Shown here: piece by piece, positions 1-39,288 of the stretch
How positions within the stretch are numbered: position 1 is the first letter of the stretch
Layout of the letters: every line of letters begins with the position of its first letter
From: an uncultured bacterium
GTDB lineage: Bacteria > Cyanobacteriota > Vampirovibrionia > Gastranaerophilales > Gastranaerophilaceae
Assembly (NCBI GenBank): GCA_902795965.1
Contig: CADBNI010000006.1
Span: 1 to 39,288, forward strand
Length of the DNA: 39,288 bases
Direction: 5' to 3'
The notes under the pieces: model-generated
Databases searched by the model: none
What the model was told of the DNA's origin: nothing
Seen by the model: only the letters and a program-made list of their open reading frames with translations
Program-made: the position numbers and the translations under genes

Positions 1-303
1 GCAATAGCTGTCGGACCTATGCCAATGATGAGAGCAGTGGCGGATTTAACCCGTGATAAAGGGATTTATACTGAGGCAAGTATGAACCCGATTATGGTTG
101 ACGGTACGGGCATGTGCGGAGCATGCAGAGTTACGGTCGGCGGAGAAACAAAATTTGCGTGTGTTGACGGTCCCGATTTTGATGCTCACAAAATTGATTT
201 TGATGAAGTAATAAATCGAACACGAATTTACAAAGATCAGGAAAGAAAACGAGACGAAAATTGCAATTTAATACAACAGGCAAAAAATAAGGAGAATGCA
301 TAA
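1..303 (+). CDS. NfnA-like FAD/NAD-binding subunit with [2Fe-2S] site, 3' end only
   Basis: The reading frame is open from base 1 and gives the last 100 residues of a protein whose start lies outside the window. It begins in the end of an NAD-binding fold (AVGPMPMM) and continues into a C-terminal iron-sulfur segment, DGTGMCGACRVTV then FACVDGP, with Cys39, Cys42 and Cys54 of the visible part. This is the arrangement of NfnA, SudB and the electron-transfer subunit of dihydroorotate dehydrogenase B. In NfnA the [2Fe-2S] cluster is held by three Cys and one Asp, which fits three visible Cys. The family moves electrons between NAD(P)H and ferredoxin or a partner flavoprotein in the cytoplasm. 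The stop overlaps the next start by one base, and etfBA follow, so this is the end of an electron-transfer operon. Which partner subunit it serves cannot be seen here. Confidence 0.85.
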   Translation, partial: AIAVGPMPMMRAVADLTRDKGIYTEASMNPIMVDGTGMCGACRVTVGGETKFACVDGPDFDAHKIDFDEVINRTRIYKDQERKRDENCNLIQQAKNKENA

Positions 304-479
304 TGCCGAGAGAGATTCCGTATTGTCCGCTTATGAGCGCAGGTTCAGATATTGATAAGGTTTGTACGTTTGAAAGTTGTGCGTGGTATGTGCCGAGCGT
401 AAAAAAATGTGCAATGTATATGCTTGCATATAATGCACTTTTGGACGTAACAGCAAAACAAAAAGCATCTAAAAAATAA
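303..479 (+). CDS. small four-cysteine protein between NfnA and EtfB
   Basis: A 58-residue ORF starts on an ATG that overlaps the stop of the upstream flavoprotein by one base, and its stop overlaps the etfB ATG by one base. An AGGAG-like sequence (aaggagaatgc) lies just upstream. The protein has Cys at 8, 21, 26 and 36 (YCPLMS, VCTFESCAWY, KKCAMYM), followed by a lysine-rich tail. The spacing could bind zinc or a small iron-sulfur cluster. No membrane segment or signal peptide is seen. I do not recognise the family. The seamless position between two redox genes suggests a translationally coupled accessory protein, but that is inference. Confidence 0.75.
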   Translation: MPREIPYCPLMSAGSDIDKVCTFESCAWYVPSVKKCAMYMLAYNALLDVTAKQKASKK

Positions 480-1240
480 TGAAAATATTGGTTTGTGTAA
501 AACAGGTTCCCGATACCACTGATATAAAATGGACGGAAAATAATACTATGCAAAGAGAGGGTGTAGAAAGTATCCTAAACCCTTATGATGCTTATGCTAT
601 TGATGAAGCCGTTAAACTCAAAGAATTTGCCGGCATTTCGGTCATTACAATGGGACCTTTACAGGCAAAAGAAATTTTAAGATACGCAATCTCATTGGGT
701 TGTGACGAGGGTGTATTGCTTTCGGACAAAAAATTTGCGGGTGCTGATACTTATGCGACTGGTAAAACTCTTGCAACTGCTATTAAATCTAAATTTTCGG
801 ATTTTGATTTGATACTTTGCGGTCAATTTGCGATTGACGGAGATACCGCACAGACAGGGCCAAGCATTGCAGCTCAACTCGATATTCCGCAGGTAACTTT
901 TGTCAAAAAACTCGAACGTTGTGACGGTAAATCAATTTATGCCGTGAGAGAAACCGAAGATGGGCTTGAAACGGTTAAGGTCGAATTTCCCGCACTTATT
1001 TGCATGCTAAAAGGTGATTTTGACCCGAAAAGACCTAAAATAAACGGGATTAAAAAAGCTCAATTTGCGGATATAAAAGTTTTGTCCGCTTATGATATCG
1101 GACTTGAAACCGCGGGAATAAAAGCATCTCCGACTTATGTAAGTAAAGCATTCCGCCCCGAGCACGACAGGGGAGAATGCACATATTGCAATGATGTGAA
1201 GGATTTTGCACAAAAAATTCGGGAGTACGCAAATGAGTAA
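479..1240 (+). CDS. etfB: electron transfer flavoprotein beta subunit
   Basis: The product has 253 residues, the usual EtfB size. It opens with the family's N-terminus (MKILVCVKQVPDT), then NPYDAYAIDEAVKLKE, and the conserved nucleotide-binding stretch around DTAQTGPSIAAQL near residues 122-134. EtfB pairs with EtfA in a soluble heterodimer that carries FAD and often AMP or a second FAD, passing electrons from dehydrogenases to quinone or ferredoxin routes. No acyl-CoA dehydrogenase is in view, so the donor is unknown. The last bases overlap etfA by 8 bp, which implies translational coupling. Confidence 0.93.
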   Translation: MKILVCVKQVPDTTDIKWTENNTMQREGVESILNPYDAYAIDEAVKLKEFAGISVITMGPLQAKEILRYAISLGCDEGVLLSDKKFAGADTYATGKTLATAIKSKFSDFDLILCGQFAIDGDTAQTGPSIAAQLDIPQVTFVKKLERCDGKSIYAVRETEDGLETVKVEFPALICMLKGDFDPKRPKINGIKKAQFADIKVLSAYDIGLETAGIKASPTYVSKAFRPEHDRGECTYCNDVKDFAQKIREYANE

Positions 1241-2267
1241 AATTTTGTTGTATGCACAGGTTACACAGGATAATTATATTCATACGATACTTTTCGAGTT
1301 GGCATATAAAGCGCAGGAACTCGCCGACAAACTTACAAAAAATTGTCATTCTGAGCAAAGCGAAGAATCTGTTTGCGGTGAGGGGGTCGAAATTGATGCC
1401 CTCTTAATCTGCAAGACGGGAATTGCAGAAAATTATAAAGAGGCGTTTCAAAATTCGGGATTTGATAAGGTTTATATTGCCGAAGATAACCGTTTTACGC
1501 ACTATTCGACAGAACTTTATTCAAAAGTTGCACTTGATGTTATAAATGAGATAAAACCCGATATAATTCTAATCGGTGCGACAACGCAAGGGCGCGATTT
1601 GGCTCCGCGAATTTCCGCGGCACTTCATACGGGGCTTACGGCGGATTGCACGGGACTTGATATAAACGAAAAAGGTCAGCTTGCGGCTACCCGTCCGACT
1701 TTTGGCGGAAAATTGATGGCGACTATTTTGTGCAAAACTCTCCCTCAGATGGCGACTGTCAGACCGAAGGTTTTTAAACCCGCGCCTGAAAATATCGTTA
1801 AAAATACCGAATTTATTTATATTGAACCGCAGATTGCCGATATAAAAAGGAAAGTTGAGTTTGTCGAATTTGTAAAAATCACAAAAGATTCGATTAATGA
1901 GCTTGATAGTGCAAAAATCATTGTTGCGGGCGGAAAAGGAATGAAAAACGAGGCAGGGTTTGAACTTGTCAGACGGCTTGCAAAGGCTCTTGGCGGAGTG
2001 GTAGGTGCAACAAGAGGTGCGGTTGAAATTGGTTTGGCACCCGTTGACATACAGATAGGTCAGACGGGAAAAACCGTTACTCCGAAATTGTATGTAGCAT
2101 GCGGGATTTCGGGGGCTATACAGCATTTGGTCGGAATGAGCGAGAGTGATAAGATTGTTGCAATAAATTGTGATGAAAACGCACCGATTTTTGAGGTTTG
2201 TGACTGCGGATTTGTCGGTGATGCGTTTGATGTTATTCCGAAATTGATTGAGGGATTGAAAAAATAA
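1233..2267 (+). CDS. etfA: electron transfer flavoprotein alpha subunit, with an in-frame repeat insertion
   Basis: I chose the ATG at 1233, inside the end of etfB, rather than the alternative start at 1206, because the family sequence begins there (MSKILLYAQ). The product has 344 residues. The C-terminal FAD domain is clear: IIVAGGKGMKN, then QIGQTGKTV, LYVACGISGAIQHLVGM, and IVAINCDENAPIF. It should form a heterodimer with EtfB. The oddity is residues 37-51, where the translated stretch NCHSEQSEESVCGEG interrupts the N-terminal domain between a helix and the next strand (IDALLIC). It is encoded by an interspersed repeat-like sequence and keeps the frame, so the gene is probably still functional. 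Confidence 0.93.
   Translation: MSKILLYAQVTQDNYIHTILFELAYKAQELADKLTKNCHSEQSEESVCGEGVEIDALLICKTGIAENYKEAFQNSGFDKVYIAEDNRFTHYSTELYSKVALDVINEIKPDIILIGATTQGRDLAPRISAALHTGLTADCTGLDINEKGQLAATRPTFGGKLMATILCKTLPQMATVRPKVFKPAPENIVKNTEFIYIEPQIADIKRKVEFVEFVKITKDSINELDSAKIIVAGGKGMKNEAGFELVRRLAKALGGVVGATRGAVEIGLAPVDIQIGQTGKTVTPKLYVACGISGAIQHLVGMSESDKIVAINCDENAPIFEVCDCGFVGDAFDVIPKLIEGLKK
1344..1370 (+). repeat. interspersed repeat unit lying in frame inside etfA
   Basis: The unit begins tgtcattctgagc and continues with aaagcgaagaatct, encoding CHSEQSEES. From general experience, near-identical units are scattered between genes in several bacterial groups, where they form weak hairpins. Here it sits within a coding frame at a surface-loop position. 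There is only one copy in the window, so the repeat status rests on recollection of the motif rather than on a second copy. Confidence 0.5.
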
Positions 2268-2275
2268 TTATATAA

Positions 2276-2330
2276 GTCTGAAATTTTCGATTCAGAGGGC
2301 AAAGCCCGTGGAATCCCGAAAATTTCAGAC
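2276..2330. terminator. long hairpin between converging etfA and XRE regulator genes
   Basis: A perfect 14-bp inverted repeat (2276-2289 with 2317-2330) encloses a second stem gattc/gaatc (2289-2293 with 2311-2315) and a small gggc-aaa-gccc hairpin. It lies between the etfA stop and the stop of the opposite-strand regulator, so it probably ends both transcripts. No long T-run follows on the plus strand, so termination there may be imperfect. Confidence 0.6.
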
Positions 2331-2333
2331 TCT

Positions 2334-2639
2334 TTACACCCCTAAAAGCATTTGATACAGATAAAGCGTCTTTTTGTCGTCATCAAGGGCGGAGATTATT
2401 TTTTCTTTCATTTTATCGTAAGGAATTTGTTCTTTAAATATAAAAAGCTCATAAACCTCAACCCCGAGAGCATTTGCAATAGCGTTGAGCGTGTCGGGCG
2501 ACGGGTAACTGTTGCCGTTCTCAATTTTGCTAACACTTTTAGGGTCAATATTAATTAACTCTGCAAGTCTTTCTTGCGTAATCTTTTTTGACTTTCGTAA
2601 TGCCTGTATTCTTTTTCCTAAATCTTTCTTTAATCTCAT
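2334..2639 (-). CDS. XRE-family helix-turn-helix regulator
   Basis: The product has 101 residues. A cI/Cro-type HTH lies at about residues 6-62 (LGKRIQALRKSKKITQERLAEL, NIDPKSVSKIENG, then NALGVEVYELF), followed by a helical tail (MKEKIISALDDDKKTLYLYQML). The start has a good ribosome binding site (AAAGGAG). It resembles the XRE protein at 38623-38940 in size, HTH sequence and tail, so the two are likely paralogues. It is divergent from the prepilin at 2800, whose promoter lies 84 bases from this start, so regulating that gene is possible but unproven. No partner toxin is visible. Confidence 0.85.
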   Translation of the reverse strand: MRLKKDLGKRIQALRKSKKITQERLAELINIDPKSVSKIENGNSYPSPDTLNAIANALGVEVYELFIFKEQIPYDKMKEKIISALDDDKKTLYLYQMLLGV

Positions 2640-2722
2640 ACCAACTCCTTTAGACTACATTTTATCGGGTGTTCATATAACCACCTAACAAGCATAAATT
2701 GTAAATTTTTCAAGGTAATAGA

Positions 2723-2751
2723 TTGACATAATTCAATTCATGACGTATAAT
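2723..2751 (+). promoter_or_regulatory. consensus sigma-70 type promoter of the prepilin gene
   Basis: TTGACA (2723-2728) and TATAAT (2746-2751) are both perfect hexamers with the optimal 17-bp spacer. The expected start point near 2758 gives a leader of about 42 bases with an AGAGAGGA ribosome binding site before the ATG at 2800. This is the strongest promoter in the window by sequence, so the prepilin should be highly expressed unless repressed. Confidence 0.85.
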
Positions 2752-2799
2752 TTGAATATAAGTCTATTTATCAAATGGAGTTATAGAAAGAGAGGAATT

Positions 2800-3798
2800 A
2801 TGAACAAAAACACAGGTTTTACTTTAGCAGAGGTCTTAATCACCCTCGGCATTATCGGCGTTGTCGCAGCAGTGAGCATGCCGATTTTAATTCAGAATGT
2901 CAATGAGCGTGCAAACTCAGAACGTGATGCAAATATCGCATACAAGATTACTCAGGCGGTAGACAAAATGAGAGCATTGGGTCTTTTAAACAGCAGCTAT
3001 GGAACAACCGAGGCATTTGTAGATGAACTTCAAAACCATTTAAAAATTGCAAAAAGATGTGACAGTAGTCATATTGCGGAATGCTGGCCTACCGCAAAAG
3101 TAATTGATACGACAGGAAAAGAATATGATGTATCAAAAGCAAAAACTGGAAAAGATTTGCAGCTTAAAACAAACACAAATAACGTAGGTTTAGTACTTGC
3201 AGACGGCGGAGCAATTATTCTAAATTATGACCCTGCAAAAGGTATTTATGATGTCGGTGACAGGATTGATGCAAAGAACAGTAATATGTCTTTGCCCGTA
3301 GGCGGCGGAAAAACCAAAGAGTTTGCATATACAACACCTGTAACCAATGCACTTGCATACGTAGTAGATGTAAACGGCAGAGGGGGACCGAACTCACAAC
3401 AAGCAGATAAAAGAAACGACATCAGAAGTTTCAACGGAGCTAAATTTGGAAAAGGTTGCGCGGGAACAGATGTCGAGGGAACATGTGTTTACCAGGTAGC
3501 ATCATACACTCCATCTCTAAACCCTTCGACATGTTCCCAAGCGTACAGTTGGTGCGTAAACAAAGATTATTGGCAAGGTGCAATGGATGCATGTGATGCC
3601 ATAGGCATGACACTGCCGACGAAAGATGAACTACGTGCTCTAGCAAAGAAAGGGCAGGAAGGAATACCTACCACCGGCATGTTTTGGTCCTCGTCAGAGA
3701 TCGATTCAAGCAACGCGTGGTTCGTGTTCTTTAACAGTGGCAACTCGAGCAACGACTACAAGAGTGGCCAATACGGGGTCCTCTGTGTAGGTAAGTAG
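2800..3798 (+). CDS. prepilin-like surface protein with C-terminal lectin-like (DUF1566/FGE-type) domain
   Basis: I start the gene at the ATG at 2800, 12 bases after AGAGAGGA, not at the upstream 2740 start. The product has 332 residues. Residues 1-30 form a class III-like type IV prepilin signal: short basic leader, then GFTLAEVLITLGIIG with Glu at mature +5, and a hydrophobic helix. The middle has the pilin-like VVDVNGRGGPN motif near residues 187-197. From about residue 235 a Cys-rich domain begins (GKGCAGTDVEGTC, STCSQAYSWCVN, MTLPTKDELRALA), ending FWSSSE...AWFV...VLCVGK, which is the look of the C-type-lectin/FGE fold. The protein is probably processed by a prepilin peptidase and displayed. 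The last 32 codons have unusual C-ending codons (see the separate entry). Promoter and terminator flank it, so it is a single-gene unit. Confidence 0.85.
   Translation: MNKNTGFTLAEVLITLGIIGVVAAVSMPILIQNVNERANSERDANIAYKITQAVDKMRALGLLNSSYGTTEAFVDELQNHLKIAKRCDSSHIAECWPTAKVIDTTGKEYDVSKAKTGKDLQLKTNTNNVGLVLADGGAIILNYDPAKGIYDVGDRIDAKNSNMSLPVGGGKTKEFAYTTPVTNALAYVVDVNGRGGPNSQQADKRNDIRSFNGAKFGKGCAGTDVEGTCVYQVASYTPSLNPSTCSQAYSWCVNKDYWQGAMDACDAIGMTLPTKDELRALAKKGQEGIPTTGMFWSSSEIDSSNAWFVFFNSGNSSNDYKSGQYGVLCVGK
3682..3795 (+). other. candidate variable region of a diversity-generating retroelement target
   Basis: The last 38 codons encode FWSSSE, a run of I,D,S,N,F,Y,G residues around AW..F, then VLCVGK. 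Of the 32 codons 301-332, 16 end in C, mainly aac, agc, ttc, gac, tac, atc and ggc. All of those can arise from an AAC codon by changing the first two adenines, which is the signature of template-adenine mutagenesis in these elements. The block closes with an unvaried GC-richer end (ggggtcctctgtgtaggtaa) placed like an initiation-of-mutagenic-homology site. No reverse transcriptase or template repeat is in the window, so this remains a candidate. Confidence 0.5.
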
Positions 3799-3799
3799 T

Positions 3800-3823
3800 C
3801 TTTTGGGGCTAAAGCCCCAAAAG
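3800..3823 (+). terminator. terminator hairpin after the prepilin
   Basis: A perfect 10-bp stem (cttttggggc 3800-3809, gccccaaaag 3814-3823) with a four-base loop begins two bases after the stop. There is no T-run after it, so efficiency is uncertain. Confidence 0.6.
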
Positions 3824-4275
3824 GATGTATGGATGTATAGAGGTATGGAGGTATAGACTTTTACATGGCTATTCCTCTGTTCTTCTAATCCTCTATTCTT
3901 CTAATCCTCTATCCCCCTGTACCCCTCACCCAATTTGCTAAACTCACATTCGTTCGTACAATAGCTCTCTCCCTGATTAGGGAGGGGTAAACGATTTTCT
4001 TTGTGCGTTTTACCCCTCACCCGAATTTCTAATATTCGAGCAAGCTCTCATATTGAAATTCTACCCTCTCCCTCAAGGGGAGAGGGGGTGGTGTAAGGGG
4101 CGAGGGGGTGAACAACTGTTCCCTTCTCCTAAAGAATAGGAGAAGGGTTAGGGATGAGGTATGATAGCGATAATCGACCTCACCCTTTATCCCTCTCCTA
4201 AGGAGAGGGATAATAATTTTAATGATACCTGCTACGTTCCTCTACCCTCACTTAGCTGCTTAGCTTCCGATAACT
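3824..4275. repeat. gene-free block of short tandem and palindromic repeats
   Basis: This 450-base gap has no supportable gene. At 3824-3857 an imperfect 8-base unit (gatgtatg / ggtatgga type) is repeated about four times, then come C/T-rich units (cttctaatcctctat). From about 3920 there are pieces of the genome's GC-rich palindrome family (tacccctcaccc ... agggaggggta). Three perfect hairpins follow: 4064-4072 with 4078-4086 (9 bp), 4121-4130 with 4138-4147 (10 bp), and 4188-4199 with 4201-4212 (12 bp). The last could also end transcription of the minus-strand operon or block read-through from the prepilin. Confidence 0.65.
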
Positions 4276-7200
4276 TCATTCCACTGATTTTTGCAGTTCG
4301 GTGCTTTGCTGTTTAAATAAATTTTTAAACCCTTCTACCGCATCTTTCATCTGCTGATTTGCTTCCTGAGCCTGTTGGCGTTGTTCTTCCAGTTTTTTAT
4401 TCACTGCATCAACCTGTTTTTGCACCGCCTCTTTACGTGCTTTATCCAACTGCTCTTTGGCATCCTTAACCGCTTGTTTTGTAACCTGAACCTGTTCCTT
4501 TACCGTCAAAGACTCAACCTCTGACGTATCACAAACCGACAACCACCTGAAAGATTTTACGGAAGATGTACTTTCAACCCCGCCGTTAAACTGAACCTTA
4601 AAATCTTTATAATTTTTATTTCCCGACGACAAAGCAGGAATTTCCGAAACTTTTTCACCGTAAGGATTTGTCGTAATTGCTCTGACAAGCGCAACAGTCG
4701 ACTTTCCAATCCCCGGAATCAAAGAAACAAGTTTGCTCACCGACATTTCACCGAGCGGGCCTAAAAGTTTCACAACCTCAGCGGAAATTCTGCCCAATAT
4801 AACAAGATTTGCAGAGGCATTTATCAAATTGTACCGACCCGTAATATAATAAGCCATTGAAGGCCCTGACGTTTTTACGGGCGAAAGGTCTGCCCAACCG
4901 TTCGAGAAAGTCATCTTGCCCGTAATCGTTTTGAATTTTGCAGTATCTTTCACGACAGGCAAAGCTCTGACCGACTCTACACCCGCTTTCATTATCGGAT
5001 TTGACATAATATTTTGCGCAAAAATCATATTTTCAAATCTTCCGACATTTCCCAATTCGCCGTCAACAATCTCAAAATTAGCACTGCCTTTGAGATTTTT
5101 CATCATCTCAATATCGGTCGCACCATGCAAAGTAACATTCGCATCAAAGCCCAATTTACCCGACAAAGCATTTTTCAGCCCCGCACCACCAGCAATCGCT
5201 TTTTCCGCATTCATGCCCGTACCCTTAAATTTTACACCCGCATGACCGTTTACGATATTATAAGAAATATCACCGTTTACCTTGCCTTCAAAAGCATCAC
5301 CCGAAAGATTATTCAGATAAAATACATTATTTTTCAGGCTGAAATCGGACGTCAAATTATCCGCAACAATACCGCCCGAAACAAACTTTTTCAAAGTTCC
5401 CTTACCTTTTACAATCGGCCCGTTAAGCGAAATTGACATATCGCTCATTGTCAAAAGCAAATCGGGGATTTTTATCAAAGGCACTGAAACATGTCCTTTC
5501 AAGATAGGGTTCAAAGCATTCCCCCCAATATCAATATTTCCGCCCGCAACCATTGTGGATTTTTTCATATAAGGAATTTCAAGGGTTACGTTTTTGAAAG
5601 TTGACACATTCATGTTCAGCTTTTGAGATTTATACAAATCGGAAATTCCGCCCTGCAAAATTGCAACAGAAGAACCGTTTGCTGAAATCCCCGTATTTTG
5701 GAATTTCAAATTATCTCCGTTAATATGAATATCACCGCTGATTACGGTATTTTTGCCCGCAAGCTCTGCTACTTTTAAAAGAGCCAAATAATTATACTGA
5801 TTTGCAGAAAGATTAAATTTGATATCCTGAGTTTTTGTATTCCCCGCAACACTAACTTTCAAAGGAACTGCACCAAGACCCGACACCTCGCTTCTATAAT
5901 CAGCGGGAATCATAGAACGCAGGTCAGAGGCAAGCAATTTGCCGTTTGCATTGATATTAAAATTAATCTTATCCGTCATATAATCCGCAACTTTTCCCGT
6001 CAAATCAATACGTGATTTGTTCAAAAGAAGATATGCGCTGTCAACTGTCAAATCCTTTTCACCGAAAGTAATTTTAGCATTCGGAGCGGAAATCACAGCC
6101 ATCGGATTTATAACTTTTGCATTAACAACATTTACTCCTCCGTTTGTTTTAACACCGTCTGTCGTAAGATTGACCTTTGAATTTGCAACCGTTACAGTCG
6201 TATCGGAAGGTAAATTTTTTACATTAACATTATCTATACTTAAATCAATTTTCGGAACAATTTTGTCTAACTTACCTTTCAAAAGCGCATTCAAAGAAAT
6301 CGTTCCCGAATTAATTTTGTTTTCTTTCAAAAGAGCAATTTGACCGAGAGCCAAGAGCAAACCTTTGATTGACAACTTATCCGCAGTAATCTTTATATCC
6401 GCATCAGCATCTTGCGTAACGTAACCCGCAATCTTTAACGGTTGTCCCAAAACCGACAGGCGAGCATCATTAATATTTACGGAATTATTTGACAAATCAA
6501 TATCCGCAAAAACATCATTCACCGTAATATTATAAAGTTTATACGCAAAAGATGCCGAAGGAACTTTTATATAACCCGAAGAATCTATTTTCTTCAAATC
6601 CGATTTAATGCTAAAATCAGCATCAATTTCGCCTGTCGCGCTCAAAGTATCCAAATCGTTATAACCGAAAGTCTTGGCAATACTGTCAATCATATCAATA
6701 ACCGATTTAAACTTTGCGTTCGACTTACAATTCAAATCTATTGCCGGCTTTTTACCCGTATGGAATTTTCCGACAAGTTCGGTTAATTCATCTTTACCCG
6801 TATAGAGTTTTGCATATCCTTGAGAATTTTGACCGTTCAACTTGATATCAACGGTACTTTCGGGAAGTTTTTTACCGTCGACCGCAACTCCGAGATTTGT
6901 AATATCAGCTTTACCGTTAAAATGCATATCGTCAAAAGTTCCGAATGTCGTAACATTTGCGATCAAATCCGCGGTAAGCTGATTTTGATAAATCGCATTA
7001 AATATTTCTATCGGATTAATTGAGTTTGCGGAATTTGTCTGAGCCGATTTTTCGGTTTCGGCAACGGGGTTAAAAACAAGTTCGTGCAAACTGATATCGG
7101 GCATAATTTTGTTTAAAAGTTTTACGTCAAATTTAAACTGTTCTCTGTCACGAAGCATAAATTTACCGTCTGCGCTGATTTTAACCTTCTTATCAAGAAT

Positions 7201-7758
7201 AAAATCGCTTACGGAAAAATTATTCCCGAACAATGAATATGAATTATCAGTAACAACATCAATAAAAGAAACATTATAATTTTTCAACGAAATATCAGGC
7301 AAATGATTTGACAACTTAAAACCAAAAGGTAACTGTGCAACGGGTTCCTGATTATCGGAGGATTGAGGAATATAGTCCTCAATCAAAAACTTCCCGTCTT
7401 TTTTAATTTTTAAATTAATATTTGCATTATCCGCTCCGACAGAAGCAAGTTGTATTTTTTTTGCCAAAACGGGCAAAAGCGCAAGCTGACCTCTAACATT
7501 ATCAGCAGTCAAAAACGTTTCATCATTCGGGTATGCGGCTTCAAGATGATTAATTTTAATACCGATACTCAAATCGGGTGAAGAAATTACTCTTATTGTA
7601 CCCAATTTGACCTTAAACCCCGTAGTTTCCTCAATCATTTTTGAAATATCGTTTCCGTAGGAGGTTGCAAATCCCGTCAAACAGTAAGGAACAAACAAAA
7701 ATAATATATACACAACAAGTATAAATATCCCAAACCCGTAAGCAAATTTTTTCAACAT
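4276..7758 (-). CDS. large AsmA-family protein (putative envelope lipid-transport bridge)
   Basis: I chose the ATG at 7758 because AGAGGG lies the right distance upstream and the next residues are basic then hydrophobic (MLKKFAYGFGIFILVVYILF); an in-frame start 30 bases further out is less likely. The product has 1160 residues: one N-terminal membrane anchor (about 5-27), a long series of beta-rich repeats (many LSI..NVNVKNL, GDIHINGDNLKF type strands), an AsmA_2-like region near 900-1060 (GSANFEIVDGELGNVGRFENM), and a Gln/Lys-rich coiled coil at about 1080-1160. AsmA, TamB and YhdP relatives span the envelope of diderm cells and are thought to carry phospholipid. This implies an outer membrane. 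It is the last gene of the minus-strand run, 34 bases after miaA. The coiled-coil tail is unusual for the family. Confidence 0.85.
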   Translation of the reverse strand: MLKKFAYGFGIFILVVYILFLFVPYCLTGFATSYGNDISKMIEETTGFKVKLGTIRVISSPDLSIGIKINHLEAAYPNDETFLTADNVRGQLALLPVLAKKIQLASVGADNANINLKIKKDGKFLIEDYIPQSSDNQEPVAQLPFGFKLSNHLPDISLKNYNVSFIDVVTDNSYSLFGNNFSVSDFILDKKVKISADGKFMLRDREQFKFDVKLLNKIMPDISLHELVFNPVAETEKSAQTNSANSINPIEIFNAIYQNQLTADLIANVTTFGTFDDMHFNGKADITNLGVAVDGKKLPESTVDIKLNGQNSQGYAKLYTGKDELTELVGKFHTGKKPAIDLNCKSNAKFKSVIDMIDSIAKTFGYNDLDTLSATGEIDADFSIKSDLKKIDSSGYIKVPSASFAYKLYNITVNDVFADIDLSNNSVNINDARLSVLGQPLKIAGYVTQDADADIKITADKLSIKGLLLALGQIALLKENKINSGTISLNALLKGKLDKIVPKIDLSIDNVNVKNLPSDTTVTVANSKVNLTTDGVKTNGGVNVVNAKVINPMAVISAPNAKITFGEKDLTVDSAYLLLNKSRIDLTGKVADYMTDKINFNINANGKLLASDLRSMIPADYRSEVSGLGAVPLKVSVAGNTKTQDIKFNLSANQYNYLALLKVAELAGKNTVISGDIHINGDNLKFQNTGISANGSSVAILQGGISDLYKSQKLNMNVSTFKNVTLEIPYMKKSTMVAGGNIDIGGNALNPILKGHVSVPLIKIPDLLLTMSDMSISLNGPIVKGKGTLKKFVSGGIVADNLTSDFSLKNNVFYLNNLSGDAFEGKVNGDISYNIVNGHAGVKFKGTGMNAEKAIAGGAGLKNALSGKLGFDANVTLHGATDIEMMKNLKGSANFEIVDGELGNVGRFENMIFAQNIMSNPIMKAGVESVRALPVVKDTAKFKTITGKMTFSNGWADLSPVKTSGPSMAYYITGRYNLINASANLVILGRISAEVVKLLGPLGEMSVSKLVSLIPGIGKSTVALVRAITTNPYGEKVSEIPALSSGNKNYKDFKVQFNGGVESTSSVKSFRWLSVCDTSEVESLTVKEQVQVTKQAVKDAKEQLDKARKEAVQKQVDAVNKKLEEQRQQAQEANQQMKDAVEGFKNLFKQQSTELQKSVE

Positions 7759-7792
7759 AATAATATCCCTCTCAAAGAATTTTAGCACAAAA

Positions 7793-8659
7793 TCATTTTT
7801 TCATCTTATTCGGATAGCAATTCCACTTTATTGACGTGTTTTTCCTAAACCACGTAAGCTGACGTTTTGCGTAATTTCTTGTATTTTGTTTTAACTTTTC
7901 CACTGCTTCATCAAGAGTAATCTCGCCGTCAAGAGCGGAAATCATTTCTTTATAACCTATCGTATCGACAATGTTTCCTACACGTCCGTATTTTTGCAAA
8001 AGATATTCTGTTTCCTCCAAAAGCCCCGACTTAATCATAATATCGACACGTTTATTTATTCTTTCGTAAAGAAGTTCTCTCGGGAAATTAAGTCCTATCC
8101 ATTCAACATCATAAGGTTTTTCAATTTTACCGCGAGCTTTTGAAAGCGGAAGTCCGGTACCTTTTACAATTTCTATATATCTGATTAATTTTTTCCTGTC
8201 GATATTTTCAATATAATCTCTTGCATCAAAATCCAATTCTTCCAAAATATCAAAAAGCTGATTGTAAGTAAGTTTAGAAAGTTTTTCCCTGAGTTCGTAA
8301 TCAGGTTCAAGTTCGGGTAAATCATAATTTTCGAGTAAAATTCTGAAATAAAGCCCCGTTCCGCCCGCAACAATCGGAGTTTTTCCACTCGATAAGATAT
8401 CTTTTATATGTTTATCAGCCTCTTTTGCATACAATCCGACCGAATAGTCCGCATCGGGTTCAACAACATCAATCATGTAATGCGGAATTCCTTGCATCTC
8501 ATCAATAGTCGGCTTTGCCGTTCCGATATTCAAACCCTTATAAACAAGCCTCGAATCTGCAGAAATAACTTCTCCATCGAGTTTTTTTGCAAGTTCAACC
8601 GCATAACTTGTTTTTCCGCTTGCCGTAGGTCCGACAACAGCTATAACCTTATTGCTCAT
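7793..8659 (-). CDS. miaA: tRNA dimethylallyltransferase
   Basis: The product has 288 residues from the ATG at 8659, which overlaps the end of the upstream gene and is preceded by GAGG. The P-loop is GPTASGKT near residues 9-16, followed by the conserved ISADSR, GLNIGTAKPT, HYMIDVVEP and GGTGLY motifs, and near the C-terminus YAKRQLTWFRKN. MiaA transfers a dimethylallyl group to N6 of adenosine 37 in tRNAs that read U-starting codons. Length and motif order are normal. Confidence 0.95.
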   Translation of the reverse strand: MSNKVIAVVGPTASGKTSYAVELAKKLDGEVISADSRLVYKGLNIGTAKPTIDEMQGIPHYMIDVVEPDADYSVGLYAKEADKHIKDILSSGKTPIVAGGTGLYFRILLENYDLPELEPDYELREKLSKLTYNQLFDILEELDFDARDYIENIDRKKLIRYIEIVKGTGLPLSKARGKIEKPYDVEWIGLNFPRELLYERINKRVDIMIKSGLLEETEYLLQKYGRVGNIVDTIGYKEMISALDGEITLDEAVEKLKQNTRNYAKRQLTWFRKNTSIKWNCYPNKMKK

Positions 8660-9497
8660 CAGCCTCATCAATATAGCATTTTTTGTAATACATAAATATG
8701 GTTACGGTCACATAAACCATAAACCAAAAAGTTATTATACTGATAATCCAATAAGCAAACGGATTTATCAGCGAAAAAGTATTAATAAACAACAAAATAA
8801 TTCCCAAAATCCACAAAATTAAAAACAGTCCGAAAGTTGAGAAAAACTTACAAAATAATTTTTTTATCGAAGTGAACAACGCAACAAACGGATTGTGATG
8901 TTTATAAACAATCTCAGGAACAAAAAACATTAAAATATACATAATCAAAGATACCGAAAGTACCAAAAGCAAACTCCATTTTCCGAAAAATGCAAGCAAT
9001 TCGGGCGACATCTTATCCACAAAAGCACTTGCCGCCGCATCGGAAGAAGATACTGCAAGGTTTTGAATACTTTGAAGCGTTTCAGCGTCAGGCATTCCGA
9101 TTGCATGTATACCCGTCCAAATAACAATCGGAGCAGTCAAAAGCTGAACGAAAAACAAAATTATATATGCTCCGACAAACGGTAAAAATAATTTTCCTAT
9201 ACCCTCAGGTATAGCCTTCAAGAGATTTAAAGTTTCTTTCGCCCTGTCCGAATCCATTACAAAAATTTTTTCCGAAAGCTCAACGGCTTTTTTCACCATA
9301 TAAAACCAACCCGAACACAAAACTCCGAACATAAAAAGAATTGTAACGGCAGCAAGCAGTAACTTGCCGTTCGAATCAAGATTATACAGAGAATAAGCCG
9401 AATACAAATCAATAATCTTTAAAAACAAGATTAAAGGTACCGCAAGAATTATATTTGAATTTGTTACATGAAATGCATCTTTTAAAGTCTTAAACAT
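8649..9497 (-). CDS. multi-pass membrane protein of unknown function
   Basis: The product has 282 residues and about six hydrophobic segments (for example ILAVPLILFLKIIDLY, LLLAAVTILFMFGVL, IILFFVQLLTAPIVIW, LLLVLSVSLIMYILMFF, GLFLILWILGIILLFI, WIISIITFWFMVYV). No catalytic motif is seen. The start overlaps the preceding gene by 8 bp and its end overlaps miaA. The overall plan resembles the membrane protein at 30212-30931, but I cannot show homology. I do not recognise a named family. Confidence 0.75.
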   Translation of the reverse strand: MFKTLKDAFHVTNSNIILAVPLILFLKIIDLYSAYSLYNLDSNGKLLLAAVTILFMFGVLCSGWFYMVKKAVELSEKIFVMDSDRAKETLNLLKAIPEGIGKLFLPFVGAYIILFFVQLLTAPIVIWTGIHAIGMPDAETLQSIQNLAVSSSDAAASAFVDKMSPELLAFFGKWSLLLVLSVSLIMYILMFFVPEIVYKHHNPFVALFTSIKKLFCKFFSTFGLFLILWILGIILLFINTFSLINPFAYWIISIITFWFMVYVTVTIFMYYKKCYIDEADEQ

Positions 9498-10617
9498 TTG
9501 TTGCCTCTTTTGTCATTTTTCTTTTACGTCTTCTCATCAAATCCACAAACGCTTCCAATCTTGTGAGATAACCCGCCTTACCGGTTTGTTCGTCCATAAT
9601 CAAAGGTAAAATCGGAATATCACAATTTTCTCTCATAGCAGGGAAAATATTCTGCGACATAATTTCGGGCATACAAGTAAACGGACTTATGTGAATAATT
9701 CCGTCAATACCTCTTTCGTCCGCATACGCAACATCAGAAACACATTCCAAAGAATCTCCTCCGATATCACGCATAAGATAAGGTTGTGCAAGTCTGTATG
9801 CCCTTTGAAGATGAGTTTCACCTTCCCTAAAGATTTTAGGTATAATGGCATCTTTGATAAATCCGCTTATTGTAAGACTTCTTCTTGTTTGCACACCCAT
9901 TTTACCGAGTTCTCTTAATATATTTTGGTTGGAAAATTGGTCGCAAACCAAATAAATTTCACCCGTAATATCTACACGCAAAACTTCACGATTTTTATCA
10001 ATTCTTGTTTGTTTCATAAGTTCAAAAGCAGCCTTTTTGGCCTTTTTCAAACTTCTTGTATTATCGGCTTCGTCAATAAGTTTAACGGCTTTGTTAAAAT
10101 TTTTCTCCGCATCACCAAAATTAACTTCTCTTGCACGATAATAAGAAAGGATATTTTCAAGATCGTCAAGCGCAAACATCTTTCTTATCCCAATATTTAT
10201 TGCTCTTGCAAAAAGTATCGGATTGTTTTTTCCGCTCAATCTTTGCAGGAAATTATACATTCCCTTAATCCCGTCATACAGAGTAAGTTCAATATATTTT
10301 GCATCATATCCTAAATCCACAAGCGCACTGTGAATACAATTTCCGTACTCGCCCAATCGGCAGCACCCGGGAGATGTAATCATTGCAACATAATCCGCTC
10401 CGCCTTCAATAGCTTCAATAAAATTACCCAGAATCAGCTTATAAGGCAGACAAATAGCCTCGGGCGAATGTTTTGTACCGAGCGATAAGGTTTTCTTACT
10501 CGTATAGGGCGGAACAAAAGGTTCAACACCGATTTTTCTCATAGCGGCAGCCCAGGCTACCGATACAGTACCCATGTGAGGAAATGCTACTTTTATTTTT
10601 TTTGTTTCGTTTTTCAT
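9490..10617 (-). CDS. COG3581-type 2-hydroxyacyl-CoA dehydratase-like / activase-associated protein
   Basis: The product has 375 residues. The pattern KVAFPHMGTVSVAW, KHSPEAICLPYKLILGNF, MITSPGCCRLGEYG and ISPFTCMPE is that of the HgdB-like proteins next to or fused to acyl-CoA dehydratase activases (COG3581). Cys in AICLPY, PGCCRLGEYG and FTCMPE are the likely [4Fe-4S] ligands. Relatives act in the cytoplasm with an ASKHA-type ATPase that drives low-potential electrons, but no activase gene is in the window. It lies two bases after gcvPB. The true substrate is unknown. The start ATG is followed by a Lys-rich stretch and preceded by the gcvPB stop. Confidence 0.75.
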   Translation of the reverse strand: MKNETKKIKVAFPHMGTVSVAWAAAMRKIGVEPFVPPYTSKKTLSLGTKHSPEAICLPYKLILGNFIEAIEGGADYVAMITSPGCCRLGEYGNCIHSALVDLGYDAKYIELTLYDGIKGMYNFLQRLSGKNNPILFARAINIGIRKMFALDDLENILSYYRAREVNFGDAEKNFNKAVKLIDEADNTRSLKKAKKAAFELMKQTRIDKNREVLRVDITGEIYLVCDQFSNQNILRELGKMGVQTRRSLTISGFIKDAIIPKIFREGETHLQRAYRLAQPYLMRDIGGDSLECVSDVAYADERGIDGIIHISPFTCMPEIMSQNIFPAMRENCDIPILPLIMDEQTGKAGYLTRLEAFVDLMRRRKRKMTKEATNV

Positions 10618-10619
10618 TT

Positions 10620-12056
10620 TTATTTCTCGATACCTGATTTAAAACACAAATCGGGTCTGCGTGCAGCAAGCGTTTCGTCCAACCTTTTTACGGGGGTTGT
10701 ATGCGGTGCCGAAATAAGTTTTTCGGGATTTGTTTTTGCTTCTTGAGCAATTTTTAGCATAACGTCAACAAATTCGTCCAAAACTTCTTTCGTTTCCGAT
10801 TCCGTAGGTTCAATCATTATAGCTTCATGTACGATTAACGGGAAGTACACCGTTGGGGGATGAGTATTCTCGTCCATGAGAGCCTTTGCTATATTTAAAG
10901 TTGAAACTCCGTTTTCGTGATGCTGTTTTTCACCCGAAAGAACAAATTCGTGCATGCAAGGTTCGTCAAACGGCAAAAGATAAGCACCTTTCAGCTTTTC
11001 TTTGAGATAATTTGCGTTCAAAACCGCATTCTCACTTGCTTCTTTCAAGTTTTTACCCATCATAAGAATATATGCATAAGCCTTTACCATCACGCCAAAG
11101 TTGCCGAAAAAGCCTTTTACGTTGCCGATTGAATGCTTCATAGACGAATATCTGTAATATTTTTCTCCGTCAAATTCAACAATCGGAGCAGGCAGCATTT
11201 CTTTAAGTTCTTCAGTAACGCAAACAGGTCCAGCACCGGGGCCTCCGCCACCATGAGGAGTCGACATGGTTTTGTGCAAATTAAGATGAACAACGTCAAA
11301 CCCCATAAGTTTCGGATTTGTATAACCCATAATAGCATTCAAATTTGCTCCGTCATAGTAAAGAAGTGAACCGTTTTCATGCATAAGTTTTGAAATTTCC
11401 AAAACATTTTCTTCAAAAATTCCGAGCGTATTTGGATTTGTCATCATAATTGCCGCAACATCAGACGTCAAAAGTTCTCTCAATGCATTAATGTCAACCT
11501 GCCCTTTGTCGTTCGATTTTACGGGAACAATATCAAATCCGCACAAATGCGCACTTGCGGGGTTTGTTCCGTGAGCGGAATCGGGAATAATAACTTTTGT
11601 TCTCTTTTCACCTTTAACTTCAAAATACTTTTTAACAATCATCATGCCCGTCAACTCACCGTGAGCACCTGCGGCGGGTTGTAAAGTAACGGCAGACATG
11701 CCCGTAATCTTTTTCAATGCTTCCTGAAGTTTGTACATTAATTCCAATGCTCCTTGACAATCGCTGTCATCACAGAGCGGATGAAGGTTTGTAAACCCTT
11801 CAAGACTTGCCAACATCTCATTAACTTTCGGGTTATACTTCATTGTACAAGACCCCAAAGGATAAAACCCTTTTTCTATGCAGAAATTTTTATCGGAAAG
11901 TTCTTTATAGTGGCGCATAGCCTGCAATTCACCAACCTGTGGCAAGCCGGCTTCACTTTTTCGCAAAAATTTTTCATCAAGAAAAGATAAATCTTCTTTT
12001 TCGTCCGTAAACGTAATCCCCAATACACCGTTGCTTTTTTCAAAAATTGTTTTCAC
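10620..12056 (-). CDS. gcvPB: glycine dehydrogenase (decarboxylating) subunit 2
   Basis: The product has 478 residues, the usual size of the PB subunit in species where the P-protein is split. Clear motifs are FYPLGSCTMKYNPK, TLQPAAGAHGE, DSAHGTNPAS, MTNPNTLGIFE, YYDGANLNAI and the PLP-lysine region NLHKTMSTPHGGGGPG. With GcvPA it decarboxylates glycine and loads the aminomethyl group onto GcvH. The start is GTG at 12056, overlapping the last base of the sigma factor stop codon, with AGGGGA upstream. gcvPA, gcvT and gcvH are not in the window, so the cluster is split in this genome. Confidence 0.95.
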   Translation of the reverse strand: MKTIFEKSNGVLGITFTDEKEDLSFLDEKFLRKSEAGLPQVGELQAMRHYKELSDKNFCIEKGFYPLGSCTMKYNPKVNEMLASLEGFTNLHPLCDDSDCQGALELMYKLQEALKKITGMSAVTLQPAAGAHGELTGMMIVKKYFEVKGEKRTKVIIPDSAHGTNPASAHLCGFDIVPVKSNDKGQVDINALRELLTSDVAAIMMTNPNTLGIFEENVLEISKLMHENGSLLYYDGANLNAIMGYTNPKLMGFDVVHLNLHKTMSTPHGGGGPGAGPVCVTEELKEMLPAPIVEFDGEKYYRYSSMKHSIGNVKGFFGNFGVMVKAYAYILMMGKNLKEASENAVLNANYLKEKLKGAYLLPFDEPCMHEFVLSGEKQHHENGVSTLNIAKALMDENTHPPTVYFPLIVHEAIMIEPTESETKEVLDEFVDVMLKIAQEAKTNPEKLISAPHTTPVKRLDETLAARRPDLCFKSGIEK

Positions 12057-12673
12057 TAAAGTATCCCCTGTTTTTTCAAATCCCTTTTTATTTTGTCCAA
12101 TCCCGATTGAATTATGCGCGAAATTCTCGATTGAGAAATATTAAATTCTTCGGCAATTTCACGCAATTTTTTATCCTTAAAAAATTTATATTCAATAAGT
12201 TCTCTTTCACGCTGAGGAAGTTTTTTCATTGATTCCAAAATTTCCGCCTTCAATTCGGAAAGTTCTATTGATTCCTCGGGTGTGCTGTCATCAGACTTAA
12301 TCTGTGTCGGAACTTCCGCATCCTGCATTTCATCAATGGAAAGAATTGTTTTGTAAACTTCTTCTCTAAGATTCTCGCCTTCTTCAACAATTTCCTGCCG
12401 TCTGTTTTTCAAAGAATACCATTTATAGCGTCTGCGGACTTCGTTTCTTATAGCCCATTTCATGGCAGTTGAAAGATAGGTATTATTAAAATCTTCGGGA
12501 GAATGATTTTTAAATAATATATATAAAGTATGATTCCCTATATTAATAAGTTCGGGTAATTCTATTAAATGTGATGCCGAAAACTTTTGGTACTCAACCT
12601 TTGCAATCGTTTCAATCAAATCTTTGTATTCTCTTAAATTAACTTTTTGCTTTATATTTTGATTTGAACCCAT
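12056..12673 (-). CDS. alternative sigma-70 family factor
   Basis: The product has 205 residues. A region 2-like part lies at about 30-105 (LPELINIGNHTLYIL, NTYLSTAMKWAIRNEVRRRYKW), an acidic linker at about 110-145, and a region 4 HTH at about 148-200 (LPQRERELIEYKFF, LREIAEEFNISQSRISRIIQSG). Lacking region 1.1 and most of region 3, it resembles FliA/SigB-like group 3 or an ECF factor. It directs RNA polymerase to a regulon that cannot be identified from here. It is the first gene of the six-gene minus-strand run, so it is co-transcribed with metabolic and envelope genes. No anti-sigma factor is adjacent. The ribosome binding site is weak (GGA 14 bases upstream). Confidence 0.85.
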   Translation of the reverse strand: MGSNQNIKQKVNLREYKDLIETIAKVEYQKFSASHLIELPELINIGNHTLYILFKNHSPEDFNNTYLSTAMKWAIRNEVRRRYKWYSLKNRRQEIVEEGENLREEVYKTILSIDEMQDAEVPTQIKSDDSTPEESIELSELKAEILESMKKLPQRERELIEYKFFKDKKLREIAEEFNISQSRISRIIQSGLDKIKRDLKKQGIL

Positions 12674-12770
12674 AACTATAACAAAATTCCTATAAAAAAC
12701 ATTTCCCTAAAATAATCATAACACGAAAAAATATAGAATACAGGATAATGTAATTTTACTTAACATATAT

Positions 12771-12886
12771 TAAGGTGAAAAGTGAGAAGTGAAAAGTTCA
12801 TAAAGCTCGCTTCGAAAATTTTAAATTTTGTTCGTGTAAGCAAACCGATAAGAACTTCTCACATTTCACCTCTCACTTTTCACTTA
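12771..12886. repeat. long imperfect inverted repeat before the universal stress protein gene
   Basis: The left arm 12771-12799 (taaggtgaaaagtgagaagt...) matches the reverse complement of 12852-12886 (...ctctcacttttcactta) with a short gap, giving a stem of roughly 25 pairs. A palindrome-rich centre (cgaaaattttaaattttg) lies between. It ends just before the AAGGAG of the next gene. It may fold in the mRNA leader or act as a terminator-like barrier between divergent genes. Similar gtgaaaagtgag strings are common extragenic repeats, so it may simply be mobile repeat material. Confidence 0.5.
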
Positions 12887-12904
12887 AGACAAGGAGCAAA
12901 CACT

Positions 12905-13768
12905 ATGAAAATATTATTCTGTACGGACGGTTCAAAAATCAGTTACAATGCCATTAGCAACTTATCGGGCTGGGTAAAAGATGCGGTTGTTGACATAATC
13001 TGCGTTATTGACTGGTCATTTTTGCCTGACGAAATCAGTATTGAAGATCATAATTTTACGGTTTCGTGCGCAAATGTCGCCGATACTGTTTTGGATTACG
13101 CGCAAAGAGTTGTAGAAGAATACGGGTTTCAAATCGGTAAACGAATTAAACATTGCGGTTCAGCAATCGAAAGCATACTTGAACAAACCGAAAAAGAAAA
13201 ATACGATTTAATCCTTATGGGTTCAAACGGCAAAAAAGGTATTCAAAAATGGCTCGGCTCGGTTTCGCAGGAAATTATTAACAGCAGTAAAATTTCCGAC
13301 TACATATCAAAAGCCGAAAACAACAAAAAGAAAATCCTTTTTACGACAGACGGAAGTGCATGCTCTGCGGGAATTATTGAAAATATTCTGCCCGACATAC
13401 AACTTGAAGGAAAAGATGTTCATATCTGTATGGTAAATGATGACCCGAAATTTTTGTTTTTGGACGGTAATGTAGACCAAAACTGGATTTTGGATATTCA
13501 AAAACAACAACAAATATATTCGGCAAATTCGATAAAAACAATACAAAATTTTCTAAAACACTACGGTGTAGACACAACCCAAACGGCGATTTTGACAGGC
13601 AATCCTTCGCAAAAAATTATCACCTACGCAAGAGAAAACGAAATCGACCTTATTGTCTTGGGTTCACGCAACAAATCAAAATTAGACAGATTTTTGACAG
13701 GCTCTGAGAGCAAACGCGTCCTCGAAAACACAATGAGTGATGTTTGGCTTGTCAGATGTCCGTTGTAA
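12905..13768 (+). CDS. tandem universal stress protein (two UspA domains)
   Basis: I start at the ATG at 12905, nine bases after AAGGAG; the longer in-frame start at 12782 would translate the inverted repeat. The product has 287 residues with two Usp domains, about 1-135 and 139-287. Each opens KILFCTDGS or KILFTTDGS and each has the ATP-loop type pattern (LMGSNGKKGIQKWLGSVS; VLGSRNKSKLDRFLTGSES). Such proteins bind ATP and act in stress survival, with no defined reaction. It ends three bases from the end of the opposite-strand prepilin. Confidence 0.9.
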   Translation: MKILFCTDGSKISYNAISNLSGWVKDAVVDIICVIDWSFLPDEISIEDHNFTVSCANVADTVLDYAQRVVEEYGFQIGKRIKHCGSAIESILEQTEKEKYDLILMGSNGKKGIQKWLGSVSQEIINSSKISDYISKAENNKKKILFTTDGSACSAGIIENILPDIQLEGKDVHICMVNDDPKFLFLDGNVDQNWILDIQKQQQIYSANSIKTIQNFLKHYGVDTTQTAILTGNPSQKIITYARENEIDLIVLGSRNKSKLDRFLTGSESKRVLENTMSDVWLVRCPL

Positions 13769-13771
13769 ATT

Positions 13772-14449
13772 TTATTCATATAAAAAAGGGTTACGATTTA
13801 TGTTATAATTATTCAATAATACATTTTTCAGACGCCTTCCACCTTTTTCATAACGAGTACAAATCATATCCGTTATTTTTACGTAATTTGCATTTTGTTG
13901 CGGTGATAAGTTTAAAGTAAAAACATCGTACCCCCATTTGTTTGGACCTTTATGACCGTTTATATCTACAACAAATTGATATCTGCTATGAACATAACCG
14001 CTTATATAAACAATCGTTCCGTCAGCAAGAACGTGAGCAGAATAATTAAAATGTGCCATATCGCTACAACTGGGATTCAACCAAGCACCTCCGTCTGCAA
14101 TAATTTGAGATTTCGATTTATAAACCGGAGCACAGCTTTTGTCAGTATTATAGTTGCAAATTTTTATTACTTTGTAATGTTCAAAAAACTTATTCCAAAA
14201 ATCATTACATTCCGAATACTCACCACCGGGATAGTAATAGCATTTAAAAATTCCTCCATTTTCATATTCCATATTTTTTATTGTTGATGAAAAACTTGCA
14301 TAAAATTTTAAAAATTGGTTTCGTAATACATAATTTTCTATTTTGCTTTTTACAACAGGCAAAGTCAATACCGCAACTACTCCGATAATACCGAGAGTGA
14401 TGAGAACTTCCGCAAGTGTAAATGCAAAGTTTTTGTTTTTAAATCTCAT
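13772..14449 (-). CDS. prepilin-like secreted protein
   Basis: I prefer the ATG at 14449 (seven bases after GGAG) to the one six bases upstream, which is too close to the site. The product has 225 residues. The signal is short and basic, then FAFTLAEVLITLGIIG with Glu at mature +5. The conserved VVDINGHKGPNKWGYDVFTL motif near residues 165-185 is shared with the prepilin at 2800. Several Cys (KCYYYPGGEYSEC, ICNYNTDKSCAP) suggest disulfides. It lacks the lectin-like C-terminal domain. A tail of about 25 residues after DMICTRYEKGGRR is Asn-rich. Function is probably a pseudopilin or fibre subunit, unproven. Confidence 0.85.
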   Translation of the reverse strand: MRFKNKNFAFTLAEVLITLGIIGVVAVLTLPVVKSKIENYVLRNQFLKFYASFSSTIKNMEYENGGIFKCYYYPGGEYSECNDFWNKFFEHYKVIKICNYNTDKSCAPVYKSKSQIIADGGAWLNPSCSDMAHFNYSAHVLADGTIVYISGYVHSRYQFVVDINGHKGPNKWGYDVFTLNLSPQQNANYVKITDMICTRYEKGGRRLKNVLLNNYNINRNPFLYE

Positions 14450-14520
14450 AGTCATGCTCCTTTTAAATGGTTCTATATATAGTACGCTAACATATATACC
14501 ATAACACTAAAATTCTATGT

Positions 14521-14796
14521 ATGCAACATGCAAATTCAAAAAAATCTACAGCTATTTTTAAGGCAATAGCTAAAGTATTAAAAGATGAACGTTTAAAGCA
14601 AGATAAGTCAATAAGGTTACTTGCTTACGAATATGATATACAAAAATCCTTAATCAGCAGACTTGAAAACGGCGTCAACGAACCCAAAATAATTTCACTT
14701 TGGACAATTTGTGAGGCTCTCGGGATACCGCTTTCCGAACTTATCAGACGTGTCGAAAAAGAATTACCCGAAGATTTTGCATTAATTGACATTTGA
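14521..14796 (+). CDS. XRE-family helix-turn-helix regulator
   Basis: The product has 91 residues with an HTH at about 17-75 (VLKDERLKQDKSIRLLAYEYDIQKSLISRLENG, then LGIPLSELI). It is divergent from the prepilin at 13772 and 47 bases upstream of the permease start. No ribosome binding site is obvious before the ATG. A regulator of the adjacent transporter or prepilin is a reasonable guess. The sequence differs from the other two XRE proteins in the window. Confidence 0.8.
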   Translation: MQHANSKKSTAIFKAIAKVLKDERLKQDKSIRLLAYEYDIQKSLISRLENGVNEPKIISLWTICEALGIPLSELIRRVEKELPEDFALIDI

Positions 14797-14808
14797 AATG
14801 TAAAAAAT

Positions 14809-14837
14809 TTGAAATTTTATACGAATTTCGTTATAAT
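14809..14837 (+). promoter_or_regulatory. promoter of the first ABC permease, predicted leaderless start
   Basis: TTGAAA (14809-14814) and TATAAT (14832-14837) have a 17-bp spacer. The -10 box ends exactly six bases before the ATG at 14844, and no ribosome binding site lies upstream of that ATG, so transcription should begin at or next to the A of the ATG. Confidence 0.7.
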
Positions 14838-14843
14838 TACGAT

Positions 14844-15716
14844 ATGTTCAAATATTACGGTAAATACGCGCCATATTTGTTTTTACTGCCGTCAGCGGTA
14901 ATTCTTGTAATATTCTTTTTTATACCGTTTTTTCAAACGTTCGGACTGAGTTTTTTTGATTATTCAAACAATATATATTCGCCCGTATTCACAGGGTTTC
15001 AAAACTACACAAAACTTTTTCAAAACCCGATTTTTTACAAAGTTTTGTGGAATACATTCTTATATTTAATCGGTGCAGTGCCGATTTTGGTAATATTTCC
15101 GCTGTTTCTTGCAATTCTCATAAACCAAAAAATCCGCGGGGTCACATTATACAAAATTCTAATCTATCTTCCCGTAATAGTTTCGATTGTCGTAGCGGCA
15201 ATAGCTTTCAAATGGCTTTATGCCGATCAGGGAATCTTGAATTATTTCGTAACAAAATTGGGATTTTCACCAATCGGCTGGCTCACGGATCCGAAATATG
15301 CGATTTGGTCTGTCATAATCGTTACAATCTGGAAGGGTATCGGCTACTACATGATTATATATCTTGCAGCACTAATGAGTGTACCGAAAGAGCTTTACGA
15401 AGCCTGCGACATAGACGGGGCAAACTTTTTAACCAAACATTTGACCGTCACAATTCCGCATATAATGCCCACAATCGCACTCGTTTCAACAATCAGTGCA
15501 ATATCGGCAATGAAAGTTTTTGCGGAAATTTATGTTATGACAAAAGGAGGCCCTTTAAATTCAAGCAAAACAATAGTTTATTACATATACGAACGCGCAT
15601 TTGAAAATCTTGATTTGGGATTTGCCTCCGCCATGGCGGTAGTTTTGCTCGTTATTGTAATGATATTTTCATTGATAAACATTTTCTGCTTTGAAAGGAA
15701 AAAATATGACATATAA
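14844..15716 (+). CDS. carbohydrate ABC transporter permease, MalF/UgpA type
   Basis: I start at the ATG at 14844, since the in-frame extension from 14793 would overlap the -10 box and the end of the regulator gene. The product has 290 residues with about six membrane helices (YLFLLPSAVILVIFFFIPFF first). The cytoplasmic EAA loop is EACDIDGANFLTKHLTVTIPHIMP. It pairs with the next permease in an inner-membrane sugar or oligosaccharide importer of the CUT1 class. The ATPase and binding protein are not in the window, so they must be encoded elsewhere, as when one MsmK-like ATPase serves several importers. Confidence 0.88.
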   Translation: MFKYYGKYAPYLFLLPSAVILVIFFFIPFFQTFGLSFFDYSNNIYSPVFTGFQNYTKLFQNPIFYKVLWNTFLYLIGAVPILVIFPLFLAILINQKIRGVTLYKILIYLPVIVSIVVAAIAFKWLYADQGILNYFVTKLGFSPIGWLTDPKYAIWSVIIVTIWKGIGYYMIIYLAALMSVPKELYEACDIDGANFLTKHLTVTIPHIMPTIALVSTISAISAMKVFAEIYVMTKGGPLNSSKTIVYYIYERAFENLDLGFASAMAVVLLVIVMIFSLINIFCFERKKYDI

Positions 15717-15722
15717 AAATTG

Positions 15723-15760
15723 TACCCTCGCCCCTTTGGGGAGAGGGCAGGGTGAGGGGC
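15723..15760 (+). repeat. GC-rich palindromic repeat providing a ribosome binding site
   Basis: A unit of the ccctcgcccc...gggagaggg family fills the gap between the two permease genes. Its right end, GAGGGG (15754-15759), lies five bases before the ATG at 15765 and is the only ribosome binding site for the second permease. Related units are at about 4064-4086, 39117-39145 and 39260-39288. Confidence 0.65.
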
Positions 15761-15764
15761 TAAT

Positions 15765-16634
15765 ATGAAAATAAAAAACCTGATTGCTTCGCATTCGCCC
15801 ATTATGGCGAAGTTTTGGATACACATAATATTAATATCAGTTTCCCTGTTATCAATATTCCCTTTTATATGGCTTATTTCGACATCATTGAAGGGTAATG
15901 CCGAAAACATTTTTGCATACCCTCCGCAAATCATTCCGTCAGACTTTACTTGGGCAAACTACACGGGAGTATGGGACAAGGTAAACTTTATCGGATATTT
16001 CATAAACAGTATGATTGTTGCAGGGGGAACGGTTATATTAAACCTGATACTTTCGGCAATGGCGGGGTATCCTTTGGCAAGAATGGAATTTAAAGGTAAA
16101 AAAATTACGTTTTTTGCGATACTTGCAACAATTATGATACCGTTTCAAGCGATTATGTTACCTGTTTACTTAATTACCCTTAAACTTCATTTGGTTGACA
16201 GTGTGAATAATTTTGCGGGATTTGTCGGGCTTATAATGCCGTTTGCGGTCAGCGCGTTCGGAATATTTCTTATGCGTCAGGCATTTTTGAGTATCCCGAA
16301 AGAAATGGAAGAAGCTGCAATCGTTGACGGTTGTAACGTTTGGCAGGTATTTTGGAAAGTTCTTTTACCTATGGTGAAGCCTTCGCTTGCGGTGCTTGCA
16401 ATATTTACGTTTATAGGTTCATGGGGTGAATTTTTGTGGCCGAGTATCGTTTTAACCAAAGAGGCAATGTACACACTTCCTGTCGGAGTAAATAACTTAC
16501 AGGGAATGTTTTCGTCAAACTGGAGATTTATCGCGGCAGGGTCAATCCTTTCGACTGTTCCGATTTTAATATTTTTCCTTGCAATGCAAAGATATTTTAT
16601 TTCCGGAGAAAACGAAGGCGCGGTAAAAGGCTAA
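15765..16634 (+). CDS. carbohydrate ABC transporter permease, MalG/UgpE type
   Basis: The product has 289 residues with six membrane helices (IHIILISVSLLSIFPFIWLI first) and the CUT1 EAA loop EEAAIVDGCNVWQVFWKVLLP. The N-terminal feature WLISTSLKG is typical of MalG-like subunits. It forms a heterodimer with the preceding permease. The gene ends in a three-base overlap with the stop of the opposite-strand TPR gene. The substrate cannot be named. Confidence 0.9.
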   Translation: MKIKNLIASHSPIMAKFWIHIILISVSLLSIFPFIWLISTSLKGNAENIFAYPPQIIPSDFTWANYTGVWDKVNFIGYFINSMIVAGGTVILNLILSAMAGYPLARMEFKGKKITFFAILATIMIPFQAIMLPVYLITLKLHLVDSVNNFAGFVGLIMPFAVSAFGIFLMRQAFLSIPKEMEEAAIVDGCNVWQVFWKVLLPMVKPSLAVLAIFTFIGSWGEFLWPSIVLTKEAMYTLPVGVNNLQGMFSSNWRFIAAGSILSTVPILIFFLAMQRYFISGENEGAVKG

Positions 16635-17743
16635 AAATCAACACCCGGAACATTGACGTTATACCTTACGTCATCAAACTCGTCGGCCGCCTCGTCAACA
16701 TTTTCTTCGATAAGTTTTCTTACACTGCAAACTCTGAAATTTTTTAAAATAAGTTTGTCAAGCGCGTCGGACAAAACTATTTTCCCGTGAATATAAGTTA
16801 ACTTATCATCTGCTGCGGGTTTTTCATCATCAATCTTTTCAACCAAATCGTTATCTTCATTAGCCAAAATTGTTCTCGTAACGTCATTCATTACGTCAAA
16901 AACATACCGTTGCCGCGTGGAAATTTCTTCGGGCGAATTTGTAATAAGAGTAGTTGCTTTTTCAAGTTCATCAAGAGATTCTTTGTAGAATTTCAAATGT
17001 CTTAAAAGAACCGCCAAATTGTAATGCGCTTCATACTTCATTGGAGAAATTTCAATGGCTTTACAATACGTTAGCCCCGCCTCTCTGAAATCACCAAGCA
17101 AATGGTAAGTCAAAGCCAAATTATACCTTGCATCATAATCTCTCTTTAAAATTTTGCATGCCTCTTTGTATGATTCAAGTGCTTTTAGCAAGAATTTTCT
17201 GCGATGCTCGTAATCATAATCCAAATAAATTGATTTTTGTTTGTAAGCAACCCCTCTGTTATAGTAAGCAAGCCCTTTATTCAACTTGTAGCTTTTTCTG
17301 TTACTGTAAACAAACGGAATTGAAATCAGATGCCTTTTCGTCTTTATAATATTATCATACTGCGTAATTGCACCGTCAAAATCACCTAATTTCTCAGCAG
17401 AAACAATACCGTAGTTCATGCGCGCAAGCATCATTTTCGGATTATGTTCAAATGCCTGTTCATAAGCATCAACGGCAGAATAATAATCTTCATAGACAAC
17501 ATAAATATTGCCCAAATTATTCCATGCCCCGTAGTGTTCGGGATAAAGCCTTACGGCTTTCAGGTAATAGTTGATTGCTTTTTGGAGTTTTATTTTTTTG
17601 TACGCCTTATCTCCCTGATATACGTACCAAACCCCGCGCACCTTATCTATCTGTCTTTGGCAAAACCCTTGATGAGTGTACGCCAAAAAGCCTATGCCCA
17701 AAATTATCAATAATGTAAATAATCCTGAAAAGAACTTTCGCAT
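16631..17743 (-). CDS. membrane-anchored TPR protein
   Basis: The product has 370 residues. An N-terminal hydrophobic segment (FFSGLFTLLIILGIGFLAY, about 4-22) is an anchor or uncleaved signal. TPR units follow between about 40 and 270 (KAINYYLKAVRLYPEHYGAWNNLGNIY; YSAVDAYEQAFEHNP; REAGLTYCKAIEISPMKYEAHYNLAVLL). The last 100 residues are acidic (DEKPAADDK, DEAADEFDD) without a recognised domain. TPR proteins of this kind scaffold envelope complexes. The start has a -10 box six bases upstream and no ribosome binding site. Confidence 0.8.
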   Translation of the reverse strand: MRKFFSGLFTLLIILGIGFLAYTHQGFCQRQIDKVRGVWYVYQGDKAYKKIKLQKAINYYLKAVRLYPEHYGAWNNLGNIYVVYEDYYSAVDAYEQAFEHNPKMMLARMNYGIVSAEKLGDFDGAITQYDNIIKTKRHLISIPFVYSNRKSYKLNKGLAYYNRGVAYKQKSIYLDYDYEHRRKFLLKALESYKEACKILKRDYDARYNLALTYHLLGDFREAGLTYCKAIEISPMKYEAHYNLAVLLRHLKFYKESLDELEKATTLITNSPEEISTRQRYVFDVMNDVTRTILANEDNDLVEKIDDEKPAADDKLTYIHGKIVLSDALDKLILKNFRVCSVRKLIEENVDEAADEFDDVRYNVNVPGVDF

Positions 17744-17749
17744 AATTAT

Positions 17750-17777
17750 ATTATACGGCTATTTTTGATTATGTAAA
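17750..17777 (-). promoter_or_regulatory. promoter of the TPR gene, predicted leaderless start
   Basis: Reading the minus strand, TTTACA (17777-17772), 16 bases, then TATAAT (17755-17750). Exactly six bases separate the -10 box from the ATG at 17743. Confidence 0.65.
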
Positions 17778-18149
17778 TAATAAAACAAAAAGATAAATTT
17801 TTCCGACTTTAACGTAGTGAGCAATAATTGTAGGCGAAACAACAACAAAGGCGGACACTGTCTGAACGATAAAAATATGATAGACCCTAAAACAAGTTCA
17901 GGGTGACACAGAGTGAGTTTGTCCGCCTCGGGTTGAGCCGTACAAATTATTAGCGAACGTAGTTCAGGTCGGGAGCTTCTTTGGTTTCTTTCTTGTCGGC
18001 ACAAGAAAGAAACTGCGGGGTGCAGGGGCGGCATACGCCCCGCATTGTAATTTACATTTCTTAACAATAAATTTAACAAAAGGCAATTTTTTAAAACAAA
18101 AATACTTTATATAAGTAAGGTAGGTTAAAAACAATTTGGAGGTTAGGTT
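17778..18149. repeat. gene-free gap with interspersed repeat fragments
   Basis: No gene is supported here. At 17878-17910 there is a unit with accct...agggt arms (gaccctaaaacaagttcagg type), of the sort widely repeated in some bacterial genomes. At 17984-18013 a perfect 13-bp inverted repeat (gtttctttcttgt, loop cggc, acaagaaagaaac) is followed by a GC-rich string (gcggggtgcaggggcggc) and gccccgc. The palindrome could end the TPR-region antisense transcript, but repeat debris is as likely. The last 40 bases hold a GGAGG ribosome binding site for the gene at 18150. Confidence 0.55.
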
Positions 18150-18992
18150 ATGGCAGACTTCAATATGGCTGCAAGTATGTACGGACTTTATCCGAATATA
18201 TACAATAACCAGATTGCAATGAATGATCTGAGCGGTTTGGATCTTTACTATCCGACAGGAATGGGAATTGATCCTATGCTTACGATGAACGGCAGTATCT
18301 TCGGCGGTGGTATGATGCCGGGAATGATGCCCGGAGGAATGCCTTTTGCTCCCGGATTTACGGGCGGCAGCGGAAGCTACGAAGATTACTACAAGCAATA
18401 TGAAAAATATCAGGATTTCATGATTGACAGTTCCGTTCGTCAGCAGCAAAAAATGCGAAACGCAGATTTGAAATTAAACGCTCCGCAGGAAGGAATTGCG
18501 TCAAAAGCCTCATATTTACACGAAAAAATTCTTAGAAACGAACAACAACAAATTCAAGAATGTTATAACGATTTTGTAAACAGTGTAGCTGCATTGTATG
18601 GTGATGCAGATGCGGCACAAGTCAGAAGCCGTGCAAACACTCTCTATAAACAGGCTACGGGAAAAACAATCAGTGAAGATATCCGCGCTCACGGCAGAGA
18701 TTCTTTCACTCAAGGTTTCTTGCAGACAATAACCCTCGGATTTGCCGATAAAAAGACAGCGGAAGAAAACGTAGCGGAATTGACGGGACAACCTGTCGGC
18801 AGAAAAGAAAACGTTAAGAAAATGGCAGGTAACGTACTTGGCGGTGCGTTATTCGGCGGAGCTGCATTCCTTTTAACAAATACGGTTCTCAAAGGACTTA
18901 AATGGGCAACTAAGAGTAAAACTGCCTGGGGTATCGCAATCGGCGGACTTGTCGGACTCGGTACGACTTTTGCAACAGCTTCAAAATCATAA
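18150..18992 (+). CDS. unrecognised protein, Gly/Met-rich N-terminus and glycine-zipper C-terminus
   Basis: The product has 280 residues and a strong GGAGG site nine bases upstream of the ATG. Residues 1-60 are rich in Met, Gly and Tyr with a GGGMMPGMMPGGMPF string; about 75-180 are helical and charged (ASKASYLHEKILRNEQQQIQE); about 225-275 hold two hydrophobic Gly/Ala segments (GNVLGGALFGGAAFLLTN, WGIAIGGLVGLGTTF) that could insert in a membrane. No signal peptide. The YLHEKIL segment resembles YLQEKML of the small protein at 20669, hinting at a shared helix. I do not know the function. A strong terminator follows. Confidence 0.75.
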   Translation: MADFNMAASMYGLYPNIYNNQIAMNDLSGLDLYYPTGMGIDPMLTMNGSIFGGGMMPGMMPGGMPFAPGFTGGSGSYEDYYKQYEKYQDFMIDSSVRQQQKMRNADLKLNAPQEGIASKASYLHEKILRNEQQQIQECYNDFVNSVAALYGDADAAQVRSRANTLYKQATGKTISEDIRAHGRDSFTQGFLQTITLGFADKKTAEENVAELTGQPVGRKENVKKMAGNVLGGALFGGAAFLLTNTVLKGLKWATKSKTAWGIAIGGLVGLGTTFATASKS

Positions 18993-19023
18993 GTGTAGTG
19001 TTCAGTGTGTAGTGTATAATAAT

Positions 19024-19051
19024 CGGGTTGAAAATTTTCAACCCGTTTTTA
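19024..19051 (+). terminator. rho-independent terminator
   Basis: A perfect palindrome of 22 bases (cgggttgaaaa / ttttcaacccg, 19024-19045) is followed directly by TTTTTATT. It ends the gene at 18150. A second hairpin, cccgcat (19065-19071) with atgcggg (19084-19090), has its T-run on the minus-strand side and no obvious minus-strand gene to serve. Confidence 0.85.
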
Positions 19052-19161
19052 TTGCAAACAAAAACCCGCATCAAGGAGTTCAAATGCGGGAAAAATTAAT
19101 AACATTATGAATTTGTTTTAAATAATGTCAAATCTTTATGGATATTTTTTGAAGTTTATCA

Positions 19162-19167
19162 TATAAT
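19162..19167 (+). promoter_or_regulatory. -10 box of the TPR protein gene, predicted leaderless start
   Basis: TATAAT at 19162-19167 ends exactly six bases before the ATG at 19174. No good -35 box is seen at 16-18 bp and there is no ribosome binding site. Confidence 0.5.
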
Positions 19168-19173
19168 CCCATT

Positions 19174-19806
19174 ATGAAGAAATTTTTATCTGTTTTAATA
19201 TGTTTGTTTATTTGCCAAAATATTTCGTTCGGCTTTGTTAAAAACGAAAAAGCAAAAGTATATCAGCCCGAACAATATCAGGAAATAACGGACAGGGCAA
19301 ACGCTTTTTACGCACAAAACGACATAAAAAATGCGGAAGAACTCTTACTCACAATTCCCGAGGTAAAGCGAACTCCGCAAAATTGGCTTATATTGGGCAA
19401 TATTTTGGCAGACAAAGGAAAAACAAATGAAGCCGAATTTATGTACAGAAAGGCTTTGAATTTTGACAATACATTCTATAAAGCGCACTACAATTTGGGA
19501 GTTTTGTATCTCGCGCAGGACAAGCCTAATATGGCAATTACGGAACTGAAAGAAGTCACTAAACTGAAACCCGATTACGCTTACGGGCATTACAATTTGG
19601 GTTGTGCGTATTTAAAGACGGGAAAAATTTCAAAAGCTAAATTTGAATTTTTTCTCGCAACGGACTACAACAAGAGCGAACCCGATTTTTATTATAATTT
19701 GGCTTACGTTTATAAAAAACTTAACAAAGAAAAAACGGCAAAAGAATATTTGGATTTATACAACAAATTAGCGGAAAAAGAATATGTACAAGGGAATAAT
19801 TTTTGA
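19174..19806 (+). CDS. secreted or periplasmic TPR protein
   Basis: The product has 210 residues with a Sec-type signal (MKKFLSVLICLFICQNISFG; cleavage probably near residue 20). About four TPR units follow, for example PQNWLILGNILADKGKTNEA, YKAHYNLGVLYLAQDKPNMA and AYGHYNLGCAYLKTGKISKA. It probably binds partners in the envelope. It overlaps the HAD gene by 23 bp, which couples the two in expression though not evidently in function. Confidence 0.82.
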   Translation: MKKFLSVLICLFICQNISFGFVKNEKAKVYQPEQYQEITDRANAFYAQNDIKNAEELLLTIPEVKRTPQNWLILGNILADKGKTNEAEFMYRKALNFDNTFYKAHYNLGVLYLAQDKPNMAITELKEVTKLKPDYAYGHYNLGCAYLKTGKISKAKFEFFLATDYNKSEPDFYYNLAYVYKKLNKEKTAKEYLDLYNKLAEKEYVQGNNF

Positions 19807-20470
19807 TTTTAACGGAACACTGTTTTTTGACTCGGAAAAACATCTGGAGACTTGGAGAGAGTTTTCAAAACGTGTAAGACCGCATGCGTTTACCGATGAT
19901 GAAATGCGAAAATATATGTTTGGCAGAACAAATGAAGATATCTTGACTTATCTTTTGGGCAAAAAACCGGCTCCCGAACTCGTTCGGCAATTAGGGCTTG
20001 AAAAAGAAGCCGTATACAGAGAAATGTGCAGAAAAGATTCAAAAAATACCGTACTTGCACCGGGAGCGGAAAAATTTTTAGATTTTTTGGTGCAAAATAA
20101 CATTCCGCACACTATTGCTACAATGTCCGAAAAAACAAACGTTGACTTTTTTATTGAAACCTTTAAACTTGAAAAATGGTTTGATATTGACAAAATTGTT
20201 TATGATGACGGTAATATCAAGGGCAAACCCGCGCCCGATATATATTTAAAAGCAGCAAAAAATTTAGACCTTGAGCCGAAAGATTGCATAGTTGTTGAAG
20301 ATGCCGTTTCGGGAATTAAATCCGCAACTGATGCAGGCATCGGTAAAATTATCGCAATGGCATCAATGGAAAGCGTTGAACTTTACGAAAGAATTCCTTC
20401 CGTATCGCAAATTATCAAAAACTTTGACGAAATTGACCGAAATATATTCTTAACAAAAGTAAACTCATAA
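19784..20470 (+). CDS. HAD-superfamily hydrolase, beta-phosphoglucomutase-like
   Basis: The product has 228 residues. Motif I is FDFNGTL with nucleophile Asp8; the usual second Asp is Asn10. Motif II is IATMSE, Lys of motif III is in IKGKPAPD, and motif IV is VVEDAVSGIKSA. The helical cap at about 15-90 is of the class C1 type. It most likely hydrolyses a small phosphorylated metabolite. The Asn at the position of the general acid/base makes mutase activity unlikely. No start other than the ATG within the TPR gene fits motif I. Confidence 0.85.
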   Translation: MYKGIIFDFNGTLFFDSEKHLETWREFSKRVRPHAFTDDEMRKYMFGRTNEDILTYLLGKKPAPELVRQLGLEKEAVYREMCRKDSKNTVLAPGAEKFLDFLVQNNIPHTIATMSEKTNVDFFIETFKLEKWFDIDKIVYDDGNIKGKPAPDIYLKAAKNLDLEPKDCIVVEDAVSGIKSATDAGIGKIIAMASMESVELYERIPSVSQIIKNFDEIDRNIFLTKVNS

Positions 20471-20476
20471 AAAAAA

Positions 20477-20492
20477 AGCCCCCGCAGGGGCT
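20477..20492. terminator. hairpin after the HAD gene
   Basis: agcccc (20477-20482) pairs with ggggct (20487-20492). An A-run precedes it, so the T-run lies on the minus-strand side, where it could stop read-through from the MFS gene; weaker T-richness follows on the plus strand (actttgttt). Confidence 0.55.
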
Positions 20493-20619
20493 AAAACTTT
20501 GTTTAATAGGAATAGGAATAAAATCTCTCTCTCGTGTTTATTTAATGTTTACATATATATAAAGTATATAAATATTATCTAATTTCAAATACTGTTATTT
20601 TTGTTACATAAGTTAACAG

Positions 20620-20648
20620 TTGCAAATTTTTTAAAAACATTATACAAT
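20620..20648 (+). promoter_or_regulatory. promoter of the small protein gene at 20669
   Basis: TTGCAA (20620-20625), 17 bp, TACAAT (20643-20648), then an AGGAGAAGG ribosome binding site before the ATG at 20669. Confidence 0.6.
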
Positions 20649-20668
20649 AGTCTAACAGGAGAAGGTTA

Positions 20669-20950
20669 ATGTTAGTATCTTCAATCGCGAGGTTTGATGC
20701 GATTAATACAATGAATAATGCGGCTTTTGCATCTATGCAGACGACAAATTCCATGATGAATTTGATTGGTAACGCGCATACTTTTGGGGGCGAGCATGAT
20801 TTGGGCATGCTCCACGAATTGGACAAAAAATTAAGTCTTGATTTGGCAACTAACGGACTTTTGTATAAAATAGCTTATCTTCAAGAAAAAATGCTTGCCA
20901 AAATGGGAAAAAACGAACTTAAACAACAAAAAGTTGATTATTTGGCATAA
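20669..20950 (+). CDS. unrecognised small helical protein
   Basis: The product has 93 residues with its own promoter and a strong ribosome binding site (AGGAGAAGG). The first half is Met/Asn/Ala-rich (NTMNNAAFASMQTTNSMMN), the second half is amphipathic helix (LLYKIAYLQEKMLAKMGKNELKQQK). No signal or membrane segment. Its 3' end overlaps the 3' end of the opposite-strand MFS gene by 13 bp. The N-terminal character recalls the small ORF at 38392. Function unknown. Confidence 0.65.
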   Translation: MLVSSIARFDAINTMNNAAFASMQTTNSMMNLIGNAHTFGGEHDLGMLHELDKKLSLDLATNGLLYKIAYLQEKMLAKMGKNELKQQKVDYLA

Positions 20951-22107
20951 TCTTTAAACAATTCTTTTACCAAAACAGAACAAATTGCAGGGATGACCGA
21001 AACTGCGAGCAAAACTTTTGTTATGCCTATATTTTGTGCCACAAATCCGAGTATGGACATTGCGATAGCAACAACACCCCATGAAAATCCGTTTATAAAC
21101 CCCGAAATTATGCTCTTATATTCGGGTAATACGTTTTGCGCCATAAGCATTGTTACGGGTGTTGCCATCATTGTTATAAATCCGGTAACAACAAATATCA
21201 CAAGGGAAAATACTGGGAATTTTGAACAAGTCAACAAAAATAGGAGAAGCAACGGAAAAGTCGAAATCATAGAAATATAAAACACGTTCTTTGCTCCGAT
21301 TTTCTTTTCAACAAAACTGCTTGCAAAAGACCCTAAACCGCCCGCGAAAATGAATAAAAACAGAGCCGTACCGATATACAACGGCTTATGTCCCATGCTT
21401 TTCCACAAAAACGGAAGTAATATAAAGCAAGATGACTGAACCATCGTTTTCAACATTGCAATTATGTTTAAAATATTTAACTTTCGATTGTGTAAAATTT
21501 CATCAAAAACTTTTCTAAAATGTAATTTGTGTTCGATTCTTTCCGTCAATGAAATCTTCGGGACAAATTTAAACATCAGCAAAGCCCAAACCAACCCGGC
21601 AACGCTCATAAACGGCATCTTGTGCATACCCCAAAACTGCGTAATACCCGATGATACAACAGGACCAAAAGAATACCCTAAAGTTCCCATTGTAATAAAA
21701 ATTGCCATTGCTTTTGTTGCATCATACTCATTTGAAAATCTTGACGCAAACCCCAATGCCTGAGGATGAAAAAAACTTGAGCCGATACTGCCCGCAATTA
21801 TACAAAGTACAAGCGGTAAAATATTATCCGACACAACCGCAAGCGGTATAAATACTGAAGATAAAATTAATCCCCAAAATATAAAAATTCTTTTTAAATT
21901 ATTGTCGGCAAAAAATCCGAAAACAGGCTGCAATAGTGACGAAAATATATGTGAAACCGTTAATATTACGGTTGCTATTGCCATTGAAATCCCTATTTTT
22001 GCAGCAATAAACGGCATAATAGGGTTTAAAACACCCGTATAAATATCATTTACAAAATGTCCTCCGCTTAACCATATAAGAGCTTTTCTGTTTTGGGGTA
22101 AATTCAT
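20938..22107 (-). CDS. MFS transporter, Fsr (fosmidomycin-resistance)-like
   Basis: The product has 389 residues from the ATG at 22107; a TTG 18 bases upstream is an alternative. Around 12 membrane helices are visible. The start LIWLSGGHFVNDIYTGVLNPIMP and the later IAGSIGSSFFHPQALGFASR are hallmarks of the Fsr-like drug-efflux subfamily. The likely role is export of a small molecule across the inner membrane, with the substrate unknown. It lies 24 bases after lgt on the same strand, so co-transcription is likely. Confidence 0.85.
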   Translation of the reverse strand: MNLPQNRKALIWLSGGHFVNDIYTGVLNPIMPFIAAKIGISMAIATVILTVSHIFSSLLQPVFGFFADNNLKRIFIFWGLILSSVFIPLAVVSDNILPLVLCIIAGSIGSSFFHPQALGFASRFSNEYDATKAMAIFITMGTLGYSFGPVVSSGITQFWGMHKMPFMSVAGLVWALLMFKFVPKISLTERIEHKLHFRKVFDEILHNRKLNILNIIAMLKTMVQSSCFILLPFLWKSMGHKPLYIGTALFLFIFAGGLGSFASSFVEKKIGAKNVFYISMISTFPLLLLFLLTCSKFPVFSLVIFVVTGFITMMATPVTMLMAQNVLPEYKSIISGFINGFSWGVVAIAMSILGFVAQNIGITKVLLAVSVIPAICSVLVKELFKDYAK

Positions 22108-22131
22108 ACAAAAATTAAAATTCAAAAAAAC

Positions 22132-22926
22132 TTAAAAATCAATTCGCCTGCGATACAAAACTACAAGTCCGATACTTCCCGCCAAAATCATTGCAACCGA
22201 CATGATTTGCGCAACAGGGAAACCGTAAATATTCAAAACACTGTCAATTCTGAAATATTCTACAAAAATCCTTATTACCGAATACAAAATAAGGTATAAG
22301 CAAGTAATTACACCCGGATACTTTGAACACCGTTTAAACAACAGATACAAAACAACAAACAGGCAAAAATCCAAAATACTTTCATACAAAAATGTAGGGT
22401 GAAAATAATCAAAATTAAACATTTCCAAAGGTCGTTTTGACAGCGGAATAAAAAGTTTCCAAGGCAAATTCGTCGGATATCCGAAAGCCTCCGAATTAAA
22501 AAAATTTCCCCAACGTCCGATACTTTGCGCTAATGCGGAAGCACACAAATAAACATCAGTCAGTTTTAAAAATGATATTTTATAATATTTCGCAAACCCG
22601 AAAAGTGCCAAAATTCCGACAATTATCATTCCATGTATTGAAAGTCCGCCCTGTCTTATAAAAAATATTTCACCCAAATGATTTTGATAATAAGAAAAAT
22701 TTACAAGACAATAATAAAGTCTTGCACCAATAATACCTATTATCACAATATACGGAGATATATCAAGAATTTTTGAGGCATCTTTGCCGTAAAATTTTTT
22801 ATATAACCAATATGCCGTCAAAAAGCCGATAAAAACCGCACATGCCAAAATTATACCGTACCAATAGACAGGCAAACCCAAAATATTAAAAGCAATATCA
22901 CCCGGAGATTGAAATCTAAATTGCAT
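22132..22926 (-). CDS. lgt: prolipoprotein diacylglyceryl transferase
   Basis: The product has 264 residues with about seven membrane helices. The signature GRWGNFFNSEAFG (near residues 137-149) and GGLSIHGMIIVG are those of Lgt, which transfers diacylglycerol from phosphatidylglycerol to the lipobox cysteine of prolipoproteins at the inner membrane. The start overlaps the end of the preceding lipoprotein gene by 11 bp. Confidence 0.95.
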   Translation of the reverse strand: MQFRFQSPGDIAFNILGLPVYWYGIILACAVFIGFLTAYWLYKKFYGKDASKILDISPYIVIIGIIGARLYYCLVNFSYYQNHLGEIFFIRQGGLSIHGMIIVGILALFGFAKYYKISFLKLTDVYLCASALAQSIGRWGNFFNSEAFGYPTNLPWKLFIPLSKRPLEMFNFDYFHPTFLYESILDFCLFVVLYLLFKRCSKYPGVITCLYLILYSVIRIFVEYFRIDSVLNIYGFPVAQIMSVAMILAGSIGLVVLYRRRIDF

Positions 22927-23488
22927 ATTTTTCCGAAAGTTCTTGAAGTTCGTTTATCTTTTCATCAACATTTTCGTTCGACTTATCGGAATACACACCG
23001 TAATCCTCGATTGCATCTTTCAAAAGTCCCGTAATCTTATCTTTTGCAAATTCCGAAAGCTCCGTTTTTTCTTGCGAAACATCTTCCGAATCATCATTTG
23101 ATACTTCCGCTTTTTCAATAGAAGTATCTTCGTTTACGATATATTCCCCTGCAATTATATCTTTTGCAAGGTTTTCTTCGCAAACTGCGCGGGAATAATA
23201 AGCATCCGCAAAATCAGGATTAAGTTTTATTACTTCATTGTAAGCCTCAACAGCATTTTCATAATCTTCTGCTTTTGTATACGCAACCGCAAGATTATAC
23301 CTTGTTTCATAGAGTGTTCCGTCCAAATCAATACTTGATTTTAAACGTTCAATGGCGGAAGCATAATCACCCTTGTCCATGAACTGTTTTGCCTTGTTGT
23401 TCAACTCTTGAACGGCAAAATTATTTATGCACGCGGTGGACAAAACGGAAATAAATAAGATAGTAATTAATAAAAATACTTTTTTCAT
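22916..23488 (-). CDS. TPR lipoprotein
   Basis: The product has 190 residues. The signal MKKVFLLITILFISVLSTAC ends in a lipobox (LSTAC, Cys20), so the mature protein should be lipid-anchored, and its gene is coupled to lgt, the enzyme that would modify it. About three TPR units follow (YASAIERLKSSIDLD, YETRYNLAVAYTKAEDYENA, FADAYYSRAVCEE), then an acidic region (about 125-150). The ribosome binding site is GAGG. Role unknown beyond an envelope scaffold. Confidence 0.85.
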   Translation of the reverse strand: MKKVFLLITILFISVLSTACINNFAVQELNNKAKQFMDKGDYASAIERLKSSIDLDGTLYETRYNLAVAYTKAEDYENAVEAYNEVIKLNPDFADAYYSRAVCEENLAKDIIAGEYIVNEDTSIEKAEVSNDDSEDVSQEKTELSEFAKDKITGLLKDAIEDYGVYSDKSNENVDEKINELQELSEKYAI

Positions 23489-23594
23489 GCTATAATATCC
23501 TCATAAGATTATCGTGTTTTTATTATAAAGTACTAAAATTTGTTTGGCAACTTTTATAATAAAAAGTTACAATAAGAATTTTGTGAGGTTCAAT

Positions 23595-23849
23595 ATGTCA
23601 GACGACAAAGTTATCAGTTTAGGAGCAAAAAGAGGAAAACAAGAGGAAACAAAAGATGATTTGGTTTATTGCAGTTTTTGTCACAGACCGAACACTCAGG
23701 TTCTAAAAATGGTTCAAGGACCGGGGGTTAATATTTGTTCGGAATGCGCAATGATTGCCGTTCAATACCTTATCCTCAATGATAGAATGCCGTCAGCGGA
23801 AGCTCAGCAAATACTTGATGCTTTTTGGGGGAAAGCAAATGGATCTTAA
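23595..23849 (+). CDS. stand-alone ClpX-type zinc-binding domain protein
   Basis: The ATG at 23595 has GAGG upstream; an in-frame start at 23544 lies before it and is unlikely. The product has 84 residues. The C4 zinc finger is YCSFCHRPNTQV then ICSECAMIAVQYL, the pattern of the ClpX N-terminal domain (CSFCGK...CICDEC). In ClpX this domain dimerises and binds substrates and adaptors, but the AAA+ ATPase part is absent. It overlaps the next gene by 11 bp. It could be an adaptor or competitor for the ClpXP protease; this is inference. Confidence 0.8.
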   Translation: MSDDKVISLGAKRGKQEETKDDLVYCSFCHRPNTQVLKMVQGPGVNICSECAMIAVQYLILNDRMPSAEAQQILDAFWGKANGS

Positions 23850-25338
23850 TCCTTTTGAAATAAAAGCGGAAATTTCAAAGATTTTTCAAGAATTAAAAGG
23901 GGTAACGGATTTTGAAAATTACGAAATCCATTATCGTTTGCTGGATTCCCAAAATGATAAAGAGATATTAATCAAACTCTTGTTTAAAGAAATAAGTAAC
24001 AGAGATTCGGACAAAAATCTTGTCAAGTTTCTTATTATGAGATATTGCCCCGTTAATAAGACAGTAGAACATTTATGGAACATTATAAAAAATAATCTTT
24101 CGACAAATCAGGCAAAAATTTTTGCGCTCGATTTTTTACGTGATATTGATACAAACTGGACTTATGACGACTTTGACAAATATCTTGACAATCCTGACGA
24201 ATTTATTGACTCAGATACAAGAAAAATACTTGACAGCGCGATTGCAAATCCCGAAGTGCAGATAGATTTCATGGATTTTTTAAGCTCACTGCCCGATGAT
24301 GACAAAATTACTCTTTTAAATTCGCTCGCAAACGATTATTCCGAAGACGAACTTGCAAATATGCTCATTCCCGTATTTTTATCATCTCAAACAAGCGAAA
24401 CCGGCAAAACTGCTCTTGAAATATTGGGAAATTCAAAATCACGACTTGCATTTCATGCTCTAAATTCCGCACTTGAAAATGCTGATGAAAGCATTGTTCC
24501 GCTGATTAAGAAAAATATTTCCACGCTGAAATTAAGCGGTATCAGAGAAGACAATTCCAAAGAATTTTACAAAAATCTGTTAAAGAATTCAAAACCTTAC
24601 AAATTCTGCCTGACCTATCCCGACGGGCATGGTAATCAGGCTGTTATATTTTCAAGACTTGAACAGTCGGGCAAAGTAAGATTTGTTGCGATTGTAATTG
24701 ACGATTACAAAGGGATAAGAGATTGTTTCGGTTTTAACGAAATTTCTCAATTTGAATGTAACGCAATAATTGAGAGATTTTACAGAGGGCAAAGAGCTTT
24801 GAACGTGAAACCCGAAATCTTAAAAACTATTTTGAATAATGCGGAAAAACTTTCTTACAAACTGCCTTACGAATATGTTTGCTGGAAAAATCTTCTGTCA
24901 GACATTGAACCCGAACGGATTAAGCTAAACTACGAAATCAAAAAACTTTCGGATAATGAATTTGAAGATATTCTCAAATACGATTTTACCGATTATTGGT
25001 TTTTGAATGCTGATTACAGTGATGAATTTGAGGATTTGATAAAACTTTCCGCCCAAACGGAAACCAAAGATTTTGACAGAATTATTGACGAAAATGTCGA
25101 CAAAGTTTTTTATACGGAAGAAAAACGCGTTTGGACCGAAAGAATTTTGAACGTAGCAATACTCAAGCATCTTGCGGGAGATGAAACAGCCGCAAAAAAT
25201 CTGTATTCTCTTTATAACGACAAAGAATTAATAAGAGAATTTTTTAAAAACATTTTGCGCAAAAGCCTTTACGAATACTGGTTTGCACAAAAAGACGAAC
25301 TTCGTATAACTGAAATAGAAGAAATGTGGGTTAAATAA
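23839..25338 (+). CDS. HEAT-like alpha-solenoid protein of unknown function
   Basis: I start at the ATG at 23839, which overlaps the zinc finger gene by 11 bp. The product has 499 residues. Residues about 30-240 look like paired helices of a HEAT-type solenoid (IFALDFLRDIDTNWTYDDFDKYL; GKTALEILGNSKSRLAFHALNSALENA). The rest (about 250-499) has beta-strand character (FCLTYPDGHGNQAVIFSRLEQ, VRFVAIVIDDYKGIRDCFG) and an acidic helical end. No signal or membrane segment. Its coupling to a Clp-type domain gene suggests a protein-binding role, but I do not recognise a family. Confidence 0.75.
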   Translation: MDLNPFEIKAEISKIFQELKGVTDFENYEIHYRLLDSQNDKEILIKLLFKEISNRDSDKNLVKFLIMRYCPVNKTVEHLWNIIKNNLSTNQAKIFALDFLRDIDTNWTYDDFDKYLDNPDEFIDSDTRKILDSAIANPEVQIDFMDFLSSLPDDDKITLLNSLANDYSEDELANMLIPVFLSSQTSETGKTALEILGNSKSRLAFHALNSALENADESIVPLIKKNISTLKLSGIREDNSKEFYKNLLKNSKPYKFCLTYPDGHGNQAVIFSRLEQSGKVRFVAIVIDDYKGIRDCFGFNEISQFECNAIIERFYRGQRALNVKPEILKTILNNAEKLSYKLPYEYVCWKNLLSDIEPERIKLNYEIKKLSDNEFEDILKYDFTDYWFLNADYSDEFEDLIKLSAQTETKDFDRIIDENVDKVFYTEEKRVWTERILNVAILKHLAGDETAAKNLYSLYNDKELIREFFKNILRKSLYEYWFAQKDELRITEIEEMWVK

Positions 25339-25737
25339 ATGTATAAGGTTATGGCTCTTGATATAGGAACAAAAAGAATAGGTATAGCACTAAGCGACTA
25401 TCTTTTGATGCTTGCAAACGGTCATTCGTATATTCAAAGACAACCCGAAGATAGTGCAATCGAACAAATTGTAAAGATTGCAAAAGATAATAATGTCCAA
25501 AAAATCGTTGTGGGAGTGCCGTTTAATATGGACGGAACTCAAGGGGCGCAAGCTGAAGATTGTAAAGATTTTGCCTCAAAACTGAAAGGTTATGAGATAA
25601 TATATGAGGACGAAAGATTAACCTCCGATACTGCGGAAGAAAATCTTCGTTCACGAAAAATTGATTTCAGGAAAGATAAAGGACTTGTAGATATTGAAAG
25701 CGCAAGAATTATTCTTGAACAGTATCTCGCAAGATAA
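25339..25737 (+). CDS. ruvX: putative pre-16S rRNA nuclease / Holliday junction resolvase YqgF
   Basis: The product has 132 residues, normal for YqgF/RuvX. Motifs in order: MALDIGTKRIGIALSD with the first catalytic Asp, VVGVPFNMDGTQG, YEDERLTSDTAEENL with the second acidic site, and KDKGLVDIESARIILEQYL. The family matures the 5' end of 16S rRNA in E. coli and has an RNase H fold. It begins right after the previous stop (taaatg). Confidence 0.93.
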   Translation: MYKVMALDIGTKRIGIALSDYLLMLANGHSYIQRQPEDSAIEQIVKIAKDNNVQKIVVGVPFNMDGTQGAQAEDCKDFASKLKGYEIIYEDERLTSDTAEENLRSRKIDFRKDKGLVDIESARIILEQYLAR

Positions 25738-25756
25738 AAAGAAAGGAAAAACAAAA

Positions 25757-26014
25757 ATGGCAGAAGAAGACCAAATTATTGAAACCGTTGACGAAAACGG
25801 CAAAGTGGTAAAATTTGAACTTTTCGACATTGTAGAAGTTGACGAGCAGGAATATGCACTCCTGTTACCTGTTGAAGATGAAGAAAGTGACGAAGTTGTT
25901 TTGATGAGATTAACCAAAGACGGTGAAGAATATCTCTTTGAAACCATTGATGATGATGAAGAATTTGAAAAAGTCGCTCAGTATGTAGAAAATATGGACG
26001 AAGAAGAAGAATAA
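25757..26014 (+). CDS. DUF1292 protein
   Basis: The ATG at 25757 has GAAAGGA upstream. The product has 85 acidic residues (IETVDENGKVVKFELFDIVE, EEYLFETIDDDEEFEKV), the usual pattern of the small DUF1292 family (B. subtilis YrzB-like), often near ruvX in Firmicutes. Function is unknown. It overlaps the next gene's ATG by one base. Confidence 0.85.
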   Translation: MAEEDQIIETVDENGKVVKFELFDIVEVDEQEYALLLPVEDEESDEVVLMRLTKDGEEYLFETIDDDEEFEKVAQYVENMDEEEE

Positions 26015-27378
26015 TGTTTGAAAAATTTACGGAAAAAGCAATAAATGTAGTCAGTACATCTCAAAATATCGCCAAAGAAATAGGTGCGCAAAAAGTTACG
26101 GCAGAACATTTTCTTTTGGCTCTGTTTGATGAAGCAAAAGGTATTTCGCTGAAAATTTTTAAATCTTATGACATCACAAGAGAAAAACTTGTTGAAGAAA
26201 TTGAAAAATATCAGCATTACACATCAATTCAACAAAACGACAACCTGCCGTTTGATGATGAATATAAAGAAATCCTTAAACGTGCGCTCGATCTTGCCAA
26301 CAAATCGGGTAAACCGACAATTCTTTACGAACATTTATTTCTTTCCGTACTTTCGGATAAAAAGTCAAGAAATGTCCAAATTTTGGAAGAATTAGGGTTT
26401 GATATATACAAATCCAAAACTCTTCTTGAAAAACTCGTTCAGAAAAAAGTGAAAATTTACAATCATCCCGAAGCTGATGACCATAAAGAAAAAGCACCGA
26501 ATCAAGCAAAGGCTACCGATAACATTTTTGACAGTGAAGAAGCTGCAAAAGTCTTTGAACGTGCGGTTTCAAAATTATCCGCTTCAAATTACGAAATTTT
26601 GGGAACGGAACAAATTTTATCATCAATCCTTGAAGATAAAAATTCCGAATTAACCAAAATTTTGGGAGAATTCGGAGTTACAAGCGAAAACTTTGATGAA
26701 AAACTATCAAATATCCAATCTCGTCAGGCAGAATACGAAGGCAGGCAGATAATATTTACACCAAATGCTTTCACAACCATGAATATGGCTTTGCAAACCG
26801 CAAAAGAATTGGGTTCATCGGTCGTTTTGCCGGAACATATTGTTCTCGGACTCTTAAAAACAAAACGAGGAATTGCCTACGAAATTTTGAAAGAATTTAA
26901 AATTTCGGACGATGATTTGGCACACAGTATTATTAAACCTATCGAAAAACAAATGCCCGAAACTCTGACAATTCTTCGTCTTGCCAAAGAAGAAGCAAGA
27001 CGTTTGGGAAGAAACATTGTAGGTACGGAAATGTTTCTTTTGGGGATTATCGGGGAAGGTACTGGAATTGGCGGTCAGGTACTCGCAGAGCTTGAAATCA
27101 ACATTAAAGATGCAAGAAACACAGTAGAAAATCTTATTGGTTTCGGAAACGAATACTACGATAAGGAAATTGTTTTCACCGAACGCGCAAAAAGAGTCTT
27201 GGAAACTGCATGGGAACTTGCAAAACATGATAACAAAACAAAAATCGAATCGGCTCACATGCTTGTTGCACTGACGACAGAACCAGATTCTCTTGCAATG
27301 CGCACTCTTGAACAGTTGGGGGTTGATGCCGTTGAAATCCGAGAAGGAGTTAAAAAATTTCAAGAGGCTAAATTTTGA
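26014..27378 (+). CDS. Clp N-domain repeat protein without an ATPase domain
   Basis: The product has 454 residues. Six Clp-N half-repeats can be picked out, starting near residues 1, 77, 170, 245, 312 and 386: for example FTEKAINVVSTSQNIAKEIG..VTAEHFLLALF, FDDEYKEILKRALDLANKSG..ILYEHLFLSVL, FTPNAFTTMNMALQTAKELG..VLPEHIVLGLL, and FTERAKRVLETAWELAKHD. These equal three double domains of the kind at the start of ClpA/ClpC, where they bind adaptors and substrates. No Walker A or B motif is present. It could act as an adaptor, decoy or holding protein. The ATG overlaps the preceding stop. Confidence 0.85.
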   Translation: MFEKFTEKAINVVSTSQNIAKEIGAQKVTAEHFLLALFDEAKGISLKIFKSYDITREKLVEEIEKYQHYTSIQQNDNLPFDDEYKEILKRALDLANKSGKPTILYEHLFLSVLSDKKSRNVQILEELGFDIYKSKTLLEKLVQKKVKIYNHPEADDHKEKAPNQAKATDNIFDSEEAAKVFERAVSKLSASNYEILGTEQILSSILEDKNSELTKILGEFGVTSENFDEKLSNIQSRQAEYEGRQIIFTPNAFTTMNMALQTAKELGSSVVLPEHIVLGLLKTKRGIAYEILKEFKISDDDLAHSIIKPIEKQMPETLTILRLAKEEARRLGRNIVGTEMFLLGIIGEGTGIGGQVLAELEINIKDARNTVENLIGFGNEYYDKEIVFTERAKRVLETAWELAKHDNKTKIESAHMLVALTTEPDSLAMRTLEQLGVDAVEIREGVKKFQEAKF

Positions 27379-28622
27379 TTTGCGATACAGTAAATAGTTT
27401 TATAAAAAAATATAAATTATCAGGCACATTTATCGTTGCATTTTCGGGCGGATACGATTCTATGTGCCTTTTAAACGTACTGTGCGATTTAGGATATAAA
27501 CCCGTTGCAATTCACCTTAACCACAACTGGCGCGGGGAAGAAAGCCGAAAAGAAGAAGAAAATTGCAAAAATTTTGCAGAATTAAAAGGTATTGAGTTTT
27601 ATTCGGAAATCCTATCGGATAAAGTCGCTAAAAATGAGACATCCGCGCGTGAAGCAAGATACAAGTTTTTTGAAAAATGCGCAAAAAAATTTAGTTCAAA
27701 TGTAATCTTTACGGCGCACAATTTTGACGATAATGCGGAAACAGTAATTTACAGAATTATAAAAGGTACGGGAACAGTAGGATTGCAGGGTATTGCAGAA
27801 CACAGAGATATTTTTTACCGACCTCTGTTGAGCGTTTCAAGAGCTGAAATCGAAAATTATTGCAGTGAAAATAATTTAAATCCGAACAAAGACAGCTCAA
27901 ACGAAAATATAAAATACAAAAGAAATTTAATCAGAAAAAAAATAATTCCGCTTATGAAAGAAATTAACCCGAATGTTATAAATGCGGTAAATTCGCTATC
28001 CGAAATTGCGAAAGAAGAATTTGACAATCAAAAGTTTAAAATTCGCCAACTTTTAATTGATAACAAAATTGATTACGACAGAAAAAAAATTGAAGAAATA
28101 AATGATTTTTTGAATGAAAATAAAACTTCAAAATCAGGCAAAAAAATGTCTTTGGGAGAAAATCTCTGGCTTTTTGCAAATACAAAAGGGTTTGAAATAG
28201 TTACAAAACAAAAAAAATCCGATAATAAAACAAAAATAGGAAAAGAAGGGGAATACAAATTTGAAAATTTTATTTTTTCAATAAAATCCTTTAACGGAGA
28301 TATAAAAAATTTTCCTAAAGACAACGAATACAAGGCATATATAAATACGGACAAAATTGATTTTACATTAAGGCACAGGCTTGACGGAGATTTTATCAAA
28401 CCGTTGGGCTTAAAGGGTTCTCAAAAACTAAAAAAATATCTTAACGAAAAAAAAATTCCGCAACACAAAAAAGACGAACTTGTGTTTTTGTGCAAAGATA
28501 GTGAAGTAATTTGGGCGGCAGGATTAGGCTTGAGCGAAACCGCAAAAGTAACGACCAATCCGACACATATTTTAGAATTAAGAGAGGTAAAAAATGGAAA
28601 ATCTGAAAGTTTTATTTACTGA
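27375..28622 (+). CDS. tilS: tRNA(Ile)-lysidine synthetase
   Basis: The TTG start at 27375 overlaps the previous TGA, with AGAGG seven bases upstream. The product has 415 residues. The PP-loop is FSGGYDSM near residues 24-31, then HLNHNWRGEES and FTAHNFDDNAETVIYRIIKGTG; the C-terminal TilS domain has FTLRHRLDGDFIKPLG and KKYLNEKKIPQHKKDELV. TilS modifies cytidine 34 of tRNA-Ile(CAU) to lysidine, essential for AUA decoding. The tilS-hpt order is common in bacteria. Confidence 0.94.
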   Translation: MICDTVNSFIKKYKLSGTFIVAFSGGYDSMCLLNVLCDLGYKPVAIHLNHNWRGEESRKEEENCKNFAELKGIEFYSEILSDKVAKNETSAREARYKFFEKCAKKFSSNVIFTAHNFDDNAETVIYRIIKGTGTVGLQGIAEHRDIFYRPLLSVSRAEIENYCSENNLNPNKDSSNENIKYKRNLIRKKIIPLMKEINPNVINAVNSLSEIAKEEFDNQKFKIRQLLIDNKIDYDRKKIEEINDFLNENKTSKSGKKMSLGENLWLFANTKGFEIVTKQKKSDNKTKIGKEGEYKFENFIFSIKSFNGDIKNFPKDNEYKAYINTDKIDFTLRHRLDGDFIKPLGLKGSQKLKKYLNEKKIPQHKKDELVFLCKDSEVIWAAGLGLSETAKVTTNPTHILELREVKNGKSESFIY

Positions 28623-29112
28623 AGAACAAATACAAAACAGAATACGTGAAGTTGCAAATGAAATGAACGATTTTTACAAAGGTGAAGAAATTTGTGCTAT
28701 TTGCGTACTAAAAGGCGCGGTTATGTTTGCGACGGATTTGATAAGATGTTTGAACATGCCCATGCAGTTGGAGTTTATAAGACTTTCGAGTTACAATAAC
28801 AGTCATAAATCGTCGGGAAAAGTACATGCGGTTGATATATCGCTTCCCGATTTAAATGACAAAAATGTTTTGATTATCGAAGATATTGTAGATACAGGTT
28901 TGACCGCACAATTTTTACTGGATTTTATAAAAGCAAATTTCCACACAAAATCAACAAAATTCTGTTCGCTTTTGGATAAAAAAATTGCGAGAGTAAATGA
29001 TGTTGAACCTGATTATTATTGTTTTGAAGTTGGGGATAAATTTTTAGTCGGATACGGATTGGACGAGAGCGGTTATAGCAGAAACCTTCCGTACATAGGC
29101 TATAAGGAGTGA
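28594..29112 (+). CDS. hpt: hypoxanthine phosphoribosyltransferase
   Basis: The product has 172 residues. The PRPP-binding loop is VLIIEDIVDTGLTAQ near residues 91-105, and the end carries PDYYCFEVGDKFLVGYGLDE, both typical of Hpt. It converts hypoxanthine or guanine plus PRPP to IMP or GMP in purine salvage. It overlaps the end of tilS by 29 bp, with AGAGAGG upstream of the ATG. Confidence 0.94.
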   Translation: MENLKVLFTEEQIQNRIREVANEMNDFYKGEEICAICVLKGAVMFATDLIRCLNMPMQLEFIRLSSYNNSHKSSGKVHAVDISLPDLNDKNVLIIEDIVDTGLTAQFLLDFIKANFHTKSTKFCSLLDKKIARVNDVEPDYYCFEVGDKFLVGYGLDESGYSRNLPYIGYKE

Positions 29113-29117
29113 TAAGT

Positions 29118-30176
29118 TTGAAAAATTTGGATTTCATAAACGAATTTTTCAACATTCAATCAGGCAAAAACTTTGGCAGTAACATTTTTAAAACATTGAA
29201 AAAAGCTGTAAATTTTGACTATGCCTGCATTTATTATATTAATCCAAAGCGCATTGAATACTCTTTCGGCAAAGATTTTGACGGAAAAATTTTGAGTGAG
29301 GATTTAAAAATAAAAAATACAAAATTCGGAGAAATTATAATTAAAGGAAAAAGTTTTACTCAAGACGACAAAAAACTTTTTAAAACCTGCGCTTGCATAA
29401 TTTCAAACATTATAAAAGATGATGAAATTTCAAAGATTATAAAAATGCAGGTAAAGGCATTGCAGGAAGGTTATGAGCAGATAAAAAAAGCTGATGAAGT
29501 CAAAACGAAATTTATCTCTCACGTATCACACGAACTTAGAACTCCGTTAAATTCCATTTTGGGATTTTCAGATATTTTGGAAAACGAATTTATCGGTAAG
29601 TTAAACGAAAAACAAAAAGAATATGTTAATGACATAAAAATTTCGGGGTTAAATCTTCTTGAAATGATTAACGAAATTCTTGACATGTCTAAAATTGAAA
29701 GCAATTCTGTTACGGTAAACAAAAGCATCTTTGACACAAAAACTCTTGTTGGTGAAATTGAAAATATAATCAAACCGCTTATTCTGAAAAAAAATATAGA
29801 ATTTGTAAAATCGGTTAAAAATCTTGAAATAAACACTGACAGACAAAAAGTTATGCAAATTTTACTCAATTTGTTGAGTAATGCGATAAAATTTACTCCC
29901 AAAAATGGTAAAATTGAACTCCGCGTGAAAAATAAAGATAAAAATCTTGTTTTTTCGGTAAAAGACAACGGTATTGGGATTGCGGAGGAGAATCAATCCC
30001 GAATTTTTGAAAAATTTGAACAGGTTGATGCCGACATTCCAAATTCAACGGGACTTGGGCTTGCAATTACAAAAGAATTAGTCAAAATACTCGGCGGAGA
30101 AATTTCATTGAAAAGCGAAAAAGGCAAAGGCAGTGAATTTACGGTTACAATGAATAATGTATTGCACGCTCCGTAA
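29118..30176 (+). CDS. soluble sensor histidine kinase
   Basis: I prefer the TTG at 29118, eight bases after AAGGAG; a GTG nine bases earlier overlaps that site. The product has 352 residues. An N-terminal part of about 110 residues resembles a GAF-like sensor, then a helical linker (KMQVKALQEGYEQIKKADEVK), the HisKA H-box FISHVSHELRTPLNSILGFSD, and HATPase N, G1 and G2 boxes (QILLNLLSNAIKFTP, DNGIGI, GLGLAI). No membrane segment is seen, so the signal is probably cytoplasmic. No response regulator is in the window. Confidence 0.88.
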   Translation: MKNLDFINEFFNIQSGKNFGSNIFKTLKKAVNFDYACIYYINPKRIEYSFGKDFDGKILSEDLKIKNTKFGEIIIKGKSFTQDDKKLFKTCACIISNIIKDDEISKIIKMQVKALQEGYEQIKKADEVKTKFISHVSHELRTPLNSILGFSDILENEFIGKLNEKQKEYVNDIKISGLNLLEMINEILDMSKIESNSVTVNKSIFDTKTLVGEIENIIKPLILKKNIEFVKSVKNLEINTDRQKVMQILLNLLSNAIKFTPKNGKIELRVKNKDKNLVFSVKDNGIGIAEENQSRIFEKFEQVDADIPNSTGLGLAITKELVKILGGEISLKSEKGKGSEFTVTMNNVLHAP

Positions 30177-30181
30177 AAATA

Positions 30182-30190
30182 TGTTATATT
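30182..30190 (+). promoter_or_regulatory. extended -10 promoter for the membrane protein at 30212
   Basis: TGTTATATT has the TGn motif directly before TATATT. Transcription would start near 30197, giving a short leader with AGAGGAG. The gene may thus be expressed apart from the upstream run. Confidence 0.5.
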
Positions 30191-30211
30191 GAGAAAAAAG
30201 AGGAGTTTATT

Positions 30212-30931
30212 ATGGCATCTGTTAAAGACGCGGTTGAAGAATCATTACAGGATAACAACGCAATTATAAAATATATAGTTTTTACAATACCGTTATTTTA
30301 CACCGTAACATTGATGTTGCAGGGAAATAATTCGGGATTGTTTTTCACCGTTTTGGTACTGACGTTTCTTTTACTGTTTGGTTTTATGCTTAAATGCACA
30401 TATAACGTAAGAAACGGAAACATTTGCGTATTGCCGTCATTTAACATATTTTCGATATTTTGGGACGGAATTAAAGGTTCAATAGCACTTGCTCCTCTGA
30501 GTATCGTAAGTTTCATTATTTATGGGGCGGTTACAAAATTCATATCGCCATATATGCCTGACGGTAATTTTTCAAACATATTTAACGGAATAATTGCAGC
30601 ATTATGTGTTTCGTTTGCATTTACGGGCTACTTACTTTACACAAAGAAATTTTCAATTTTTGATGCTTACAACATAAAAGCCATAACAAAATATTGTGCT
30701 GATGTTATGATAGCAATGTTTTTCATGGCAATACAGATCGTTATCGTAAATGCAATAATTCTTATCCCGGTGACATACATCATCTGGTTGTTCTTTGGAA
30801 TTCCAAACCCTGTTGCAATTTATTTTTGGAGTATGGTCGGAATCTTGAATCTTGCAATAATGGGGCATTATTTGGCTCAAATCCACTATGAAATAATAGA
30901 AACCGATGAGAAAGCCGATAAAATTATTTAG
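30212..30931 (+). CDS. multi-pass membrane protein of unknown function
   Basis: The product has 239 residues with an AGAGGAG site upstream. About five or six membrane segments are visible ([105 protein letters not shown]). No catalytic motif. Its plan is like the membrane protein at 8649-9497. The last 8 bp overlap the end of uvrB on the other strand. Confidence 0.72.
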
Positions 30932-32915
30932 AAACCATTTCTCTTAATTTTTTCAGCTTATCACGAATTTCTGCGGCACGTTCAAAATCAAGAATTTTGG
31001 CAGCTTTGTGCATATCTTTTTCAAGCTGGTCGATAAGTTTTGGTAAATCTTTTTTGCTTATACCCATATCAACCATTTCTTCCGCAACAATATCTTCCAA
31101 ATCCCTATAACTTGCAACAAGAGAAAGGAGATTGTTTTCAATCGGTTTTTTAATTGTTTGCGGGATAATTCCGTATTTTTGGTTATATTCGGTTTGAATT
31201 TTCCTTCTGCGTTCGGTTTCGCTGATTGCTTTTTCCATGGATTCGGTCATTCTGTCCGCATACATAATAACCTCACCGCAAGCATTACGAGCCGCACGAC
31301 CTATTGTCTGAATCAAACTTGTTTCCGAACGCAAAAAACCCTCCTTATCCGCGTCCATAATCGCAACAAGTGAAACTTCGGGAATATCAAGCCCTTCTCT
31401 CAAAAGGTTAACACCAATAAGCACATCAAATTCACCAAGCCTTAAATCTCTCAAGATTTCGACACGCTCAAGCGACTGAATTTCACTGTGTAAATATCTG
31501 ACTTTTATCCCCGCCTGAACAAAGAAATCGGTCAAATCTTCCGCCATACGTTTTGTCAGCGTTGTAATCAAAACTCGTTCATTCTTTTCCGTACGTTTTT
31601 GAATTTCTTTTTTCAAATCTTCTATTTGGGATTCAATCGGGCGAACGGAAATCTTCGGATCAACGAGTCCTGTCGGTCTGATAATCTGTTCGACAATCTG
31701 CGAAGAGTGATTCCGTTCAAAATCCGCAGGTGTAGCGGAAATATAAATTTTTTGATGTACTCTGTCAAAAAATTCATCAAACTTTAGCGGTCGGTTATCT
31801 TTTGCGCAAGGTAATCTGAAACCGTAATCGACAAGAGTTTCTTTCCTTGAAGCATCACCGTGATACATTCCTTTTAACTGCGGAAGCGTAACGTGAGATT
31901 CATCAATAACCGTCAAAAAATCACCCTGAAAATAATCCAGTAAAGTAGCCGGAGGCGACCCGGGCGGTCTGCGTTCAATTATTCTGGAATAATTTTCTAT
32001 TCCCGAACAATAACCCATCTCTTTTATCATTTCCAAATCGTATTTTACGCGTTGTTCAAGCCTTTGCGCCTCAACAAGTTTGTTTTCGTTATTAAGTTCG
32101 ACAAGCCTTTGCTGTAATTCCGCACGAATTAAAGAAATAGTTTCGTCAACATTTTCATCATAAGAAATATAGTGAACCGCGGGATAAATGACCACACTGT
32201 TCGGGGTTTCAAGAATTTCACCCGTCACGTTGTCAATTCTGACTATTTTTTCAACTTCATCACCAAAGAAATATATTCTTGTAACAGTTTTTTCATAAGC
32301 GGGCATTATTTCAACAATATCACCGCGCGCCCTAAATGTAGAACGTTCCAAAACCAAATCGTTTCGGGTATACTGCACGCTTACCAAATGTCTCAAAAGG
32401 TCATCACGTTCAATTTCATCACCGACTTTGATTTCAACGGAACCCTTAAAATAATTTTCGGGCAATCCCAAACCATATATACAACTGACCGAAGAAACAA
32501 TTATGACATCATTCCTTTCATAAAGGCAACGTGTGGCATTATGGCGCAATCTGTCAATTTCATCATTAATTGATGCTGACTTTTCAATAAACGTATCGGT
32601 TCGCGGAATATAAGCCTCAGGCTGGTAATAGTCGTAATAACTGATAAAATATTCAACCGCATTATCGGGAAAAAGTTCCTTAAACTCGTTGTACAACTGT
32701 GCCGCAAGCGTTTTGTTATGCGCAATAATCAATGTCGGCTTTTGAACCTTTTCGATAACGTTTGCAATAGTAAAAGTTTTACCGGAACCAGTTATACCCA
32801 AAAGCGTCTGCGTATCATCACCGCGTTCAAGCCCGTCAACCAACTCTTTAATAGCTTTTGGCTGATCTCCCGCAGGTTTGTATTTTGATGAAATTTTAAA
32901 TTTTTTATATTCCAT
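30924..32915 (-). CDS. uvrB: excinuclease ABC subunit B
   Basis: I start at the ATG at 32915, which lies inside the end of the preceding gene, since the family sequence begins [19 protein letters not shown]. The product has 663 residues. Visible are Walker A GITGSGKT, the beta-hairpin segment [34 protein letters not shown], helicase motifs DREGL-like [10 protein letters not shown] and QTIGRAARN, and a C-terminal UvrC-binding motif ([19 protein letters not shown]). UvrB loads on damaged DNA with UvrA in nucleotide excision repair. No clear ribosome binding site, so translation is probably coupled. Confidence 0.96.
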
Positions 32916-34029
32916 AATTTTTGAATTTTGCAATGCTTTTTACGGAATCCGCAGAAGTTCTTGCATGAGAAATCTCAAATACTTCCGCACCATCATTCAA
33001 AAGCACAATGTTATCAATATTTTCAAGTGTTTTTATCTTTGCAAATTTTTCGGGTAAACCCGATTTTATATAATAACCGATAACTGTCTGCAAAACATCA
33101 TTAACCGAATTTGCACGCATTGTACAAATTCCGCCCTTTATGCGCAGAATTTCCGTATCGGGAGTATTCAAATCCGAAATAACATACTCGGGCAAAGATT
33201 TCAATATAAACTCGATTAATTGTGAATAGTTATCCGAATTTGCGCAAAATTTCACAAGCCCGTCAAACTCCGAACTTATAACCGAATTATTTTCAAGAAG
33301 AAAACATCTTTTACCGTTCAAAACAAACTTTAACAAAACATCAAGTAAAACCGTTTTGCCCGAATTTATTCCGCCTGCAATAACAATATTTTTTCGTTTT
33401 TCAATCAATGAACACAAAAGTTTGAAAAGTGTATTAGGAATTTTTTCTTTTACAATATCCAAATTCGGAGTTTTTCTGATAGAAAGATTATAATTGCCCG
33501 CACGAGTAATAATAAATTTCCCCTTCTTAATAGTATTTACAAAATCAGTCGACTTTTGCGTAAAAATTGAACTAACAATAAATTTAAGCTGACTTTCAGA
33601 CAATTTTATTTCCGTATTCAAAATTTTATTTTTAATTTCGATATAAACATTGTCTGTTCCGTTTATAAAAACCGCATTAACTTCATTATTATCCAAAAGC
33701 GGCTGCAAAACTCCAAAGTCCGAAACCGAATTACACAATTCATCAAGCAAAATATCTTTATCAATATCCGATATTTCCAAATTATCTTCAAGAATCTTTG
33801 CATCAACAAAATTTCTTATTAATTCTTTTTGTCTGTCTTTTGTGTATTCAAACCAAACAGGAATTTTTTCAATTTTTTCAAACAAAATATTTTTAAAAAC
33901 TTCTTTCAAATCAACTGCGGATGCGTTTTCATCTATTTGAAAATCGTCTTCTTTCGTTTCTATTTGTTTAATATTGCTTTGCGGAGTAAATTTTTTAAAT
34001 CTGCTGCTTAATTTATTTTTATCAATCAT
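32905..34029 (-). CDS. divergent CpaF/VirB11-like ATPase
   Basis: The product has 374 residues with AAGGAA before the ATG. An N-terminal domain of about 200 residues is followed by a P-loop, AGGINSGKT, at about 212-220. Usual CpaF landmarks are degraded: the acidic Walker B-like motif (VGEVRG in family members) appears as [11 protein letters not shown], and the HAN of the His box is MRAN in [13 protein letters not shown]. CpaF proteins power Tad-type pilus assembly or DNA transfer. Here hydrolysis may be reduced or lost, which is inference from these residues. It follows a CpaE-like gene by one base, but no other Tad gene is near. Confidence 0.72.
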
Positions 34030-34030
34030 A

Positions 34031-35173
34031 TTATTTCCTTTGCCTGTATAAACTGTCAGACAGCGTAATAGCCAAATTTTTAAAACTCAATGCCACATTT
34101 GAATCGGGGTTTACAAAAGATACGGGTACACCCTTGTTAATCGCCGACATCATTGTAAAGTAATTATTCGGAATTTTCCAATAAATATTTTTGCTCAACA
34201 CATCTTCAACATCTTTTGCGTTAATTTCATCATTTTCCATATACCTGTTCAAAAGTATTTGAATTTTATCGCTTTCAAATCCCAATTTGTCAAACAATTC
34301 CAGACATCTTTGCGAATTTCTCAGAGCCGGAAGGTTAACAACCGTAACCAACAAAATCAAATCCGAAAGTTCAAGAGCCTTCATAGCCCTGTCATCAAAA
34401 CCGCCCGTTGTATCAACAATAACATAAGAAAAAGTTTTTCTTAAAATTTCAAAAAGAGCCTCTATTTTTTTCAGCGAAACATTTTCCGATTGTTTAAAAT
34501 ACGGAGGATCTGCAAGTACATAGAGAGAAGTGTCTTTATACTTTTCCAAAGTCGAAAGCAAAAATTCTCCATTTATTTTATCAAGATTTTGAAACATATA
34601 GGAAATATTAAAAGACGGCTTCAAGTCCAAAAAGGTTGTCACATCACCGGTTTGAAAATTCAAATCAATAAGCGCAACATTCTCTTTTGTAATCTTTGCA
34701 AGTTCCAATGCCAAATTTGTTGCAACGGAAGTTTTTCCGATACCGCCTTTGTTTGAGTATACGGAAATTATACGGCATTTGGATTTTTTTACTTTTTCTC
34801 CGGTAAAATCGCCATAAATATTTTCCAAAACCCTCACAAAATTTTCTTTAATCACAGGTATCGGAACGAAATCTCTTGCCCCGACTCTCATAGTTCTGAC
34901 AATCAAATCCGCATCAGGTTTGTCGGATAATGCAACGACACTGCAGTGTGGAAATTCTGCCGTAATCTTTGACACAAAATTCAGAGCCTGTTCCTGATAC
35001 TCCGAAATATCAATAAACAAAATACAATTTTGAAATTCTTTAATTTTTTCATAAGTTTTGGCAAAATCATCAGTTCCGGTCAAAAAATCAAATTTCCCAA
35101 AACTCTGAATATAAAGTTTCAACAACTCAATCGTATTGTTATCATTTGAAATAATTATTGTCTGAACATTCAT
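34031..35173 (-). CDS. CpaE-like ParA/MinD-family ATPase with receiver-like N-terminus
   Basis: I favour the ATG at 35173 because a TATAAT lies exactly six bases upstream; two further in-frame starts overlap that box. The product has 380 residues. Residues about 1-115 have a receiver-like fold (QTIIISNDNNTIELLKLYI, CILFIDISEY, VVALSDKPD, VGARDFVPIPV) with Asp in FIDIS where phospho-Asp would be. The deviant Walker A is SVYSNKGGIGKTSVATNLAL, then ALIDLNFQTGDVT and YVIVDTTGGFDD. CpaE positions Tad pilus machinery in the cell. With the next gene it forms a minimal CpaE-CpaF pair. Confidence 0.85.
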   Translation of the reverse strand: MNVQTIIISNDNNTIELLKLYIQSFGKFDFLTGTDDFAKTYEKIKEFQNCILFIDISEYQEQALNFVSKITAEFPHCSVVALSDKPDADLIVRTMRVGARDFVPIPVIKENFVRVLENIYGDFTGEKVKKSKCRIISVYSNKGGIGKTSVATNLALELAKITKENVALIDLNFQTGDVTTFLDLKPSFNISYMFQNLDKINGEFLLSTLEKYKDTSLYVLADPPYFKQSENVSLKKIEALFEILRKTFSYVIVDTTGGFDDRAMKALELSDLILLVTVVNLPALRNSQRCLELFDKLGFESDKIQILLNRYMENDEINAKDVEDVLSKNIYWKIPNNYFTMMSAINKGVPVSFVNPDSNVALSFKNLAITLSDSLYRQRK

Positions 35174-35179
35174 ACACAT

Positions 35180-35188
35180 ATTATAACA
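35180..35188 (-). promoter_or_regulatory. extended -10 promoter of the CpaE-like gene, predicted leaderless start
   Basis: On the minus strand TGTTATAAT (35188-35180) is followed by six bases and then the ATG at 35173. There is no ribosome binding site. It lies just after the U-run of the structured RNA. Confidence 0.65.
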
Positions 35189-35194
35189 CAAAAT

Positions 35195-35375
35195 AAAAAA
35201 GCCCTGCACGAATGTGATTTTGTTGCCTGCGGAGTCTCGCAGGTGGGTGAACGCCTCGGATTATCCGTTTCCCGCTGGCGATTTAAAAATCGGCGGGTAT
35301 ACTTCATATCCTGTCAGAGTCAATTCTCCCTTTTAGTATAAATGTAGGAACAAAATAAGCATCCGTACAGAACTT
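35195..35375 (-). ncRNA. structured ~181-nt RNA, candidate 6S RNA
   Basis: An extended -10 promoter predicts a start at 35375. From there the RNA begins with 16 bases (35375-35360) that pair without interruption, counting G-U, with 35199-35214, closing the ends of the RNA; a seven-pair stem (35355-35349 with 35218-35224) continues it. Inside are hairpins cccgc...gcggg (with cgattt/aaatcg), cggataatccg and cctgcg...cgcagg. The 3' arm is followed by a U-run (UUUUUU), making a terminator. Length, end-to-end stem, own promoter and terminator match bacterial 6S RNA, which binds RNA polymerase. The internal multi-hairpin part is less typical. It could be a different lineage-specific RNA or a leader element for the CpaE gene. 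Confidence 0.6.
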
Positions 35376-35381
35376 AATTTT

Positions 35382-35390
35382 ATTATAACA
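35382..35390 (-). promoter_or_regulatory. extended -10 promoter of the structured RNA
   Basis: Minus-strand TGTTATAAT (35390-35382), identical to the one before the CpaE gene. Six bases later is 35375, the first paired base of the RNA's closing stem. Confidence 0.65.
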
Positions 35391-35410
35391 TATCAAAAAG
35401 TATTCCGCAA

Positions 35411-36073
35411 CTATGAGAATTTTTTAACACCGATATAAAATCCGATATACATTGAAAGTACAATCAGTGCAACAGTATTTAACACATCAAGATGAGGATA
35501 ATTAATGTAAAAAACATTCATCCCCATTGTAAACAGAGCAAAACACAAGGCACATACGGTATATTTGTATGTGTTAAATTTTGTCATTTTTGCACTCATA
35601 GCGTCTATATTTGACAAAGTTAAAGCATTTTCGCAAACTTCACCGGAAATCTGTCCGTTTGCGGCTAATTGACGACAAGCCTTTTCAAACGCTTTTTTAA
35701 GCTGAATTTCAACAAGTTTAAGCATTTCTTCACGCGGAAGATTGCCGAGCGTAGCCTCTCTTGTCATTTCAAAAGCAACAAATCCCAACTTTTGCAAAAT
35801 ACTTTCGTGATACATTGCGGGAATATTTGAACGAAGCAAATCAACATATTTGTGAAAAGTCCATTCCGAAATAATCTGAGTGAGCATTTTTGCCGTATCG
35901 GAATCTTTGATACTGTCGTCTTTTGAAAATGCTTCGCCCGCAATATATGTAAAATTATAAATCCTGTCCAAAAATTCTTTTTTATGCTGCAATGCAACAT
36001 CACGCGGAATACTGCCTTCCGCCTGTCTTGTCAAATCTTTCGCAAACGTTTTGTAATCAAAATCAACCGTCAT
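35411..36073 (-). CDS. unrecognised protein with two C-terminal membrane segments
   Basis: The product has 220 residues with a GGAGGG site. Residues 1-155 are helical and charged (DYKTFAKDLTRQAEGSIP, ILQKLGFVAFEMTREATLG), then two hydrophobic segments at about 169-190 and 195-213 (YTVCALCFALFTMGMNVFY, LNTVALIVLSMYIGFYIGV). The bulk would be cytoplasmic with the C-terminus as a membrane hairpin. No family recognised. It lies between the large unknown gene at 36125 and the structured RNA, with its own promoter. Confidence 0.72.
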   Translation of the reverse strand: MTVDFDYKTFAKDLTRQAEGSIPRDVALQHKKEFLDRIYNFTYIAGEAFSKDDSIKDSDTAKMLTQIISEWTFHKYVDLLRSNIPAMYHESILQKLGFVAFEMTREATLGNLPREEMLKLVEIQLKKAFEKACRQLAANGQISGEVCENALTLSNIDAMSAKMTKFNTYKYTVCALCFALFTMGMNVFYINYPHLDVLNTVALIVLSMYIGFYIGVKKFS

Positions 36074-36092
36074 AAAACCCTCCGTTGAGAAT

Positions 36093-36101
36093 ATTATACC
36101 A
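36093..36101 (-). promoter_or_regulatory. extended -10 promoter of the gene at 36073
   Basis: Minus-strand TGGTATAAT (36101-36093) followed by a short leader containing GGAGGG before the ATG at 36073. Confidence 0.6.
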
Positions 36102-36124
36102 TGCCGGTCAATTTAGGGCAAGTC

Positions 36125-38230
36125 TTATCCCATTTTTAACGCTTGCAATGCTTGTTGTTCCGCAATATCGGCTCTGCGCATAGCTGCATCGGCGGGTGAC
36201 AAATCTTCACCGCCCGTAATTTGAACTCCAATCGGAGAAGGAATATAAGTTCTTACGGGTTCTTGAGGATTATTTACCGTAGTTTCGGTTGTTATTGTTG
36301 TTTGACCGTTATTTGTTGTCTGTTGTTGCGTTTGTTGTTGAATAGCCTGTTGTTGAGCAAGTTGAGGGTTTTGAAGCTGAGGAGGAAGTTCCGTTTGCGT
36401 TTGAACAGTCTTTTCTTCTTCCTCTTTGCCTTCATCAAGAACGGAATGTTTCGGTTTGCCGAAAATCAAATGTTCGGCTTTAACCGCAGTTTTGGTCAAA
36501 ATCGGCATAATAAGCATCATACCGATACCGATTCTCATCGGATAACCTGCCATTTGTTTTATACCGAATTTCGGATGACGTAACAAATCGCGAAGTTTAC
36601 TCATTATACCTTTTCTGTATGTTTTTGTACCGTCAGCTGCGATATCGGCAATATCTTTTTTATCGTAAGGTCTGATTTGTTCAAGCCCGACCGTTACGAT
36701 ACGTCCTATTTTCTTGGCAAGTTTTACGAACGGATTTTTAACACCCGCTTTAAGTTCATTCTTGAGATTGTCACGACTTGCTTTCCAAGCCTTTTCGGTC
36801 TTAAATCCGCCTTTCATAGCCGTATCGTTATGAATTTTCAAATGTCTTCTGTATGCTTCAACCTGTTCTTTTGTCATGCCAGCATACTGCAAACCGCCTA
36901 TACCGTGCATAAGTTTTAAAGCAAGCGGAATACATGCGAACATTGCAACCAATTCGGTTACTCTTTCGGCAAAAGTTCTTCCTTTTTCACCGATACCGCC
37001 TTCTGCTTTTGCGGCTTTATAAATCGCTTCCGCCAAGAACCATGCCTGCATCAGCGCGATAAACTTACCGCCCGCAACTCTGTTTGTTGCACCTTCGGTA
37101 ATTAAATGAGTATATTTATTCAAATATTTTGCAAAATTTGATTTCGGCAATTTATTTATATAGCCTGTTTCCGTCAAAACCTGTTTCCATTTTGCATTTT
37201 CAGGTTTTGACAAATCAATATTTCCCAATTCCGCAAACAATTTGTTCAGAGTTTCCGAGGCATAAACCTCACGTCCTACAACTTTTGTCGCCAATTTGCC
37301 CGCAGCATTTTTGTTACTGCCCCAAATCCTTGCAAACATTTTCGGATTTGCGTTTTTTGTAGCCTTGAATATTTCGGGAATATTATCGTGAGTTTTCTTG
37401 GCAAGTCGTTCCATATGTGCAAAGTCATCATATCCCCATTCAAAAGCCTTCATATCTTTGAGGATTTTAGCTTTGCCTTTGGCATCAGCCGCTGCCCATT
37501 TGCTTGTAAATTTGGAAATTCCTCTTATATCTCTTGTATTTTTCTTTATAATATCAAATTCAGCCTGCTGCAAGATTTCGGCTTTCTTGGAATCCAATTT
37601 AACTTTAGCCAATTTCGATTCAACATCTTTGATTTCTTGTGCGGTTGCTCCGTAACAATCCAAATCCGCAGCGGATTTCAACGGTTTTACAAACGCTTCG
37701 CCATGCTGAGGATAGTCAAACAACTGCATTGCAACCATACCCTTGTAATTTGCAACCGCCATACCGTTTTCGGGTATTGAAGGAGTATAAAACATTGACC
37801 TTAGCAAGCGCGAATTATCAACGATTTTTGTTTTTACAAAGTTTAGAGCTGATTTTAACCCGTTGTTTACTGACTGAGCAAACCCCGATTTTGCAAACGA
37901 GCTGTCCGCAACTTTATCCCCAAATTTCGCTATTTTATATTGAAGCGTGTTTTCATAAGCTCCTCTTGAATGTTTCGCAAAAACGTCCATACCCTGCGTA
38001 ATCGCAAACCAGGTCGGAACCATCAGAGCTGCAGTACCCATCATAGCTTTTGGGTCGTCGGTTGTATCAGCTACTCTGTTCGCAACATAAGTATCCTGAA
38101 TGTTTTCCCTCAACAATTCGGGATTAACGTTTTCCATACCGACAGCCTGCATAGGAACTTGCGGCTGCGCTATTTGCTGCTGCCGTAATGTCTGAAACGG
38201 TATTTGCTGATTGACATTGTTGTCGAACAT
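36125..38230 (-). CDS. large unrecognised membrane-associated protein with Gln-rich tail
   Basis: The product has 701 residues with GGGGAAA upstream of the ATG. The first 40 residues are Gln/Pro-rich and disordered (NQQIPFQTLRQQQIAQPQVP). Hydrophobic segments occur near 66-80 (AALMVPTWFAITQG), 390-445 (FIALMQAWFLAEAIY; LVAMFACIPLALKLM) and 565-585 (GIGMMLIMPILTKTAV). Between them are basic helical stretches. The last 110 residues are low-complexity: acidic, then Gln/Thr-rich (QQQAIQQQTQQQTTNNGQ), ending PADAAMRRADIAEQQALQAL. No signal peptide or enzyme motif. The make-up suggests a structural or envelope scaffold, but the family is unknown. Confidence 0.78.
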   Translation of the reverse strand: MFDNNVNQQIPFQTLRQQQIAQPQVPMQAVGMENVNPELLRENIQDTYVANRVADTTDDPKAMMGTAALMVPTWFAITQGMDVFAKHSRGAYENTLQYKIAKFGDKVADSSFAKSGFAQSVNNGLKSALNFVKTKIVDNSRLLRSMFYTPSIPENGMAVANYKGMVAMQLFDYPQHGEAFVKPLKSAADLDCYGATAQEIKDVESKLAKVKLDSKKAEILQQAEFDIIKKNTRDIRGISKFTSKWAAADAKGKAKILKDMKAFEWGYDDFAHMERLAKKTHDNIPEIFKATKNANPKMFARIWGSNKNAAGKLATKVVGREVYASETLNKLFAELGNIDLSKPENAKWKQVLTETGYINKLPKSNFAKYLNKYTHLITEGATNRVAGGKFIALMQAWFLAEAIYKAAKAEGGIGEKGRTFAERVTELVAMFACIPLALKLMHGIGGLQYAGMTKEQVEAYRRHLKIHNDTAMKGGFKTEKAWKASRDNLKNELKAGVKNPFVKLAKKIGRIVTVGLEQIRPYDKKDIADIAADGTKTYRKGIMSKLRDLLRHPKFGIKQMAGYPMRIGIGMMLIMPILTKTAVKAEHLIFGKPKHSVLDEGKEEEEKTVQTQTELPPQLQNPQLAQQQAIQQQTQQQTTNNGQTTITTETTVNNPQEPVRTYIPSPIGVQITGGEDLSPADAAMRRADIAEQQALQALKMG

Positions 38231-38391
38231 AATTTCCCCTATATAAATATAAAAACAAAATTCACCCGATAATTTACTTTTAAAACTAATTGTAAAGAAA
38301 TGTTACAAGAATTATAAAATGTGAAATTTTCAAATTTGTATATACTTTATATATACACAAGCGATAAATAAGAAGAAAAGAGAGGTTTCAA

Positions 38392-38556
38392 ATGGCTGTT
38401 GCAAATTTGAAAAAAATTGACGACAAGTTGAAAGATATTTATGACAATCAGGTTACGGTCAATAATAATCAGCCGTTTGAGGATCGATCGGATTTGCTTT
38501 TTGCACAAATGAATTTTATTGCAATGGCAAACAAACAAGCCTTACACCTAATCTAA
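38392..38556 (+). CDS. small unrecognised protein, 54 residues
   Basis: The ORF starts at an ATG seven bases after GAGAGG and ends just before a strong terminator, so it is a complete small transcription unit. The sequence is charged and helical at first (MAVANLKKIDDKLKDIYDN), then Asn-rich, then LLFAQMNFIAMANKQALHLI, which recalls the Met/Asn/Ala character of the protein at 20669. AT-rich sequence with TATACT-like boxes lies 45-50 bases upstream. Function unknown. It is divergent from the 701-residue protein. Confidence 0.68.
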   Translation: MAVANLKKIDDKLKDIYDNQVTVNNNQPFEDRSDLLFAQMNFIAMANKQALHLI

Positions 38557-38593
38557 ATAACTCCAATTTAAATTTTTCCCCTACAAATTTTTC

Positions 38594-38624
38594 ACCGTTT
38601 TCCCCAAAGAAAGCGGTTTTTTTT
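38594..38624 (+). terminator. rho-independent terminator after the small ORF
   Basis: A nine-pair stem with one G-U pair (38594-38602 with 38609-38617) and six-base loop is followed by eight T. It also touches the stop region of the opposite-strand XRE gene. Confidence 0.85.
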
Positions 38625-38940
38625 ATTTCATGATAGCAGAAATTATTTTGTAAAACATCATTTTTTGGGATTTGGTTGCCTGGTTAAGAAGTTTTTCAAT
38701 AGATTTGTCCAAATCTTTTTCTTCGTCAAGATATTCATAATCGGTCAGAGTTCTGACATCAATATCAAAAATATTTGCTATACCTAAAAGGATACCGCAT
38801 GAGGGAAGATTTTTACCGTTTTCAAGCCTGCTGATATGCTGCCATTCAATATCAAGGAGATTACTCAATTCTTCTTGAGTCATTCCGCGCTTTTCACGCA
38901 GTTCTTTGAGCCTTTTTCCAAACAATTTTTTATCAATCAT
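38623..38940 (-). CDS. XRE-family helix-turn-helix regulator
   Basis: The product has 105 residues with AGGAAAG before the ATG. The HTH is at about 6-64 (FGKRLKELREKRGMTQEELSNLLDI, HISRLENGKNLP), followed by an acidic linker and a helix (SIEKLLNQATKSQKMMFYKIISAI). It matches the XRE protein at 2334-2639 in layout and in the C-terminal helix. Both lie divergent to prepilin-type genes (2800 and the partial one at 39089), a repeated arrangement that suggests a regulatory link, though this is inference. Confidence 0.85.
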   Translation of the reverse strand: MIDKKLFGKRLKELREKRGMTQEELSNLLDIEWQHISRLENGKNLPSCGILLGIANIFDIDVRTLTDYEYLDEEKDLDKSIEKLLNQATKSQKMMFYKIISAIMK

Positions 38941-39020
38941 ACTTTCCTCATACTAATAAAATTTTTTGGCAAAATTAATAATATATTTGTTTTTAATTGT
39001 AAATTTTTAAAACAAATATG

Positions 39021-39049
39021 TTGTGCTAACAAAACAAAAATGTTATATT
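39021..39049 (+). promoter_or_regulatory. promoter facing right at the window end
   Basis: TTGTGC (39021-39026), 17 bp, TATATT (39044-39049) with an extended TGT before it. An AGAAAGGA ribosome binding site follows at 39074-39081, so a gene is expected to start near 39089. Confidence 0.6.
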
Positions 39050-39088
39050 AATAGATATAACTAAACAAATTTGAGAAAGGAAAAATTA

Positions 39089-39288
39089 ACGAATAAAAAT
39101 ACATGTTTTACAAAGGATTTTCCCTCACCCAAACGGGGAGAGGGAGCATTTGTAGGCGGAGCCGTACAAATGCGGGTGAGGGGCTACAAAGCCGACTTCA
39201 TCCTTGCCGAAGTCGAAAACAATTCCTCACCTAATCAGGGAGGGAGCAGAGATAAATTCCCTCGCCCCTTGAGGGAGAGGGTTAGGGA
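39089..39288 (+). pseudogene. possible prepilin gene start with altered initiation codon and repeat-filled leader, truncated by window end
   Basis: Placed eight bases after AAAGG, the codons ACG AAT AAA AAT ACA TGT TTT ACA match the prepilin start at 2800 (ATG AAC AAA AAC ACA GGT TTT ACT), except that the ATG is ACG. After that the frame runs into a GC-rich repeat and stays open to the last base. An in-frame ATG inside the repeat at 39170, with GGCGGAG eight bases upstream, could replace the lost start. The mature pilin part, if any, is beyond the window. It may be a working gene with an odd leader, a broken copy, or repeat debris that happens to be open. Confidence 0.35.
39117..39288. repeat. 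block of interspersed GC-rich palindromic repeats at the window end
   Basis: Units of the ccctcaccc...ggggagaggg family occur at 39121-39144 and 39260-39288. Between them lie a palindrome gcatttgta...tacaaatgc (39146-39172) and a cgacttc/gaagtcg hairpin (about 39192-39214). The string gagccgtacaaat also occurs at 17935-17947. The remainder, 38941-39088, is the AT-rich promoter region between the XRE gene and the partial ORF. Confidence 0.65.

Follow-up and report, generated by a model that had tools for sequence, protein, structure and literature searches.

The window, a 39,288-nt stretch of DNA from an uncultured bacterium of the order Gastranaerophilales, contains on its minus strand a gene for a structured RNA. 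Upstream of it lies a gene coding for a 220-residue protein without a Pfam match, and downstream a gene coding for a CpaE/TadZ-like ATPase (Table 1). The RNA gene is preceded by a sigma-70-type promoter, in which TTGCGG, 17 nt, TATAAT and 6 nt lead to A35375, the predicted start of transcription. This base is the first of the closing-stem strand AAGUUCUGUACGGAUG, and the partner strand CAUUCGUGCAGGGCUU directly precedes the U-run at positions 35200-35195. The sequence-only reading of this DNA had taken position 35375 as the first base of a stem that closes the molecule and leads into a U-run; both its coordinates and its anatomy were right.

Table 1. Features of the RNA gene and its surroundings in the window, in the direction of transcription
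Feature	Position	Strand	Basis and remarks
Upstream gene, 220-residue protein	35411-36073	-	no Pfam match
-35-like hexamer TTGCGG	35405..35410	-	sequence; 3/6 to consensus; 17 nt before the -10 box; the upstream gene's stop codon lies directly before it
-10 box TATAAT of the 6S promoter	35382..35387	-	sequence; visible in aligned promoters
6S RNA gene	35195..35375	-	predicted transcript of ~180 nt; RF00013 match, covariation, conservation in the genus
RF00013 match	35376-35197	-	model positions 1-187 of 187
Closing stem, 5' strand GUUCUGUACGGAUG	35360..35373	-	pairs with 35214-35201; covariation
Helix P2 (downstream duplex), 5' strand AUUUUGUU	35349..35356	-	pairs with 35224-35217; across the order A-U to G-C and U-A to A-U
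5' central bubble CCUACAUUUAUACUAAAA	35331..35348	-	open in the consensus fold; contains CCUACAU
Apical-arm base, 5' strand GGGAGAA	35324..35330	-	pairs with UUCACCC 35251-35245; GAA-UUC, GAG-CUC and GGG-CCC exchanges keep the pairing
Apical hairpin CCCGCCGAU...AUCGCCAGCGGG	35271..35297	-	compensatory changes in helices 7 and 8
Apical-arm base, 3' strand UUCACCC	35245..35251	-	covariation; the CACCCACCUG string agrees with the 6S consensus of Rfam
3' central-bubble hairpin CCUGC...GCAGG	35226..35243	-	unchanged throughout the family; order-wide alternatives C-G, G-C and U-A
Helix P2, 3' strand AACAAAAU	35217..35224	-	invariance in the family, covariation in the order
Closing stem, 3' strand CAUUCGUGCAGGGC	35201..35214	-	doubles as terminator stem; run of at least four T after the stem in 28/31 same-genus loci
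U-run, predicted transcription end	35195..35200	-	sequence
TATAAT exactly 6 nt before the cpaE ATG	35190-35160	-	sequence
374-residue protein after the CpaE/TadZ-like gene	32905-34029	-	weak match to type II/IV secretion ATPases

A TATAAT-like hexamer (at least 5/6) is found just upstream of the start in 30/31 same-genus loci, and also in 34/37 loci of the family and 13/18 of the order; its retention within the genus argues that the -10 box did not arise by chance. A -35-like hexamer (at least 4/6) with similar spacing is present in 22/31 same-genus loci. The promoter was not listed by a generic promoter scan, which missed it because of its weak -35 hexamer (3/6). The claim that the RNA possesses its own promoter and terminator thus holds, with both the -10 box and the U-run conserved in the genus, and the sequence corresponds to an independent gene of the size expected for 6S RNAs (about 180-200 nt for the predicted transcript). 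In one genus of the family, the closing stem of five loci lacks the terminal U-run, and a separate terminator-like hairpin seems to come next, 3' of the 6S match.

The sequence-only reading had also noted a resemblance to 6S RNA. At relaxed thresholds the Rfam 6S model, RF00013, matches the minus strand end to end over this exact span, with E-values of 1.2e-5 in a local search of 351 nt and 0.0014 in the whole window. Its score of 34.7 bits lies below the curated cut-off of 46.4 bits, which is a database filter and not a biological feature of 6S RNA. Rfam searches at curated cut-offs yield no match in the window; hence, the gene would be missed by annotation. RF00013 is the only Rfam family with a meaningful, non-chance match at relaxed thresholds, no confident match to another RNA family was found, and the genome has no second 6S match. 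In the alignment to the model, the hallmarks of 6S RNAs fall in line: GGGAG at the opening of the apical arm, CACCCACCUG...GCAGG within the 3' central bubble, and GCGGGAAACG as apical strand.

Related RNAs are widespread. Of the 33 genomes in the genus, with this one counted, 32 carry the RNA, at 87-97% identity, and the sole genome without it is 89% complete. RF00013 detects one copy per genome in 52/58 relatives, 18 of them over the cut-off, and has matches in 130/146 genomes drawn across the phylum. All scores in the genus itself are below the cut-off. Four same-family genomes exceed it, with 46.8-51.4 bits (the result was repeated for one of them), as do most other families, with scores of up to 62.4 bits in other families of the order. 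R1, a model built only from sequences of the family, picks up the RNA in five genomes of the family in which RF00013 had missed it. In three other families it independently matches, at the same places, the 6S loci that score above the cut-off. The R1 search did not reach cyanobacterial 6S RNA at an E-value of 0.01; the link with the latter thus rests on RF00013 and on the intermediate families. A search for a phage relative found none.

When one of the RNA's invariant motifs was searched for, most of the named records that turned up were assigned to Candidatus Gastranaerophilales or Melainabacteria, or were bins labelled 'uncultured bacterium'. A few bins bear other labels, among them three whose titles name an uncultured Acinetobacter sp. 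or Fusobacterium sp. although they carry this Gastranaerophilales motif; they are probably mislabelled metagenome bins.

We analysed covariation in an alignment of 46 sequences of the family, with alignments seeded with the RF00013 boundaries. The 6S-type structure is paired in 98.3% of cells, and 21 of its 48 pairs show double-sided changes, in 165 cells as compared with a mean of 39 in shuffled alignments. None of 500 shuffles reaches any of the covariation measures, and control structures slid along the alignment pair in 38-51% of cells only. In the closing stem, 11 of the 13 pairs have changed on both sides. P2 and the 3' central-bubble hairpin are invariant within the family, and they show compensatory changes across the order. 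The covarying structure is the canonical rod of 6S RNAs: it consists of a closing stem, P2, a central bubble that contains a 3' hairpin, and a single apical arm, which is long and irregular. The RNA also folds more stably than its shuffled versions: the single-sequence fold of its 181 nt has a free energy of -59.9 kcal/mol versus a mean of -40.5 for shuffled sequences (z -4.67), and none of 200 shuffles is as stable. In that fold the closing stem comprises 16 pairs.

Taken with the homology, these data bear out the 6S suggestion of the sequence-only reading and leave us very confident that this Gastranaerophilales bacterium has here its single-copy, divergent gene for 6S RNA (ssrS/ssaA type). 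Its product would be an ordinary 6S RNA that, until pRNA synthesis releases it, sequesters the housekeeping RNA polymerase.

It might be argued that the RNA is not an independent small RNA but serves the CpaE-like gene downstream of it as a 5' leader or attenuator. This gene starts ~20 nt downstream of the RF00013-matched stretch and has the same position in many relatives of the family. However, the closing stem is followed by a U-run, and a separate TATAAT lies 6 nt before the cpaE ATG, in agreement with the sequence-only reading that the terminator directly precedes the promoter of that gene. All eight genus genomes examined with a CpaE-like gene directly after the RNA have TATAAT or TACAAT at exactly this distance, and the CpaE-like gene thus seems to have its own, leaderless transcript. 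Moreover, CpaE/TadZ-like genes follow the RNA in many but not all same-genus loci; many genomes of the genus keep the RNA without such a gene directly after it, and the 1.5 kb read in other families of the order contained no CpaE-like match. We thus regard a leader function as extremely improbable. The gene of the 220-residue protein is found just upstream of the RNA in all same-genus loci examined (56-73% identity). In several other genera of the family, a leader is present before the CpaE-like gene. As for the 374-residue protein encoded after the latter in the window, it is possibly a divergent CpaF.

Two further explanations concern the nature of the RNA itself. A new class unrelated to 6S RNA, with three interior hairpins rather than one long arm, had been considered in the sequence-only reading. 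The lowest-energy single-sequence fold, with which the interior described in that reading agrees, does differ from the 6S-type structure inside the RNA, where it pairs UACAUUU with GAAGUA and forms a small hairpin at 110-120; a fold constrained by the comparative pairs is ~5 kcal/mol less stable, and the UAC/GUA part of the alternative pairing is invariant in the family. However, the alternative interior helices are paired in only 82% of cells with six double changes, versus 98.3% and 165 for the whole 6S structure, and we rejected them on this basis. Covariation supports one long irregular apical arm plus the small 3' central-bubble hairpin. The three hairpins are thus partly an artefact of single-sequence folding, and the invariant UAC/GUA complementarity may represent an alternative conformer. 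The end-to-end RF00013 match, the 6S-type covariation and the orthologues that score above the 6S cut-off all speak against a new RNA class, which lacks support and has a negligible probability. A 6S look-alike with another partner is conceivable in principle, since actinobacterial Ms1, which associates with core polymerase without sigma, shows that a 6S-like fold can bind the core enzyme (PMC9130861). Ms1 was nevertheless described from Actinobacteria, and the RNA of the window matches RF00013 and has the central-bubble strings CACCCACCUG and GGGAG in common with over-cut-off 6S sequences; an Ms1-like role is accordingly very unlikely.

For the preferred reading, a genuine 6S RNA, we propose the following mechanism by analogy with characterised 6S RNAs, which mimic promoters, sequester the sigma-70/A holoenzyme and are released when the 5' bubble templates a pRNA (PMC5721685; PMC8876501). 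The RNA would be transcribed from its own sigma-70-type promoter, with transcription ending at its own closing stem and U-run. Once folded, it would mimic an open promoter: the closing stem together with P2 would take the place of downstream DNA, the melted -10 region would correspond to the central bubble, and the -35 side would be represented by the apical arm. In this form the RNA would bind the RNA polymerase holoenzyme carrying the housekeeping sigma factor and keep it off ordinary promoters under nutrient shortage. The genome has six sigma-70 region-3 matches, and hence a target holoenzyme exists. Upon the return of nucleotides, the polymerase would use the 5' central bubble as template for a short pRNA, open P2 and dissociate. 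The template role of this bubble is taken from the 6S literature (PMC8876501). CCUACAU (35348-35342) is identical in all 46 sequences of the family, an invariance that would suit a template but is indirect evidence, and is likely to be the pRNA template start. Synthesis would begin opposite C35344 or U35342, the exact base being uncertain, and the pRNA would start with AUGUAGGAAC or GUAGGAAC. As cited in PMC5721685, Synechocystis 6S RNA binds Escherichia coli polymerase in vitro, inhibits transcription and templates pRNA.

A more speculative idea, which we consider rather doubtful, is that the 6S RNAs of Gastranaerophilales belong to a separate subtype with release mechanics of its own. Such a subtype would be characterized by a P2 that is strictly invariant and consists almost wholly of A-U pairs, by a 3' bubble hairpin that is likewise invariant and formed beforehand, and by the conserved UAC/GUA complementarity that links the 5' bubble with the apical arm and could give rise to an alternative conformer during pRNA synthesis.

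The significance of these findings lies mainly in annotation, and the understanding of 6S RNA is unchanged. The Gastranaerophilales are gut-dwelling relatives of cyanobacteria and have a 6S RNA gene that may escape annotation based on cut-offs; the covarying alignment of 46 sequences could improve the Rfam 6S model. Literature searches combining 6S RNA with Melainabacteria or Gastranaerophilales returned no paper in the collection searched.

Compared with known systems, the RNA is closest to the 6S/SsrS family of RF00013, which includes cyanobacterial 6S RNA (ssaA). It resembles its members in length, in the end-to-end match, in the closing stem, in having its own promoter and in occurring as one match per genome, as well as in the central bubble with CACCCACCUG...CAGG and the GGGAG...CACCC base of the arm. 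It differs from them in its low score (34.7 vs 46.4 bits), the match placing large deletions in the closing-stem region, and in its P2, which is nearly all A-U in the bacterium's family. Bacillus subtilis 6S-1 RNA has a different sequence, but its 5' bubble is similarly open, and a small hairpin in its 3' central bubble is predicted even for the free RNA (PMC8876501). Finally, Ms1 of Actinobacteria has a 6S-like overall architecture; in contrast with the role proposed here, it binds core polymerase (PMC9130861).
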